A stretch of 64,000 bases of DNA from Myxococcus xanthus (GTDB taxonomy: Bacteria; Myxococcota; Myxococcia; Myxococcales; Myxococcaceae): contig NZ_FNOH01000010.1 of assembly GCF_900106535.1 (NCBI RefSeq), forward strand, positions 248,001-312,000, in the 5' to 3' direction. Of the stretch, positions 1 to 64,000 are shown one piece after another (positions within the stretch are counted from its first letter, which is position 1; each line of letters begins with the position of its first letter). The notes beneath the pieces were generated by a model. It worked only from the letters and a program-made list of their open reading frames with translations. It was not told the DNA's origin and did not search any database. Position numbers and translations under genes: made by a program.

Positions 1-378
1 GCTGTCCACCGCCGCCAGCAGCGTGGTGGGGACCTGCACCAGGCGCACGCCGCGCTTGAGGACATGCGCGGCCACGGTGGAGACGTCACCGATGGTGCCG
101 CCGCCCACGGCCACGAGCGTGCCGGAGCGCGGAAGGGCCAGTCCGTTGGCGAGGACCTTCTCCAGGGCGGTGAACGTCTTGGCGCTCTCGCCGCCGGTGA
201 GCTGGATGATGGCGCGGGGGCTGCGCGCCTCCAGGGTGGGGATGAGGGAGGGGTGGAGCTTCGCGACGGTGCGGTCCACCACCGCCACGCTGCCCTCGGG
301 CAGGTTCCTGGCGAGGCGGGCGAAGGTGCCCCAGCGATCGGACGGCGGACGGTAGGCCCCGGGAGGAAGAGCACTCAT
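1..378 (-). CDS. aroB: 3-dehydroquinate synthase, N-terminal part (cut by window edge)
   Basis: Second step of the shikimate pathway: NAD-dependent cyclisation of DAHP to 3-dehydroquinate in the cytoplasm. The first 126 codons are visible. The stretch LTGGESAKTF and the glycine-rich VAVGGGTIGDV followed by VPTTLLAAVDS match the NAD/substrate-binding core of dehydroquinate synthases. The ATG at 378 overlaps the aroC stop (ATGA at 375-378), so translation is probably coupled. It is the last gene of the minus-strand aro operon visible here, and its C-terminal half, with the metal ligands, lies outside. The family call is secure; completeness of the gene cannot be judged. Confidence 0.93.
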   Translation of the reverse strand, partial: MSALPPGAYRPPSDRWGTFARLARNLPEGSVAVVDRTVAKLHPSLIPTLEARSPRAIIQLTGGESAKTFTALEKVLANGLALPRSGTLVAVGGGTIGDVSTVAAHVLKRGVRLVQVPTTLLAAVDS

Positions 379-1394
379 GGCGCGTGGGGCCTCGCGTTGA
401 AGTGGAGGACGAGGTCGGCGATGACGAGCGACACCATGGCCTCCAGCACCGGGACTGCCCGGGGCATGATGCACGGGTCGTGACGGCCGCCCTTCGCATG
501 CTCCTGCAGCGTCGCGGGCGGCTTGAAGAAGGTGCGAATCTGCATCGGCTCACCGTTGGCGAGCCCGCCCTGGATGCCGCCGTATGCGTCCTTCACGGCG
601 TGGAACTGGATGCCGGGCTGGCCAATGCGCTCGAGCAGGTCCGGCGGACCCCAGACGACGCCCGTGACGGCGCCGATGCTGCCCAGGGCCTGCGCGATGC
701 GCGCCTTGAGCTTGCCGAAGATGGGCTCGCCCAGACCCACGGGCAGGCCCTCCACGCGCACGTCAATGGCGCCGCCCAGGCTGTCGCCCGCCTCCTTCGC
801 GGTGAGGATGCGCCGGGACATCTCGTCGCGGATGGCGACGTCCGGGCAGCGCGTGGCGTGGGCGTCCACCTGCTCGCGGGTGAGTCCCGGCGCGGGCACG
901 GCGGCCACCAGGTTGCCCACCTGGGACACGTAGGCGACGGTGCGGATGGAAGGCACGTCACGGGCGAGGTACGCCTCGGCGATGGCGCCGCCGATGACGC
1001 GGCAGAGCGTCTCGCGCCCGCTGGTGCGCCCGCCGCCGCGGTGGTCACGGTGCTTGAAGCGCTCGCGCCACACGGCGTCCGCGTGGCCGGGCCGGTCCTC
1101 GGCCTTCAGCTTCTCGTAGTCCCCCGAGCGCTGGTTGGTGTTGCGCACGATGGCGGCGATGGGCGTCCCCAGCGTCTTGTCCTCGAAGACGCCGGACAGG
1201 AGCTCCACCTGGTCCGGTTCGCTGCGCGCGGTGGTGATGGTGGACTGGCCGGGGCGCCGACGGTCCAGCGCGACTTGAATCTGCTCGCGCGTCAGGGGCA
1301 CGCCGGCGGGGCAGCCATCCAGGATGGCGCCGAGAGCGGGCCCGTGGCTCTCTCCAAACGTCGTCAGGCGAAACAGTTCGCCGAAGGTATTCAT
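375..1394 (-). CDS. aroC: Chorismate synthase
   Basis: Last common step of aromatic biosynthesis: EPSP to chorismate, needing reduced FMN. The 339-residue product starts MNTFGELFRLTTFGESHGP, the standard N-terminus. It carries the signature region GGRTSGRET near residue 120 and DRRRPGQS near residue 45. A longer reading frame begins 17 codons upstream, but that extension lies inside the aroDE gene and lacks family similarity. The chosen ATG at 1394 overlaps the aroDE stop by four bases. Length is near the usual 350-360. Its product feeds menF, which is encoded divergently 4 kb away. Confidence 0.97.
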   Translation of the reverse strand: MNTFGELFRLTTFGESHGPALGAILDGCPAGVPLTREQIQVALDRRRPGQSTITTARSEPDQVELLSGVFEDKTLGTPIAAIVRNTNQRSGDYEKLKAEDRPGHADAVWRERFKHRDHRGGGRTSGRETLCRVIGGAIAEAYLARDVPSIRTVAYVSQVGNLVAAVPAPGLTREQVDAHATRCPDVAIRDEMSRRILTAKEAGDSLGGAIDVRVEGLPVGLGEPIFGKLKARIAQALGSIGAVTGVVWGPPDLLERIGQPGIQFHAVKDAYGGIQGGLANGEPMQIRTFFKPPATLQEHAKGGRHDPCIMPRAVPVLEAMVSLVIADLVLHFNARPHAP

Positions 1395-2662
1395 GTCGCG
1401 GACTCCCAGAGTTGGCGCTGACGCCGGGCTTGCGCGATGAACCACGCCGCACCCAGCAGGACTGGAGTACCGCCGCGTTGGACAATCTCCGCGGCGATGC
1501 GCCGGCCCGGGGCTCCGTAGGCGATGACCGCCACACGGGCCCCGTCGAAGCGCAGGTCGTCAGGAGCGGGCACCCTATCGGGCCAGGTCCAGACGCCCGC
1601 CCCTGTGAGAGGCGCCTGGATGTCGGCGCGTCGCAAGACGCGCAAGTCGCAGCTCAGCTCCGCCGCCACGGACCGGAGCGCCGAGGTGGCGCCACCGTCC
1701 CCCAGGACGAAGACTTCGCGAGCCCCGAGCCGCTCGAGCACCGTGCGGGCGCCGAACGTGTCGGTATTGAAGGCTTCCCACCGGCCGCCCCGGCGGACCA
1801 GCGTGTTGATGGCGTCCAGCGAGGACCCCGTGTGCTTCGCCAGCCGCAGCTTGAAGGGGCTGGTGACGGCGAAGCCTCCGTAGTGAGGCAGGAGCGCGTC
1901 CACCACGGCCTCCACCGGCCCGTCCTCCGGCAGGTCGATGCGGTCGAAGGGCTGACGGTGGATGCGGGGCGAGCGCGAGTGGACGATGGACGTCCCCAGG
2001 ATGCCCAGCCGCAGCGGCGGCGCCACCGTGTACCGGTCCGCGCCGCGCAGCGCTCGCACGGCGTCGTCCAGCAGCCGCTGGCCGGGCGCCGCGACCCAGG
2101 CGCCTCCCGCCGCGACGTAGTCCAACACGTTGTTCTGGGCGAGCAGCGCCCGCGTGGGCAACGCCACCGCGCCCATGCCCAGCACCGTGACTCGCGTGGC
2201 ACCGAAGCGCTCCACCATCCGCCGCTGCGTCTCCATCAGTGTGACGAGGTGGGCCGGGTCCGTCATCGGCTCCACATGCTTCACCAGGGCGTCGGCGGGC
2301 AGCTCACGCTCCCATAACTGGAGCGCTTCCTCCGTGGAGAGCTGCCGGCTCGCGTGGTGCGACGCGAGCAGCTTTCCGGGAGGTGCCGCCAGCGATGCCT
2401 GCTGCCCCGACGCGTCCATCAAGTCCCTGTCCACGCGCCAGGCCGCGGCCACCCAGGGGGCGGGCAGCGGCTTGCCCCGCTCGGAGACGAGCAGCGGCAG
2501 CACCGCCGCCAGCGCCTCGGGCGAGATGGCGTCAGGGGCGTGCAGGTCCGTGCGGATTTCCAGGACGTCCGCCCCACGGCGCTGGCCGTCTCGCGCGAAG
2601 CGGACAGCGTCTTCGCCGAGCAGGGTGGGGGGCAGGGTGACGACGCGCCGGGCGGGCGTCAC
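1391..2662 (-). CDS. Fused type I 3-dehydroquinate dehydratase / shikimate dehydrogenase
   Basis: Catalyses two consecutive shikimate steps on one 423-residue chain, an AroD-AroE fusion. Residues 1-210 are a divergent type I dehydratase: LEIRTDL (E35, R37, D39) matches the first-strand motif, SHH at 101-103 supplies the general-base His and K128 in LVKHVEP is the likely Schiff-base Lys. Residues 215-423 are a shikimate dehydrogenase: LGTSIVHSRSP for substrate binding, catalytic Lys at about 271 (SPFK), AFNTD with Asp 301, and the nucleotide loop VLGDGGATSA. GTG start at 2662 overlaps the upstream kinase stop (GTGA). Such fusions are usual in plants and occur in some bacteria. The fold assignment of the first half is less certain than that of the second. 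Confidence 0.87.
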   Translation of the reverse strand: MTPARRVVTLPPTLLGEDAVRFARDGQRRGADVLEIRTDLHAPDAISPEALAAVLPLLVSERGKPLPAPWVAAAWRVDRDLMDASGQQASLAAPPGKLLASHHASRQLSTEEALQLWERELPADALVKHVEPMTDPAHLVTLMETQRRMVERFGATRVTVLGMGAVALPTRALLAQNNVLDYVAAGGAWVAAPGQRLLDDAVRALRGADRYTVAPPLRLGILGTSIVHSRSPRIHRQPFDRIDLPEDGPVEAVVDALLPHYGGFAVTSPFKLRLAKHTGSSLDAINTLVRRGGRWEAFNTDTFGARTVLERLGAREVFVLGDGGATSALRSVAAELSCDLRVLRRADIQAPLTGAGVWTWPDRVPAPDDLRFDGARVAVIAYGAPGRRIAAEIVQRGGTPVLLGAAWFIAQARRQRQLWESAT

Positions 2663-3261
2663 AGGGGCACCTCGGGGGCAAGGCAGCCTCGGAGGAAGTC
2701 CTCCAGGGCCACGGTGGGGACGCGGGCGTGCAGCACCTCGCGCTCATGGAACACCGCGGACAATTCTTCTTCGAGCGACATGTCGGCGCGCAGCCGCGGG
2801 CGCGTCCGGTCCGTGAGCAGCCGCTCACGGTAGGTGTCGAAACAGATGGGGACGACCAGGGTGAAGAGCCCGGTCAGCGCGTCGGGGTGGTGCGACAGGA
2901 AACCGCCTCCCACGGCCACCAGCCCTCCGGCCGGCAGTCCTTGCAGGGCGCGGCGTTCAGCGGCCCGGAACTCCTGCGGCGCTTCCGCCACCCATCTGCG
3001 CAGCGGGCGCCCGTGCAGGCGTTCCAGGTGTGCGTCCAGGTCCAGCCCGGGGCGCGCTAGCATGCGGGCCACCATGGGCAAGAGGCGCGACTTGCCCGCG
3101 CTCCGGTGGCCGGCGAGCACCACCGTCTGACTGGAGCCGGGGAGCGGGGAGGGGCCCGGGCGGGCTACCGCCTCCCTCAGTCCCGGCGCGAGCCGGGGAT
3201 CCACCGAGGCGAGAATCTGTTCAACGAGGTGCCGCCGCTCCTCAGCGGACGGTGCCGACAT
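2659..3261 (-). CDS. aroK: Shikimate kinase family protein
   Basis: Predicted to phosphorylate shikimate at O3 with ATP. In a 200-residue product the P-loop GHRSAGKS is at 51-58, the substrate-binding Asp in DLDAHLE near 76, FRAAER near 98, the glycine-rich VAVGGG at 115-120 and the lid Arg in RPRL later. About 40 extra N-terminal residues precede the kinase core. I prefer the ATG at 3261 (MSAPSAEERR), overlapping menG by 20 bases, to an in-frame start ten codons earlier. It lies inside the aro operon, which fits the role. The extra N-terminus and divergent core leave some doubt about substrate. Confidence 0.83.
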   Translation of the reverse strand: MSAPSAEERRHLVEQILASVDPRLAPGLREAVARPGPSPLPGSSQTVVLAGHRSAGKSRLLPMVARMLARPGLDLDAHLERLHGRPLRRWVAEAPQEFRAAERRALQGLPAGGLVAVGGGFLSHHPDALTGLFTLVVPICFDTYRERLLTDRTRPRLRADMSLEEELSAVFHEREVLHARVPTVALEDFLRGCLAPEVPL

Positions 3262-3931
3262 AGACGTAGGCGGTGCCGAACGTGAGCGCATGCGCGGACT
3301 TTGCCGCGTAGGCCCCGGACTGGTCCATCAACTCCAGGAACTTGTCACCGGCCGGGAAGGAGGCGGACGTCTTGGGCAGGTACTGGTACGCGGCGCGGTT
3401 GCCCGTCAGCAGCCCTCCAATCGTGGGCATCACCGTCTTGCTGTAGAAGCGGAACAAGGCCCCGAAGGCCCCCGTCGGCTGGCCGAACTCCAGCACCACG
3501 ACGTGGCCACCGGGCCGGACCACCCGCGCCATCTCCTTCAGGCACTTCACCGGGTCATCCACGTTGCGGATGCCGAACGAGATGGAGGCCACGTCGAAGC
3601 TGTCGGCCGCGAAGGGCAGGTCCATCGCGTCGGCCACCTGGAAGTCCACCTGGAGGCCCGCCTTCTCCGCCTTGGCGGGGGCGCTCTCCAGCATCTCCGG
3701 GCAGAAGTCCGTGCCCACGACACGGCCGGACACGCCCACCTTGCGCTTGAAGGCCAGGGCCAGGTCGCCAGTGCCCGAAGCGCAGTCGAGGACGCGGTCT
3801 CCTTCCTTCGCGGTGCTGAGCCGGACGGCCTTCCGGCGCCACAGCCGGTGGATGCCGAACGAGAGGACCTCATTCGTCACGTCGTACTTCGTGGCGATGG
3901 AAGAGAACATCTCACGGACTTCAGTACTCAT
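3242..3931 (-). CDS. menG: Demethylmenaquinone methyltransferase (UbiE/MenG family)
   Basis: SAM-dependent C-methylation of demethylmenaquinone, the last step of menaquinone synthesis. The 229-residue product has motif I DCASGTGDLAL, the family signature SISFGIRNVDDP and the C-terminal GTAYVYVGT. The ATG at 3931 overlaps the aroF stop by four bases; an in-frame start 13 codons upstream lies in aroF coding sequence and is disfavoured. The gene sits inside an aro operon, while the other six menaquinone genes lie just across the divergent promoter region. This strongly favours menaquinone over ubiquinone as substrate. Confidence 0.94.
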   Translation of the reverse strand: MSTEVREMFSSIATKYDVTNEVLSFGIHRLWRRKAVRLSTAKEGDRVLDCASGTGDLALAFKRKVGVSGRVVGTDFCPEMLESAPAKAEKAGLQVDFQVADAMDLPFAADSFDVASISFGIRNVDDPVKCLKEMARVVRPGGHVVVLEFGQPTGAFGALFRFYSKTVMPTIGGLLTGNRAAYQYLPKTSASFPAGDKFLELMDQSGAYAAKSAHALTFGTAYVYVGTVR

Positions 3932-4839
3932 CGCGCCCTCACGACCTGGGCCGGGCTTTCCGGCCGCCAAAGGTGTCGGTCCACCGCGTCTAGCACGGCT
4001 GGCAGCCGCCGCATCAACGTCTCGAAGCGTTCAGGCGTCAGGGCCTGGTGCCCATCGCACATGGCCTGCTCGGGCTTCGGGTGGACTTCAATCAACAATC
4101 CGTCCGCCCCCGCGGCCGCGGCCGCCAGCGACATGGGGAGGATGAGCGCCGGGTCGCCCGTCGCATGGGACGGGTCGACGATGACGGGCAGGTGGGAGCG
4201 CTGCTTCGCCCAGGCCACCGCCGCCAGGTCCAGCGTGTTGCGCAGCTCCGTCTCGAAGGTGCGGATGCCGCGCTCGCACAGCATCACCTGTTCGTTGCCG
4301 CCGTCGAGGATGTACTCGGCGGCCAGCAGCCACTCCTGCAACGTGGCCGACAGGCCTCGTTTGAGCAGCACGGGCTTGCGCACCTTCCCCAGCGCCCGAA
4401 GCAGCGAGTAGTTCTGCATGTTGCGCGCACCCACCTGGAGGATGTCCGTGGACTCCTCCATGAGGGGAATCTGCGCCGACTCCATCACCTCACTGATGAT
4501 GGGCATGCCGTGGCGGCGCCCGGCCTCCGCCAGGACGTGCAGGCCCGGCTCACCCATGCCCTGGAATGCGTAGGGACTGGTGCGAGGCTTGAATACGCCA
4601 CCGCGCAGGACATGGGCACCCGCGGCGGCCACCACCGAGGCGGCGTGCTGCACCTGCTCCGCGCCTTCCACCGCGCAGGGGCCAGCCATTACGACGAACC
4701 CGGGGCCTCCGACTTCCACGGGGCCCACTCGCACGCGAGTGCCTTCGGGCCGCTCCACGCGAAGCACCCGCAGCGCGCCCGGGGCCCGTCCGGACCCGGC
4801 TGGTTCGTCTGGCCGCTTGCCTCCCACGGACCCTCCCAT
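3928..4839 (-). CDS. aroF: 3-deoxy-7-phosphoheptulonate (DAHP) synthase, KDO8P-synthase-like type
   Basis: First committed step of the shikimate pathway, condensing phosphoenolpyruvate and erythrose 4-phosphate. The 303-residue chain shows VMAGPCAVEG near 50, RGGVFKPRTSPYAFQG near 80-95, GARNMQN, LLKRG, and IVDPSHATGD near 220, the active-site set of the AroF/KdsA-like class. The first 45 residues are a short leader without obvious regulatory domain. First gene of the aro operon. No good ribosome site directly precedes the ATG at 4839. The only AAGGAG (minus strand, 4870-4865) is in one arm of a hairpin 5 bases upstream of the start codon. Confidence 0.95.
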   Translation of the reverse strand: MGGSVGGKRPDEPAGSGRAPGALRVLRVERPEGTRVRVGPVEVGGPGFVVMAGPCAVEGAEQVQHAASVVAAAGAHVLRGGVFKPRTSPYAFQGMGEPGLHVLAEAGRRHGMPIISEVMESAQIPLMEESTDILQVGARNMQNYSLLRALGKVRKPVLLKRGLSATLQEWLLAAEYILDGGNEQVMLCERGIRTFETELRNTLDLAAVAWAKQRSHLPVIVDPSHATGDPALILPMSLAAAAAGADGLLIEVHPKPEQAMCDGHQALTPERFETLMRRLPAVLDAVDRHLWRPESPAQVVRAR

Positions 4840-4843
4840 TCAT

Positions 4844-4867
4844 GGAGTTCAAGAGGTTTTGAACTCC
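4844..4867. promoter_or_regulatory. Inverted repeat upstream of aroF (9-bp perfect arms)
   Basis: Arms GGAGTTCAA (4844-4852) and TTGAACTCC (4859-4867) are perfect complements around a six-base spacer. On the minus strand the structure ends five bases before the aroF start and takes up an AAGGAG sequence. It could be an operator in the divergent aroF/menF region or an RNA hairpin controlling aroF translation. The repeat is directly visible; the function is inferred. Confidence 0.5.
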
Positions 4868-4908
4868 TTGGTGCATGTATAGCCGAGATGGCTTAGAAGA
4901 CAACCGAA

Positions 4909-4929
4909 GGTGATTGCGACGCAATCGCC
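4909..4929. promoter_or_regulatory. Inverted repeat upstream of menF
   Basis: GGTGATTGC (4909-4917) and GCAATCGCC (4921-4929) are complementary with one mismatch around GAC. It ends 14 bases before the menF ATG, within the 104-bp divergent gap. A short spacer and position fit a regulator-binding site for menF. Confidence 0.4.
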
Positions 4930-4943
4930 GATGAGGAACGCTG

Positions 4944-6254
4944 ATGAAGACGCACACTCCCGTTGAGAGCCAGCGCTGGGTGGCCGGAATGACGCCCCTT
5001 GCGGTGGTGGATCCGCTCGCGGGTGCGGACGTATTGGGCGTTCCGACCGTCTACTGGGAGCGTCCGCTGGCGCAGGACGCGGCGGCGGGGTGGGGTGAGG
5101 CGGCGGTGGTGGAGGCGCAGGACGCCTCCGACATTCCTGACGTGCTGGCCTCGCTGGGCCGCGTGCAGGTGCGCTGGCTGGGCGAAGCCCCGGAGTCGAT
5201 GCCGGGCCCCTGGTTTGGCGGCATCCGTTTCGGTGACTCGGGCACGGTGGACACGGCGTGGGCGTCGCACGGTGTGACGCGCTGGACGCTGCCCGAGGTG
5301 CTGGTGTTCCGCACGGCGCGCGGCGCGTGCGTCGTGGCGTTCGCGCAGGAAGGCCGCGGGGGTGAGGACCTGGTGCGCTCGCGGCTGGAGCGCGTCCGTG
5401 CCTGCTTCCCGGAGTCGTACCGGCATGCGCGCGGCGAGCCCGTGGCGTTGGAGTTGCGCGCGTCGCGGCTGGACTTCGAGGTGCGGGTGCAGCGCGCGCT
5501 GGACGCGATTGCGTCCGGGCACCTCCAGAAGGTGGTGCTGGCGCGCCCGCTGGATGCGGAAGGGCCCGCGCCCTTTGATGTGGTGGACGTGCTGGCGCGG
5601 CTGCGTGAGCAGAATCCCCGCTGCGCCACCTTCCTGTTCCGCGCTCCGGACGACACGTGCTTCCTGGGCGCGACGCCGGAGACGCTGTGCCGGGTGGACG
5701 GTCAGGTGCTGGAGACGGAGGCCCTGGCGGGCACGGCCGCGCCCGGCCAGGCGGACGGGCTGCGGGGCCATGACAAGAACGTGCGCGAGCACGCGTCCGT
5801 GGTGCGCTACCTCGTCACCGCGTTGACGCCGCTGGCGGAGCAGGTGTCGTCGGACGCGGAGCCCGCGCTGCTGGCCTTGAAGAACGTCGTTCACCTGCGG
5901 ACGGGGTTTCGCGCCGAGCTGCGGCCGGGGGTGACGCCGGCGCAGGTGGTGGAGGCGCTGCATCCCACGCCGGCCGTGGGCGGTACGCCTCGTGAGCGGG
6001 CACTGTCGTTCCTGGTGGAGCACGAAGGCCTGGACCGTGGGTGGTACGCGGGACCGGTGGGCTGGGTGGGGCCTGGGCGGGCGCACTTGATGGTGGCGCT
6101 GCGCTCGGCGCGCGTGAAGGGCGCGAAGGCCCGGCTGTTCGTCGGCGTGGGGCTGGTGGCTGGCTCCAACGCGGACTCGGAGTGGCGGGAGACGGAGATG
6201 AAGAGCCTGGCCATGTTGCGGGCCTTGGGAGGCGGGGATGTCGTCCGACGCTAA
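4944..6254 (+). CDS. menF: Isochorismate synthase
   Basis: Converts chorismate to isochorismate, entry to menaquinone synthesis. The C-terminal 270 of 436 residues form the chorismate-binding fold: SGHLQKVVLARPL near 190, FLGATPETLCRV near 235, ETEALAGTA near 255, HPTPAVGGTPRE near 335, YAGPVGW near 360 and the terminal VGVGLVAGSNADSEWRETEMK. The N-terminal 170 residues are the variable domain of this family. ATG at 4944 is preceded by GAGGA at good spacing. First gene of the six-gene men operon. EntC-type siderophore enzymes are related, but the neighbours settle the role. Confidence 0.95.
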   Translation: MKTHTPVESQRWVAGMTPLAVVDPLAGADVLGVPTVYWERPLAQDAAAGWGEAAVVEAQDASDIPDVLASLGRVQVRWLGEAPESMPGPWFGGIRFGDSGTVDTAWASHGVTRWTLPEVLVFRTARGACVVAFAQEGRGGEDLVRSRLERVRACFPESYRHARGEPVALELRASRLDFEVRVQRALDAIASGHLQKVVLARPLDAEGPAPFDVVDVLARLREQNPRCATFLFRAPDDTCFLGATPETLCRVDGQVLETEALAGTAAPGQADGLRGHDKNVREHASVVRYLVTALTPLAEQVSSDAEPALLALKNVVHLRTGFRAELRPGVTPAQVVEALHPTPAVGGTPRERALSFLVEHEGLDRGWYAGPVGWVGPGRAHLMVALRSARVKGAKARLFVGVGLVAGSNADSEWRETEMKSLAMLRALGGGDVVRR

Positions 6255-8007
6255 CCTCAACGTGTTGTGGGCGCGCGCGTTGCTGGAAGAGCTCGTGCGC
6301 GGTGGGGTTCGTCACGCGGTGGTGTGTCCGGGTTCCCGGTCATCGCCCCTGGCCCTGGCCTGTGCCGGGACGGAGGGGCTGCGCACGTGGTCGGTCATCG
6401 ACGAGCGCAGCGCGGGCTTCTTCGCCCTGGGGCTCGCGAAGCAGTCGCGCGCACCGGCCGTGGTGGTGGCGACCAGCGGCACCGCAGGCGCGCACTTCTA
6501 CCCGGCGGTCATCGAGGCCGCGCTGTCTCACGTGCCCCTGGTGGTGCTGACGGCGGACCGGCCCCTGGAGCTTCAGGGCTGGGGCGCGCCGCAGACCGTG
6601 CCACAGGCGCGCTTCTTCGGAGAGCACGCGCGCTTCTACGCGGACCTCGGTCAGCCCGAGGCGCATGACGCGGCGTTGATTCACATGCGTGCCACCGTTG
6701 CCCGCGCGGTCGTCAGCGCGTGGCGCGCGCCGCGGGGCGCCGTGCAGCTCAACGTCCCATTCCGCGAGCCGCTGGCCCCCATCGCCGAGCCCTTCCCCGA
6801 GGCCTCCCTGAGCGCGCTCGCGAAGTCGGGCCGCGCCGGTGCGCCGCTGACGCGCATCGTCCCGCCCGAGCCGGTGCCGGACGCGTCCACCCTGGACGAG
6901 GTGCGCCGCCGGATTGCCGCGACCACTCGCGGCGTCATCGTGTGTGGCCCGCGAGATGAGATGGATGGATTCGCGGCGGCCATCAGCGCGCTGTCGCAGG
7001 CCACGGGCTATCCCGTGCTGGCCGAGTCCACCTCGCAGGCCCGCTATGGCGGCGGCCCGCTCACGCTGTCCTATTACGACGCGATGTTGCGGCATGCGCC
7101 GTTCGCGAAGGCGCACCGTCCGGAGCTCGTGTTGCGCTTCGGGGGCGGGCTCACGCCGAAGGTGCCTCAGCAGTGGCTGGACGGCTCGGGCGCGGACACC
7201 GTCCTCTTCAGTGACGGCGGCGGGTTGTTCGACCCGGCGCACCGTGCGTCCACGGTGGTGGAGGGCTCGGCGGTGGCGGCCTGTGAGGCCCTGACGCGAG
7301 GACTCGCGCGCGGCGTGGGGGCGTGGGCACGAGGCTTCCTGGCCGCGGAGCAACGGGTGCGCACGGCGCTGGAGGCCGCGTTCGCGGAGCAGCCCGATGT
7401 GCTCTCCGAGCCGCGTATCGCTCGCGAGGTGGTGGCGGCGCTTCCCGCGGGCGCGCCGCTCTTCGTATCCAGCAGCATGCCCATCCGCGACCTGGATGCC
7501 TTCGCTCCGGCGGGCACGGTGCCGCTGCGGGTGCTGGCCAATCGGGGGGCCAACGGAATCGACGGCATTGTCTCCAGCGCGCTCGGCATGGCGGCCGCTG
7601 CGGGCCGCTCCGCGGTGCTGCTCACGGGGGACCTGGCGTTGCTGCATGACGTGGGAGCCTTCGTCACCGCGTCGCGCACGCGAGTGCCGCTCACGGTGGT
7701 GGCGGTGAACAACGATGGGGGCGGCATCTTCTCGTTCCTCCCCATCGCCCAGGTCGCGCCGCGGGACACGTTCGAGACGCTCTTCGGTACGCCGCACGGT
7801 GTGGACCTGTCCCACGCGGCGGCGCTGGGCGGCGCCCGGCTCCACCGGCCGGAGACGCCCGTCGCGCTCAGGTCGGCCGTGCGCGAGGGCCTGGAGGGCG
7901 GGCTCCACCTGGTGGAAGTGCGCGTGGACCGCAACGCGAATGTGGATGAGCACCGGCGGCTGTTCGCTCGAATGGCGGCCTCACTGGGAGAAGGACCATG
8001 GGCGTGA
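6238..8007 (+). CDS. menD: SEPHCHC synthase (2-succinyl-5-enolpyruvyl-6-hydroxy-3-cyclohexene-1-carboxylate synthase)
   Basis: Thiamine-diphosphate enzyme adding a succinic semialdehyde unit from 2-oxoglutarate to isochorismate. The 589-residue product has VCPGSRSSPLALA near 28, the ThDP-activating Glu in IDERSAGFFALGLAK near 52, VLTADRP near 98, and in the C-terminal domain LTGDLALLHD and VNNDGGGIFSFLP, the Mg/diphosphate motif. It overlaps menF by 17 bases, so translation is likely coupled. Length is slightly above the usual 550-580. Confidence 0.96.
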   Translation: MSSDANLNVLWARALLEELVRGGVRHAVVCPGSRSSPLALACAGTEGLRTWSVIDERSAGFFALGLAKQSRAPAVVVATSGTAGAHFYPAVIEAALSHVPLVVLTADRPLELQGWGAPQTVPQARFFGEHARFYADLGQPEAHDAALIHMRATVARAVVSAWRAPRGAVQLNVPFREPLAPIAEPFPEASLSALAKSGRAGAPLTRIVPPEPVPDASTLDEVRRRIAATTRGVIVCGPRDEMDGFAAAISALSQATGYPVLAESTSQARYGGGPLTLSYYDAMLRHAPFAKAHRPELVLRFGGGLTPKVPQQWLDGSGADTVLFSDGGGLFDPAHRASTVVEGSAVAACEALTRGLARGVGAWARGFLAAEQRVRTALEAAFAEQPDVLSEPRIAREVVAALPAGAPLFVSSSMPIRDLDAFAPAGTVPLRVLANRGANGIDGIVSSALGMAAAAGRSAVLLTGDLALLHDVGAFVTASRTRVPLTVVAVNNDGGGIFSFLPIAQVAPRDTFETLFGTPHGVDLSHAAALGGARLHRPETPVALRSAVREGLEGGLHLVEVRVDRNANVDEHRRLFARMAASLGEGPWA

Positions 8008-8855
8008 AGCTGGCTTACGAGACGTGGGGTGAGGGCTCCCGTCCGCTCGTGTTGCTGCACGGCTTCACCGGCAGCCGCAGGGCCTTCGACGGGCTGCGTC
8101 CGCTCCTGGGCCGCGACGTGCGCGCGGTGGCGGTGGACCTCCCCGGTCATGGGGCCACGCCGCTGCCGGACCAGCGGGGGCGTGAGGCCTTCGTGGAGAC
8201 GGTGGACGCGCTCGTCGCGCTGGTGGACTCGCTGGGGCAGGGGCCCGTGGACCTGCTGGGCTATTCGCAGGGGGCACGCGTGGCGCTGGCGGCGGCCGTG
8301 CGCGCGCCGGACCGCTTCGGCCGGCTCATCATGGAGAGCGGTTCGCCAGGGCTGCATCGGCGCCAGGAGCGCGCGGCCCGGCGTGAGGCGGACGGACAGC
8401 TGGCGGCCTTCATCCGTTCGCGGGGCGTGGACGCCTTCGTGGACCGCTGGGAGCAATTGCCGCTGTTCGACGGCCTGCGCCAGCTTCCGCAGGAGCGTAG
8501 GGACGCGCTGCGCTCACAGCGCCGCGCCTGCACGGCGGAGGGGCTCGCGGGCGCGCTGGAGTGTCTGGGGCTGGGTGTCCAGCCGGATTTCTGGCCGGAG
8601 CTGCATGCCCAGCGGCTGCCCACGCTGCTCCTGACGGGCGCTTCGGATTCGAAGTTCACCCAGATTGCCCGCCGCATGGCCACGGAGCTGCCGGTGGTCT
8701 GGCGCCACGCCTTCGAAGACTGTGGCCACGCGCCGCACCTGGAAGCGCCGGAAGCCTACGTCCGTGAAGTCCTCGGGTTCCTCCAGACTCCCTGGTACGA
8801 GGCCCCGCAGTTCGACAGCCCCATGCCCGTGCGCGAGGGAAGGGTGGCGTCGTGA
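7998..8855 (+). CDS. menH: SHCHC synthase, alpha/beta hydrolase
   Basis: Eliminates pyruvate from SEPHCHC. The 285-residue alpha/beta-hydrolase has LLHGFTGS (oxyanion region, about 20-27), the nucleophile in LLGYSQGARVAL (Ser near 91), the acid Asp in LTGASDSKF near 216 and the base His in DCGHAPHLEAP near 245. It overlaps menD by ten bases and the menA start by four. A C-terminal extension of about 25 residues, rich in Pro, follows the catalytic core. Position between menD and menA supports MenH over a generic hydrolase. Confidence 0.91.
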   Translation: MGVKLAYETWGEGSRPLVLLHGFTGSRRAFDGLRPLLGRDVRAVAVDLPGHGATPLPDQRGREAFVETVDALVALVDSLGQGPVDLLGYSQGARVALAAAVRAPDRFGRLIMESGSPGLHRRQERAARREADGQLAAFIRSRGVDAFVDRWEQLPLFDGLRQLPQERRDALRSQRRACTAEGLAGALECLGLGVQPDFWPELHAQRLPTLLLTGASDSKFTQIARRMATELPVVWRHAFEDCGHAPHLEAPEAYVREVLGFLQTPWYEAPQFDSPMPVREGRVAS

Positions 8856-9775
8856 GCACGTCGGTTCCGGCGCCGGGCCCGCTGTCGGTGAAGCCCCGTC
8901 CCGGGGTGAAGCACTGGGTGATGGCGGCGCGCCCCAAGACGCTGACGGCGGCGCTGGTGCCGGTGTTGGTGGGCACGGGGCTCGCGTTCGGCTCGGGCGT
9001 GGGGCGCCTGCTGCCCGCGTTGGCAGCGCTGCTGGGCGCGGTGCTCATCCAGATTGGCACCAACTTCATCAACGACTACTACGACTTCAAGAAGGGCGCC
9101 GACACGCACGAACGGCTGGGCCCTCAGCGCGTGACGCAGAGTGGCCTCATCGCGCCGGGCACTGTGCTGGCGGGCGCGGGCGTGTGCTTTGCGCTGGCCA
9201 CGGCCGTGGGCATGTACCTGGTGGCGGTGGGCGGCTGGCCCATCATCGCCATCGGCCTGACGTCGCTGCTGTGCGGCTACGCATACACGGGCGGCCCCTT
9301 TCCCCTGGGCTACAATGGCCTGGGAGACGTGTTCGTCTTCATCTTTTTCGGCTTGGTGGCGGTGACGGGGACCTACTACGTGCAGGCGGGGACGGTGGAC
9401 CCCGCGGCGTGGTGGGCGGCGGTTCCCGTGGGCGCCAGCGGCACCATGCTCATCGTCGTCAACAACCTGCGCGACGTGACGACGGACGTGAAGGCTGGCA
9501 AGCGCACCCTGGCGGTCCGCTTCGGCACGGGCGTGGGGAAGGCGGAGTACCTCCTCCTCCTGGTGCTGTCGTACGCCACGCCCTTCGCGATGTACGCGCT
9601 GAAGCTGGCCAGCCCCTGGGTGTTCCTGTCCCTGCTGAGCCTGCCCCTGGCGGTTCCCCCGTTGCGGCAGGTGTTGAAGCAGGAGGGGGCCGCGCTGAAT
9701 CCGGCGCTGGGGTCCACGGCCAGACTCCAGCTCGTGTTTGGAGTGCTGTTCGCGTTGGGCCTCTACCTGCGATGA
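8852..9775 (+). CDS. menA: 1,4-dihydroxy-2-naphthoate polyprenyltransferase
   Basis: Integral inner-membrane UbiA-family enzyme that prenylates 1,4-dihydroxy-2-naphthoate. The 307-residue protein has about eight hydrophobic segments. The first Asp-rich motif is NFINDYYDFKKGAD near 75 and the second is NNLRDVTTDVKAGKRTLAVRFG near 205, both needed for Mg-prenyl diphosphate binding. MAARPKTLTAALVPVLVG at the N-terminus is typical. GTG start overlaps the menH stop as GTGA. Confidence 0.95.
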   Translation: MSTSVPAPGPLSVKPRPGVKHWVMAARPKTLTAALVPVLVGTGLAFGSGVGRLLPALAALLGAVLIQIGTNFINDYYDFKKGADTHERLGPQRVTQSGLIAPGTVLAGAGVCFALATAVGMYLVAVGGWPIIAIGLTSLLCGYAYTGGPFPLGYNGLGDVFVFIFFGLVAVTGTYYVQAGTVDPAAWWAAVPVGASGTMLIVVNNLRDVTTDVKAGKRTLAVRFGTGVGKAEYLLLLVLSYATPFAMYALKLASPWVFLSLLSLPLAVPPLRQVLKQEGAALNPALGSTARLQLVFGVLFALGLYLR

Positions 9776-9784
9776 TGTGAGGCC

Positions 9785-10945
9785 ATGCGGATTGCCCAGG
9801 TTTCGCTCATTCCCCTCCGGTTGGAGCTGCGCCAGCCCCTGAAGACGTCACAAGGGGGGCACGCGGTGCGAGAAGGCTTCCTCGTCCGCGTCGTCGACGA
9901 GGAGGGGCGCGAAGGTCTGGGCGAGGCGATGCCGCTGCCCGCGTTCGGCACCGAGTCGCTCGAAGACTGTGGCGTGACGCTGAACGCCTGGCTGTCCGAG
10001 CTGAAGGGCCAGTTCCTGGGCGACTCGGTCCGGGCCATCGAGGACACGTTGTCGCCGTTCCCCCCTGCCGTGGCGCGAGGCGACGGCGTGCGCATCCGTG
10101 CACGTCAGGTGACGCCAGCGGGCGCCATGCCGGCCGCGGAACACGCGCTGGAGCTGGCGCTGCTGGACCTGCTCGCGCAACGCCAGGGTGTTCCGCTGTG
10201 CTGGCTGCTGGCGGAGGAGGCGCGGACGGAAGTGGCGGTGAACGCGCTGCTGGGCGCCGACACCCCCGAGGCCCTGGCGGGAGAGGCCCGGCAGGCCGTG
10301 GCCGAGGGCTTCGGCACGTTGAAGCTGAAAGTCGCCGGCCGGCCGCTGGACGCCGACGAGGCGCGAGTGAAGGCCGTGCGCGATGCGGTGGGGCCGGACG
10401 TGAAGCTTCGGCTGGATGCGAACGGCGGCTGGTCCGAGCCCGACGCGAAGCGCGCCCTGGACCGGCTGGGTTGGTACGGCCTGGAGTTGGTGGAGCAGCC
10501 CACGCCGCCGGAGGACCTCGCGGCGCTCTGGCGCGTTCAGCGCCGCGCCCCCTGCACGGTGGCGGCGGACGAGTCCCTGGCTTCTCCCGATGCGCTCCGG
10601 GCGCTGCTGACGGTGGACCCGTTGCTGGGCGGTGGCCCGGCGGTGGGCGCGGTGGTGCTGAAGCCCATGGTGCTGGGCGGACTGTTGCCGTGCCTCGTGG
10701 TCGCGATGCGCGCGGCGCGGCTCGGAATGCAGGCCTATGTCACCAGCTCCATTGATGGCGTGGTGGCGCGGGCTGGCGCGGCACACCTCGCGGCGGCACT
10801 GCCATCCGGAGCGCTGGCCTCCGGGCTCGCTATTGGGCGCTTGCTGGCGAAGGAGCCGGAAGATCATCCGTACCATCCGCAGCAAGGCGTCATTCGCCTG
10901 TCGAGCACCCCGGGGCTCGGACTGAGCTCCCAGTCCCTGGTGTGA
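9785..10945 (+). CDS. menC: o-Succinylbenzoate synthase
   Basis: Enolase-superfamily dehydratase giving o-succinylbenzoate. In 386 residues it has catalytic Lys in TLKLKVAG near 181, metal ligands in RLDANGGW near 215, EQPTPP near 240 and ADESL near 265, and the second Lys in VVLKPMVLGG near 298. It follows menA after nine bases. N-acylamino-acid racemases share this fold, but the men operon context fixes the role. Confidence 0.93.
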   Translation: MRIAQVSLIPLRLELRQPLKTSQGGHAVREGFLVRVVDEEGREGLGEAMPLPAFGTESLEDCGVTLNAWLSELKGQFLGDSVRAIEDTLSPFPPAVARGDGVRIRARQVTPAGAMPAAEHALELALLDLLAQRQGVPLCWLLAEEARTEVAVNALLGADTPEALAGEARQAVAEGFGTLKLKVAGRPLDADEARVKAVRDAVGPDVKLRLDANGGWSEPDAKRALDRLGWYGLELVEQPTPPEDLAALWRVQRRAPCTVAADESLASPDALRALLTVDPLLGGGPAVGAVVLKPMVLGGLLPCLVVAMRAARLGMQAYVTSSIDGVVARAGAAHLAAALPSGALASGLAIGRLLAKEPEDHPYHPQQGVIRLSSTPGLGLSSQSLV

Positions 10946-11004
10946 CGGCTCGGCGCATGGGAGCCCCCGGCTTGGCCTCCGTTGATGAAGCCCAAGGTGA
11001 CGGA

Positions 11005-12453
11005 ATGTCGGTCCTGCTGTGTCCCATTCGAGTAGGCGCTCGTCATCACCCCCAGGCAGAGGCCCTGACGTTCGCGGGCCGCTCCTGGTCCTATGAAGCG
11101 CTGGATGCGGAAGTCTCCCGATGGGTTGCCGCACTCGAGGCGGAGGGCGTCGGCGCTTCGGACAGGGTGGCGTCGCTCGCGACGAACCACGTCGCCTCCG
11201 TGTGCCTCTTCTGGGCGCTGGGCCGGCTGGGCGCGGTGTTGGCGCCGCTCAATGCCCGCCTCACGTCCGTGGAGCTGGCGCCCATGGTGGAGGACATCCA
11301 GCCCCGTTTGAGGCTGGCGCTGGGGGCCCTGGCGGAGCGGCTCCCTGGAGCCCGGCCACTCGAGTCCTTCGCGGAGGCCGTCTCCACGGGGGCTTCCACG
11401 TGCCAGCCCCTGGAGGCATCGTCGCCCCGGGTTGTGCTCTTCACCAGCGGGACCACGGGCCGGCCCAAGGGCGCGGTCCTCACCGAAGGCAACTTCCGGG
11501 CGTCTTCACGAGCGTCGGCGGGCAACCTGGGGGCGCATCCAGCCCCGCGTTGGCTGGGCACATTGCCGCTTTTCCACGTGGGGGGCATCGCCATGCTCAC
11601 TCGCACTGCCTACGAGGGAGGCTGCCTCGTCCTGCACGAACGCTTCGACGCCGATGCGGCCAACCGGGCCATCGACGGGGAGGGCGTGTCCCACGCGAGC
11701 CTCGTGGCTACGACGCTGGAGCGAGTGCTGGAGGCCCGAGGTGACCGGCGCATGCCGGACTCCTTTGCATGGGCGCTGATAGGCGGAGGTCCGGTGCCCG
11801 TGCCCCTCCTCGCACGAGCGAGGGCCGCGGGCCTGCGAGCCCTTCAGACGTACGGCCTGACGGAGGCCTGCTCACAAGTCACGACTGAGCGCCCGGACAC
11901 TGCGGACGGCCGCACCGCTGGTGTCCCGTTGCTGGGTGTCGAGGTGCGCATCGTCGGCGCAGGGGGCGAAGTCCTCGGTGCTGGGGCGGAGGGCGACATC
12001 GAGGTGCGCGCGCCCACGGTGATGGCCGGGTACTGGCAGCGTCCGGAGGCCACCCAGGAGGCGGTTCGCGACGGCTGGCTGCGCACGAAGGACGTCGGTG
12101 TGCTGGATGGTGGGGGGCGGCTCACCGTGCTGTCACGCCGCACGGACCTCATCGTCCGAGGTGGGGAGAACATCTACCCGGCGGAGGTGGAAGCGGTGCT
12201 CGTCAACCACCCCGCGGTGCAGGAAGCCTCCGTGGTGGGCTTCCCGGACGACCGCTGGGGCGAACGGCCCGTGGCCTTCGTCGCGCCGCGCCAGGGGCAA
12301 CCGCACCCCGGGGATGAGGAACTGGCGGCGTGGTGCCGTCAGTCCCTGGCGGGCTTCAAGACGCCCGCGCGTTTCGTGTGGGTGGACGCGCTGCCTCGCA
12401 ACGCCATGGGGAAGGTCGAGCGCACCGTCCTGAGACGGCACGCCCTCCGCTGA
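11005..12453 (+). CDS. menE: o-Succinylbenzoate-CoA ligase
   Basis: AMP-forming ligase that activates o-succinylbenzoate with CoA. The P-loop FTSGTTGRPKGAVLTEGNF, the A5-like QTYGLTEACSQ, YWQRPEAT, GWLRTKDVG, RRTDLIVRGGENIYPAEVE and the C-terminal catalytic Lys in NAMGKVERT are all present. I favour ATG at 11005, preceded by AAGGTGA. A GTG at 10942 overlaps the menC stop (GTGA) and would add 21 residues without family similarity, so the true start is open. The men operon has no separate DHNA-CoA synthase (MenB) or hot-dog thioesterase in this window. Confidence 0.9.
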   Translation: MSVLLCPIRVGARHHPQAEALTFAGRSWSYEALDAEVSRWVAALEAEGVGASDRVASLATNHVASVCLFWALGRLGAVLAPLNARLTSVELAPMVEDIQPRLRLALGALAERLPGARPLESFAEAVSTGASTCQPLEASSPRVVLFTSGTTGRPKGAVLTEGNFRASSRASAGNLGAHPAPRWLGTLPLFHVGGIAMLTRTAYEGGCLVLHERFDADAANRAIDGEGVSHASLVATTLERVLEARGDRRMPDSFAWALIGGGPVPVPLLARARAAGLRALQTYGLTEACSQVTTERPDTADGRTAGVPLLGVEVRIVGAGGEVLGAGAEGDIEVRAPTVMAGYWQRPEATQEAVRDGWLRTKDVGVLDGGGRLTVLSRRTDLIVRGGENIYPAEVEAVLVNHPAVQEASVVGFPDDRWGERPVAFVAPRQGQPHPGDEELAAWCRQSLAGFKTPARFVWVDALPRNAMGKVERTVLRRHALR

Positions 12454-12481
12454 CCCACGGGGGTGGGGCGGGCGCCCTGTC

Positions 12482-12694
12482 TCAGCACTCCGAGATCGGG
12501 TGGCCCCAGGGATTGGTCCGCGGGAACTGCCGCAGGACGGTGCTCAGCCGGCAGGTGGCCGACACGGTGGTGGCAGCCCCGGACCGACGGGAGGCCTGCG
12601 GGCCCCGGTGCTCGAAGGTGCCCAGTCGGGCCGCCTGCATCGCCAGCTGCTTTTCGACCTCCGGGGACCAACGGGAGAACTCAAGCCATTCCAT
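12482..12694 (-). CDS. Small protein of unknown function (70 aa)
   Basis: Not recognised. The ATG at 12694 is preceded by a perfect AAGGAG (minus strand, 12707-12702) seven bases upstream, which is why I accept it. The product begins MEWLEFSRWSPEVEKQLAMQ, a short acidic helix-like start, then becomes basic and Ser/Thr-rich (SRRSGAATTVSATCR). It has no signal peptide or membrane segment. It lies convergent to menE, whose stop is 28 bases away, in an otherwise empty 730-bp gap. It could be a short regulator or a spurious frame; the ribosome site is the only strong support. Confidence 0.45.
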   Translation of the reverse strand: MEWLEFSRWSPEVEKQLAMQAARLGTFEHRGPQASRRSGAATTVSATCRLSTVLRQFPRTNPWGHPISEC

Positions 12695-13186
12695 GTGCGT
12701 GCTCCTTCGCGCCGCAGTGTTCGGGCACATCCGACCTCTTCAAGTCGCGAAAATCACGACGCCACGCGTTGAAGCTGGCGGTCAGTGGCGATTTCCCGAC
12801 AAGGGTCGCCGTCTCAACCCGCGGACGTGGTCGCCATCTTTCAAAAGCCACTCCGGGATGTCGTGTTCCCGCGCGGCCGCCTGCCCTCCGAGGAGGGGCC
12901 TGCATTTCCTGCGCGGACCTGGGACACGTGGACATTCTTGCGTCGTCCTCGCCGTGCCCCCGTCGTGATTGCTGATACGGCTGCAACCTTTCACTCCCAA
13001 GGTCAAAACTCAAACATGCAAGGAATTCCACAGCCGACGTTGAAGAGTTGAAGAGACAACGCGGGGGGAGGGTGAGGAATGACGCCGGCTTCCGAGTGAA
13101 AACAGGACATTCCAGGTCGTGGCTGATTTTGATATCGAAATGACTCAAAGGCAGCTCAGCACACGTACTCGCAACGGGAGGGAGAG
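12695..13186. other. 492-bp non-coding stretch before the FAD monooxygenase
   Basis: No credible gene on either strand. The last 200 bases are AT-richer than the surroundings and should hold the promoter of the monooxygenase at 13187. A tandem 8-bp repeat, GTTGAAGA twice, is at 13039-13054. The strong ribosome site GGGAGGGAGAG is directly before 13187. Confidence 0.5.
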
Positions 13187-14812
13187 ATGGCTCCGGAGTC
13201 CGTTGATGTCATCATCGTGGGCAGTGGTCCGGTGGGAGCGATGGCGGCGAATCTCCTGGGACAGCAGGGGATTCGGACGCTGGTGGTGGAGCGTGAAGTC
13301 ACGCCTCATGGCCAGTCCCGCGCCATCAGCGTGGATGACGAGGGCCAGCGCATCTTCCAGTCCGCGGGGCTGGTGGGCGACCTGGGCGCGGGCTTCTATC
13401 CGTGCAAGCGGCTGCAGTACCTGAATGACTCGCTGCGCTCGCTGGCGGAGGTGGACTTCACCCGGTTGGACCGGCCGTTCGGCTACGTGCCCGCGGCCTT
13501 CTTCCAGCAGCCGCGCATGGAGGCGGTGCTTCGTCAGGGACTGAAGCGCTTCCCGCACGTGGACCTGTGGCTGGGCCACGAGGTGGAGTCCTTCGTCCAG
13601 GACGAAGACGGCGTCACCGCCCGCGTGAAGGAGGTCGCGGGGGAGCGTGCCGTCAACGTGCGCGCGCGCTTCCTGCTCGCGTGCGACGGCTCGCACAGCT
13701 CCATCCGCCGGCGGCTGGGTCTGAAGCTCGTGGGGACGACGGCGCTGGAGCACTCGCTGGCCATCACCGTGAAGACGCGCTCACCCGAGCCCGAATTCAC
13801 CAGCTACCTGTGCGGCCCCGTGCGCCGGGGGTTCATCGCGCGCACCGCGCCGAACGAGATTCGCTTCGACATCATCCTGGAGCCAGATGCGGACCTGAAG
13901 GCGGCGCGCTCGCTCGAGAACGTGCGGCGGCTGATCGGCTACTACCTGGACCCGGATTCGGTGGAGCTCGACTCCGTCAAGATCTTCTCGTACCACAGCC
14001 GCATGTCCGAGCAGTGGCGGGTGGGCCGCGTGTTCCTCCTGGGCGACGCGGCGCACCTGATGCCGCCCTTCCTGGGGCAGGGGCTCTGCGCGGGCCTCCG
14101 GGACGCGGCGAACCTGACCTGGAAGCTCGGGCTGGTGCTCGCGGGCGCGGCGGATGCGTCGCTGCTCGACACCTACGAGGAAGAGCGGCGTGGCCACGTG
14201 TCGGAGGTGATTCGCGGCTCGGACGCCATGGGCCGGGTGATGATGTCGGGCGGGCGGGTGATGGCTCGCGTCCGCAACGCGCTCATCCAGGTGATGTACC
14301 GGCTGCCGGTGACGGGCGACTTCATCCGCGACTACAAGGTGAAGCCGCAGATGCCGCTGCGCCGGGGCTTCATGCTCGGCGCCCAACGCGAGAAGGGGGA
14401 CGTGCCGGAAGGCTCCTACTTCCCGCAGCCGCGCGTGGAGCGGCCCGACGGGGAGACGGCGCTGCTGGATGACTGCCTGGGCGAGGGCTTCGTGGTGCTG
14501 ACGCGTCCAGGTGCTTCCCAGGAGGCCCAGCGCGAGGCACGGGCCCTGGCGGACGAACTCGGAGCACGCTGGTGGCAGGTGGCCGCGGCGGACCGCGCGG
14601 GAAGTGGCGGGCCGGACACGCTGGTGGACCTGGACGGCCGGCTGGGCGCCTGGTTCGTGCAGTACGCGGCCGACCTCGTGGTGCTCCGGCCGGACCGCTA
14701 CGTGTTCGGCATCGCAGGGGGTGGCAAGCGGGGCCACCTCCTGGGCTCGCTCAAGGGCCGCGTCCGCCCTCACTCGCGTCCGAGTGGCGCGGAGGTCCGG
14801 CGGGCGGGCTGA
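13187..14812 (+). CDS. FAD-dependent monooxygenase (aromatic hydroxylase family)
   Basis: Class A flavoprotein hydroxylase of the PheA/TfdB/MhpA type, 541 residues. The FAD dinucleotide motif is VIIVGSGPVGAMAANLLG at 8-25, the second FAD/NADPH motif is LLACDGSHSSIRRRLGL near 165-180, and the third is VFLLGDAAHLMPPFLGQG near 282-300. Residues 400-541 form the thioredoxin-like C-terminal extension seen in phenol and 3-(3-hydroxyphenyl)propionate hydroxylases. It stands alone, with no ring-cleavage genes nearby, so an aromatic or polyketide substrate cannot be named. Convergent with the gene at 14889. Confidence 0.85.
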   Translation: MAPESVDVIIVGSGPVGAMAANLLGQQGIRTLVVEREVTPHGQSRAISVDDEGQRIFQSAGLVGDLGAGFYPCKRLQYLNDSLRSLAEVDFTRLDRPFGYVPAAFFQQPRMEAVLRQGLKRFPHVDLWLGHEVESFVQDEDGVTARVKEVAGERAVNVRARFLLACDGSHSSIRRRLGLKLVGTTALEHSLAITVKTRSPEPEFTSYLCGPVRRGFIARTAPNEIRFDIILEPDADLKAARSLENVRRLIGYYLDPDSVELDSVKIFSYHSRMSEQWRVGRVFLLGDAAHLMPPFLGQGLCAGLRDAANLTWKLGLVLAGAADASLLDTYEEERRGHVSEVIRGSDAMGRVMMSGGRVMARVRNALIQVMYRLPVTGDFIRDYKVKPQMPLRRGFMLGAQREKGDVPEGSYFPQPRVERPDGETALLDDCLGEGFVVLTRPGASQEAQREARALADELGARWWQVAAADRAGSGGPDTLVDLDGRLGAWFVQYAADLVVLRPDRYVFGIAGGGKRGHLLGSLKGRVRPHSRPSGAEVRRAG

Positions 14813-14825
14813 AACGCGGGGGAAC

Positions 14826-14858
14826 GGAAAAACAACAGGCGCCCGGGCCGGGGCGCCC
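14826..14858 (-). terminator. Rho-independent terminator for the 17791-14889 unit
   Basis: On the minus strand arms GGCGCCC and GGGCGCC (14838-14844 and 14851-14857) enclose a six-base loop and are followed by TGTTGTTTTT. It lies 30 bases past the stop of the metalloprotein gene and 14 bases past the convergent monooxygenase stop. Confidence 0.65.
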
Positions 14859-14888
14859 TACGACCGCGAAGTGGGGCTGCGGGGAGGC

Positions 14889-15641
14889 TCAGGCCGCGGC
14901 GGCGGACTGGACCAGCTTCCCGGCGCGCTCCACGCAGTCGCCCATGAAGCGCAGGTAGATGTCGAGCGCGCTGGCACCCGTCTTGGCGATGATGGGCGCC
15001 TTGTCCGGCACCTGCGACAGGAGCTTGTTGAGCATCACCTCGTTGAGCGCGGTGTGACCCACGTCAATCTCCGTGTGCTCCTTGAGGAAGGACATGCCCT
15101 GGAGGATTTCCTCGCCACAGACGCGCTTGGCCTGCTCGAGAATCACGGGGCCGAGCACCGTCGACAGGCCCTCGATTTCGTACTCGATGGCCACCTGCGC
15201 GGCGGGCATCTCACCGGTGATGGTGTTCTCGTGAATCTCCCGGTACTCCTTCATCGCCTCCGTGGGCGGCTGGGCGATGAGCTCCTCGGCGTTCAGCTTG
15301 GGGCTGCGGCGCTCGTTCCACCGGGCCACCAGGTGCTTGGTGTCCTCGACCATCATCAGGTGGTGGCCGGCCTCGTGCTTGGCGTGGGCGATGAGCTTCT
15401 GGCCCACGTCGTCCAGGCCCGCCTTTACGGTGGCCTCACCGGCGCGGCGAATCCACCCGTCCACCGGCTCCGTCATGTAGACGCCCAGCGAGTTCCAGGT
15501 GATGAGGAATGCCTCGAAGAGCGCGGGGTCCGCCTTGTCATCCAGCAGCACCTTCAGCCGGGGGTCCGTCTTGATGCGCTCACGGGTGGCAGTCAGGTTC
15601 GGCGTGTACAGCTCCTCCACGAGTTGCTTGCTCATGTTCAT
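14889..15641 (-). CDS. Heme-oxygenase-like fold metalloprotein (TenA/CADD/diiron-oxygenase superfamily)
   Basis: 250-residue all-helical protein. HAKHEAGHHLMMVEDTKH near 95-112 gives Glu/His ligands, EYEIEGLSTVLG near 155 gives a further Glu, and KEHTEIDVGHTALNE near 195-209 gives His, Asp and His in the D-x(2-3)-H spacing of heme-oxygenase-like diiron enzymes. I infer an iron-dependent redox enzyme; the substrate is unknown. Its ATG overlaps the stop of the upstream PilZ gene as TAATG, so the two are almost surely co-translated. TenA-type thiaminases share the fold but are distinguished by an active-site Cys, which I do not see. Confidence 0.68.
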   Translation of the reverse strand: MNMSKQLVEELYTPNLTATRERIKTDPRLKVLLDDKADPALFEAFLITWNSLGVYMTEPVDGWIRRAGEATVKAGLDDVGQKLIAHAKHEAGHHLMMVEDTKHLVARWNERRSPKLNAEELIAQPPTEAMKEYREIHENTITGEMPAAQVAIEYEIEGLSTVLGPVILEQAKRVCGEEILQGMSFLKEHTEIDVGHTALNEVMLNKLLSQVPDKAPIIAKTGASALDIYLRFMGDCVERAGKLVQSAAAA

Positions 15642-17791
15642 TACCCCTGGCGAGTGTTGGGAGCGCTTCGGCGCCCGATGGAGACTTCACTGATGTGTTC
15701 GAGATAGTCGGGGATCAGCTTCGCGGAGATGATCCACATGTACGGGTCCGGACCTGCGTGAATCCCGGCGTCCTGTACGTACTGCCCACCGTCGTCCTCA
15801 CAGAGATAGTGGAACGAACGGCGGTGGCGGGCGGCGTACCAACGGCGTGCCGCATCCACCAGGGCGACGTAGGTGGACGGCCCCGCGTCGCTCAGGGGGA
15901 ACAGCCGTGCCATGTCGAGCAGGCTGTAGAGATTGGTGCCCTGCTGGCCCAGCTCCAGGACGGCGGCGCCCACGGCCACGCCATTGCGGCGCGCGATGAG
16001 GATTTCGCGCTCGCGCTCCAGGCCAAAGGTGTTCCACTGCCCCTGCACCGCGCGCATGTCGATGCGGTCGCGCGTGAAGTCGAGCGCCTCCACGTAGCAG
16101 GACGGACGCGAATGGGCGATGTGGTCCGTCAGCAGCGTCAGCTCGGCGGAGGTGGCGGGGCTGATGGTGATGCCCTCGTGCAGCCGGCCCGTCTGCTCGT
16201 GCGTGTAGACGTCCATCATGTGGACCTTGCGCGTGAAGGCCAGCTCCGGGTTCGCCGCCATGTGCCGCTCGCCGTAGCGGACGTGCGCGCGCGCGATCCA
16301 GGGGTTGAGGCCTTCCACGTAGGCCACGGCCCAGCGGAAGTCGGCGTCGCTCTGCGGGTGCTCGAAGCAACGCACGTACAGGTCGTGCATGATGCGGCCC
16401 GGCTCCAGTCCCTTGAGGGCGGGCTTGCCCGGGCGCTTCGCCACCTGGTGTCCCATCCAGGTGTGCCGGTACGACTTCATGATGGACAGCGTCGCCTCGG
16501 GGCCGCGCTCGGACGGCCAGACGGCCTGGCAGAAGAGCTGCGGAACTTCCGCGGCGCGCTTGGCCATGTGGCTGAAGGCTTGCTTCAGCGCGTCGAATTC
16601 CTGAGAGGACTTGTTCGCCAGGCTGAAGAAGCCAGACAGCGTGAAGACATCCCAGAGCCCCTCTTCCTGCACATCACTGGTGCAAGTGTTGGGATTGGTC
16701 GTCTGGGAGACGAAGCGCACCCAGCGCGCCTCGTCGGAAGAGTAGGGCGACACGCTCAGGCCACACAGCACGGTGCCGTCAGCGCGCGCGCTGGTGACGT
16801 AGCGGATTTCACCGCGCAGGCTGATGGACTGGCCGTCCGGCGTGTGGAGCTCGAGCAGGGGCGGCAGCAGGCCCGGGAACAGCAGGTCCTCCGGGCGGCA
16901 GCGGATGCACATGCCGGAGAAGGACAGGTCCAACACCGCGCGCTCCATCTCCCCCTGCTCGCGCCACAGCGGGTGGTGGAAGGTGACGCGCACGCCCTCG
17001 GGCGCGGGCGAGCGGCGGTGCCAGCGGTGACGGATGCGGAAGAGGACGTCGGGCAGCGGCGACGTGAAGCGCTGGCCGCCCGGCGTTCCCGCCTCCAGGC
17101 GCATGCGGTACGCGCTGTTGTGGCCGATGACGTCGATGTCGTAGGGCGCCTCGCCCCAGTCGGTCACCGGGTCCTCGGCGTGCCACTCCAGTTGCTCCGT
17201 CTCCGCGTTGTAGCGCTCCAACACCAGGCGGACGGTGCGGCCCATGCGGCGCAGCACACCCTTGTTGCCCGCGGTGCTGATGGCCAGGAGGATGGCGCGG
17301 ATGCGCTCGGCCTCGTCGATGGTGTCCTGTACCGGAAGGGCAGACGCGGCCGGCTCCGCGACGCCACGCTTCAGCGCGTCCGCCAGCAGCGTCAGGATTT
17401 GACGGCCCTGCTCAAGGGAGACGTTCGCCAACTGCAGCCCCACCGGGGTCCCGGCCGTCTCTGCGTCCGTGCGGATGAAGGCGCCCCGGATGGGACCCAG
17501 CGTCACGCCGCAGCCGGACAGATAGACGGGCAGGGCGCGCGCGTCGGAGGTGTCCACCTCACCCTTGGGCATCACCCACACCACGGTGGGGCTCAGCCGC
17601 GTCACCACGCCAATGGCGCCATCCAACGTGCCCACGGAGCAGGTGATGGCATCCGCGCCCGTCCCGTGCAGGGAGTAGCCCGAATCATCCAGCGCGGCCT
17701 CGGCGGGCGGCAGCGGAATCACGTTGAACAGCGCGTCACGGCTGCGGAACTCGACCGACCGACGGTCGGAGAGCGGGTTTCCCCCTTCCAT
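15641..17791 (-). CDS. PilZ-domain protein with C-terminal acyltransferase-like region
   Basis: 716 residues from the ATG at 17791, which has AGAAGGGGG upstream. An in-frame ATG at 17917 would add 42 low-complexity residues and overlaps a palindrome. The first 130 residues resemble no family I can name. Residues about 265-385 form a PilZ-like domain with D-L-S-F-S-G (DxSxxG motif); the upstream Arg motif is less clear (RHRWHRR), so c-di-GMP binding is uncertain. The last 320 residues contain EREILIARRNGVAVGAAVLELG, resembling the central strands of GNAT acyltransferases. TAATG coupling to the metalloprotein gene suggests a shared pathway. Confidence 0.65.
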   Translation of the reverse strand: MEGGNPLSDRRSVEFRSRDALFNVIPLPPAEAALDDSGYSLHGTGADAITCSVGTLDGAIGVVTRLSPTVVWVMPKGEVDTSDARALPVYLSGCGVTLGPIRGAFIRTDAETAGTPVGLQLANVSLEQGRQILTLLADALKRGVAEPAASALPVQDTIDEAERIRAILLAISTAGNKGVLRRMGRTVRLVLERYNAETEQLEWHAEDPVTDWGEAPYDIDVIGHNSAYRMRLEAGTPGGQRFTSPLPDVLFRIRHRWHRRSPAPEGVRVTFHHPLWREQGEMERAVLDLSFSGMCIRCRPEDLLFPGLLPPLLELHTPDGQSISLRGEIRYVTSARADGTVLCGLSVSPYSSDEARWVRFVSQTTNPNTCTSDVQEEGLWDVFTLSGFFSLANKSSQEFDALKQAFSHMAKRAAEVPQLFCQAVWPSERGPEATLSIMKSYRHTWMGHQVAKRPGKPALKGLEPGRIMHDLYVRCFEHPQSDADFRWAVAYVEGLNPWIARAHVRYGERHMAANPELAFTRKVHMMDVYTHEQTGRLHEGITISPATSAELTLLTDHIAHSRPSCYVEALDFTRDRIDMRAVQGQWNTFGLEREREILIARRNGVAVGAAVLELGQQGTNLYSLLDMARLFPLSDAGPSTYVALVDAARRWYAARHRRSFHYLCEDDGGQYVQDAGIHAGPDPYMWIISAKLIPDYLEHISEVSIGRRSAPNTRQG

Positions 17792-17908
17792 AATCAGGCG
17801 CCCCCTTCTCCGGTGCTGAGGAACCCCTGATGCAGTCGTCGAAATTGCAAGCACGGTTGTTCCTCCCTGCTCCAGCGGTGCTGCGTTAGGCGGCGAATCG
17901 CTATAGGT

Positions 17909-17921
17909 CCGTATCATACGG
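17909..17921. promoter_or_regulatory. 13-bp perfect palindrome upstream of the PilZ gene
   Basis: CCGTATCATACGG has six-base perfect arms around one C, a spacing impossible for an RNA hairpin but normal for a dimeric DNA-binding protein. It lies 118 bases before the preferred start at 17791 in a 396-bp divergent gap, so it may also act on the plus-strand gene at 18188. Confidence 0.45.
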
Positions 17922-18187
17922 ATTTCCGAGGAACAGTCAAATCGGATTTGTGCAGTCAGGCTGTTTTCTGGCTGGCGGAATGGACGTCCGTGGGTCGTAG
18001 GTGACAGCAGCCCACTTCCAAGTCTTACGAAGCGATTCGCCGCGACGGCACACTCATACGGCCAAGATGCTGCGCGGCTGTAATGTCATAAGTCTGGCAG
18101 GCTGTGCGTACTTTCTCTTAGTGAAATGGCGTTCGTCAGACCCGCTCGTTAGAGTTCCCTCAGTCCAGCGAGCGGGAGGTGTGAGGG
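17922..18187. other. Divergent intergenic region without genes
   Basis: Together with 17792-17921 this forms a gap of 396 bases between divergent genes. I see no reading frame with coding-like third positions and no RNA gene. It should hold promoters for both directions; the ribosome site GGGAGGTGTGAGGG is at its right end. Confidence 0.5.
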
Positions 18188-18751
18188 ATGAGTGCTGTCA
18201 TGAGCGCTGTGGGAGGAACGCAGGCTTTGGAGCAACTCCAGGCGCCTGTTCACGGCCGCGCCGTGGGCCTGGTGCCGGTGGACTCGCCAGACGTACTCCG
18301 AGTGGATGTCGCGGAGGTCGTTGGCGGCGCGGTGGAGCTCCTCTCAGTCACGCGCCGCTTGCGAGGAGTGCGGGTTTCCCTGGAGCTTCCAGAGGATCCG
18401 GTCCCCGCTAATGTTAGTCACCGGCGGCTGCAGCAGGTGCTGCTGCTGTTGCTGGCGCACGCGGCGGATGCATCGAACGGGCAGGGCGTTCGTGTGATGG
18501 TGGATTCCGCTGACGACTTCGGGGACCTGCCGCCCCGCTTCCAGGTCCAGGTCGCGGGGGCGTCGCTGTCCTCGCGGGAGCTCCAGGCGGTCTTCCTGTC
18601 TCCGATGTTGGTGGGGCCGCTGCACCGCAAGCTGGCCCGGGCCCGGGAGCTGACGGAGTCCATGGGTGGCACCTTGGAGGTGGCCAGCAGCGCGGCCGCC
18701 GGCATCACCGTGACGGTGGAGTTGCCCGCACCGGGGATGTCCAGCTGGTAG
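18188..18751 (+). CDS. Histidine-kinase-like ATPase domain protein, orphan and degenerate
   Basis: 187 residues that read as a stand-alone HATPase_c-like module. SHRRLQQVLLLLLAHAADASN near 82-102 resembles the N-box helix, with the usual Asn-x3-Asn partly lost (AHAADAS). The end, KLARARELTESMGGTLEVASSAAAGITVTVELPAP, matches the G2 lid/last-strand region of sensor kinases. No phospho-acceptor His domain or sensor precedes it, and no response regulator is adjacent. It may be a kinase-derived regulator or anti-sigma-like protein. ATP binding is doubtful because the G1 loop (DxGxG) is not evident. Confidence 0.55.
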   Translation: MSAVMSAVGGTQALEQLQAPVHGRAVGLVPVDSPDVLRVDVAEVVGGAVELLSVTRRLRGVRVSLELPEDPVPANVSHRRLQQVLLLLLAHAADASNGQGVRVMVDSADDFGDLPPRFQVQVAGASLSSRELQAVFLSPMLVGPLHRKLARARELTESMGGTLEVASSAAAGITVTVELPAPGMSSW

Positions 18752-18800
18752 TCCGGGCGGGCCGCCATGCCCGCCGCTGAGCCACGACTTGAAGAGGAAG

Positions 18801-18837
18801 AGGAGGGCGGGCCGCCAGTGCCTGGCCCTCCTTTTTC
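18801..18837 (+). terminator. Rho-independent terminator after the 18188 gene
   Basis: Arms AGGAGGGC (18801-18808) and GCCCTCCT (18825-18832) followed by five T. It separates this gene from the TCA block. Confidence 0.8.
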
Positions 18838-18955
18838 GTTGAGTCGCCGGGGATGCCGGCCGTGTCGTTTCGCGCTCGCGCGGCGGCCGGCCGTTCTTCC
18901 GCGCCCGGCCATTGGCTCCGATAAGTCGTTCCGCGTGAGCCCGTGGCCAAACTCC

Positions 18956-18984
18956 TTGACGTCGCGGGGCGGGTTCTCGACTAT
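18956..18984 (+). promoter_or_regulatory. Candidate sigma-70-type promoter of icd
   Basis: TTGACG (18956-18961), 17-base spacer, GACTAT (18979-18984). This would start transcription about 40 bases before the icd ATG. Confidence 0.45.
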
Positions 18985-19029
18985 CCCGCGCCGATTCTTA
19001 CACGGTCACACCTTCTCAGGAGCACATCC

Positions 19030-21305
<2,276 letters not shown>

Positions 21306-21324
21306 TCGCTGGACAGTCACGTGC

Positions 21325-21350
21325 GGCCCGCTGGGGAAACCTGGCGGGCC
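21325..21350 (+). terminator. Hairpin after mdh without U-tract
   Basis: Arms GGCCCGC (21325-21331) and GCGGGCC (21344-21350). No T run follows, so it may be a partial terminator or pause site in the 219-bp gap before sdhA. Confidence 0.35.
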
Positions 21351-21400
21351 CTGTGCCTGATGCTGTGGATGACGCGGGCTAATTGCCCCGGACGCCATCG

Positions 21401-21428
21401 TTGCAGCGCGTTTTCACCAAGTTAACTA
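21401..21428 (+). promoter_or_regulatory. Candidate promoter of sdhAB
   Basis: TTGCAG (21401-21406), 16-base spacer, TAACTA (21423-21428), about 100 bases before sdhA. Weak match; the gap holds no other coding sequence. Confidence 0.3.
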
Positions 21429-21527
21429 GCCTGTAGAACTCGCACGGGACGTCCGGGCCCTGGCGCGCCACCTGGCGGGCCGGCTCAACCGAGCAGTGTC
21501 CGACGTCCGGCAGTCAAGGAGACGATG

Positions 21528-23405
21528 ATGGCACCAGCAGCGCGGTTCACGGTGGTGGGCGGCGGCCTCGCCGGGCTGATGACGACGATCAAGCTCGCGG
21601 AGGCGGGCCACCAGGTGGATGTGCTCTCGCTCGTCCCGGTGAAGCGTTCCCACTCCGTTTGTGCCCAGGGCGGCATCAACGGCGCGGTGAACACCAAGGG
21701 CGAAGGCGACCACCCGGATATCCACGTGAAGGACACGCTGCGCGGCGGCGACTTCCTCGCGGAGCAGGTTTCGGTGAAGGGCATGTGTCATGCCGCGCCC
21801 GGCATCATCTACCTGTTGGACCGCATGGGCGTGACGTTCAACCGCACGCCGGAAGGTCTGTTGGACTTCCGCCGCTTCGGCGGCACGCTGCACCACCGCA
21901 CGGCCTTCGCCGGCGCCACCACCGGCCAGCAGCTGCTCTACGCGCTGGACGAGCAGGTCCGCCGCTATGAGGCCGAGGGCAAGGTCACCAAGTACGAGTA
22001 CTGGGAGTGGCTCGGCACGGTGAAGGACGACAGCGGGCGCTGCATCGGCAGCGTGGCCGTCGACCTGCGCACCATGGAGATCCGCACCTTCCCGGCCGAG
22101 GCCGTCTGCCTGGCCACGGGTGGTCCGGGCATCGTCTTCGGACGCTCCACCAACTCCATCATCAACACCGGCACCGCCGCGGGCCGCGCCTACATGGAGG
22201 GCGCGCACTACGCCAACGGTGAGTTCATCCAGGTGCACCCGACGTCGATTCCGGGCGAGGACAAGCTCCGCCTGATGAGCGAGTCGGTGCGTGGCGAGGG
22301 CGGCCGCGTCTGGGTGCCCCGCAAGAAGGGCGACACGCGGGCGCCTCAGCAGATCCCGGAGGCGGAGCGCTGGTACTTCCTGGAAGAGAAGTACCCCAAG
22401 TACAAGAACCTGGTGCCGCGCGACGTGGCCACCCGCGAGATCTTCATGGTCTGCCGCGAGCTGGGCATGGGCATCAACGGCCGGGACGGCGTGTACCTGG
22501 ACGTCACGCACATCCCCGCGCCGGTGCTGGACGCCAAGATCAAGGGCGTCATGGAGATCTACGAGAAGTTCGTCGGTGACGACCCGCGCAAGGTGCCCAT
22601 GGTCATCTTCCCGGGCATGCACTACTCCATGGGCGGCCTGTACGTGAACTTCGAGGCCGACCCGAAGACGCAGACGCCGGCCGAGGGCAGCCCGAAGAAC
22701 CAGTCCACCACCATCCCCGGCCTCTACGCCGCGGGCGAGGCGGACTACGCCTTCCACGGCGCGAACCGCCTGGGCGCCAACTCGCTGCTGTCGTGCATCT
22801 ACTCCGGCATGATCGGCGGCCCGGCCATGGTCTCCTTCGCCAAGAGCCAGGGCACCAGCGCCGCGGCGATGCCGGAGAAGCACTTCCAGGCCGCCCGGCA
22901 GTACTGGCAGGACCGCTTCGCCACCATGCTCAAGATGAGTGGCACGGAGAACCCGTACGGGCTCGCCAAGGAGCTGGGCGACACCATGACGGAGAACTGC
23001 ACCGTCGTGCGCTACAACGACCGTCTGAAGAAGACGATCGAGAAGATCCGCGAGCTCAAGGAGCGCTGGAAGAACGTCAACGTGCTGGACACGGGCAATG
23101 TGGCCAACCGCGCGCTGTCGTACACCAACCAGCTGTGGAACATGTTCGAGCTGGGCGAGGTCATCGCGACCAGCGCGCTGCTCCGCGACGAGAGCCGCGG
23201 CGCCCACTACAAGCCGGACTTCTCGCTGCCCGAACCGAAGACGAAGGACCCGACGCAGGACCCGGAGTGGATGAGCCTGTGGCGTGCGCGCCACGAGAAG
23301 TGGGCGAAGACGACCGTCGCGACGTACAGCGAGGCCGGCCCGAAGATCCACTACGAGGACATCCCTACGCCCGTGCTGGACCCCGAGCCGCGCTGGTACG
23401 CCTGA
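21528..23405 (+). CDS. sdhA: Succinate dehydrogenase / fumarate reductase flavoprotein subunit
   Basis: Catalytic FAD subunit of complex II, oxidising succinate. The 625-residue chain has the FAD motif FTVVGGGLAGLMTTIKLAEAG at the N-terminus, SVCAQGGINGAVNTKGEGD, the flavinylation region in FGGTLHHRTAFAGATTGQ, active-site VHPTSIPG and GMHYSMGG, and LYAAGEADYAFHGANRLGANSLL near the second FAD motif. Of two tandem ATGs (21525, 21528) the second is six bases from AAGGAG and is preferred. It belongs to the menaquinone-linked (Bacillus/Wolinella-like) class. No sdhC precedes it. Confidence 0.95.
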   Translation: MAPAARFTVVGGGLAGLMTTIKLAEAGHQVDVLSLVPVKRSHSVCAQGGINGAVNTKGEGDHPDIHVKDTLRGGDFLAEQVSVKGMCHAAPGIIYLLDRMGVTFNRTPEGLLDFRRFGGTLHHRTAFAGATTGQQLLYALDEQVRRYEAEGKVTKYEYWEWLGTVKDDSGRCIGSVAVDLRTMEIRTFPAEAVCLATGGPGIVFGRSTNSIINTGTAAGRAYMEGAHYANGEFIQVHPTSIPGEDKLRLMSESVRGEGGRVWVPRKKGDTRAPQQIPEAERWYFLEEKYPKYKNLVPRDVATREIFMVCRELGMGINGRDGVYLDVTHIPAPVLDAKIKGVMEIYEKFVGDDPRKVPMVIFPGMHYSMGGLYVNFEADPKTQTPAEGSPKNQSTTIPGLYAAGEADYAFHGANRLGANSLLSCIYSGMIGGPAMVSFAKSQGTSAAAMPEKHFQAARQYWQDRFATMLKMSGTENPYGLAKELGDTMTENCTVVRYNDRLKKTIEKIRELKERWKNVNVLDTGNVANRALSYTNQLWNMFELGEVIATSALLRDESRGAHYKPDFSLPEPKTKDPTQDPEWMSLWRARHEKWAKTTVATYSEAGPKIHYEDIPTPVLDPEPRWYA

Positions 23406-23449
23406 GACGGGAACCACTCAACCGATTTGGAAGTGAAGGGTCGAGCCAC

Positions 23450-24259
23450 ATGGACACTGCACAAGCATCCGCTGTCACCACCAAGACCATCACCTTCCGC
23501 ATCTGGCGGCAGGATGATCCCGCGAAGCCAGGCCACTTCGATGAGTTCAAGGTTCCCTATGCGAAGGGCGCCAACGTCATCTCGTGCCTGATGGAGATCC
23601 AGCGCAACCCCGTCACCGTGGAGGGCAAGCGCGTGGCCCCGGTGATCTGGGACGCCGCATGTCTGGAAGAGGTCTGTGGCAGCTGCGCCATGAACATCAA
23701 CGGCCGCGTGCGCATGGCCTGCTCGGCGCTGATCGACAAGCTGGAGCAGCCGATCACGCTGGAGCCCATGAGCAAGTTCCCCGTGGTGCGTGACCTCACG
23801 GTGAACCGCGACCGCATGTTCGACGCGCTCAAGCGCATCAAGGGCTGGGTGCCCATCGACGGCACGCACAACCTGGGGCCGGGGCCGCGCCAGGCGCCCG
23901 TGGACCAGTCGGTGATGTACGTGCTGTCCACGTGCATCACCTGCGGCAGCTGCCTGGAGGCGTGCCCCCAGGTGACGCAGGAGAACGACTTCGTGGGCGC
24001 GGCGGCCATCAGCCAGGCCCGCCTGTTCAACATGAACCCCACGGGCAAGATGAACTCCGAGGAGCGCGTGCGCTCGCTCATGGGGCCCGGCGGCATCCAG
24101 GACTGCGGCAAGGCGCAGAACTGCGTGAAGGTCTGCCCGAAGGAGATTCCGCTCGTCACGTCCATCGCGGTGATGAACCGCGAGGTGACCAAGCTCACCA
24201 TCAAGGACATCTTCTTCCAGGACGAGGCCCCCAAGGGCCACGGCAGCGGTCCGGGGTAG
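23450..24259 (+). CDS. sdhB: Succinate dehydrogenase iron-sulfur subunit
   Basis: Carries electrons from SdhA toward quinone. In 269 residues, CLEEVCGSCAMNINGRVRMAC around 75-95 holds the [2Fe-2S] cysteines. CITCGSCLEACP near 165 and CGKAQNCVKVCP near 220 hold the [4Fe-4S]/[3Fe-4S] sets. ATG at 23450 is preceded by GAAGGG; the reading frame extends much further upstream inside sdhA, but that is a shadow. It follows sdhA after 44 bases. No membrane anchor gene follows it either. Confidence 0.95.
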   Translation: MDTAQASAVTTKTITFRIWRQDDPAKPGHFDEFKVPYAKGANVISCLMEIQRNPVTVEGKRVAPVIWDAACLEEVCGSCAMNINGRVRMACSALIDKLEQPITLEPMSKFPVVRDLTVNRDRMFDALKRIKGWVPIDGTHNLGPGPRQAPVDQSVMYVLSTCITCGSCLEACPQVTQENDFVGAAAISQARLFNMNPTGKMNSEERVRSLMGPGGIQDCGKAQNCVKVCPKEIPLVTSIAVMNREVTKLTIKDIFFQDEAPKGHGSGPG

Positions 24260-24300
24260 GGCGCTCGCCAGCGACTTCCCGGCGTTCTCTGGCTTCAAGC

Positions 24301-24340
24301 GGCCCCGGGCCGGCGTCCATTCGAGACGCCGGGCGGGGCC
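24301..24340 (+). terminator. Strong hairpin terminator after sdhB
   Basis: A GC-rich stem, GGCCCCGGGCCGGCGTC against GACGCCGGGCGGGGCC with a short bulge, starts 42 bases past the sdhB stop. It is followed by GCTGTTTGG, a poor U-tract. The remaining 205 bases up to sucC show no gene. Confidence 0.55.
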
Positions 24341-24545
24341 GCCGCTGTTTGGGTGTCCGTGGAAAACCCTGCGGTGAAGGCAGGCTCATCTTCGCGGACA
24401 TCCCTGATTATCTGCCGTGCACCCTGTCGGACGATGCAGGTGTACCGGGGTCAAACGGTCTTGCACTCCGTCCTTTTCTGCGCAATGAGGGCCCGGCGCT
24501 GACGCCTCTGTTCAGGCTGTCTCCCTCGTCTCCACCGGAGCCTCG

Positions 24546-25706
24546 ATGAAGATCCACGAGTACCAGGGCAAGGAAATCTTCCGGAAGTACGGCGTGCCCA
24601 CGCCGAAGGGCATCCTCGCCGTTTCCGCCAACGACGCGGAGGCCGCCGCGAAGGAGCTCGGCACTTCTGTGGTCGTCGTGAAGGCCCAGATCCACGCAGG
24701 TGGCCGTGGCAAGGGCGGCGGCGTGAAGCTGGCCAAGAGCCCCGCGGAAGCCAAGGAGCTGGCCAAGCAGATGCTTGGCATGAAGCTCAAGACCATCCAG
24801 ACCGGGCCGGAAGGCCAGACGGTCCACAAGGTCTACATCGAAGAAGGTCTCGCCATTGGCCAGGAGCTGTACCTGGGCGTGACGCTGGACCGCGCCACCA
24901 GCCGCATCACCTTCATGGCCTCCCGCGAGGGCGGCGTGGAGATTGAAGAGGTGGCGGAGAAGCACCCGGAGAAGATCCTCCGCGAGTCGGTGGACCCGGC
25001 CGTGGGCTTCCAGGACTTCCAGGGCCGCAAGCTGGCCTTCGGGCTGGGCCTGACGGGCCCCACGGTGAACAAGTTCACCCAATTCTGCTCGGCGCTGTAC
25101 CGGATGTTCATGGACACGGACGCCTCGCTCGTGGAGATCAACCCGCTGGTCATCCTGAAGGATGGCGGCGTGGTGGCGCTCGACGCGAAGGTGACCTTCG
25201 ACGAGAACGCGCTCTACCGGCACAAGGACCTGCTGGAGTACCGCGACCTGGCCGAAGAGGAGCCCCGTGAGATCCAGGCCAAGGAGTGGGATCTGGCCTA
25301 CATCGCGCTGGATGGCAACATCGGCTGCATGGTGAACGGCGCCGGCCTGGCGATGGCCACCATGGACACCATCAAGCTGGTGGGCGGCAGTCCGGCCAAC
25401 TTCCTGGACGTGGGCGGCGGCGCCAACAAGGAGAAGGTCACCGCGGCCTTCAAGCTCATCCTGGCGGACCCGGCCGTGAAGGCGGTGCTGGTCAACATCT
25501 TTGGCGGCATCATGAAGTGCGACGTCATCGCCGAGGGCATCATCGCCGCGGCGAAGGAGGTCCAGCTCAAGGTTCCGCTCGTGGTGCGGCTGGAAGGCAC
25601 CAACGTTGAGAAGGGCAAGGAGCTGCTGAGCAACTCCGGCCTCGCCATCACCCCGGCGGACAACCTGCGTCAGGCGGCGGAGAAGGCCGTCGCTGCGGTG
25701 AAGTAA
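24546..25706 (+). CDS. sucC: Succinyl-CoA synthetase beta subunit
   Basis: ATP-grasp subunit that binds nucleotide and works with SucD in succinyl-CoA to succinate conversion. 386 residues, close to 388 in E. coli. [20 protein letters not shown] opens the ATP-grasp fold, [16 protein letters not shown] near 50 is the nucleotide loop, [11 protein letters not shown] near 196 holds Mg ligands, and [18 protein letters not shown] near 260 is the CoA-ligase region. GGAG precedes the ATG. Confidence 0.97.
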
Positions 25707-25735
25707 TCCCGCGCACTCTTTCCTGAAAGAACGCC

Positions 25736-26635
<900 letters not shown>

Positions 26636-26668
26636 ACCCCAACGGAAACACGAGAAGGAGCCAGTCAC

Positions 26669-27106
26669 ATGGCTATCGAGCGTACGCTGTCCATCATCAA
26701 GCCGGACGGCCTGGAGAAGGGCGTCATCGGGAAGATCATCAGCCGCTTCGAGGAGAAGGGGCTGAAGCCGGTCGCCATCCGCCTGCAGCACCTGTCCCAG
26801 GCGCAGGCCGAGGGCTTCTACGCGGTCCACAAGGCCCGGCCCTTCTTCAAGGACCTGGTGCAGTTCATGATCTCCGGCCCGGTGGTCCTGATGGTGCTGG
26901 AAGGTGAGAACGCGGTCCTGGCCAACCGGGACATCATGGGCGCCACCAACCCCGCGCAGGCGGCCGAGGGCACCATCCGCAAGGACTTCGCCACCAGCAT
27001 CGACAAGAACACGGTGCACGGCTCCGACAGCCTGGAGAACGCGAAGATCGAGATCGCGTACTTCTTCCGGGAGACGGAGATCCACTCCTACCCGTACCAG
27101 AAGTAG
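26669..27106 (+). CDS. ndk: Nucleoside diphosphate kinase
   Basis: Phosphorylates nucleoside diphosphates through a phosphohistidine. 145 residues: [21 protein letters not shown] is the usual start, and [19 protein letters not shown] has the catalytic His near 117. AAGGAG is nine bases before the ATG. It follows sucCD after 33 bases, which makes metabolic sense because succinyl-CoA synthetase produces the NTP. Confidence 0.97.
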
Positions 27107-27192
27107 CCGGCCGGCCGCCTATGGGGCCGCCGTTCCAGGCCCGGTGTCCGTGCTCTCAGAAGGCGCGGGCCCGGGCCGCTGTTCTTCCAGGA

Positions 27193-27211
27193 GACACTAC
27201 CGGGTAGTGTC
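27193..27211. promoter_or_regulatory. 19-bp palindrome upstream of rlmN
   Basis: GACACTACC-G-GGTAGTGTC: nine-base perfect arms around a single base, 94 bases before the rlmN start and 86 after the ndk stop. The one-base centre rules out an RNA hairpin of that register and suits a homodimeric DNA-binding regulator. Confidence 0.6.
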
Positions 27212-27304
27212 CACGAGGCGGGCAGGGGAGCATGGGCTCCTTTGACTTGCCGTGCCCAGGTGTGGGAAGGGACGCCCCTGGGCCCACCGTTAAGCGCAAC
27301 GACG

Positions 27305-28441
27305 ATGTCAGAGACCTCCGCCACCTCCCTGCCAGTCACCGAGCCATTGCCGGCTCCCGCGCCCGCCAAGCTGGTGGACGTGGCCAGCCTGTCGTTGGAG
27401 GCGCTGTCGCGCTTCGTCACCGAGGAACTGGGTGAGCGCGCCTTCCGTGCCCCGCAGATCTACCGCTGGCTGCACCAGCGAGGCGCCACCTCGTTCGACG
27501 AGATGACGGACCTCTCCAAGGTCCTGCGTGAGAAGCTCAGGGCGCGCGCGGAGATCGTCCCCCTGGTGAAGGACTGCGAGCTGCGCAGCACCGACGGCAC
27601 CATCAAGTACCGGTGGAAGACGCGGGACGGGCGCTACATCGAATCCGTCTACATGCCCACCGAGGACCGCAGGACGTTGTGCGTGTCCACGCAGGTGGGC
27701 TGCGCCATGGCCTGCGGCTTCTGCATGACGGGCACCATGGGGCTCAAGCGCAACCTGACCCCCAGCGAGATTGTGGCCCAGGTCCACGCGGTGAACCGCG
27801 AGGTTCGCAAGAACGAGGGGCACGAGACGCTCCGCCCGCTCTCCAACCTGGTGTTCATGGGGATGGGGGAGCCTCTCCACAACTTCGAGAACCTGAAGAC
27901 GGCGCTCTCCATCCTCCAGTCCGAGGACGGGCCGAACTTCAGCCACCGGCACATCACCGTCTCCACCGTGGGGCTGGTGCCGATGATTGAGCGTTTCGGC
28001 AAGGAGACGGACGTCAAGCTGGCCATCTCCCTCAACGCCAGCACAGACGAGCAGCGCAGCAAGACGATGCCCGTCAACCGCAAGTGGAACATCGCGGCCT
28101 TGCTGGACGCCTGCCGGAAGTTCCCGCTGCGTCAGGGGCGCCGCATCACCTTCGAGTACGTCCTCATCAAGGGCTTCAACGACGCGGACGAGGACGCGCA
28201 CCGGCTCATCGAACTGCTCAAGGGCATCCCGGTGAAGGTGAATCTGATCCCCTACAACGAGAATCCCGGCCTGGGGTTCCACACCACCGGCGAGGAGCGG
28301 GCGGAGGAATTCCGCGCCATCCTCGCGGACGGCCACGTCGCCGCCTACATCCGCAGGAACCGGGGCCGGGACATCGCCGGCGCCTGCGGGCAACTCGCCA
28401 ATCGCGGCGAGACACAAGCCGGGACCGATAGTACGACATAA
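27305..28441 (+). CDS. rlmN: 23S rRNA (adenine2503-C2)/tRNA methyltransferase, radical SAM
   Basis: Methylates A2503 of 23S rRNA and A37 of some tRNAs. 378 residues from ATG at 27305. The radical-SAM Cys motif is in CAMACGFCMTG near 130, followed by NLVFMGMGEPLHNFENL near 188. LAISLNASTDEQRSKTMPVN near 240 and the C-terminal Cys in DIAGACGQL near 360 supply the methyl-carrying Cys pair. An in-frame start 21 codons earlier is less likely. Confidence 0.95.
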   Translation: MSETSATSLPVTEPLPAPAPAKLVDVASLSLEALSRFVTEELGERAFRAPQIYRWLHQRGATSFDEMTDLSKVLREKLRARAEIVPLVKDCELRSTDGTIKYRWKTRDGRYIESVYMPTEDRRTLCVSTQVGCAMACGFCMTGTMGLKRNLTPSEIVAQVHAVNREVRKNEGHETLRPLSNLVFMGMGEPLHNFENLKTALSILQSEDGPNFSHRHITVSTVGLVPMIERFGKETDVKLAISLNASTDEQRSKTMPVNRKWNIAALLDACRKFPLRQGRRITFEYVLIKGFNDADEDAHRLIELLKGIPVKVNLIPYNENPGLGFHTTGEERAEEFRAILADGHVAAYIRRNRGRDIAGACGQLANRGETQAGTDSTT

Positions 28442-28455
28442 GTTCCCGAACTTCC

Positions 28456-28484
28456 TTGACAATCCAACGGGTGCAGCGTTAAGA
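28456..28484 (+). promoter_or_regulatory. Candidate promoter of the rpsP operon
   Basis: Perfect TTGACA (28456-28461), 17-base spacer, TTAAGA (28479-28484), 48 bases before rpsP. The -35 is ideal, the -10 weak. Confidence 0.5.
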
Positions 28485-28531
28485 GCGCCACCCCTTTCCT
28501 AAGACGTTTCCTGTTCGTTGGAGAGCATTCA

Positions 28532-28792
28532 ATGGCCGTTGTCCTCCGTCTTGCCCGCGCGGGCGTCAAGAAGAAGCCGTACTACCACGTGGTCGCCACC
28601 GACTCCCGTAACCCCCGGGACGGCAAGTTCATCGAGGCCGTGGGCGCGTACGACCCGAACCAGGAGCCGCCGAAGGTGGAGTTCAACGAGGAGCGCCTCA
28701 ACTACTGGCTGAAGACTGGCGCGACGCCGTCTGAGACCGTTGCGGACCTGATCAAGGTCGCCGGCAAGGCCAAGCCCGCTCCCGCGGTCTGA
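28532..28792 (+). CDS. rpsP: 30S ribosomal protein S16
   Basis: Small-subunit ribosomal protein, 86 residues. MAVVLRLARAGVKKKPYYHVVATDSRNPRDGKFIE is the conserved N-terminus and LNYWLKTGATPSETV the conserved second half. First gene of the rpsP-khpA-rimM-trmD-rplS operon. Ffh, often upstream in other bacteria, is not here. Confidence 0.98.
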   Translation: MAVVLRLARAGVKKKPYYHVVATDSRNPRDGKFIEAVGAYDPNQEPPKVEFNEERLNYWLKTGATPSETVADLIKVAGKAKPAPAV

Positions 28793-28803
28793 GCCACGCC
28801 CGA

Positions 28804-29088
28804 GTGGACGTGGAGCAGCTTCTCAACTATCTGGCGCGGGCCCTGGTCGATCATCCTGACCAGGTCAGCCTGCGCATTTCCGAGGCGGAAGGGGCCCGGC
28901 TCTTCGAGCTGAAGGTCTCCGCCGAGGACGTCGGCAAGGTCATCGGCCGTGACGGGCGCACCGTGAATGCCCTCCGGACGCTGCTCAATGCCGCCGCACA
29001 GAAGTCCGGGCAGAAGGTCCGCCTGGAGATTCTCGACGACCGGCGCAATGCAGCAGGCGCTCCGGTCGCGCCGGACTCCGCTCAGTGA
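28804..29088 (+). CDS. khpA: KH-domain RNA-binding protein
   Basis: Small RNA-binding protein of the KhpA (YlqC) family, 94 residues with a single KH fold; the GxxG loop is in VGKVIGRDGRTVNALR near 47. GTG start at 28804; its stop overlaps the rimM GTG (GTGA). Its place between rpsP and rimM is conserved in many bacteria. Confidence 0.93.
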   Translation: MDVEQLLNYLARALVDHPDQVSLRISEAEGARLFELKVSAEDVGKVIGRDGRTVNALRTLLNAAAQKSGQKVRLEILDDRRNAAGAPVAPDSAQ

Positions 29089-29651
29089 CGGCCACCAGTC
29101 CCTATCTGGAGCTGGGATACGTCGCGCGCGCTCACGGGCTGCGTGGCGAGGTCGCCATTCGCGCGCTGGATCCGGCGTCGGAGACGCTCGACACCGTCGA
29201 TCGCATCTGGGTGCGGACGCGCGCCGGTGTGGAGCGGGAAATGCGGCTGGAGGCGCTCCGGCCCACGCCCAAGGAGGACATCGTGGTCCTCGAGGGCGTG
29301 GAGTCGCGGAACGACGCGGAGGCGCTCGTGGGCGCCAAGGTGTTCGTCTTCCGCGAGGATCTGGAGCCGCCCGCGGAGGGCGAGTTCTTCCAGGGTGACT
29401 TGGTGGGGCTCGATGCCGTGGACGCCAACGGGAACGCGTTGGGCCGGGTGGAGGAGATCTGGACCACCGGCGAGGTGCCCAACCTGGTCATTCGCGCTTC
29501 CGGGCGCGAGGAGCTGGTGGTTCCCTTCGCCGACGAGTTCGTCCCCACCGTGGACCTCGAGGCGCGGCGCATCGTCATCCATCCGCCCGAGTACGTGGAG
29601 GCGGGACGCAAGGGCGCCGAGTCAGGAGGAGGCCCGGAGGACGCGGAATGA
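29085..29651 (+). CDS. rimM: 16S rRNA processing protein RimM
   Basis: 30S maturation factor that binds S19. 188 residues with the N-terminal [22 protein letters not shown] and the C-terminal PRC-barrel ([36 protein letters not shown]). GTG start overlaps khpA; the stop overlaps the trmD ATG (ATGA). Confidence 0.95.
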
Positions 29652-30391
29652 GCCCACCGTATCCGGTGGAGATCCTCACGTTGTTCCCCGGCATGGTGAC
29701 CGGTTACCTGGGGGCCAGCATCCTCGGGAAGGCTCAGGAGAAGGGCCTGCTGGCCACCACCATCACCGATATCCGCGAGTACGCCGAGGGCAAGCACCGC
29801 GTTACCGACGACGCACCCTACGGCGGTGGCGCCGGCATGGTGATGAAGCCGGAGCCCCTGGTCGCCGCGATTGAGGCGGCCAAAGCGCGGCATCCGGGCG
29901 CGCGGGTGCTGCTCATGAGCCCCCGAGGGCCCACCTTCACCCAGGCCACTGCGCGTGAGCTGGTCCGTCACGAGGCGGGCCTCATCCTGGTCTGCGGCCG
30001 CTACGAGGGCGTGGACGAGCGGGTGATGGCGCACCTCGACGGGGAGCTGTCTCTGGGGGACTTCGTTCTCACTGGCGGCGAGCTGGCGGCCATGACGGTG
30101 GTGGATGCGGTGGCGCGGCTGGTGCCCGGGGTGCTGGGCAACGTGGACTCGTCCGTCACGGAGAGCTTCGAGGAAGGCCTGCTGGAGCATCCCCAGTACA
30201 CCCGCCCGCCTGTCTTCCGGGGCGTCGAGGTGCCGGCCGCCCTGCAGTCCGGCGACCATGCCCGGATTGCCCGCTGGCGGCGCTGGAAGTCGTTGGTGCT
30301 CACCCATGAGCGCCGCCCGGACCTGTATGCCCGCGTGGTGCTGTCAAAGGCTGACCAGAAACTTCTGGCCCGTCGGGAGGAAGAGCTGTAA
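29648..30391 (+). CDS. trmD: tRNA (guanine-37-N1)-methyltransferase
   Basis: SPOUT methyltransferase making m1G37. 247 residues: [11 protein letters not shown] near the start, [13 protein letters not shown] near 60, the SAM-binding knot [12 protein letters not shown] near 117 and [15 protein letters not shown] near 135. Coupled to rimM. Confidence 0.97.
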
Positions 30392-30507
30392 CCCTGAACG
30401 TTGCTAGCGGGTTGGATCATCAGGGCTTGTCCGACACCGCTCTCTCTGTTAGTACGGCCCGCTCTTCACGCGACCATCGCGTCAGTTCAAGTTTTCCGGA
30501 GTTTGTC

Positions 30508-30891
30508 ATGCGCAACGCCGCCATTCAGCACATCGAGGCCAAGTTCCTGCGCCAGGATGTCACCGTGTTCAATACCGGTGATTCCGTGCGCGTCCACTGG
30601 AAGGTCAAGGAGGGCGAGAAGGAGCGCGTGCAGGCGTTCGAGGGCATCGTCATTCGGAAGACCAAGGGCAACCACCGCGCTACCTTCACGGTGCGGAAGC
30701 TCTCCTTCGGCGTCGGCGTGGAGCGCGTGTTCCCGCTGCACAGCCCCCGCTACGAGAAGATCGAGGTCCTGTCGCGCGGTGACGTGAACCGCAAGCGCCT
30801 GTTCTACCTCCGCGCCCTCAAGGGCAAGGCGGCGCGCGTCGACGTCATCGAAGAGCCGAAGCCGTCCAAGAAGGCCGCCTCGGCCTCCTGA
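30508..30891 (+). CDS. rplS: 50S ribosomal protein L19
   Basis: Large-subunit protein at the subunit interface, 127 residues. [20 protein letters not shown] and [22 protein letters not shown] are conserved. I use ATG at 30508 with CGGAG upstream; 32 further codons in frame upstream are non-conserved. Ends the operon; a strong terminator follows. Confidence 0.97.
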
Positions 30892-30916
30892 GCGCTTCCA
30901 GCGCCTGGGCAGTGAA

Positions 30917-30948
30917 AAGGAGCGTCCGATCCCGGACGCTCCTTTTTT
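30917..30948 (+). terminator. Rho-independent terminator of the rpsP-rplS operon
   Basis: Twelve-base perfect arms AAGGAGCGTCCG (30917-30928) and CGGACGCTCCTT (30933-30944), four-base loop, T6 tail. Best terminator in the window. Confidence 0.92.
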
Positions 30949-30972
30949 CATTCGCGCTAACATGCGCGAGCC

Positions 30973-32874
30973 ATGCAATTCGCCGAAGTCGCCGTCCAGA
31001 ACGTCCGCGGTTTCTCCCCCGCGGGGCGCTTTGCCCTGAAGGCGGGATATCTCGTCCTCAAACCGCCCTCGGCGGAGTCGAGCCCCCTGGCGGGCCTCTC
31101 CCTCGCGCTGCTCTTCGCGGATGGGCGTGGCACTGACGCCAGCTTCATCGCCACCGGTGCGAAGTCGGGCAAGGCGGCCCTGACGTTCGCCGGAGTGGAT
31201 GGGGTGACATACCGCGTGCTGCGCGACCTCGGCGGCTCCGGGACATTGCACCGGATGAATCCCACGACGCAGCAGCCGGAGCTCGTCTCTTCGGATGCGT
31301 CGGAGATCAGCCAGTTCCTTCGCGGACAGGCGGGACTTCCACCGAAGACCACGTTCGAGCAGGTGTACTGCCTCCAACTCGGGCAGCTTCCCTCGCGGCG
31401 CCCGAGGAAGGCCGCTGCCGCCGCGGCGAAGGTGGACCCCAGGACGTCCGGCCGGTACCCGTCCCTGGCGTCCGCGTCCACCGTGTTGCCCGCGGAGGAC
31501 ATCCCCGCTGCCGAGGCGAAGCTGCGCGCGCTGGAGCAGGAACTGGCTGCCTCCACGGAGGTGGACAGCCTTCAGTTCAAGGCGGACGGCGTGGCGTCCC
31601 AGATCTTCGACGCCGAGCAGCGGCTGAAGGGCACCGAGGGGCTCAAAGTGGCCATCTCCGAGGCCGAGGCCGCCTGGCGCGCGGCGCCTACGCCCGAGTC
31701 CCTGGGGCTGCCTCAGGACATCGTGAACCGCCTGAAGCGCCACCCCAAGGTGATTGCCAGGCGTGACGAGGCCCTGGCGCGCCTCAACGCGGACCGGGAG
31801 AACGAAGCGGAGGCACGACCCGCCTCGGTACCGTCCCTGACGCAGAACATGGGGTTCTGGGCCGGCCTGGGCGCGGGAGTGCTGTTCCTGGCGCTGGCCG
31901 TGGGCCTGGGCTTTGGAGTGGACCGGACCTTCCGCTACCTGGCGCTGCTGGACATCCCGGCCTTCGGCGTCGCCGCCTTCCTGGCGCTGCGCTACGTGGA
32001 TGACCTGCAGAAGGCCACGCGTCATGGCAGCAAGGAGAACCGCTTCGACATCCGGGAGAAGAAGATCCTCGAGGAGTACGAAGCGGAAGCCGCGCCGCTG
32101 CGCATGGCGCAGAAGGCGCTCGACGTGGAAGAGCTGGACGGCATCGCGCCGGCCCTGGAGCGCAGGGAGCTGCTGGCCGCGCGCGTCGCGGAGCTGCAGG
32201 ACCAGTTGCACACCATGGAGTCGGATCCGGACTACCTCGCGGCGGCCGCTCAGGTTCAGTCGCTGAAGGCGGAGGCGGAAGCGCTCAACGACGAGCTGAC
32301 GCAGAAGGGCACCTACGTGCGCGACGTGCGCGAGGTGGAGCGTGAGATGGGCCGGCTGAAGGAGTCCATTGCCCTGGCCAAGGCGCCTCCGCCGCCGGCC
32401 GCGCCGGGCCCGGATGGCTCCGTGCCCGTGGAGACGCTGGAGGATCCGTCGCCCATGCTCCTGTCCCAGGCGGCGGACGTGTTCACCACGGACATCCTGT
32501 CCGTGCAGGCGATGCTGAAGGAGCGGTGCGTCCAGTACCTCACCGCGCTCACGGACCGGCGGTACCAGAGCATCGAGTGGGACCGCGAGGGCAAGGCCTT
32601 CGCCCTGGCCTCGGGCCGGCGGGTGCCGGTGGGCGAGCTCCCTGCGAAAGATTTGGACCTGTACTACCTGGCCCTGCGGATGACGGTGGTGGAGAAGGCG
32701 AGCGCCCGAGTGAAGCGTCCCTTCCTGCTGGAGGACGTCTTCACTGGGATGGAGGAGGTGAAGCTCCCCCTCATCGCTCGGATGCTGAAGCACCTGGGTA
32801 CGCTGACGCAGGTGCTGCACGTCACCTCGCACCCGGGCTTCGCACAGATGTCGGACGGGCCCGTTAACGTCTGA
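30973..32874 (+). CDS. YhaN/SbcC-like coiled-coil membrane protein lacking a P-loop
   Basis: 633 residues arranged like the SMC-related YhaN family: an N-terminal ATPase-head half, coiled coil (180-270), two hydrophobic segments (about 292-340), a second coiled coil (360-470) and a C-terminal head half. The C-terminal half is well kept: the signature-loop equivalent LPAKDLDLYYLALRMTVVE, Walker-B-like RPFLLEDVFTGMEEVKLPLI and the switch His in HVTSHPGF. Where a Walker A (GxxGxGKS) should follow VQNVRGFSPAGRFALKAGYLVLK there is none, so ATP hydrolysis is doubtful. The function is unknown. It is followed within 50 bases by the yraN-like gene. Confidence 0.6.
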   Translation: MQFAEVAVQNVRGFSPAGRFALKAGYLVLKPPSAESSPLAGLSLALLFADGRGTDASFIATGAKSGKAALTFAGVDGVTYRVLRDLGGSGTLHRMNPTTQQPELVSSDASEISQFLRGQAGLPPKTTFEQVYCLQLGQLPSRRPRKAAAAAAKVDPRTSGRYPSLASASTVLPAEDIPAAEAKLRALEQELAASTEVDSLQFKADGVASQIFDAEQRLKGTEGLKVAISEAEAAWRAAPTPESLGLPQDIVNRLKRHPKVIARRDEALARLNADRENEAEARPASVPSLTQNMGFWAGLGAGVLFLALAVGLGFGVDRTFRYLALLDIPAFGVAAFLALRYVDDLQKATRHGSKENRFDIREKKILEEYEAEAAPLRMAQKALDVEELDGIAPALERRELLAARVAELQDQLHTMESDPDYLAAAAQVQSLKAEAEALNDELTQKGTYVRDVREVEREMGRLKESIALAKAPPPPAAPGPDGSVPVETLEDPSPMLLSQAADVFTTDILSVQAMLKERCVQYLTALTDRRYQSIEWDREGKAFALASGRRVPVGELPAKDLDLYYLALRMTVVEKASARVKRPFLLEDVFTGMEEVKLPLIARMLKHLGTLTQVLHVTSHPGFAQMSDGPVNV

Positions 32875-32924
32875 GGCGACGTGGCGGGTTACCTCCAGGG
32901 GGAGGGCCGTCAGGGGAGGGGTGG

Positions 32925-33305
32925 ATGCGACGGGCGGCGCCGGCTGAGCGGCGGGAGTATGGGAATGCGGGGGAGGAGGCGGCGGTGCGCTTCCTGGAGG
33001 CACAGGGGTGGCGGGTGCGGGATCGCAACTGGACCTGCCGCTTCGGGGAACTGGACGTGGTCGCCGAACGTGACGACCTGGTGTGCTTCGTGGAAGTGCG
33101 GATGCGCTCCACTGCCACCTGGGGCGACCCCTCCCACAGCGTGTCTTTCGCCAAGCAGCGCAGGGTGGTGAAGGCGGCGCTTCGGTACCTGTTCGCGCAT
33201 GACTTGCGTGGACGGATGTTCCGTTTCGACGTGATTTCGGTGGTGGGGCGCGGCGAGCGCGCCACCGTGGACCACATCCCTGGCGCCTTCGACGCGGGGA
33301 TGTGA
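32925..33305 (+). CDS. YraN family (UPF0102) nuclease-like protein
   Basis: 126 residues with the restriction-endonuclease-like core of UPF0102: YGNAGEEAAVRFLEAQGWRVRDRNW, then GELDVVAERDDLVCFVEVRMRS, holding the Asp and Glu of a PD-(D/E)xK site with Arg in place of the last Lys. A strong GGGGAGGGG precedes the ATG. It sits directly before rsmI, a widespread pairing. Biochemical role is not known. Confidence 0.88.
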   Translation: MRRAAPAERREYGNAGEEAAVRFLEAQGWRVRDRNWTCRFGELDVVAERDDLVCFVEVRMRSTATWGDPSHSVSFAKQRRVVKAALRYLFAHDLRGRMFRFDVISVVGRGERATVDHIPGAFDAGM

Positions 33306-33317
33306 GAGGACGACGCC

Positions 33318-34148
33318 ATGGCTGGAACGCTCTATCTGGTGGCGACGCCCATCGGGAACCTGGGGGACGTCACATCGCGCGCGTTGGAGACCCTGCGCGC
33401 GGTGCGCTTCATCGCGTGTGAGGACACGCGGCACTCGCGGGTGCTGCTCGACCACTTCGGCATTGGCGGGAAGGACCTGGTGAGCCTGCCCGCCTTCGCG
33501 GAAGGGCAGCGAGCCGGACGCATCCTGGACCGGATTGGGGAAGGGGAGGACTGTGCGCTCGTGACTGACGCGGGCAGCCCCGCCATCAGTGACCCGGGCG
33601 AGAAGCTGGTGGCCGAGGCGCTGGAGCGCGGATTGACGGTGGTGCCGGTGCCAGGCCCCACGGCCCTGGTCGCGGCGCTGAGCGCCTCTGGATTGCCCAC
33701 GGGGCGCTTCCACTTCCTGGGCTTCCTCCCGCGCAAGGGCGCCGAGCGCCGGGCGATGCTGGAGGAGGTGGCGCAGTTGTCCGCCACCCTGGTGCTCTAT
33801 GAGTCCCCACGCCGCCTGTCGGAGACGTTGCCGGACCTGCTCGACGCCTGGGGCGACCGGCGCGCGTGCGTGGCGCGGGAGCTGACGAAGCTGCACGAGG
33901 AGTTCGCCCGGGGCACCTTGTCTGAGCTGGCCGCGCGCTACGCGGCGGAAGAGCCCCGCGGCGAGGTGGTGGTGCTGGTGGAGGGCCGCACCGGCGAGAC
34001 GCGCTGGTCCGAGGAGGAATTGCGCCGGGCCCTGGAGGAGGGGCTGTCGCGCGGCGAGAAGCTCAAGGCGCTGAGCACCGAGCTGGCCCGCCGCGCGGGT
34101 TGGGCCGGTCAGGACGTCTACCGGCTGGGGCTCTCGCTGAAGCGCTGA
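33318..34148 (+). CDS. rsmI: 16S rRNA (cytidine1402-2'-O)-methyltransferase
   Basis: Methylates the ribose of C1402 in 16S rRNA. 276 residues: GTLYLVATPIGNLGDVTSRALETL at the start, ACEDTRHSRVLLDHFGI near 36, VTDAGSPAISDPGEKLV near 85 and YESPRRL near 155, all family signatures. 12 bases after the yraN-like gene. Confidence 0.96.
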   Translation: MAGTLYLVATPIGNLGDVTSRALETLRAVRFIACEDTRHSRVLLDHFGIGGKDLVSLPAFAEGQRAGRILDRIGEGEDCALVTDAGSPAISDPGEKLVAEALERGLTVVPVPGPTALVAALSASGLPTGRFHFLGFLPRKGAERRAMLEEVAQLSATLVLYESPRRLSETLPDLLDAWGDRRACVARELTKLHEEFARGTLSELAARYAAEEPRGEVVVLVEGRTGETRWSEEELRRALEEGLSRGEKLKALSTELARRAGWAGQDVYRLGLSLKR

Positions 34149-34157
34149 GGTCCCCAG

Positions 34158-34183
34158 GTGGGCGCCGTCATCGGCGCCCACCG
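34158..34183. terminator. Bidirectional hairpin between rsmI and the OMP gene
   Basis: Arms GGTGGGCGCCG (34158-34168) and CGGCGCCCACC (34173-34183) with a TCAT loop, filling most of the 42-base gap between convergent genes. No T run on either side. Confidence 0.5.
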
Positions 34184-34190
34184 GGCCGCG

Positions 34191-35486
34191 CTAGAAGCTG
34201 AACGTGGCGCTCAGGTCGAAGCGGAACGTGGTGCTCTCCACCGCGAGGAAGCGGCGAGACACCAGGTCGTAGCGCCAGTCGAAGTTGGGGTTGAGGTCGG
34301 GCGAGCCGGGCTGTGTGTCCACGCCGCCGTCGTTGTTCACGTCACGCCCCGGATCCTCGGCGGTGAGGGCGTGGTTGGTGTTGTAGAGGAACATGCCGGA
34401 CGCGCGAATCTGGAAGGCCTGCGACGCGTTCGCCGTGACGCCCAGCATGCCACCCACCTGGAAGTAGTCCTCGGAGGTGAGCAGCTTGCGCAGGGCGGCG
34501 CTCAGCTCGTTGTAGTAGCGGCCGCTGCCCACGTAGTTGCCGATACCCCGGACGTCCAGGGCGAAGCGCTGCGACTTCGCCGGCCGGTTGAAGGGCACCA
34601 GCTCTACGCCGAAGAGCATGCCCGCGGTGTGAGGGGCGTTGATGCCCGTCTCCTTGCGGTTCCACGGGCCCGTGAAGCAGTTGTCCGGGGCGCCCAGGTT
34701 ATCCGGGTTGGAGTCCTTCTGGGCGCAATTGGAGTAGGCACCCGGACCGCGCACGGGGATGGTGTAGTGCGCCTTGAAGTACGGCTCGGCTGCGCCGATG
34801 CGGCGCGAGAAGGCCGTGTAGAGCTGGTACTTGTGGATGCGGTCGCCGATGTTGCCGCGGCTGTCCGAGTTGGTTGTGTCCGCGGCCGCGTCGCGCAGCT
34901 TCGCGGTGGGGGCCTCGTACTCCAGGCCGACAATCCAGGTGGGCTTCGTCTCGTCCTTCTCCTGGTTGAAGAAGGCGTAGGCCAGGCCGAAGCGCATGTT
35001 GCCCAGGCCGCCGCGGAAGCTCTCCTGCGGCACGTCGAACAGGGCGCTGCCCGGTGCCGAGCCCTCCAGACAGCCCGGGATGACAGAGCCGTTGGCGTTC
35101 AGGCAGTTGTTGGTGATGGTGGACGTCTCGGGAGACGAGTTGGACGTGAAGTCCCAACGCTCGTTCTGCGAGAAGACGACGGGCAGGGCGAAGGAGAACT
35201 CCAGGTCCCTATAGAGGCCGACGGACAGCTCCAGGTTGAGCCGGGCGTCCACGCCCTTGTACCAGAGCTCCGACGCATCCCGGCGGCCCGCCGGTTGCCC
35301 GGTGGGGGCCAACTGCTCGCGGATGATCTTCGCGCGGTTCTGCGTGCGCTCGAAGCCGACGTCGATGAAGAGGTCGAACGGGTCGTCCTCCTCGAGCGAC
35401 GACGCAATCCGGGTGATGTCCGCCGCGGTGGCGGCGAACGGCGCGCCTAGCGTCAGCGCGGCAAGTACGACGCGAAGCCTGTGCAT
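34191..35486 (-). CDS. Predicted outer-membrane beta-barrel protein
   Basis: 431 residues. A signal peptide (HRLRVVLAALTLGAPFAATA) is followed by alternating hydrophobic strands such as LNLELSVGLYRDLEFSFALPVVF and FRGGLGNMRFGLAYAF, and it ends in Phe (FDLSATFSF), the usual OMP C-terminal signal. Loops are Asn/Asp-rich, with VNNDGGVDTQPGSPDLNPN near the end resembling a calcium-binding loop. I cannot name a substrate. It lies 96 bases downstream of the LytM gene on the same strand and may share its transcript. Confidence 0.7.
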   Translation of the reverse strand: MHRLRVVLAALTLGAPFAATAADITRIASSLEEDDPFDLFIDVGFERTQNRAKIIREQLAPTGQPAGRRDASELWYKGVDARLNLELSVGLYRDLEFSFALPVVFSQNERWDFTSNSSPETSTITNNCLNANGSVIPGCLEGSAPGSALFDVPQESFRGGLGNMRFGLAYAFFNQEKDETKPTWIVGLEYEAPTAKLRDAAADTTNSDSRGNIGDRIHKYQLYTAFSRRIGAAEPYFKAHYTIPVRGPGAYSNCAQKDSNPDNLGAPDNCFTGPWNRKETGINAPHTAGMLFGVELVPFNRPAKSQRFALDVRGIGNYVGSGRYYNELSAALRKLLTSEDYFQVGGMLGVTANASQAFQIRASGMFLYNTNHALTAEDPGRDVNNDGGVDTQPGSPDLNPNFDWRYDLVSRRFLAVESTTFRFDLSATFSF

Positions 35487-35582
35487 CCGACCTCCGACGG
35501 CAAATCTCCCCGGCCTTCCGGCAAGCCCGGGGGGCTTCCAGCTAGCCGTGCCGTCGAAGGAGTGTCAAGAAACGGGTGGCTT

Positions 35583-36620
35583 TTACTTGCCGGCCACCAC
35601 GGACGCGCTCAGCAACCCGTCCATGCGGCGCACCTCCGCCTCGAAACCCGACCGGTGCTGCGCGGCCAGTGAGCGGCGGTAGGTCTTGTGCTGGTCGTAG
35701 GGGTCCAGCACCCGGTCATCCTGCGTCATGAGCTGGTAGTGGAGGTGGGGGGCGAAGCTGCGGCCTGTGTTGCCGCTCTTGGCGATGACTTGCCCCACGG
35801 AGAACCGGGTGCCCGGCTTGACGCTCTTGTCCACCTCGTCCAGGTGGAGGAAGAGCGCGCGGCGCCCCTTGCCGCCCGACTCCACCAACTCGATGCAGTT
35901 GCCGTTGCTGCTGAAGTTCCAGTTCTTCCGCTTCACCACGCCGTTGAAGGGGGCCTTGATGGGCGTGCCGACCGGGGTGCGGAAGTCCACGCCCTTGTGC
36001 TTGCGGCCATCGCGAAGCAGGGACGTCACCTGCTCGTAGTCGTCGATGGGGGAGCGCTCCAGCCTCAGCTCCAGCTCGTCGCCGCCGGACAGGTAGTACC
36101 GGGCATTGGGCTCGCCGTTGGCATGGTAGCGGTACGCGCTCATTGTCTTGCCCAGCTTGGCGCTGGTGAAGCGCACCGCCTGCACCAGGGGCTCCTCGTT
36201 GGTGCGGCGCTGGTAGAGCACCTCCAGCGTGTCACCGCGGAGAATCTCCCCGGGCACGGAGACCCACCACACCAGGGTGCGCGTCACCACCTGCGCCAGC
36301 GCCGGACCCACGTCCGAGCCAGCGGCGTTGACGAGCGCGGTCTCCAGGGGGCCGTTGATGCTCACCGATATGCGCTCCAGGCCCGCGGCCTTCACCGGGT
36401 CCGTGGCCACGGGCGCCGGCGTGGGCGCCGCGGCGACGGCGCCTGCGTCGGGAACTGCGTTGGGCATCTGCGCCGCGGCCTCTTCCGTCGCCTGAACCAT
36501 CCGCTGCTTCCACCACCACACGCCGCCGGCGGCACCGCCGAGGATGAGTGACACGGCGACCACCGTGCCGAAGGGACTGCGCTTCGGAGGGGCACCGAGT
36601 GTGGGAAGGTTCGGCCGCAT
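35583..36620 (-). CDS. Membrane-anchored M23/LytM-domain peptidase-like protein
   Basis: 345 residues from ATG at 36620 (AGGGAG upstream). One N-terminal membrane segment (TVVAVSLILGGAAGGVWWW, about 17-35), an Ala/Pro linker, a LysM/OapA-like region (PGEILRGDTLEVLYQRR) and a C-terminal M23 domain. KHKGVDFRTPVGTPIKAPF supplies the H-x3-D zinc ligands and FAPHLHYQLMTQ the H-x-H. The ligand set appears complete, so it may cut peptidoglycan crosslinks in the periplasm. It follows the sigma-54 regulator by 76 bases. Confidence 0.87.
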   Translation of the reverse strand: MRPNLPTLGAPPKRSPFGTVVAVSLILGGAAGGVWWWKQRMVQATEEAAAQMPNAVPDAGAVAAAPTPAPVATDPVKAAGLERISVSINGPLETALVNAAGSDVGPALAQVVTRTLVWWVSVPGEILRGDTLEVLYQRRTNEEPLVQAVRFTSAKLGKTMSAYRYHANGEPNARYYLSGGDELELRLERSPIDDYEQVTSLLRDGRKHKGVDFRTPVGTPIKAPFNGVVKRKNWNFSSNGNCIELVESGGKGRRALFLHLDEVDKSVKPGTRFSVGQVIAKSGNTGRSFAPHLHYQLMTQDDRVLDPYDQHKTYRRSLAAQHRSGFEAEVRRMDGLLSASVVAGK

Positions 36621-36696
36621 ACAAGCTCCCTGAGTTGGAATGGGTGGGCGGGCCCGGAACCGACGCGCGCGAAGCGGAATTCCGCTTCCTCGCGGT

Positions 36697-38121
<1,425 letters not shown>

Positions 38122-38151
38122 GGTGGAAGTCGTGACCGCGGGCGACCGGAA

Positions 38152-39015
38152 CTAGCGACGTTCCGTGGCGCCGGCGCCCTCCAGCGTGCAGATGGCGTCC
38201 GGGTGCTTGATGCGCAGCAGCAGCGCCTCCAGCACGCGGAACGGGTGGTTCATCCTCGACGCGCCCAGGTACGCCGCCACCATGTCCATGGACACTGCGA
38301 GGTCCATGTTCTCCCGGCCGGTGGACACCACCACGCCGGACTCCCCGCGCAGGCGGTTGGACTGGTAGACGCCGTCCGACGCGAGCTGGCGGATGGTCTC
38401 AATCTCCAGTACGCCCGTCTTCTCGTAGATGCGGTGCAGCTGCGAGTACAGCCGCGGCGAGAGCACGACGGCGTAGGGGCCGAAGTGGCCCTGCTCGTTG
38501 AGCTTGCGCGTGGCCTCGACGATGGCCTGGAAACCGCCACCCGGCGACGTCCAGTCACCCAGCGGCACCGTGAGCCGGCCGTTGGCCGTCATCAGGCCTT
38601 CGTAGCCCAGGCGCGCGTCGCCGTAGAAGATGAGTTCGTCTTCCTGCTGCGCGCACAGCGCGGCGGCGCCTGCGGCGGCCGACACGTCCAGTGGCATGTT
38701 GTGCGTGCGCGCGGCCTCGATGTCGCGCCAGTGCAGCAGGAAGTCCTTGTAGATGATGGGGATGGTCTTGAACTTGCGAGCATCGGTGAAGACCATCGCG
38801 GTCTCCTGCTCGCCGACGATGTCCACGGCGCCGGGTGAAACGCCCTGGAACTCGTCGTAGGGAACCGTCTGCACCCCGGCGCCCAGCGGCCCGTAGATGT
38901 CCAGGATGCGCCGGCCCACCAGCGAACGCCGGGCGACCTGGATGACAGTCTCGTTCAGACGCGCCCACTCCTCTTCGCGGAGCGGGTTCTCGGCATGTCC
39001 AAGGAAGTCAGGCAT
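38152..39015 (-). CDS. encA: Encapsulin shell protein
   Basis: HK97-fold protein that builds the encapsulin nanocompartment for iron storage. 287 residues from ATG at 39015, starting MPDFLGHAENPLREEEWARL. From memory the sequence matches M. xanthus EncA. REEEWARLNETVIQVARRSLVGRRIL is the N-terminal helix region that receives cargo peptides, and DIYGPLGAGVQTVPYDEF is typical of family 1 encapsulins. An ATG seven codons upstream is possible but not needed; GGAG lies ten bases before 39015. The cargo gene encB is 46 bases upstream. Confidence 0.97.
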   Translation of the reverse strand: MPDFLGHAENPLREEEWARLNETVIQVARRSLVGRRILDIYGPLGAGVQTVPYDEFQGVSPGAVDIVGEQETAMVFTDARKFKTIPIIYKDFLLHWRDIEAARTHNMPLDVSAAAGAAALCAQQEDELIFYGDARLGYEGLMTANGRLTVPLGDWTSPGGGFQAIVEATRKLNEQGHFGPYAVVLSPRLYSQLHRIYEKTGVLEIETIRQLASDGVYQSNRLRGESGVVVSTGRENMDLAVSMDMVAAYLGASRMNHPFRVLEALLLRIKHPDAICTLEGAGATERR

Positions 39016-39061
39016 GAAATGTGGCTCCAGAGGCATCGACTAGAGAAGGGGGAAGAATGCT

Positions 39062-39538
39062 TCAGCGACCGCTGCCGGAACCACCGCCACCCCGGCGCAG
39101 TGAACCCACGGTGAGCGGGTGCGACTCCACGGCGGGCGGCGGCGCGGGCAGGCCGTACAGCAGCCGCTGGGGCGGCAGGGACGTTGGCGGCTCGGAGGGG
39201 AGCCGGCCGTTGCGGCCGTTGACGGAGAACGCCGGGCCGTCCGGTGTGGGCACATGGACGGTGGCGGGGGCAGGGGCCTCGGCGGCCTGGAAATGACCGG
39301 GGACGAAGGGCTTGGCGAAGTGGTCGTTCTGACCACTGTCCAACATGCGAAGCATGTGGACGGCCTCGGAGACGTGCTCCTTCTCCTCGGCGGCCAGGTG
39401 CTGGAAGAACGCGCGGACCTCGGGGTTCGAGGAGGCACGAGCGTAGGCTTCGTACTCGTTGATGGTCTCCAGCTCACGTGCCAGCACGAGGCGGATGCGC
39501 GCCACGTCGTCCAAGTCACTGTCGGGAGGGCCGGCCAT
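39062..39538 (-). CDS. encB: Encapsulin cargo protein, ferritin-like
   Basis: 158 residues. Residues 1-75 are a helical ferritin-like segment with metal ligands Glu in RELETINEYE and E-x2-H in EEKEH (52-55). It probably dimerises to complete a ferroxidase site. A Pro/Ala-rich linker follows, then LTVGSLRR at 142-149, the known encapsulin targeting peptide, and a Gly/Ser tail. The ATG at 39538 has AAGGGT upstream; a TTG six codons earlier is in frame. Upstream of encA on the same strand, so cargo and shell are co-expressed. Confidence 0.95.
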   Translation of the reverse strand: MAGPPDSDLDDVARIRLVLARELETINEYEAYARASSNPEVRAFFQHLAAEEKEHVSEAVHMLRMLDSGQNDHFAKPFVPGHFQAAEAPAPATVHVPTPDGPAFSVNGRNGRLPSEPPTSLPPQRLLYGLPAPPPAVESHPLTVGSLRRGGGGSGSGR

Positions 39539-39643
39539 TGGAATGGACCCTTGCAATCCAGGGGGTTCGGCGTCAAGCGAAACAGGGGGACGGGGTTTCG
39601 AGCTTCATGACACCGAACGGCCCGCGTAGAGTCCGCCGCTCTC

Positions 39644-41341
39644 GTGACCACGTCTTCGCCCGAGTCTCCGCCCCCGCCGATTGCGCCGGTTGCGCCTCCT
39701 CGTCCCGAGCGCTCTGGAGGTGGCGCCGCGCTGGTCGCGGCCGGCATCCTTGCTTCCCGGCTGATGGGCCTGGTGCGCGAGCGCGTCTTCGCCCACTACC
39801 TGGGTAATACGGAGGTCGCGGCCGTCTTCAAGGCGGCGCTGCGCATTCCCAACTTCCTGCAGAACCTGTTCGGCGAGGGCGTCCTCTCCGGCTCGTTCAT
39901 TCCCGTCTACGCGCAGCTCTTGGGCCGCAAGGACACGGAGACGGCGGACCGGGTCGCGGGCGCCGTCTTCGGCATCCTGTCCCTGGTCACGGCGGTGGTG
40001 GTGGCGCTGGGCATGGTGTTCACCCCGCTGCTGGTGGATGCCATCGCGCCCGGTTTCCAGGGACAGGAGCGGGAGCTGGCCGTCCACCTGGTGCGCATCC
40101 TCTTCCCCGGCACAGGCATGCTGGTGCTGAGCGCCTGGTGCCTGGGCATCCTCAACAGCCACCGGCGCTTCCTCCTTTCGTACCTGGCGCCCGTCGTCTG
40201 GAACCTGGTCATCATCGCCGCGTTGGTGGCCGCGGGAGGCCGCTACGAGGAAGAGGCGTTGGTTTCGGTGCTGGCCTACGCCGTGGTGCTGGGCAGCTTC
40301 CTCCAGTTCGCGGTGCAGGTGCCCTCCGTCCTCAAGTTGATGGGCCGCTTCCGCCCGACGCTGTCGCTGGCGGCGGAGCCGGTGCGGCAGGTGTTGAAGA
40401 ACTTCGGGCCGGTCGTGCTGGGGCGCGGCGTGGTCCAGTTCAGCGCGTGGGTGGACACGGCCTTCGCGTCACTCATCTCCAATCGCGCGCTGTCCTCGCT
40501 GCTCTACGCGCAGACCATCTACCTCATCCCGGTGAGCCTCTTTGGGATGGCGGTGTCCGCGGCGGAGTTGCCGGAGATGTCGCGCGCCACGGGGGAGGGC
40601 GCGGACGTGGCCGCCAGGTTGCGCCAACGCATCGACGGAGGCGCACGCCGCATCTGCTTCTGGGTCGTCCCGTCGGCGGCGGCCTTCCTCTTCCTGGGGG
40701 ACATGGTGGCGGCGGCGTTGCTGCAGACAGGGCGCTTCGATGCGGCGGACTCGCGCTACCTCTGGTACCTGCTGATGGGGGCGGCGCTGGGATTGGTGGC
40801 CTCCACGGTGGGGCGTCTCTATGCCTCCGCCTTCTATGCGCTGAAGGATCCGAAGACGCCGCTGCGCTTCGCGGTGGTGCGCGTGCTGGTGGGTACCCTG
40901 GGCGCATGGGTGCTGGGCCTGTGGCTGCCGGGATGGCTGGGGGTGCCGCAGCACCTGGGCGCGTTGGGCCTCACCCTGGCCAGCGGCCTGGTGGCCTGGC
41001 TGGAGGCGGGACTGCTGCGCCGCAAGCTGGTGAAGCAGCTCGGGCCGGTCGGCGTCCCGTCTGGACTGCTGCCTCGCTTGTGGGGCGCCGCGGTGGTGGC
41101 TGGATTGGTGGCGGTGGGCATCAAGGTGGGCCTCACCTCGCTGCTCGGGCCGATGCCCGGTGTGTCGGCGGAGTGGGGGGGGGGCTTCCTGATGCCGCCG
41201 CGCCTGCACCCCGTTCTGGGCTTCGCGGCGGTGGCGCTCCCGTTCGGTGCTGTTTATTTCGGGATGTCAGCGGCCTTGGGCATCCCAGAGGCGGGAACGG
41301 TGTTGCGCAAGGTGGGGCGGAAGCTGCGTCTGGTGCGCTAA
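39644..41341 (+). CDS. murJ: Lipid II flippase MurJ (MviN family)
   Basis: Polytopic inner-membrane MOP-superfamily protein that flips lipid II for peptidoglycan synthesis. 565 residues with about 14 membrane segments. ASRLMGLVRERVFAHYLGNTEVAAVFKAALRIPNFLQNLFGEGVLSGSFIPVY is the conserved first third, including Arg residues of the central cavity. GTG start at 39644, divergent from encB. Codons near residue 512 read TGG GGG GGG GGC, a run of ten G at 41175-41184. Confidence 0.94.
   Translation: MTTSSPESPPPPIAPVAPPRPERSGGGAALVAAGILASRLMGLVRERVFAHYLGNTEVAAVFKAALRIPNFLQNLFGEGVLSGSFIPVYAQLLGRKDTETADRVAGAVFGILSLVTAVVVALGMVFTPLLVDAIAPGFQGQERELAVHLVRILFPGTGMLVLSAWCLGILNSHRRFLLSYLAPVVWNLVIIAALVAAGGRYEEEALVSVLAYAVVLGSFLQFAVQVPSVLKLMGRFRPTLSLAAEPVRQVLKNFGPVVLGRGVVQFSAWVDTAFASLISNRALSSLLYAQTIYLIPVSLFGMAVSAAELPEMSRATGEGADVAARLRQRIDGGARRICFWVVPSAAAFLFLGDMVAAALLQTGRFDAADSRYLWYLLMGAALGLVASTVGRLYASAFYALKDPKTPLRFAVVRVLVGTLGAWVLGLWLPGWLGVPQHLGALGLTLASGLVAWLEAGLLRRKLVKQLGPVGVPSGLLPRLWGAAVVAGLVAVGIKVGLTSLLGPMPGVSAEWGGGFLMPPRLHPVLGFAAVALPFGAVYFGMSAALGIPEAGTVLRKVGRKLRLVR
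41175..41184 (+). repeat. G10 homopolymer inside murJ
   Basis: Ten consecutive G near the 3' end of murJ (W-G-G-G). It is the longest mononucleotide run I noticed, and a slippage of one would shift the last 53 codons. Confidence 0.9.
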
Positions 41342-41577
41342 CCACCTGGGATTGCTTGGCTCCCTGCCTGGTAAACGGCCGCTATTTGGTGTTGCAAGCA
41401 TCGGGTCCGGGATGCTCTGACGGGGTGCCTCCGTTATGGTCGGAGCGTTGGCGTCAACGGCATGTGCGTCATCTGGCTTCCTCCGGACATGGCGCGCGTG
41501 TAGAGTGCGCCGCCTTTTTCACCGGGGCCCGGCTTCTCGGGAAGCCAGGGTCGAATTCGCTTCAGGAAGGTCTCGCA

Positions 41578-43554
41578 GTGAGCGACGAGAAGAACGGTTC
41601 CAATTCTGGCGGGATGGGTCCCAAGAAGCCGAAGGCCACCTTCGGTGACGTGATGCTCGGCATCCCTTCCGGGGGAGCTCGCAGCGAGGGCGGTCGGGGC
41701 GAACAGCGTGGCGGTGGCCGAGGAGGCGAGCGCAGCGGCGGTGGCCGTGGTGAGCGCGAGGCCCAGCCGCGTCCGGCGGGTGGTTCGCCGCGCGACGAGC
41801 GGGGGCCCCGTGGCGGGGGCGAGCGCCGTGGCGGAGGCGACCGTCGTCCGTCGGGTCCCATGGTCGTCGTGAAGCGGGCGTCGGGTGCCATCGAGACGCG
41901 CGGCCCGGTGGGGGATGCTCCCGCCGAGGCGACCGCGACGGCCGAGGAGACGACCGCCGCCGCCGAATCCTCCGCCGCGACGCCGGCCCCCACGCCGCGT
42001 CCGGTCATTCCGACGCCGGCGCCGACCAGCGCGCTGTATGAGGAAGTTCCCGAGGCCCAGTCCTTCGCCGAGATGTTCGAGGCTCAGGCGAAGGAGGGGG
42101 GGACGCCCAGCCGCAAGGGCCTGCGCGTGGGCGAGAAGGTCCGTGGCACCATCTTCCAGCTCGGCGCGGACACCGCGTTCGTGTCCGTGGAAGGCGCGGC
42201 CAAGAGCGAGGCGATGATCGAGCTTCGCGAGCTGAAGGACGACGAGGGCATCCTGCGCTTCGGCGTGGGTGACACCATCGACGCGCACGTGGTGGAGGTG
42301 GGGGCCAAGGGCATCCTGCTCAGCCGCGCGCTGGCCAAGGGCAGCGCGAACCTGGCCCTGCTGGCCGAGGCCCGCGCTTCCGGCATGCCCGTCGAAGGCC
42401 TGGTGCTGAGCGTGAACAAGGGCGGTGTGGAGGTCGCCATCGGTGACATCCGCGCGTTCTGCCCCATCAGCCAGTTGGACCTGCGCTACGTGGAGAAGCC
42501 GGACCAGTTCATCGGTGAGAAGCTCCAGTTCCGCGTGAGCGAGGTCCGCGAGCGCAACGTGGTGCTGTCGCGCCGCTCGCTGCTGGAGGACGAGCAGCGG
42601 CAGCTGGCCGCGGAGACGCGCAAGAACCTGGCCCAGGGCAAGATCGTCAAGGGCAAGGTCACCGGCGTGCGCGACTTCGGCGTGTTCGTGGACCTGGGCG
42701 GCGTGGAGGGAATGATTCCCGTCTCCGAGCTCTCGTACACCCGCGTCGGCCACCCGAGCGACGTGGTGAAGGTCGGCGATGACGTTGAGGTCGAGATCCT
42801 CCGCATGGAGGCCGGCCAGCCCAACTCGCCGGACAAGTCCAAGCAGAAGGAGCGCATCACGCTGTCCATGCGCTCGCGCCAGGAGGATCCGTTCCAGAAG
42901 GCGCTGTCCGAAATCAAGGAAGGCGACCGCCTCCAGGGCAAGGTCGTCCGCCTGCAGCAGTTCGGCGCCTTCGTGGAGCTGCGTCCGGGCGTGGACGGTC
43001 TGGTCCACATCTCCGCGCTCAGCGACCGCCGCATCGCACACCCGCGCGACGTGGTGAAGGAAGGGGAGACCATCTGGGTGTCGGTGGAGAAGATCGACAC
43101 GCAGGAGAAGCGCATCGGCCTGCGTCGCATCTCCGAGGAAGAGGCGCAGCGTCCTCCCGAGGAGCGCACGGCGCCCGCCGCTGAAGCCGCCGCTCCGGCG
43201 CAGCCCGCCACGCCCCGTCCCAAGGTGGGCCAGGTCGTCGTGGGCAAGGTGGACCGCATCGAGCCCTACGGCGTGTTCCTCGCGTTCCCGGGCGGCAAGG
43301 GCTTGCTGCCCGCGAGCGAGACGGGCACCGAGCGTGGCACCGACCTGCGCAAGCACTACTCGCTGGGCCAGGAGGTGAAGGTGGCCATCCTGGACATCGA
43401 CGCGTCCGGGAAGATCCGCCTGTCCGTCACCGCCGCCATCCGCGCGGAGGAGCGCGCCGAGGTGGAGGCCTGGCAGAAGACGCAGCAGCCGCAGGGCGCG
43501 GGCAAGAAGGGCTTCGGCACCTTCGCGGATCTGCTCAGCAAGGCGCGCAAGTAA
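41578..43554 (+). CDS. S1 RNA-binding domain protein (ribosomal protein S1-like)
   Basis: 658 residues from GTG at 41578, with AGGAAGG upstream; further in-frame sequence upstream is a murJ shadow. Residues 25-90 are an Arg/Gly-rich segment, then an Ala/Thr/Pro linker. Five S1 repeats follow, starting near VGEKVRGTIFQL (190), EGLVLSVNKGGVEV (270), GKIVKGKVTGVRDFGVFVDL (355), EGDRLQGKVVRLQQFGAFVEL (450) and VGQVVVGKVDRIEPYGVFLAF (550). The RGG-like N-terminus is unlike E. coli S1, so this may be a second S1-type protein acting in RNA binding rather than the ribosomal copy. Confidence 0.85.
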   Translation: MSDEKNGSNSGGMGPKKPKATFGDVMLGIPSGGARSEGGRGEQRGGGRGGERSGGGRGEREAQPRPAGGSPRDERGPRGGGERRGGGDRRPSGPMVVVKRASGAIETRGPVGDAPAEATATAEETTAAAESSAATPAPTPRPVIPTPAPTSALYEEVPEAQSFAEMFEAQAKEGGTPSRKGLRVGEKVRGTIFQLGADTAFVSVEGAAKSEAMIELRELKDDEGILRFGVGDTIDAHVVEVGAKGILLSRALAKGSANLALLAEARASGMPVEGLVLSVNKGGVEVAIGDIRAFCPISQLDLRYVEKPDQFIGEKLQFRVSEVRERNVVLSRRSLLEDEQRQLAAETRKNLAQGKIVKGKVTGVRDFGVFVDLGGVEGMIPVSELSYTRVGHPSDVVKVGDDVEVEILRMEAGQPNSPDKSKQKERITLSMRSRQEDPFQKALSEIKEGDRLQGKVVRLQQFGAFVELRPGVDGLVHISALSDRRIAHPRDVVKEGETIWVSVEKIDTQEKRIGLRRISEEEAQRPPEERTAPAAEAAAPAQPATPRPKVGQVVVGKVDRIEPYGVFLAFPGGKGLLPASETGTERGTDLRKHYSLGQEVKVAILDIDASGKIRLSVTAAIRAEERAEVEAWQKTQQPQGAGKKGFGTFADLLSKARK

Positions 43555-43562
43555 TTCCCTGT

Positions 43563-43600
43563 CTCCAGCGCTGATTTCGTTGATGTGGTCAGCGCTGGAG
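43563..43600 (+). terminator. 12-bp perfect hairpin after the S1 gene
   Basis: CTCCAGCGCTGA (43563-43574) and TCAGCGCTGGAG (43589-43600) with a 14-base loop, eight bases past the stop. Followed by AAAGG, not T, so termination may need Rho or the stem may act in RNA processing. Confidence 0.5.
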
Positions 43601-43607
43601 AAAGGTG

Positions 43608-43636
43608 TTGACGGTCCAGGCGAGGGACGGTACTTA
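43608..43636 (+). promoter_or_regulatory. Promoter of the tRNA-fMet cluster
   Basis: TTGACG (43608-43613), 17-base spacer, TACTTA (43631-43636), 19 bases before the first tRNA base. Confidence 0.6.
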
Positions 43637-43655
43637 CCGCCTCGCCTCTCTCTGC

Positions 43656-43730
<75 letters not shown>

Positions 43731-43796
43731 TCGTTGTTTTTCGAAGTCTGATTGGAATCGCAGTCAGGTTTCGAGTAGTTGAGTCTCAAGACATGT

Positions 43797-43871
<75 letters not shown>

Positions 43872-43905
43872 TCGTTGCACGTTGAATCGCTGAACCCAAA
43901 CATGA

Positions 43906-43980
<75 letters not shown>

Positions 43981-43985
43981 TCAGG

Positions 43986-44028
43986 TCGGCCCGGTCATTC
44001 TCATGGAATGGCCGGGCCGATTTCTTTT
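43986..44028 (+). terminator. Rho-independent terminator of the tRNA cluster
   Basis: A stem of TCGGCCCGG-TCATTC against GAATGG-CCGGGCCGA with a short loop and one bulge, followed by TTTCTTTT. Confidence 0.85.
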
Positions 44029-44198
44029 GCGCGTCTCGACGCGGCGACTGTCCTCCGGCACGGCTGCCCATCGTCCGGCCGAGCGCGTTGTGTTCGCTGG
44101 TGAAGGCGTACCCGGCACCACGGTCCATCTTCCTCATAGGGGATTGCCCCCACCGGTGATGCGCGGCTCACGCCGCCGACAACGACGAGGAGGAGTCC

Positions 44199-45143
44199 AT
44201 GGACGCCGACATCACGCATGTCCTGCTGGTCGGAGGTACGGGGCGTTTTGGCGGCAGGTTGGCGTCGGCGCTGCTGGCGCGTCCCGGCATCCACTTGCAT
44301 GTGTTGGTACGTCCGGGCACGCGCAGCGACGCGCTGGTGCGTCTGGCGGAGCATGGGGTGACGTTGGTGAGCGGGACGCTGGATGACATGCGCTCGCTCG
44401 ATTCGGCCTTGGAGGGCGTGGATGCGGTGGTCTCCGCCGTGAGCGGACCACCCGAGGTGCAAGTGGCAGGGCAACTCCGGTTGCTGGACTCCGCGCGGCG
44501 GCATGGCGTCATCCGCTTCATCCCTTCGGACTACTCGCTGGACTACACCGACGCGGACGCGGGTGACGCCTTCATGGATGCGCACCGCCGTGTCGCGGAC
44601 GCCGTGGTGAAGAGCGGCGTGCCGCACTCCTTCGTCCTCTGCGGCGCGTTCATGGAGACGGCGCTGTCGCCGCAGGCGCAGGTGTTCGACTTTGAGCGCG
44701 GCGTTGTCTCGTACTGGGGCACGGGGGACGAGCCCTTCGACGTCACCGCGATGGCGGATGCGGCGCGTTGGGTGGCGGAGGTGGTGGTGGATCCTCACGC
44801 CGCGGGCCGGCGGCTGGAGTTCGTGGGGGACGTGGCGACGGTGAATGACGTGGCCGCCCTGTACGAAGCGCTGACCGGTCAGCGCCTGCGCCGCCTGTGC
44901 AGGGGGAGTGTGGAGGACCTTCGCCGGCAGCTCGTGCGCGCACGGCCCGAAGGCGTGTCCGTTCAGGTGTCTTCAGCGGAGCTGAGTCTGCTCTCGCAGC
45001 TTGCGGGGAAGGGGAGACTGCGCGAACCGGCAAATGCCGAGTACCCGCGGCTCCGGCCCATGACGCTGCGCGACTTCCTTGAAGCACGGTGGATGGTGTC
45101 GACATCCGCGCGGGCGACGTTGCCACTCGCTTCACAGCCGTAG
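44199..45143 (+). CDS. NmrA-like NAD(P)-binding reductase
   Basis: 314 residues of the atypical short-chain dehydrogenase (NmrA/isoflavone-reductase-like) group. HVLLVGGTGRFGGRLASALL near 7 is the dinucleotide loop, VLVRPGTRSDALVRL decides the cofactor (Arg favours NADP), and RFIPSDYSLDYTDADAG follows. The catalytic Lys of typical isoflavone reductases is not evident, so it may be an enzyme or a redox sensor. Strong GGAGGAG ribosome site. Confidence 0.78.
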   Translation: MDADITHVLLVGGTGRFGGRLASALLARPGIHLHVLVRPGTRSDALVRLAEHGVTLVSGTLDDMRSLDSALEGVDAVVSAVSGPPEVQVAGQLRLLDSARRHGVIRFIPSDYSLDYTDADAGDAFMDAHRRVADAVVKSGVPHSFVLCGAFMETALSPQAQVFDFERGVVSYWGTGDEPFDVTAMADAARWVAEVVVDPHAAGRRLEFVGDVATVNDVAALYEALTGQRLRRLCRGSVEDLRRQLVRARPEGVSVQVSSAELSLLSQLAGKGRLREPANAEYPRLRPMTLRDFLEARWMVSTSARATLPLASQP

Positions 45144-45172
45144 CCCGCGAGCATCGCGGACACTCGGTGGAG

Positions 45173-45520
45173 TCAGCGCGTCTCGGTGGCGGTGCGCTGC
45201 GGGCTCGGGTCGCACGCCAGCAGGGCGCACTGCGTCGCGGGCGCGCACTGATCATCACAGCAGCGCAGATGTCCCCAGGGGCAGCCACGGGATGTGGCCG
45301 TGCTGTTTTTCTCCTCGGAGGCGGATTGCGTCGCGCTGCCTGAGTCCTTCGCACCTCCGTTGCCGCGCGACATGGACTCAGGTGTCGCTTTACCCGGGTC
45401 CATGGTGGCTTCGGCACGCGGGAACGGGCGTTCCGCGGTGCCCAGACACCCAGTCGCGCCAAGCACAAGTGCCCAGAACACCACTCCCCAGGGCCCTGCG
45501 CGTCCATAACCCGTGCTCAT
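45173..45520 (-). CDS. Small Cys-rich lipoprotein
   Basis: 115 residues. An N-terminal signal (GVVFWALVLGATGC) ends in a lipobox with Cys 25. A charged Ser/Gly linker follows, and a C-terminal stretch CPWGHLRCCDDQCAPATQC plus LLAC gives six cysteines, probably disulfide-bonded. GGGGAG is just before the ATG. Convergent with the NmrA-like gene, divergent from the M36 protease. No family recognised. Confidence 0.65.
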   Translation of the reverse strand: MSTGYGRAGPWGVVFWALVLGATGCLGTAERPFPRAEATMDPGKATPESMSRGNGGAKDSGSATQSASEEKNSTATSRGCPWGHLRCCDDQCAPATQCALLACDPSPQRTATETR

Positions 45521-45632
45521 GGCTCCCCCATGTTCGACGCAACCTGCCGTAATTGCGGAATTCTGCGCTCCATTGGAAAAAATGCGGCATGTCGCCTTTT
45601 AACTTACATCCGATCGGGCACTAATCTCTCCG

Positions 45633-45655
45633 CCAGGTGACAATCTGTCACTTGG
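45633..45655. promoter_or_regulatory. Inverted repeat upstream of the M36 protease
   Basis: CCAGGTGACA (45633-45642) and TGTCACTTGG (45646-45655) are complementary except for one base around ATC, 90 bases before the protease start. The short spacer fits a dimeric regulator site. Confidence 0.5.
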
Positions 45656-45745
45656 TCGCCTTCTGACCGTGACTGGGAGTTTCGGCGATGGGGCCGGAAC
45701 CTTGGACCCAGGCTGTAAGGAGGGCGACCACCCCCGCCGTCGTAA

Positions 45746-48700
45746 ATGGAGTTTCCCCACGTGAGAAGGTTGGTTGCCACGCTGTCCGGGCTTGCCCTGG
45801 TACTGTCCGGTACCAGTTCCGTCGCCCGGACGCTGCCGAACTATGATGCACTCCAGGACGCGAAGCCCGCGGGCCGTGCCGCCGCGGGATTCAAGCCGGT
45901 CAACAGCAGCCTGAAGGGGGCGCGGGTCGCCCACAAGGACTCGCTGACCGGTTCCCCGACGTTCATCTGGACGCACCCGACCTCGGAGCAGACGAAGCTC
46001 CGTGGCGAGTACGCGAAGATGTCTCCCGCCAAGGCGGCGCTGGCGCAGATTTCTGCCCACGCTCCTCTCTACGGTCTCGCTTCGTTTGAGGCCGCGGGCG
46101 CGACGGTCACCAACGTCAGCACCAACACGCAGGGCGTGAAGGTCGTGACGCTGGCCCAGGAGTCCTCGGGAATCGAGGTCTTCCGCCAGTCGCTGAAGGT
46201 GCTGCTGAACAAGCACAATCAGGTGGTTGCCATCTCCGGCAGCCTCTCCAAGCACGGTTCCGCGGAGATCCCCAAGGGCAAGGCGCGCTTCACCGTGCCC
46301 GCGACCGAGGCGATCGCCGTGGCCTACAAGGACCTCACGGGCGCCGCGCTGGACCGCAACCTGCTCACCCGCGTGAGCGACGCGAAGAAGGGCGACAAGT
46401 ACTCGCACTTCACGCTGGCCAGCTACGCGCGTCCGCTCGAGGAGGGGTTTGTCATCCCCGCCCGCGCGAAGCAGGTCTACTTCCCGCTGCCTGGCAAGCT
46501 GGTCCCCGCGTACTACGTGGAGATCAACACGAGCCGCGCGAACAGCGTGGACTCGGACTACTTCGCGTACGTCATCTCCGCCACCGACGGTCAGTTGCTG
46601 ATGCGCAACAACCTGACGGCGCACGCGGAGTTCAGCTACCGCGTGTTCTCGGACACGACGCCGCCGTACACCCCGCACGACGGTCCGATCGGCAGCGGCG
46701 GTACGCCGCACCCGACCGGCAACCCGGACGGCTACCAGTCGCCGTACGTTCCGGCGAACCTGATCACCCTCGAGAGCCTCCCGTTCAGCCGGAACGATCC
46801 CTGGCTGCCGGACGGCGCGACGGAGACGCAGGGTAACAACGTCGACGCGTACGCGGACCTCGCCGATCCGGACTACTACAGCCCCGGCGACCTCCGTGCT
46901 TCCGTCACGGCCCCGGGCGTGTTCGACCGGATCATCGACTTCGGCATCCAGCCGAACGCCAACAACGAGCAGATCGCCGCGGCGACGACGAGCCTGTTCT
47001 TCCTGAACAACTGGCTCCACGACTGGTACTACGACGCCGGGTTCGACGAGGCCTCCGGCAACGCCCAGCATGACAACTTCGGGCGTGGCGGCGTGGGCGG
47101 TGACCGTCTGCATGCGCAGGCGCAGGACTACAGCGGCACCGACAACGCCAACATGCGCACGCCGGCGGACGGTGCGTCGCCGCGCATGCAGATGTACCTG
47201 TTCGCCGGGGCGCGCAACTCGCGTCTGACGGCGAACGCTCCGGCGGAGGTCGCGGGTGACTACGAGGGTGGCGTCTCCTCCACCTTCGGTCCGCAGACCT
47301 TCAACGTCACCGGCGACGTGGTCGCGGCGCTGGATGCCGCCAACACCGCCGGCCCGACGGACCGTGACGGCTGCACCGCGCTGACCAACGCGGCCGAGGT
47401 CGTTGGCAAGATCGCCATCATCGACCGCGGCACCTGCGGCTTCGTCGACAAGGTGACCAACGCGCAGAACGCGGGCGCCATCGGCGTCATCATCCACGAC
47501 AACGTCGCGGGTCCCACGATCGACCTGGGCGGCGACTCCACCACCATCACCATCCCCACGCTTCGCGTGAACCTGGATGATGGCAACGTGCTGCGCAGCG
47601 GCCTGCCGGCGCTCAACGTCACCCTGTGGCGTGGCCCGACCGCGTGGATCGACGGCACCATCGACAACGCCATCGTGGCGCACGAGTGGGGCCACTACAT
47701 CAGCAACCGCCTTGTCGCGAACTCGTCCGGTCTGGTGAACAACCAGGGCCGCTCGATGGGCGAGGGCTGGGGTGACTTCACCGCCCTGCTGATGATGGTT
47801 CGCGCCGAGGACATCAACGTCCCGTCCAACGCGAACTGGAACGGCGCCTACGCCGCCGCGGGCTACGCCACGCGCGCGGACGCGAACTCCGAGTTCTTCG
47901 GTATCCGCCGTGGCACGTACTCGTCGGACCAGACCAAGAACGCGCTGTCGTTCCGTCACATCATGGACGGCGTGGCGCTGCCCACGGGTGTGCCGTTCAA
48001 CGGCAACACGGGTCAGCCGAACTCGCAGGTTCACAACTCCGGCGAGATCTGGGCGACGATGCTGTGGGAGTGCTACACGTCGCTGCTCCGCGCGCATCCG
48101 TTCCAGGAGGCGCAGGACCGGATGAAGAGCTACCTGGTGAACGGGTACAAGCTCACGCCGGCGGCCCCCACGTACCTGGAGGCGCGTGACGCCGTCATCG
48201 CGGCGGCCTACGCCAACGACCCGGCGGACGCCGAGCGGTTCTGGACGGCCTTCGCCAAGCGCGGCGCGGGCGTCGGCGCCGTGGCTCCGGACCGCTACTC
48301 CACGAACCACGCCGGTGTCGTGGAGAGCTTCGTGGTCGGTTCGGCCATCCAGATTGTGTCGGCCGAGTTCATCGACGACGTCGAGGCTGGCTCGTGCGAC
48401 CTCGACGGCATCCTGGACAACGGTGAGACGGGCCGCATCGAGGTCACCGTGCGCAACGCGGGCGCACTGCCTGCGTCCGCCTCCAGCGTCAACCTGTCCT
48501 CCGCCTTCTCGGGTCTCGAGTTCGGCAACGGTGGTCAGGCAAGCTTCCCGGCCATCCCCGTGTTCGGTACGGCCACGGTCTCCATCCCGGTCTCGCTCAC
48601 GGGCGCGACGGGCCAGCAGGACGTGACCATCGACATCGCGGCGCGTGATGCGGGCCAGGCGATCCCCGGCGACATCACGGACAGCATCATCCTCACGACG

Positions 48701-51088
48701 CACTTCGACGAGCGTGAGAACTCCTCCAACATCGAGGACGTTCAGATCTCCCCGTCCAAGCTGCCTTGGGAAACCGAGTACGACGAGGCCCTGACCCCGG
48801 CCGCGTTCAGCGTGGTCACGTTCCCGGACGGCAACCGCACGTTCTACGCGGAGAACACCGCTTCCTACGCCGACGTTCGCCTCATCTCGCCTGAGCTGCA
48901 CGTCAGCGCGACCGAGCCCTTCGTGATCAACTTCATGCACGCTTGGGACTTCGAGGATGACTACGACGGCGCCACGGTCGAAATCTCCGAGGACGGTGGC
49001 CAGACCTGGGTGGACATCGGCGATCCGATCCACAACTCGGTTCTTGAGACCTACCCGGGCAACCTGAACCCGCTGGCTGGCAAGCCCGCGCTGTCCAGCT
49101 ACAACCCTCAGTTCCCGGGCATGCTCCCTGCGACCATCGACCTGGGCACGGCCTACGCCGGCAAGACGGTGCAGGTCCGCTTCCGGGTCGGTACGGACGA
49201 GAGCGGCGGCTACACGGGCTGGCTGCTGGACGACCTCGAGTTCAACGGCATCACGAACACTCCGTTCGCCACCATCGCGCCCGAGGATGGCGTTTGTGTG
49301 AACCCCTGGCCCATCGCCAACGCCGGTCCGGACCGGTCCATCGCGCCGGGTGAACTGGTGAGCCTCTACGGTTCGGCTGCCGATCCGGAAGGCCAGCCGG
49401 TGACCTTCACCTGGGCACAGACGTCTGGCCCTGCGGTCACCCTGGCGGGTGCCAACACCCTGAACCCGTCGTTCACGGCGCCGCAGGTTACCGAGTCCAC
49501 CGCACTGGTGTTCACGCTGACCGTCTCCGACGGCGTCAAGACGTCCACGGACTCGGTGACCGTGACGGTGGCGCTCCCCAACAATCCGCCCACCGTGAAC
49601 GCGGGCCTCGACGGCATCGTCGAGGAGCGCGCTGAGTACACGCTGAGCGGCTCCGCCAGCGATGCGGATGGCAATGCCCTCACGTACCTGTGGACCCAGG
49701 TCTCCGGTACGCCGGTGGCGGTGAAGGACTACACCACGCCGACGGCGACGTTCATCGCGCCCGAGGTCACGCTGGATGAGTCGCTGGTCTTCCGTCTGAC
49801 GGTCAGCGACGGCATCGCCACGGTGAACGACACGGTCACCGTGACGGTCACCAACGCGAACCGCGCGCCCATCGTCTCCGACACGTCCGTGGCCTTCGCC
49901 GCGGGCACTGTCACCGTGACGGCCTCCGCGGTCGACCCGGATGGTGACGCGCTCAGCTACAGCTGGGAGCAGACGGGTGGTTCGACGGTCGCCATCAATG
50001 GCGCCGACACGTCCGCCATCTCCTTCGCCACCCCGGTCCCGGGTTCGTACGAGTTCACCGTGACGGCGACGGACGGCTCGGCCTCTGCCTCCAAGGCGGT
50101 GCCGGTGACCATCATCGATGGTTCTCTGCCGGCGAACTCTGCGCCGACCGTGAACGCGGGCATCGATGCCACGGCGAACGCTGGTGACGTCGTGACGCTC
50201 AGCGGCTCCGCGAGCGACGCCGAGGGTGACACGCTGACGTACCACTGGGAGCAGATCGGTGGCACGGATGTGACCCTGACGGGCGCCGACACCCTGACGC
50301 CGTCGTTCACCGCGCCGAGCACGGCCAGCGGTACCACGCTCGGCTTCATCCTGACGGTCAGCGATGGCACCTCGACCACCAGCGATGCCGTGCGCGTCAT
50401 CGTGGCGGCGGACCCGGGTGCCAACCCGAGCAACACTGCTCCGGAAGCGGACGCGGGCGAGTCGGCCATCGTGGCGGAGGGCGCCACTGTGACGCTCAAC
50501 GGCACGGCGACCGACGCTGACGGTGACACGCTCGTCATCGTCTGGACGCAGATCGGCGGCACGCCCGTGACGCTGTCTGACGCGTCCTCGCTGACGCCGA
50601 CGTTCACCGCCCCGGCCTCCTCCGATCCGCTGACCTTCCTCCTGATGGTCAGCGACGGTACGGCGACTGTCGTCGACGTGACGTCCATCAGCGTGACCGA
50701 GGAGAACGTCGCGCCGGTGGCGTCCGCTCGCGCGGTGCTCTCTGGCAACCAGACGTCGGCCACGCTCGACGGCTCGGCTTCCAGCGACGCGAACGGCGAT
50801 GTGCTGACGTACCGCTGGACGCAGGTCTCCGGCCCGAACGCGACCATCTCCGGCGCGGACCAGGCGGTTGCGGTCGTCAACCTGCCTGACCTCGACGACA
50901 AGACGGCGTCGTTCTCGTTCCGCCTGACGGTGAAGGACTCCGCGGGCACCGAGAGCAGCACCACCGTGCAGTTCTCCGCCCGCAACGGCGGTGACAGCGG
51001 TGGCTGCTCCGCGACGGGCGCGGGCGCTCCGGTCGGCATGATCGGCCTGGCGCTGCTCGGCCTGCTGCGCCGCCGTCGTCTGAACTGA
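45746..51088 (+). CDS. Secreted M36 (fungalysin) metalloprotease with PA insert, PKD-like repeats and MYXO-CTERM
   Basis: 1780 residues. Signal peptide 1-28, FTP/PepSY-type propeptide to about 330, then the zinc protease with H-E-W-G-H at 646-650 and third ligand in MGEGWGD near 673. A protease-associated (PA) segment (GKIAIIDRGTCGFVDKVTNA) is inserted near 540-600. Residues about 1190-1745 hold six PKD/Ig-like repeats (NAGPD/NAGLD, then SGSASDADGD, then FTLTVSDG). It ends with a Cys, a hydrophobic helix (MIGLALLGLL) and RRRR, the MYXO-CTERM sorting tail. It may be the M. xanthus predation-linked protease MepA, but I name it only from memory. Confidence 0.93.
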   Translation: MEFPHVRRLVATLSGLALVLSGTSSVARTLPNYDALQDAKPAGRAAAGFKPVNSSLKGARVAHKDSLTGSPTFIWTHPTSEQTKLRGEYAKMSPAKAALAQISAHAPLYGLASFEAAGATVTNVSTNTQGVKVVTLAQESSGIEVFRQSLKVLLNKHNQVVAISGSLSKHGSAEIPKGKARFTVPATEAIAVAYKDLTGAALDRNLLTRVSDAKKGDKYSHFTLASYARPLEEGFVIPARAKQVYFPLPGKLVPAYYVEINTSRANSVDSDYFAYVISATDGQLLMRNNLTAHAEFSYRVFSDTTPPYTPHDGPIGSGGTPHPTGNPDGYQSPYVPANLITLESLPFSRNDPWLPDGATETQGNNVDAYADLADPDYYSPGDLRASVTAPGVFDRIIDFGIQPNANNEQIAAATTSLFFLNNWLHDWYYDAGFDEASGNAQHDNFGRGGVGGDRLHAQAQDYSGTDNANMRTPADGASPRMQMYLFAGARNSRLTANAPAEVAGDYEGGVSSTFGPQTFNVTGDVVAALDAANTAGPTDRDGCTALTNAAEVVGKIAIIDRGTCGFVDKVTNAQNAGAIGVIIHDNVAGPTIDLGGDSTTITIPTLRVNLDDGNVLRSGLPALNVTLWRGPTAWIDGTIDNAIVAHEWGHYISNRLVANSSGLVNNQGRSMGEGWGDFTALLMMVRAEDINVPSNANWNGAYAAAGYATRADANSEFFGIRRGTYSSDQTKNALSFRHIMDGVALPTGVPFNGNTGQPNSQVHNSGEIWATMLWECYTSLLRAHPFQEAQDRMKSYLVNGYKLTPAAPTYLEARDAVIAAAYANDPADAERFWTAFAKRGAGVGAVAPDRYSTNHAGVVESFVVGSAIQIVSAEFIDDVEAGSCDLDGILDNGETGRIEVTVRNAGALPASASSVNLSSAFSGLEFGNGGQASFPAIPVFGTATVSIPVSLTGATGQQDVTIDIAARDAGQAIPGDITDSIILTTHFDERENSSNIEDVQISPSKLPWETEYDEALTPAAFSVVTFPDGNRTFYAENTASYADVRLISPELHVSATEPFVINFMHAWDFEDDYDGATVEISEDGGQTWVDIGDPIHNSVLETYPGNLNPLAGKPALSSYNPQFPGMLPATIDLGTAYAGKTVQVRFRVGTDESGGYTGWLLDDLEFNGITNTPFATIAPEDGVCVNPWPIANAGPDRSIAPGELVSLYGSAADPEGQPVTFTWAQTSGPAVTLAGANTLNPSFTAPQVTESTALVFTLTVSDGVKTSTDSVTVTVALPNNPPTVNAGLDGIVEERAEYTLSGSASDADGNALTYLWTQVSGTPVAVKDYTTPTATFIAPEVTLDESLVFRLTVSDGIATVNDTVTVTVTNANRAPIVSDTSVAFAAGTVTVTASAVDPDGDALSYSWEQTGGSTVAINGADTSAISFATPVPGSYEFTVTATDGSASASKAVPVTIIDGSLPANSAPTVNAGIDATANAGDVVTLSGSASDAEGDTLTYHWEQIGGTDVTLTGADTLTPSFTAPSTASGTTLGFILTVSDGTSTTSDAVRVIVAADPGANPSNTAPEADAGESAIVAEGATVTLNGTATDADGDTLVIVWTQIGGTPVTLSDASSLTPTFTAPASSDPLTFLLMVSDGTATVVDVTSISVTEENVAPVASARAVLSGNQTSATLDGSASSDANGDVLTYRWTQVSGPNATISGADQAVAVVNLPDLDDKTASFSFRLTVKDSAGTESSTTVQFSARNGGDSGGCSATGAGAPVGMIGLALLGLLRRRRLN
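49318..50990 (+). repeat. Six PKD/Ig-like repeats encoded in the protease gene
   Basis: Repeats of about 80-95 codons begin near 49318, 49585, 49861, 50140, 50440 and 50710. Each runs through a D-A-D/E-G-D turn and a W-x-Q core to a TVSDG strand. They are divergent at DNA level, so they are old duplications rather than a recent expansion. Confidence 0.8.
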
Positions 51089-51197
51089 GACGCGCGGGTC
51101 CTCCTCCTGCCTCCGGGTGGGAGGAGGCCTCCGCGGGGCCCGGATGAAGTGAGTGTCCGGGCGCCGCGGAACGCCGACTGAAGATGAATTTCCTGGC

Positions 51198-51237
51198 GGC
51201 CGGCTCCCGGATTCAAGGGGGCCGGCCGTCGACTTTT
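51198..51237 (+). terminator. Terminator after the M36 protease
   Basis: GGCCGGCTCCC (51198-51208) pairs with GGGGGCCGGCC (51217-51227) through one G-T wobble, followed by GTCGACTTTT. A second hairpin, CCTCCTCC/GGAGGAGG, is at 51100-51127. Confidence 0.6.
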
Positions 51238-51259
51238 CCGGGCCGAGGCGCCGCGGACC

Positions 51260-52318
51260 TCAGAGGGGCCGCACGTGCTCCGCGAGGCGTCCGGTGGCCA
51301 TCAGCTCGTGCAACGCGTCGCCCATGCGCTCGCTCTCGGAGACCACCTGGTTCCAGGCGCGCATGCGCTCGGCGTCCTTCATCCGTTCGAAGTCGACCCG
51401 GTCTGGGATCCGGCCGCCAGGAAGGCGGGCCACCAGCTCCGGAGACGGGGCGATGAGCAGCGCCCTGCGGAAGTTCTGGGGCCGTGCCCGCCGCCACCGC
51501 AGCGACTTGTCGAACCAGCCCGGCACCACGTACGGGTAGAAGTGCGGGTACAGCACCAGGCCCGTGCCTGGGCCGAAGTCCAGGTCCAGGTGGTAGTCGA
51601 CCACGCCGCCGTCGCGAAACACGCCCGCGGGCGCGCCGGGAATACGCACGCCACTGAAGAGCAGGGGGATGGAGCCTGACGCCAGCAGCGCCAGCCGCAG
51701 GTTCTCCCGCGTCAGTGGCAGGTGGGTGGAGGGCAGGTCGTTGAGCCCGGTGAAGGGGCTGGTGTCCCCGGCCGTGTGGAAGATGACGCGCTCCATGTGG
51801 AGCCCCAGCGTCCGTCGGCTGACCAGGTTGCCCAGGGCGCAGAGCACGAGCCCGAAGAGCTGCGCCCCCGGGCCTTCCATTCCCACCGCCCCCCGGCACA
51901 GCGCGGTGACGACATGCAGCCGTGCCCAGGGGTGGTCCAGAATCTCCGCTTCACCATCCTCGCCCAGCAGCGCATCCAGGATGCGCTCGCAGGTCTCGCT
52001 CACCTGGGTGGGCGTGGGCTTGGGCGGATAGCGTTGGTCGATGTACGCCGCCTCGAAGCGGCGCAAGGCCAGCACCGGGTCCTTCTGGGCCATGCAGGCG
52101 AGCCGCCAGCTTCCAATGGAACTGCCGATGAGGTGGAGGGGGCGCGAGCGGTTCTGGAAGAGGCCGGCGAAGAGCGCCCGGTCCAGTCCCGCCAGCACCA
52201 GCCACTTCGGACCGCCGGAGGCGCCGGGGACGACGTCCACGTCGTCCCCGCGCAAGCCTCGTTCGCGAATGAGCCGGAGCGCGTCCGGCCCGGCCAGGAG
52301 CGTGAGGTGGGAGGCCAT
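51260..52318 (-). CDS. Patatin-like phospholipase
   Basis: 352 residues. The Ser-Asp dyad is visible: nucleophile in IGSSIGSW (G-x-S-x-G, near residue 67) and Asp in RDGGVVDYHL near 230. GASGGPKW near 33 is the oxyanion loop. No signal peptide, so it probably acts on lipids from the cytoplasmic side or is exported by other means. Substrate unknown. Divergent from the amidase, 78 bases apart. Confidence 0.85.
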   Translation of the reverse strand: MASHLTLLAGPDALRLIRERGLRGDDVDVVPGASGGPKWLVLAGLDRALFAGLFQNRSRPLHLIGSSIGSWRLACMAQKDPVLALRRFEAAYIDQRYPPKPTPTQVSETCERILDALLGEDGEAEILDHPWARLHVVTALCRGAVGMEGPGAQLFGLVLCALGNLVSRRTLGLHMERVIFHTAGDTSPFTGLNDLPSTHLPLTRENLRLALLASGSIPLLFSGVRIPGAPAGVFRDGGVVDYHLDLDFGPGTGLVLYPHFYPYVVPGWFDKSLRWRRARPQNFRRALLIAPSPELVARLPGGRIPDRVDFERMKDAERMRAWNQVVSESERMGDALHELMATGRLAEHVRPL

Positions 52319-52396
52319 ATCGGCCCGCCAACCTAACGAAGCCCCACCGGGGTTGCGACTCTTCGCGTGCCGCCGGGGTGCTGTAGCCTCCCCACC

Positions 52397-54076
52397 ATGA
52401 AGAAAACCGCAGCCTCTCCCGGCTCCCCGGTGGGCCTCAGCCGCCGCACCGTCCTGCGCGGAACGGCCGCTGCCACGGCGCTCGCCTCACTGGATGTCCC
52501 CGCCCATGCGGCCCCGACGCCGGCGCGGCCCTTCGAGCTGGCCGAGGCCACCGTGGTGGACCTCCAGGCCGCGATGAAGGCAGGCGAGCTCACCGCGCAA
52601 GGCCTCGCGGAGCGCTACCTCGCGCGCATCGCCGACTGGGACTCGCGCGGGCGCCTGCCGCTGCGCTCCGTCATCGAGCTGAACCCGGACGCGCTCGCCA
52701 CGGCCGCCGCGCTCGACCAGGAGCGCCGCGAGAAGGGACCCCGGGGCCCGCTGCACGGCATCCCGGTGCTCCTCAAGGACAACATCGCCACCGCGGACCA
52801 GATGCAGACGACGGCGGGTTCCCTGGCGTTGGTGGGCGCGCGGCCGTCTCGGGACGCGTTCATCGTGGAGCGCCTGCGAGCCGCGGGCGCGGTCATCCTG
52901 GGCAAGACGAACCTGAGCGAGTGGGCCAACTTCCGCTCCACGCGCTCGGCCAGTGGCTGGAGCGCGCGGGGTGGCCAGACGCGCAACCCGTATGCGCTCG
53001 ACAGGACGCCTTCGGGCTCCAGTTCGGGGGCGGGTGCGGCCACGGCGGCCAACTTCTGCGCCGTGTCCGTGGGCACGGAGACGGATGGCTCCATCGTGTC
53101 GCCCGCGGCGGCCAGCGCGTTGGTGGGGCTCAAGCCGACGGTGGGACTGGTGAGCCGCTCCGGCATCATTCCCATCTCCCACAGCCAGGACACGGCCGGC
53201 CCCATGACGCGCACCGTGGCGGATGCCGCGGCGCTGTTGAGCGTGCTCGCGGGCGTGGACCCTTCGGACGGGGCGACGGGGGCGAGCCGGGGCAAGGCCC
53301 ATGCGGACTACACCCGGTTCCTCGATGTGGACGGGCTGAAGGGCGCTCGCATCGGCGTGCCCCGGGAGCGCTTCTTCGGCTACCACCCGGCCACCGACGC
53401 GCTCGTGGAGGAGGCCTTGGCCTTGATGAAGTCCCGCGGCGCCATCCTCGTGGACCCGGCGCCGATTCCCGCGGTGGCGCAGGTGGACGCCCCCGAACTG
53501 GAGGTCCTCCTCTACGAGTTCAAGGCGGGGCTGGAGGCCTACCTTGCGACGTTGGAGGAGGGGACGGCCCCGCGCACGCTCGCGGAGCTCATCCGCTACA
53601 ACGAAGCGCACGCGCCGTCGGAGCTGCCGTACTTCGGCCAGGAGCTCTTCCACATGGCTCAGGCCAAGGGGCCCCTGACGGACAAGGCCTATCTCAAGGC
53701 CCTCCAGGCTTGCCGCCGCCTGTCGCGCGCGCAGGGGCTGGACGCGGTGATGAAGAAGCACCAGCTGGATGCGCTGGTCGCGCCGACGCAGGCACCCGTG
53801 GGGCTCATCGACCCCATCAACGGTGACCACTGGCTGGGCAGCAGCTCCACGCCCGCGGCCGTATCAGGCTATGCCTCCATCACCGTGCCCGCGGGGTTCG
53901 TGTACGGCTTGCCCGTGGGGCTGTCCTTCATCGGCGGGGCCTGGAGCGAGCCCGTCCTCTTGAAGCTGGCTCATGCCTATGAACATGCGTCGAAGCACCG
54001 CCGCCCGCCCACCTTCGCGGAGACGGCGGACCTGCGGGTGCACGCTGGCGCGGGAAGCCCACCCGCGAAGCCCTGA
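52397..54076 (+). CDS. Amidase-signature enzyme with twin-arginine signal
   Basis: 559 residues. LSRRTVLRGTAAATALASLDVPAHAA at 15-40 is a twin-arginine export signal. The amidase triad is intact: Lys in VLLKDNIA near 130, cis-Ser in GSSSGAGAAT near 208 and nucleophile in TDGSIVSPA near 232. It should hydrolyse an amide or glutamyl bond in the periplasm. ATG at 52397 is used; an in-frame start ten codons upstream would hide the Tat motif. Its stop is one base from the stop of the convergent DUF1330 gene. Confidence 0.9.
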   Translation: MKKTAASPGSPVGLSRRTVLRGTAAATALASLDVPAHAAPTPARPFELAEATVVDLQAAMKAGELTAQGLAERYLARIADWDSRGRLPLRSVIELNPDALATAAALDQERREKGPRGPLHGIPVLLKDNIATADQMQTTAGSLALVGARPSRDAFIVERLRAAGAVILGKTNLSEWANFRSTRSASGWSARGGQTRNPYALDRTPSGSSSGAGAATAANFCAVSVGTETDGSIVSPAAASALVGLKPTVGLVSRSGIIPISHSQDTAGPMTRTVADAAALLSVLAGVDPSDGATGASRGKAHADYTRFLDVDGLKGARIGVPRERFFGYHPATDALVEEALALMKSRGAILVDPAPIPAVAQVDAPELEVLLYEFKAGLEAYLATLEEGTAPRTLAELIRYNEAHAPSELPYFGQELFHMAQAKGPLTDKAYLKALQACRRLSRAQGLDAVMKKHQLDALVAPTQAPVGLIDPINGDHWLGSSSTPAAVSGYASITVPAGFVYGLPVGLSFIGGAWSEPVLLKLAHAYEHASKHRRPPTFAETADLRVHAGAGSPPAKP

Positions 54077-54085
54077 CTCAGGGCT
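54069..54085. repeat. 17-bp palindrome spanning two convergent stop codons
   Basis: AGCCCTGA-C-TCAGGGCT: the amidase TGA and the opposing DUF1330 stop lie symmetrically in one palindrome with a single central base. It may be chance from the two stops, or a site that separates convergent transcription. Confidence 0.5.
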
Positions 54086-54455
54086 CCGGCGACGTGGCCC
54101 AGGGCGTGGTGGCCTGGAGCACGGCTTCTTGGAGCGCCTCCGTGCGCAGGTGCGCGATGTGCTGGTACTCCGGGTCCGCCACCATCTGTAGGAAGGCGGC
54201 GCGGCTGGGATAGCGGACCAGGAGCACCGCGTCCCATGTCTGTCCGGGATCGGCCACCAGCGCCGTGGAGCCGTCTCCGGCGTAGAGGGGCTGGGCGCCC
54301 ACCTTCTGGATGAAGGGCATCACCGCGCTCGCATAGGCCTCATAGGACGCGCGGCCGCCTTCCTTGAAGCGCACCAGGTTCAGGATGACCACGGGGCCTC
54401 CCGGATCCTCCCGCATGAAGCGTTCAACGTCGGTGTGCTGAGGATCGACGGCCAT
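54078..54455 (-). CDS. DUF1330 / antibiotic-monooxygenase-like small protein
   Basis: 125 residues with the ferredoxin-like fold pattern of DUF1330: VVILNLVRFKEGGRASYEAYASAVMPFIQKVGAQPLYAGDG, then WDAVLLVRYPSRAAFLQMVADPEYQHIAHLR. The family is related to dimeric alpha-beta-barrel monooxygenases, but no catalytic role is known. GAGGAGG precedes the ATG. The next gene on the strand starts 26 bases upstream of it. Confidence 0.85.
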   Translation of the reverse strand: MAVDPQHTDVERFMREDPGGPVVILNLVRFKEGGRASYEAYASAVMPFIQKVGAQPLYAGDGSTALVADPGQTWDAVLLVRYPSRAAFLQMVADPEYQHIAHLRTEALQEAVLQATTPWATSPEP

Positions 54456-54481
54456 GGTGCCTCCTCGGTTCGGGATGAAAG

Positions 54482-55207
54482 CTATTCCAACGTGCCAACG
54501 GAGCTGCCACCGGGCTGCTCGCGCTGGTGGTCGAGATACGCGGCGAAGCCTGCCTTGGATTGGATGCGGAAGGCGGGGATTCGGGCGAGCGCCTCGGGCG
54601 GGAAGACGTATTGCTCACACACGAGGCTGGCGCGGGTCGCGCCTTCCTGGCTGCCAGTGAAGGGCCGCACCTCGTGTTGGAGGTCGCCGCGGAAGTGCAC
54701 CAGCAGGCCCTCGCGTGGGCGGATTTCACCCACGGGGGTGTCATTCTGGAGAAGGCGCAGCTCACCACCCTGGGCGCGCTCGGGGACCTGGAGATACAGC
54801 ACGCTCACGTGCCGGGGCGTCGCGTCGGGGACGCCGCTGGGCTCCTGCAGTGTCGCGTCGATGTGTCGCCCCACGCCGCGCCCCGCATCGAGCAACAAGA
54901 GGTTGAGATAGAATGCATTGGGGGCGGGCCGCTCCCGCCGCGAACCCCAGAGCCGCTCATGCCAAGGCAACAATCCTGTCGCATGGAGCGGGTCCAGCAC
55001 GTGGGCCAGGTAGGGCACCAGGAAGGGGAAGCGGGCCTCCAACGTGGCGCGGCCCTCGTGCGTGAAGATGAAGGCAAACCCCCGGCTGGCCTGGAACGTC
55101 CCCATCAACGGACTGCGTGCCACGAAGCGCGAGCCGAGCAGGGCGGTCCGCAGTTCGTGAAGCGCGCTGCGGGGCAAGGCCTCTCGGCGGGTGATGTAAG
55201 CACGCAC
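54482..55207 (-). CDS. 2OG-Fe(II) oxygenase-like protein
   Basis: 241 residues with the double-stranded beta-helix of prolyl-4-hydroxylase-like enzymes: H-x-D in GRHIDATL near 115, the second His in LQHEVRPF near 180 and the Arg of TRASLVCEQYVF about ten residues later, which would bind 2-oxoglutarate. RHVSVLYLQVPERAQGGELRLL is the typical central strand. Target unknown. Probably co-transcribed with the DUF1330 gene (26-base gap). Confidence 0.8.
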   Translation of the reverse strand: MRAYITRREALPRSALHELRTALLGSRFVARSPLMGTFQASRGFAFIFTHEGRATLEARFPFLVPYLAHVLDPLHATGLLPWHERLWGSRRERPAPNAFYLNLLLLDAGRGVGRHIDATLQEPSGVPDATPRHVSVLYLQVPERAQGGELRLLQNDTPVGEIRPREGLLVHFRGDLQHEVRPFTGSQEGATRASLVCEQYVFPPEALARIPAFRIQSKAGFAAYLDHQREQPGGSSVGTLE

Positions 55208-55313
55208 GGGGAGACTCGGACTTCAGGGTGAATAAGAGAACCGTAGCAGTTTTACAGCCTACCTTATAGGTTGCAGCTTAGCCGATGCTACTCAACTCCT
55301 TGGAGACGGACAC

Positions 55314-56354
55314 ATGAGCCAGCAACCTCGAGCCTCTCACGCGCCTCCGCCCGCCGCTCTGCAGATGACGCAAATGGTCTATGGCTTCTGGGTTTCCCGA
55401 AGCCTTCAAATCATGGCGGAACTCGAGCTCGCGGATACCATCGGTGATACGCCCAAGACGGTCGAGGAGCTCGCCGAGGCGAGTGGGACTCATGCACCCA
55501 CGCTGCGCCGGCTGTTGCGACTGCTCAGCGGCCTGGGTGTGCTCGTGAAGGATGAGTCCACGCAGCGCTGGGCCCTCACCGAGCTGGGCGGAATGCTTCG
55601 CAAGGACAACCCCGGCTCCGTGTATGGCTCGCTCCGGGCGCATGGACACATCCTGTCGTGGCAGGCGTGGGGAGACCTGGTCACCGCATTGAAGACGGGC
55701 AAGCCCACGGTCGAGAAGTTCATGGGCGACACGTTCTTCAACTACATGACGACGCATCCCGACGTCGCCGCCATCTTCAATGGCAGCATGGCCGCGTACC
55801 AGACGCTGAACGCGCCCGCCGTGGTGAACGGATATGACTTCTCCTCCGCGCGCAGCATCGTCGACGTGGGCGGCGGTACGGGCATGCTGCTGACGCACAT
55901 CCTCAAGGCCAATCCCGGCGTCCGTGGCACCGTCTTCGAAATGCCACACGTGGCGGTGGAGGCCCGCGAGCGAATCGCCGAGCAGGGGCTGTCGCCGCGG
56001 TGTGACGTCGTCGCTGGTGACTTCTTCGAGTGCATCGTTCCCGAAGGCAAGGACGTCTACATCCTGTCGCAGATCCTCCATGACTGGGATGACGAGCAGA
56101 GCCTGCGCATCCTCAAGTGCATCCGCGCGGCGATGCGTCCCGACTCGCGGTTGCTCATCGTGGAGACGGTGCTGCCCGGCGACAACGTGCCCCACTTCGG
56201 CAACCTCTACGATCTGGCCATGCTCGTGCTCGTGGGCGGCCGGGAGCGCACGGGGCCGGAGTACACGGCGCTCTTGGAGAAGGCGGGGCTGAGACTGTCC
56301 AACGTCTTCCCGACGACGATGCCGCCCAGCGTCGTCGAAGCCGTGGTGGCCTGA
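55314..56354 (+). CDS. SAM-dependent O-methyltransferase (hydroxyindole/plant type)
   Basis: 346 residues. The N-terminal winged-helix dimerisation domain (ELADTIGDTPKTVEELAEASGTHAPTLRRLLRLLSGLGVL) is followed by the SAM domain with motif I IVDVGGGTGMLLTHIL near 183. The catalytic His in SQILHDWDDEQSLRIL near 250 and the later Glu in VETVLPGD complete the active site. It resembles O-methyltransferases of secondary metabolism, but no biosynthetic cluster is present. Confidence 0.88.
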   Translation: MSQQPRASHAPPPAALQMTQMVYGFWVSRSLQIMAELELADTIGDTPKTVEELAEASGTHAPTLRRLLRLLSGLGVLVKDESTQRWALTELGGMLRKDNPGSVYGSLRAHGHILSWQAWGDLVTALKTGKPTVEKFMGDTFFNYMTTHPDVAAIFNGSMAAYQTLNAPAVVNGYDFSSARSIVDVGGGTGMLLTHILKANPGVRGTVFEMPHVAVEARERIAEQGLSPRCDVVAGDFFECIVPEGKDVYILSQILHDWDDEQSLRILKCIRAAMRPDSRLLIVETVLPGDNVPHFGNLYDLAMLVLVGGRERTGPEYTALLEKAGLRLSNVFPTTMPPSVVEAVVA

Positions 56355-56383
56355 ACCACCAGCGGTCGCTGTGAGGCGGGGGC

Positions 56384-56646
56384 TCAGTGGTCCGCCCGCC
56401 TCCGGCGCTGCCGGGACGTGTCGAGCATGTTCAGCAAGGCCTTCTCCGAACAGTGGAGGCTCCCGCTCCGCGTCTCCGCCAGCTCGTCCACGGAGTCGAA
56501 CCAGGTGTTCACCACCTGGCCGCGCTCGAACATGGCGCGCACGGACGGGTAGATATGCGAGGACCGCGCCACCGCGGGGGGCCCAGGTACTCGGCGGCCT
56601 CCTTCACGGCGGCCACCATGGTCTTCGTGAGCACCGTCTTCTTCAC
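56384..56646 (-). pseudogene. Small unknown gene broken by a frameshift at a C6/G6 tract
   Basis: Two overlapping minus-strand frames look coding, with G/C third positions throughout. The first runs from GTG 56646 (or ATG 56619) as VKKTVLTKTMVAAVKEAAEYLG. The second continues as PAVARSSHIYPSVRAMFERG to the TGA at 56384-56386. They meet at six C (plus-strand G at 56576-56581); adding one or removing two bases joins them into about 87 residues. The continuation ends in Arg-rich RQRRRRADH. Unknown family. It is either a true lesion or a sequencing slip. Confidence 0.5.
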
Positions 56647-56660
56647 CGGGCCACCGGTGT

Positions 56661-56947
56661 CTCCGGAGGGCAGGGGCCGTACTCTCGCGCTGGATCCGCT
56701 TGAGTTGCGTCTCGGGCCGGGCTGCTGGCCGGGGACGGGACTGCCGGGTTGGTTCCGCGTGAGGGGCCGTGCGCCTTGCGTCAGGGGAATCCCGCCCGCC
56801 CCATGTGAGCCGTCCTCCCGTGGTGCTCAGGGGGGGGCCGCGCGGCAACGCAGGTGCCGACCGGCCGCCCGCCCAGGGACAGGGCAGAAAAGCGCAAGGC
56901 GCGTTTTCGATGGGAATGACATTCGTTTAGAGTGGGGAGCAAGCCGT
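56661..56947. other. 287-bp stretch with no recognisable gene
   Basis: The long plus-strand frame that runs through here into the YqiJ-like gene has no conserved content, and I see no RNA gene. GGGGAG before 56948 is the ribosome site of that gene. Confidence 0.4.
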
Positions 56948-57823
56948 ATGAGCGCCTTCCTCGACACCATTCTGGCCTTCCCGACCGCCATCTTCACCAT
57001 CGTCCTCGGCGTGGTGATGACGTACTGGCTGTTCGTCATCGCGGGCGCGGTCGGCATCGACCTGTTCGATGGGGACATCACGCTGGAGTCGGGCGGCAAG
57101 GCGCTGAGCGGGGCCATCGAGGGCGGCGGCAAGGCGCTGGGCGGGGCCATCGAGGGCGGTGGCAAGGCATTGGGCGGGGCCATCGAGGGCGGTGGCAAGG
57201 CATTGAGCGGGGCCATCGAGGGTGGTGGCAAGGCATTGGGCGGCGCGAAGGCGCTGGGCGCCCATGACGCGGATTTCGACGTCGACGGTGGCGGAGTCCT
57301 GGCGGCCATGGGCTTCGCGGGCATCCCCATCACCGTGTCCGTGAGCTTCGTGGCGTTCATCGCCTGGCTCCTGTCGGTGGTGAGCGCGCAGCCGCTGCAC
57401 GAGGCGCTGGGCGGGATGATGCCGTCGTGGCTGTTGAGCAGCGGGCTGGGGCTGGCGTGCTTCGCGGCGGGGACGGTGACGGCGGGCTTCGCGGTCCGAC
57501 CCCTGCGGCCGGTGTTCGTGACCAGGCGCGCCCCGGGGCGCGACGCGCTGATGGGCCGCGTGTGCACCATCTCCAGCGGCAGCGTGACGGCCAAGACGGG
57601 CCACGCCACCTTCGAGGACGGCGGCGCGGGCGTCATCCTCAACGTCGTCTGCGCGAAGCCCAATGAACTCAAGCGAGGGCAGCCGGCGCTGATCCTCGCC
57701 TACGACGCCGAGCGGCGCGTCTACGAAGTGGAGCCGGTCGACTGGCTGCTGCCGGAGGAGATGGAGCAGCTCCAGGATCCGGCCCGCGCCGCGGCATTGG
57801 CTCGCGTGAAGGCACGAGGCTGA
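56948..57823 (+). CDS. YqiJ-like membrane protein with OB-fold and Gly-rich tandem repeat
   Basis: 291 residues. An N-terminal membrane segment (TAIFTIVLGVVMTYWLFVIAGAVG), a repeat (residues 48-100) of the 11-residue unit GGGKAL(G/S)GAIE, then two or three membrane segments and a C-terminal OB-like domain (GRDALMGRVCTISSGSVTAKTGHATF...) as in NfeD/YqiJ proteins. ATG at 56948 has GGGGAG upstream. NfeD/YqiJ proteins are partners of flotillins, and the next gene is one, 108 bases on. The repeat is absent from family members I know. Confidence 0.78.
   Translation: MSAFLDTILAFPTAIFTIVLGVVMTYWLFVIAGAVGIDLFDGDITLESGGKALSGAIEGGGKALGGAIEGGGKALGGAIEGGGKALSGAIEGGGKALGGAKALGAHDADFDVDGGGVLAAMGFAGIPITVSVSFVAFIAWLLSVVSAQPLHEALGGMMPSWLLSSGLGLACFAAGTVTAGFAVRPLRPVFVTRRAPGRDALMGRVCTISSGSVTAKTGHATFEDGGAGVILNVVCAKPNELKRGQPALILAYDAERRVYEVEPVDWLLPEEMEQLQDPARAAALARVKARG
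57089..57247 (+). repeat. 33-bp tandem repeat encoding GGGKAL(G/S)GAIE
   Basis: Four full units (57089-57121, 57122-57154, 57155-57187, 57188-57220) and a partial fifth. Units 2-5 are almost identical at DNA level, so this is a recent, potentially length-variable expansion in frame. Confidence 0.9.
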
Positions 57824-57931
57824 GTCTTACCGGTCGCGCCGAGGGGGCGACCGTCACATTCGACGCCGGAGGGCTTTTGCGGGGGATCTCCGGCGCCTGA
57901 TACAAGGCCCGCTGTCATCATCAATCAGGAA

Positions 57932-60100
57932 ATGGCCATGGACCCCATTACCGCGGTCGCTGCCGGCATCGGTGGCATCATCCTTCTCGGAGGCATCCTC
58001 CTCACCATCGTCCGGCTCTACCGGCAGGTGGACCAGGGCAAGGTGCTCATCGTCAACACGCTGAAGAACGAGCCGGTCGTCACCTTCACCGGCGCGGTGG
58101 TGTTCCCCATCATCAACCGGGCCGAGGTGATGGACATCTCCTTGAAGACGGTGGAAATCGACCGCCGTGGCAAGGAAGGCCTCATCTGCCGGGACAACAT
58201 CCGGGGTGACATCAAGGTCACCTTCTTCGTCCGCGTGAACAAGACGCGCGAGGACGTGCTGAAGGTGGCGCAGACCATTGGCTGCGCGCGTGCCTCCGAC
58301 CAGGAGACGCTGGAGAACCTCTTCGAGGCCAAGTTCTCGGAGGCCCTCAAGACGGTGGGCAAGAGCTTCGACTTCGAGGAGCTCTACACCAAGCGCGAGG
58401 AGATCAAGGACCAGGTCGTCAACGTCATCGGCCGTGACCTCAGCGGGTACATGCTGGAGGACTGCGCCATCGACTTCCTGGAGCAGACCCCGGTCGAGAT
58501 GCTGGACAAGGACAACATCCTCGACGCGCAGGGCATCCGGAAGATCACCGAGCTGACGACGAAGCAGAATGTCTTCACCAACGAGCTGCGCCAGGACGAG
58601 CGCATGGCCGTCACCAAGCGCAACGTCGAGGCGGATGAGGCCATCTTCGCCCTCGAGCGTCAGCGTGAAGAGGCCGCCGCGAAGCAGAAGCGCGAGATCG
58701 ACAGCATCCAGGCCCGCGAGACGGCCGAGGCCGAGCGCGTGAAGCAGGAGGAGTACGCCAAGGCCCAGCTGGCGCGCATCAAGGCCGAGGAAGAAATCAA
58801 CATCAACGAGCAGAACAAGGCCCGGCAGATCGAGGTCGCGCAGAAGAACCGCGAGCGCGTGGTGGGCGTGGAGACCGAGCGCGTGGAGAAGGACCGCGCC
58901 CTGGAAGCCATCAACCGCGAGCGTGAGACGGAGCTGCAGCGCATCGCCAAGGAGAAGGCGCTCGAAGGCGAGAAGAAGCTCATCGCCGACGTGGTGCGGG
59001 CCCGCATCGCCGTGGAGAAGACGGTGGCGGAGGAGGAGGAGCGCATCAAGGACCTGCGCGTGAAGGCCGAGGCCACCCGCCGCAAGGACGCGCTGCTCAT
59101 CACCGCCGAGGCGCAGGCGCAGGAGAAGCTGGTCAAGGACATCAAGGCGGCCGAGGCCTCCAACGAGGTGGCCAAGTTCACCGCCAAGGAGAAGCTGACG
59201 CTGGCCGAGGCCGAGCTGGAGGCCGCTGACAAGACGGCGAAGGCGAAGGTCCGTCTGGCCGAGGGCGTCCAGGCCGAGGCCGCCGCCGAGGGCCTGGCCG
59301 AGGTCCGCGTGAAGGAGGCCGACGCGCAGGCGCAGGAGAAGCTCGGCATGGTCAACGTCCGCGTGAAGGAAGCCGAGGCGGGCGCCATCGAGAAGCAGGG
59401 CCACGCGGAGGCGAACATCGTCCGCGAGAAGCTGCTGGCGGAGGCCGCGGGTGCGCAGGAGAAGGGCCTGGCTCAGGCGCGCGTGCTGGAGGCGGAAGCC
59501 AGCGCCATCCAGAAGCGCGGCGAGGCGGAGGCCATTGCCACGCGCGAGAAGCAGCTGGCCGAGGCCGCTGCCATCCAGGAGAAGCTGCTGGCCGAGGCCC
59601 GCGGTCTGGCGGAGAAGGCCGCGTCCATGAAGCTGATGGACGGCGTCGGCCGCGAGCACGAGGAGTTCCGCCTCAAGCTCAACAAGGAGCGCGACGTGGA
59701 GCTGGAGGCCATCCGCGCGAAGAAGGACATCGCGCACGCGCAGGCCGAGGTGCTGGCCAAGGCGTTCGCCAACGCGAAGTTCAACATCGTCGGTGGCGAC
59801 GGCCAGTTCTTCGAGCGCTTCGTCAAGGCGGTGTCGTTCGGCACGGCGGTGGACGGCGCGCTGGACCACGGCGAGGCGCTGAAGACGGCGCTGGGCGGCT
59901 ACCTCAACGGCGAGAAGGACCTGCCGGCCGACCTGAAGGAGATTCTCTCCAAGCCGGGTCTGAGCAACGACGCGCAGAACCTGGCCGTGGCCGCGCTGCT
60001 GCACAAGATGGCGGCCAGCCCCGTGGCCGCGACCTCGGCCGGCCTCAAGGCGCTGGTGGAAGACGTGGCGCGGCCGGGCACGGTCGACAAGCAGGGCTGA
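57932..60100 (+). CDS. Flotillin-like protein (YqiK family)
   Basis: 722 residues. One N-terminal membrane segment (AAGIGGIILLGGILLTIVRLY, about 10-30), an SPFH/band-7 domain (about 40-230; GKVLIVNTL, FPIINRAEVMDISLKTVEI) and a coiled coil of about 380 residues very rich in Glu, Ala and Lys with short repeats such as EAEAxAIEKxGxAEA. The globular end is near 640-722. It should oligomerise at the inner membrane in lipid domains. ATG at 57935 or 57932 is possible (MAMDP). It pairs with the YqiJ-like gene upstream and the giant ATPase-like gene downstream. Confidence 0.9.
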   Translation: MAMDPITAVAAGIGGIILLGGILLTIVRLYRQVDQGKVLIVNTLKNEPVVTFTGAVVFPIINRAEVMDISLKTVEIDRRGKEGLICRDNIRGDIKVTFFVRVNKTREDVLKVAQTIGCARASDQETLENLFEAKFSEALKTVGKSFDFEELYTKREEIKDQVVNVIGRDLSGYMLEDCAIDFLEQTPVEMLDKDNILDAQGIRKITELTTKQNVFTNELRQDERMAVTKRNVEADEAIFALERQREEAAAKQKREIDSIQARETAEAERVKQEEYAKAQLARIKAEEEININEQNKARQIEVAQKNRERVVGVETERVEKDRALEAINRERETELQRIAKEKALEGEKKLIADVVRARIAVEKTVAEEEERIKDLRVKAEATRRKDALLITAEAQAQEKLVKDIKAAEASNEVAKFTAKEKLTLAEAELEAADKTAKAKVRLAEGVQAEAAAEGLAEVRVKEADAQAQEKLGMVNVRVKEAEAGAIEKQGHAEANIVREKLLAEAAGAQEKGLAQARVLEAEASAIQKRGEAEAIATREKQLAEAAAIQEKLLAEARGLAEKAASMKLMDGVGREHEEFRLKLNKERDVELEAIRAKKDIAHAQAEVLAKAFANAKFNIVGGDGQFFERFVKAVSFGTAVDGALDHGEALKTALGGYLNGEKDLPADLKEILSKPGLSNDAQNLAVAALLHKMAASPVAATSAGLKALVEDVARPGTVDKQG

Positions 60101-60112
60101 CAGTCCCAATGG

Positions 60113-60140
60113 GCCACCGCCGTGAACAGGCGGCGGTGGC
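60113..60140 (+). terminator. Hairpin between the flotillin and the giant ATPase-like gene
   Basis: GCCACCGCC (60113-60121) and GGCGGTGGC (60132-60140), with no T run, so probably a partial terminator or an mRNA-stability stem within one transcript. A second G/C-rich stem around 60184-60212 (CCCTCC/GGAGGG) follows. Confidence 0.45.
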
Positions 60141-60242
60141 ACGGCCGTAAGACGACCCTCACTCCGGCCTCCCCTCCGGGGTGGCGCCCCTCCGCTCGGG
60201 AGGGTGCGGGGGTGGGGGTCTTCGCATTTCCGGTGAACACTC

Positions 60243-63200
60243 ATGGCAACTGACGGTGGCAAGGGCGCGGCGCCCGCGGGCGAGGCGGCGCTGGAAGGCG
60301 GCAGCTACGAGGTCATCCGTTCGCGGCTCCTGTCGCAGGCGGATGTGCTGGGCGCGAAGGCGACGGACCTCAACGGGCGGCGCAAGGCGCTCTTCGGTGG
60401 GACCGAGCTGACGGTCATCGGCAACGAGCGGGTGCGCACCGAGAACAACTGCGTCCCGTGCGATATCGCCAGCGTCGGCAAGTACCTGCTCTTCGGCTAC
60501 AACGTCTTCATCGGCCTGAAGCGGGAGACGTCGGTGTCCGACGTGTTCTCCCTGCACAAGTTCGAGAAGACGGCCGACGGGTACGACTTCTCCGCGGCGC
60601 CCACCTCCGAGGCCGGCGGGTTCCTGGCGGACCCGCGCTTCGTGAAGGACTTCGGCGAGCTCTACAAGTACTACAAGGACGCGAAGCTCCTTCAGATTCG
60701 CAAGCTGGACTCGCGCCTGCTGGCCGTCTTCCAGACGGGCCAGTCGCTGCGCGACATCAAGGTCTTCCGCTTCAGCCTGGACCTGGAGGGCCGCGCCACC
60801 TACCTGGACAACCAGGGCGAGCGCGACCACGTCTTCCCGCCGTCGCACGACTTCGAGTGGACGGTGGCCACGCGGGACAACTACGTCACCGGCCAGCACC
60901 CGCACGTCAACGTGCTGGACCAGGTGTTCGTGGAGACGGTGAAGGGCGACCTCACCATCAAGGTGGAGGACAACACCTCCACCGGCATGGGTATCTACAG
61001 CGAGCCCGTGGACGACCCGGACCAGTCGCTGGACGATGCCGAGTTCGCCTGGGCCCAGGTGGGCACGCTCATCCTGCTGCGGGTGCTGCCGTTCCGGGAG
61101 AAGACGCACCGCTACCTCGTCTTCAACTCGCGCACGCAGCACGTGGTGCGCATCGATGCCATGGGGCAGGCGTGCGTGCGGCTGCCGGAGGACCAGGGCA
61201 TCGTCTTCCCGGGCGGCTATTACCTCCAGACAGGGGACTTCAAGGTCTTCGACGGCGCCGCGGCGTCGGAAGGCATGGAGTTCAAGCGCGCCATCCGCTC
61301 GCCCAACGGCGAGGACGTGCTCTACATCTTCCACCGGCGGACGGACGGCTGCTACGTCCTCTTCCCGTACAACCTGGTGCGCAAGGAGGTGCAGAACCCC
61401 CTGGTCGCGCACGGCATGAGCCTGTTCTCCGACGGGCAGCTCGTCATCTTCCGCTCCGCGTCGGATGAGCCCACGCGCGTCCACCCGATGCAGGTGTGGC
61501 AGACCCCGTTCGTATCCGCCGAGCACGCGGCGGGGACGCCGCCGGCCCCGGGCTACCTGGGCAAGGTGGGCAACGCGGAGCTGGTGCGCGGCATCTCCGA
61601 CGCGCTGACGATTCAGCGGATCGCGAAGTCGGAGAAGCCCACCCGGCGCACGTATGAGGACCTGGTGTCCTCGGCCACCCGCGCGCTGGACGCGTACTAC
61701 TGGCTGGGCCATGAGGAGACGGGCCTCCAGGAACCGGTGGAGACCCTGCGGCGCACCGCCGAGCTCATCATTGATGAGTTCGAGAAGGTGGTCGCGATGC
61801 AGAAGCGCGCCACCGAGTCGCTGGCGGCCGCGGAGGTGGAGCAGGAGACGCTGCTGCTGCGTGTCCAGCCGGAGAACCTCACGCACGCGGAAGCCTTCAT
61901 GCAGGCGCTGGCGGACCTGCGCAAGCAGCGCGGGCACCTGATTACGTTGAAGGACATCCGCTACATGGACCTGGGACGCGTGGACGTCCTGGAGACCGCG
62001 GTGGTGGAGGCGTCCGACCGGGTCAGCACGGCCTGCGTGGAGTTCCTCCAGACGGGCGAGGCGCTGGCGCCGCTGGCCTCGCGCCTGGACGAGCTGCTGG
62101 CACAACTGGAGCCGGTGCAGACGTCCGTGGAGCTGGCGCCCCTGGGCGAGGACGTGGAGCGGACGGCCCACGGCCTGGAGGTCCTGGGCGAGGTCGTTGG
62201 CGGTCTCCAGGTCGGTGACCCGCTGGCCCGTGCGCGAATCCTGGAGGGCATCTCCGAGCTGTTCAGCCGCCTCAACCGCGTGCGCGCCAGCCTCGCGGCC
62301 AAGCGCAAGGAGCTGTCCGGCCGGGAGAAGCGCGCGGAGTTCGGCGCGCAGTTCAAGCTGCTGGGGCAGAGCATCGAAAGCTCGCTGTCGCAGGCGGACA
62401 GCCCGGAGCGCTGCGACGAGGCGATGTCCCGCCTCACCGTGCAGTTGGAGGAGCTGGAGGGCCGCTTCGGCGAGTTCGACGAGTTCCTGGAGCAGATCAC
62501 CCAGAAGCGCGAGGAGCTGCTGGAGGCCTTTGGCGCGCGCAAGCAGTCACTGTTGGACGAGCGGCAGCGCCGCGCGCAGAGCCTCTTCGGGGCCGCGGAG
62601 CGCATCCTCCAGGGCGTGCAGCGCCGGGCCAAGTCCTTCAAGACGGACGACGAGCTCAACGGCTACTACGCCTCCGACGCGATGATCCTCAAGCTGCGCC
62701 AGCTGGCCGACCAGCTGATGGAGCTTCAGGACAGCGTCCGCGCGGACGAGGTGATGTCGCGCGTGAAGTCCGCCAAGCAGGACGCGCTGCGCGCCCTACG
62801 GGACCGGCAGGACCTGTTCGCGGATGGCGACAACGTCATCAAGCTGGGGACGTACCGCTTCAACGTCAACACGCAGCCGCTGGACCTGACGCTGCTTCCG
62901 CGCGACGGTGAGCTGTACCTCCAGCTCACCGGCACGGACTACGCGCAGAAGGTGGATGATGCGGAGTTGCTGAAGTACCGCGACCTCTGGGAGCAGCACC
63001 TGGTCTCCGAGTCACCGGCTGTCTACCGCGCCGAGTACCTCGCGGGCTGCCTCTTGGCGGACGCGGAGGATGGCAAGCGTGGCCAGTCGCTGGATGCGCT
63101 GCACGAGGCGCTCATCAGCGGCACGCTGCTGGAGAAGGTGCGCGCGTACGCGGCCGACCGCTTCGACGAGGGCTACGAGCGCGGCGTCCATGACGCGGAC

Positions 63201-64000
63201 GCGGTCTCCATCCTGGAGAAGTTGCTGGGCCTGCACCAGGGCGCCGGCCTGTTGCGCTTCGCGCCGGTGCCGCGCGCCTGGGCGGCGCTGTACTGGGCCT
63301 TCGACGCGGACGAGGCGGCCCGCACCGTGTTCCAGCGGCGCGCGCGCAGCCTGGCGCGGCTGCGCACCACCTTCGCGTCCGGCGGCAGCATGGCCGAGGT
63401 GGGTGAGGCACTGGGCGAGCGCATCGCTACGTTCCTCACTGCGAACGGCCTGGCGCACTCACCGGCCGAGCCGCGGCAGGCGGGCCGTTACCTCGTCGAG
63501 GAGCTGGGCGCGGAGCGTCCGCGCTTCACCACCAGCGGCGAGGCGGTGGCGCTGCGGGACGCGTTCCTGCATGAGCTCGACCGGCACGGGACGCGGTCCG
63601 CGTTCGAGGACGACCTGCGCGGCCTGGAGAAGGACCTGGGCGCCCGGCTGGATCTCGCCCGGGTGTGGCTGGACGGCTACCTCGCGCAGCGCGAGGGGGG
63701 TCCGGGGGATTCCGTCCATGTGGCGCTGGAGACGGCGGTGCTGCTGCTCACCGGCTCCAAGCTGGACCGCGAGACGGCGGGCGCGCTGACGGCCACCGAG
63801 GTCTCCGCGCTGCTGGGCAATCATTCGCGCATCCAGGACCGGAAGCTGCCGCTGCGCCTGGACGAGTTCCTGGCGCGCCTGGGCGAGTTCCGGCAGGTGC
63901 GGGTGCCCCAGTACCAGGCGTACCGTGCGCTGCTGAGGGACTTGCTGGAGCGCGAGCGCCGCAAGCTGCGCCTGGAGGAGCTGACGCCGAAGGTGCTGTC
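60243..64000 (+). CDS. Giant DNA-repair-ATPase-like protein, N-terminal 1252 codons (runs off the window)
   Basis: The frame from ATG 60243 is open to the last base. It starts MATDGGKGAAPAGEAALEGG and continues SYEVIRSRLLSQADVLGAKATDLNGRRKALFG. Residues about 30-460 look like a beta-rich (propeller-like) domain with YLLFGYNVFIGLKRET, YLDNQGERDHVFPPSHDFEW and YIFHRRTDGCYVLFPYNLV. Residues 500-900 are long helices, coiled-coil-like (RASLAAKRKELSGREKRAEF). Later segments (YRAEYLAGCLLADAEDG, ERIATFLTANGLAHSP) are helical. It resembles the large bacterial proteins annotated as DNA repair ATPases, whose P-loop domain is C-terminal and so lies outside. Downstream of the flotillin by 142 bases. Confidence 0.75.
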   Translation, partial: MATDGGKGAAPAGEAALEGGSYEVIRSRLLSQADVLGAKATDLNGRRKALFGGTELTVIGNERVRTENNCVPCDIASVGKYLLFGYNVFIGLKRETSVSDVFSLHKFEKTADGYDFSAAPTSEAGGFLADPRFVKDFGELYKYYKDAKLLQIRKLDSRLLAVFQTGQSLRDIKVFRFSLDLEGRATYLDNQGERDHVFPPSHDFEWTVATRDNYVTGQHPHVNVLDQVFVETVKGDLTIKVEDNTSTGMGIYSEPVDDPDQSLDDAEFAWAQVGTLILLRVLPFREKTHRYLVFNSRTQHVVRIDAMGQACVRLPEDQGIVFPGGYYLQTGDFKVFDGAAASEGMEFKRAIRSPNGEDVLYIFHRRTDGCYVLFPYNLVRKEVQNPLVAHGMSLFSDGQLVIFRSASDEPTRVHPMQVWQTPFVSAEHAAGTPPAPGYLGKVGNAELVRGISDALTIQRIAKSEKPTRRTYEDLVSSATRALDAYYWLGHEETGLQEPVETLRRTAELIIDEFEKVVAMQKRATESLAAAEVEQETLLLRVQPENLTHAEAFMQALADLRKQRGHLITLKDIRYMDLGRVDVLETAVVEASDRVSTACVEFLQTGEALAPLASRLDELLAQLEPVQTSVELAPLGEDVERTAHGLEVLGEVVGGLQVGDPLARARILEGISELFSRLNRVRASLAAKRKELSGREKRAEFGAQFKLLGQSIESSLSQADSPERCDEAMSRLTVQLEELEGRFGEFDEFLEQITQKREELLEAFGARKQSLLDERQRRAQSLFGAAERILQGVQRRAKSFKTDDELNGYYASDAMILKLRQLADQLMELQDSVRADEVMSRVKSAKQDALRALRDRQDLFADGDNVIKLGTYRFNVNTQPLDLTLLPRDGELYLQLTGTDYAQKVDDAELLKYRDLWEQHLVSESPAVYRAEYLAGCLLADAEDGKRGQSLDALHEALISGTLLEKVRAYAADRFDEGYERGVHDADAVSILEKLLGLHQGAGLLRFAPVPRAWAALYWAFDADEAARTVFQRRARSLARLRTTFASGGSMAEVGEALGERIATFLTANGLAHSPAEPRQAGRYLVEELGAERPRFTTSGEAVALRDAFLHELDRHGTRSAFEDDLRGLEKDLGARLDLARVWLDGYLAQREGGPGDSVHVALETAVLLLTGSKLDRETAGALTATEVSALLGNHSRIQDRKLPLRLDEFLARLGEFRQVRVPQYQAYRALLRDLLERERRKLRLEELTPKVL

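Follow-up and report, generated by a model that had tools for sequence, protein, structure and literature searches.

Introduction

What bacterial flotillins do, and what supplies the energy for it, is an open question. The 64,000-nucleotide stretch of Myxococcus xanthus DNA analyzed here (the window; contig C10, 248001-312000) raises this question in a specific form: at its end, a YqiJ/NfeD-like membrane protein gene and a flotillin gene precede the gene of a giant ATPase. The initial annotation of the window recognized the three genes in a row and likened the large protein to DNA repair ATPases. It considered the link to flotillin unexplained by known function and suggested a membrane-associated stress or defence machine. 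What would such an ATPase do beside a flotillin? With an AAA+ partner that is strictly inherited along with the flotillin and keeps its catalytic residues, the matter of flotillin function and energy supply becomes directly testable. The database name "DNA repair ATPase" steers experimenters in the wrong direction.

Organization of the operon

The three open reading frames do follow one another on the + strand. They encode the YqiJ/NfeD-like membrane protein (56948..57823, 291 aa), a YqiK-type flotillin (57932..60100, 722 aa) and a giant AAA+ ATPase of the DUF3686 family (60243..64000 in the window, the frame continuing to 65810; 1855 aa). The intergenic gaps are 108 bp between the YqiJ-like and flotillin genes and 142 bp between the flotillin and ATPase genes. 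No sigma-70 promoter was found inside the operon (0.5 expected), and one terminator was found versus 3.9 expected. A sigma-54 promoter common to the loci, as reported for the bac operon, was not enriched over shuffles.

The trio represents a minimal operon, with an O-methyltransferase gene upstream and no PspA gene nearby. The combination of PspA and a CesT/Tir gene in the same operon, which characterizes the full PSP-type operon, is absent at this locus, and the sole PspA gene of the genome is located on another contig (C5). Two other genes upstream, both on the − strand, encode a patatin-like phospholipase (51260-52318) and a 2OG-Fe(II) oxygenase-like protein (54482-55207); nothing suggests that they belong to the operon. 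The window also contains, at 45746-51088, the gene of a 1780-aa secreted fungalysin-type M36 metallopeptidase, which has a PA domain and several PKD/Ig-like repeats toward its C-terminal side.

The YqiJ/NfeD-like protein and the flotillin

The YqiJ-like protein by itself has no Pfam family match, but a profile of its family finds E. coli YqiJ (E=7e-9), and two members of the family weakly match Pfam NfeD. Hydropathy indicates TM segments at aa 1-41 and aa 116-151 and a third, borderline one; the protein probably consists of three TM segments and a C-terminal OB-like domain. The profile match and the adjacency of the genes identify it with the YqiJ/YuaF-type 3TM protein of the operon described by Ravi et al., the third TM segment remaining borderline.

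A 33-bp tandem repeat (4.5 copies; 57095..57243, + strand; Tandem Repeats Finder) lies within the YqiJ-like gene. Its product, a series of 11-residue GGKALGGAIEG units, is placed between TM1 and TM2, and the number of units varies among Myxococcus species. A long Gly/Ala-rich loop is common to the Myxococcota homologues, where about 80-151 residues separate fixed motifs, compared with mostly 33-74 elsewhere. This repeat loop is a lineage-specific feature, added to the description of the family by the present analysis.

The flotillin shares 29.6% identity with E. coli YqiK over 449 aa (E=2e-33; family profile, E=3e-60) and is present as a single copy in the genome. It has one N-terminal hydrophobic TM segment, an SPFH/band-7 domain and a long Ala/Glu-rich coiled coil. 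The Pfam Band_7 score of the window protein is weak (E=0.005, below the cut-off), and the best homologue reaches 9e-11. The SPFH domain with an Ala/Glu-rich coiled coil, encoded next to an NfeD-like gene, is the combination typical of SPFH2, or prokaryotic, flotillins. Searches with the flotillin, YqiJ-like and DUF3686 profiles gave no meaningful match by sequence to solved structures.

Domain architecture and motifs of the giant ATPase

The ATPase gene is intact in the genome, with a complete ORF of 1855 aa (L004:10243-15810). Its DUF3686 domain (aa 38-486, 60354..61700, + strand; Pfam PF12458, E=3e-201) is followed by a long, largely helical region that contains a DUF7902 domain (aa 606-690, 62058..62312, + strand; Pfam PF25472, E=1e-24) and then by a C-terminal AAA+ domain. 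The latter (aa about 1258-1600; Pfam AAA, E=1.5e-7; AAA_5, E=1.5e-5) starts just past base 64000 of the window, so that the ATPase domain implied by the initial annotation is indeed encoded, beyond the window end. Hydropathy revealed no TM segment in the protein, and Pfam revealed no protease, effector, DNA-binding or nuclease domain.

The catalytic motifs are strongly conserved. The Walker A sequence SPPGYGKT is the same in 60/60 homologues, apart from a single position that follows the catalytic Lys-Thr. The Walker B DD, the sensor-1 N, an NRAD motif and a sensor-2-like QGSYR motif are invariant in all 60. This invariance indicates an active enzyme under selection. NRAD is a candidate arginine finger, and the role of GSYR is likewise suggested by position and analogy.

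Structure models of the giant ATPase

The DUF3686 domain was modeled with AlphaFold2 from the window sequence and 60 homologues (pLDDT 90.1). The model consists of repeated antiparallel strands, and its structural matches are nearly all beta-propellers, with a modest likeness (best VIA Z 9.9, rmsd about 6, to the DCAF1 WD40 domain). DUF3686 is therefore predicted to be a beta-propeller with flanking helices, which agrees with the description by Ravi et al. of a propeller in the AAA+ protein (PMC11237479).

For the AAA+ domain, a model was built from an 87%-identical Myxococcus homologue (L047, aa 1190-1660; pLDDT 84.5). The best VIA matches are CbbQ (6l1q, Z 17.5 over 253 residues, rmsd 3.8) and NorQ (Z 15.8-17.0). 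Dynein AAA domains (14.1), Clp (about 13), PAN and p97 (about 12.5) and Vps4 (12.3) score lower. By Foldseek E-value, RuvB ranks first and NorQ next, and the local sequence matches to p97/Rix7 span little beyond the P-loop. Two strands in the model, 198-203 and 206-211, precede the sensor-1 strand 217-223, as in the hairpin-bearing AAA+ clades. In the modeled structure, the AAA+ domain is thus closest to chaperone ATPases of the MoxR type (CbbQ, NorQ): it combines an AAA+ core, a pre-sensor-1 hairpin and a top structural likeness to MoxR members. At the site of the MoxR helix-2 insert (residues 138-151), the prediction shows a loop with no beta-hairpin strands. A linked VWA-domain partner, a further MoxR feature, is not conserved beside the operon. 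A convergent YfbK-like VWA gene downstream was considered as the partner and rejected, as it is present in one other Myxococcus locus and in no other tested locus.

Conservation and co-inheritance

A six-frame profile search covered 80 loci for which 5 kb or more of upstream sequence was available. The flotillin gene lies upstream of the ATPase gene in 79/80 loci, and the order and strand of the whole trio are kept in 77/80, figures that may be optimistic for distant members because the best-scoring loci were chosen. This conservation is far beyond chance. Neither observation that the initial annotation named as refuting it, a non-conserved trio or a large protein without an ATPase domain, holds. 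In a comparison of 61 relatives, the ATPase is present in 35, and 34 of these have a strong flotillin match; the exception (G031) is a fragmented assembly. None of the 26 relatives lacking the ATPase has a strong flotillin match (two weak matches fall near 1e-28 to 1e-30), and the presence pattern of the YqiJ-like gene is almost that of the flotillin. Gains and losses affect all three genes jointly.

The ATPase was found in all genomes of the genus Myxococcus (27/27) and in none of the 14 control genomes. It occurs on plasmid records from Pseudomonadota, Actinomycetota, Deinococcota and Bacteroidota, and a genome scan adds Myxococcota and Planctomycetota, giving at least six phyla. Several Myxococcota loci vary in arrangement. 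In L087, the ATPase ORF is longer (2240 aa, L087:9742-16464), and the upstream sequence retrieved contains no flotillin gene. The flotillin is found 5-7 kb upstream in L055 and L056, and in L057 it is separated from the YqiJ-like gene by other genes.

The neighbors of the trio differ among lineages. In gammaproteobacteria (most Pseudomonas-group loci), genes for YjfI (CesT/Tir-like) and PspA usually directly precede the trio, and PspA adjoins it in Hymenobacter (Bacteroidota). PspA is absent next door in the Myxococcota and Actinomycetota loci. Downstream, 19 loci have PLD-like protein genes and 10 have a rhomboid gene, and the pQBR103 locus also holds DUF350, DUF1190, DUF2491 and glutathionylspermidine-synthase-like genes. 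In some Proteobacteria, a small extra gene between the flotillin and ATPase genes encodes a Zn-ribbon (TFIIB-type) protein or an acidic protein of ~90 aa (L119:9419-9964; L082:9503-9778). A TerB-like identity was considered for such a gene in Pseudomonas and discarded, Pfam giving only weak EF-hand scores. No client gene was found conserved beside the trio across phyla.

Proposed function and alternatives

We propose that the trio is a membrane-attached protein-quality-control or remodelling operon, in which the flotillin-NfeD pair would hold damaged membrane proteins and the ATPase would remodel them during envelope stress. We favor this reading tentatively, at a little less than even confidence. 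The N-terminus of the flotillin would anchor it in the inner membrane, and its oligomers would form a cytosol-facing scaffold that, together with the YqiJ/NfeD partner, may bind and hold membrane proteins under stress, or assemblies bound to the membrane. The giant ATPase, which is soluble, would dock on this scaffold, probably with the beta-propeller at its N-terminus and the helical arm as contacts. It would assemble into a MoxR-like AAA+ ring, a hexamer, and spend ATP on remodelling, releasing or disassembling the clients held there. PspA polymers are one plausible client, because the same module lies within the PspA operon in gammaproteobacteria and Hymenobacter.

This proposal starts from what is observed directly, namely the genes, their domain architecture, the intact catalytic motifs, the strict co-inheritance and the PspA linkage in other lineages. 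The conserved order and strand of the trio, the co-occurrence of flotillin and ATPase, the invariance of the catalytic motifs, the CbbQ/NorQ match and the adjacency of PspA and YjfI all count in its favor. Three points from the literature lead the same way: FloA-NfeD of S. aureus retains unfolded proteins in an ATP-independent manner (PMC11222466), an action of the MoxR ATPase RavA on lipid microdomains has been proposed (PMC9489729), and Ravi et al. (PMC11237479) propose that the operon serves membrane-complex assembly under envelope stress and is likely a membrane-stress system. The stress machine suggested by the initial annotation agrees with this literature reading and with the gammaproteobacterial trios that adjoin PspA and YjfI. 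Counting against the proposal are the marginal effect of paFlo3 deletion (in P. aeruginosa, biofilm fell by only about 20%, and no stress or virulence phenotype was clear; PMC13086221), the lack of PspA in the window operon, the lack of a conserved VWA gene and the helix-2 hairpin not seen in the model.

The adjacency of PspA allows a narrower interpretation, an ESCRT/Vps4-like recycling in which the ATPase would disassemble a PspA-type membrane polymer, its dedicated substrate, at flotillin domains; in M. xanthus, PspA would be supplied from elsewhere in the genome. PspA and YjfI adjoin the trio in many gammaproteobacterial loci, as PspA does in Hymenobacter, the window genome has one PspA, and Ravi et al. 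liken PspA-AAA+ pairs to Snf7-Vps4 (PMC11237479). However, no PspA adjoins the trio in the Myxococcota and Actinomycetota loci, and the AAA+ model resembles Vps4 much less than CbbQ (Z 12.3 vs 17.5), which makes this interpretation rather unlikely. The CbbQ/NorQ likeness itself suggests another possibility, since these nearest folds are single-client activases. The ATPase might be an assembly or cofactor-insertion chaperone dedicated to one membrane complex, as in NorQ-NorD and CbbQ-CbbO, with the flotillin acting only as a locator. Against this, the neighbors differ across phyla, no conserved client gene was found among them and a VWA adaptor is missing; we regard this reading as somewhat less probable still.

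The defence role offered by the initial annotation gained no support. An anti-phage or other conflict system on a membrane scaffold would fit the layout of a giant NTPase beside a membrane protein, which is known there too, and some copies of the ATPase are plasmid-borne. The PADLOC matches, to IetA and LmuB, are weak (E about 4e-4 to 6e-4) and limited to the P-loop and the helical region, with no confident match. Universal presence in the genus, the lack of phage homologues and the failure to find an effector domain argue against such a system and leave it very improbable. A DNA repair or chromosome-maintenance role appears more improbable yet. It is suggested only by the Pfam name of DUF3686 ("ATPase involved in DNA repair") and the NCBI name, together with RuvB among the Foldseek matches to the AAA+ core, but re-alignment puts MoxR-type folds first, no DNA-binding or nuclease domain was found with Pfam, and the gene is coupled to membrane-scaffold genes at nearly every locus. 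DNA repair is a database label here, and the likeness named in the initial annotation gains no support, the AAA+ domain being closest, in the model, to MoxR-type chaperones.

Comparison with known systems

The operon itself is already known, and the Myxococcus member is new here. Ravi et al. (mSystems 2024, PMC11237479) describe an operon of Band-7/flotillin, YqiJ/YuaF and AAA+ (coiled coil, beta-propeller) genes and report that abbreviated operons without PspA are widespread. The window trio has the same three gene types, its ATPase being AAA+ by Pfam with a propeller predicted by AlphaFold2 and fold search. It corresponds to the abbreviated form, differing in the lack of the PspA/CesT-Tir dyad. 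The initial annotation called the link unexplained, which is fair for the mechanism; the flotillin-ATPase association itself is published. Set against the main text of that paper, the MoxR-type assignment and the co-loss counts come from the present analysis. Literature searches returned no mention of DUF3686, no experiments on the ATPase and nothing relevant on a MoxR-flotillin link.

The P. aeruginosa operon bacABCDEF (PA14_16140-16200; PMC2587700, PMC10948618) is co-transcribed, as determined by RT-PCR. It is similar in encoding YjfI (BacA), PspA (BacB), the NfeD-like BacC and, as BacD, the SPFH protein paFlo3; bacE and bacF come next. PA3728, adjoining PA3729, is listed as an ATPase. In contrast, the biofilm and virulence phenotypes belong to bacA and bacB mutants, and both genes are absent from the window operon. 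E. coli yqiJ-yqiK has the NfeD-like and flotillin pair in the same order but no DUF3686 ATPase beside it.

MoxR ATPases (RavA-ViaA, NorQ-NorD, CbbQ-CbbO) are the best structural match to the AAA+ model, with strands placed like the pre-sensor-1 hairpin. A GSPR motif is characteristic of MoxR proteins, and the GSYR motif of the window ATPase resembles it. A VWA-domain protein is the usual working partner of MoxR ATPases, whereas the window operon has no conserved VWA partner gene. The model also differs in lacking the helix-2 insert hairpin, and the AAA+ domain is fused to a large propeller and a helical arm.

In HflK/C-FtsH, too, an SPFH scaffold and an AAA+ machine are coupled at the inner membrane. 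FtsH is a membrane-anchored protease, in contrast to the window ATPase, which has no TM segment and no detected protease domain. Going beyond the operon-level proposal, it is conceivable, though doubtful at present, that a MoxR-type AAA+ motor docks on the flotillin, which would also hold the substrates of the motor. The result would be an ATP-driven "raft chaperone", not a protease, distributed over at least six phyla, and it would constitute a third kind of SPFH-AAA+ machine beside HflKC-FtsH and prohibitin-m-AAA.
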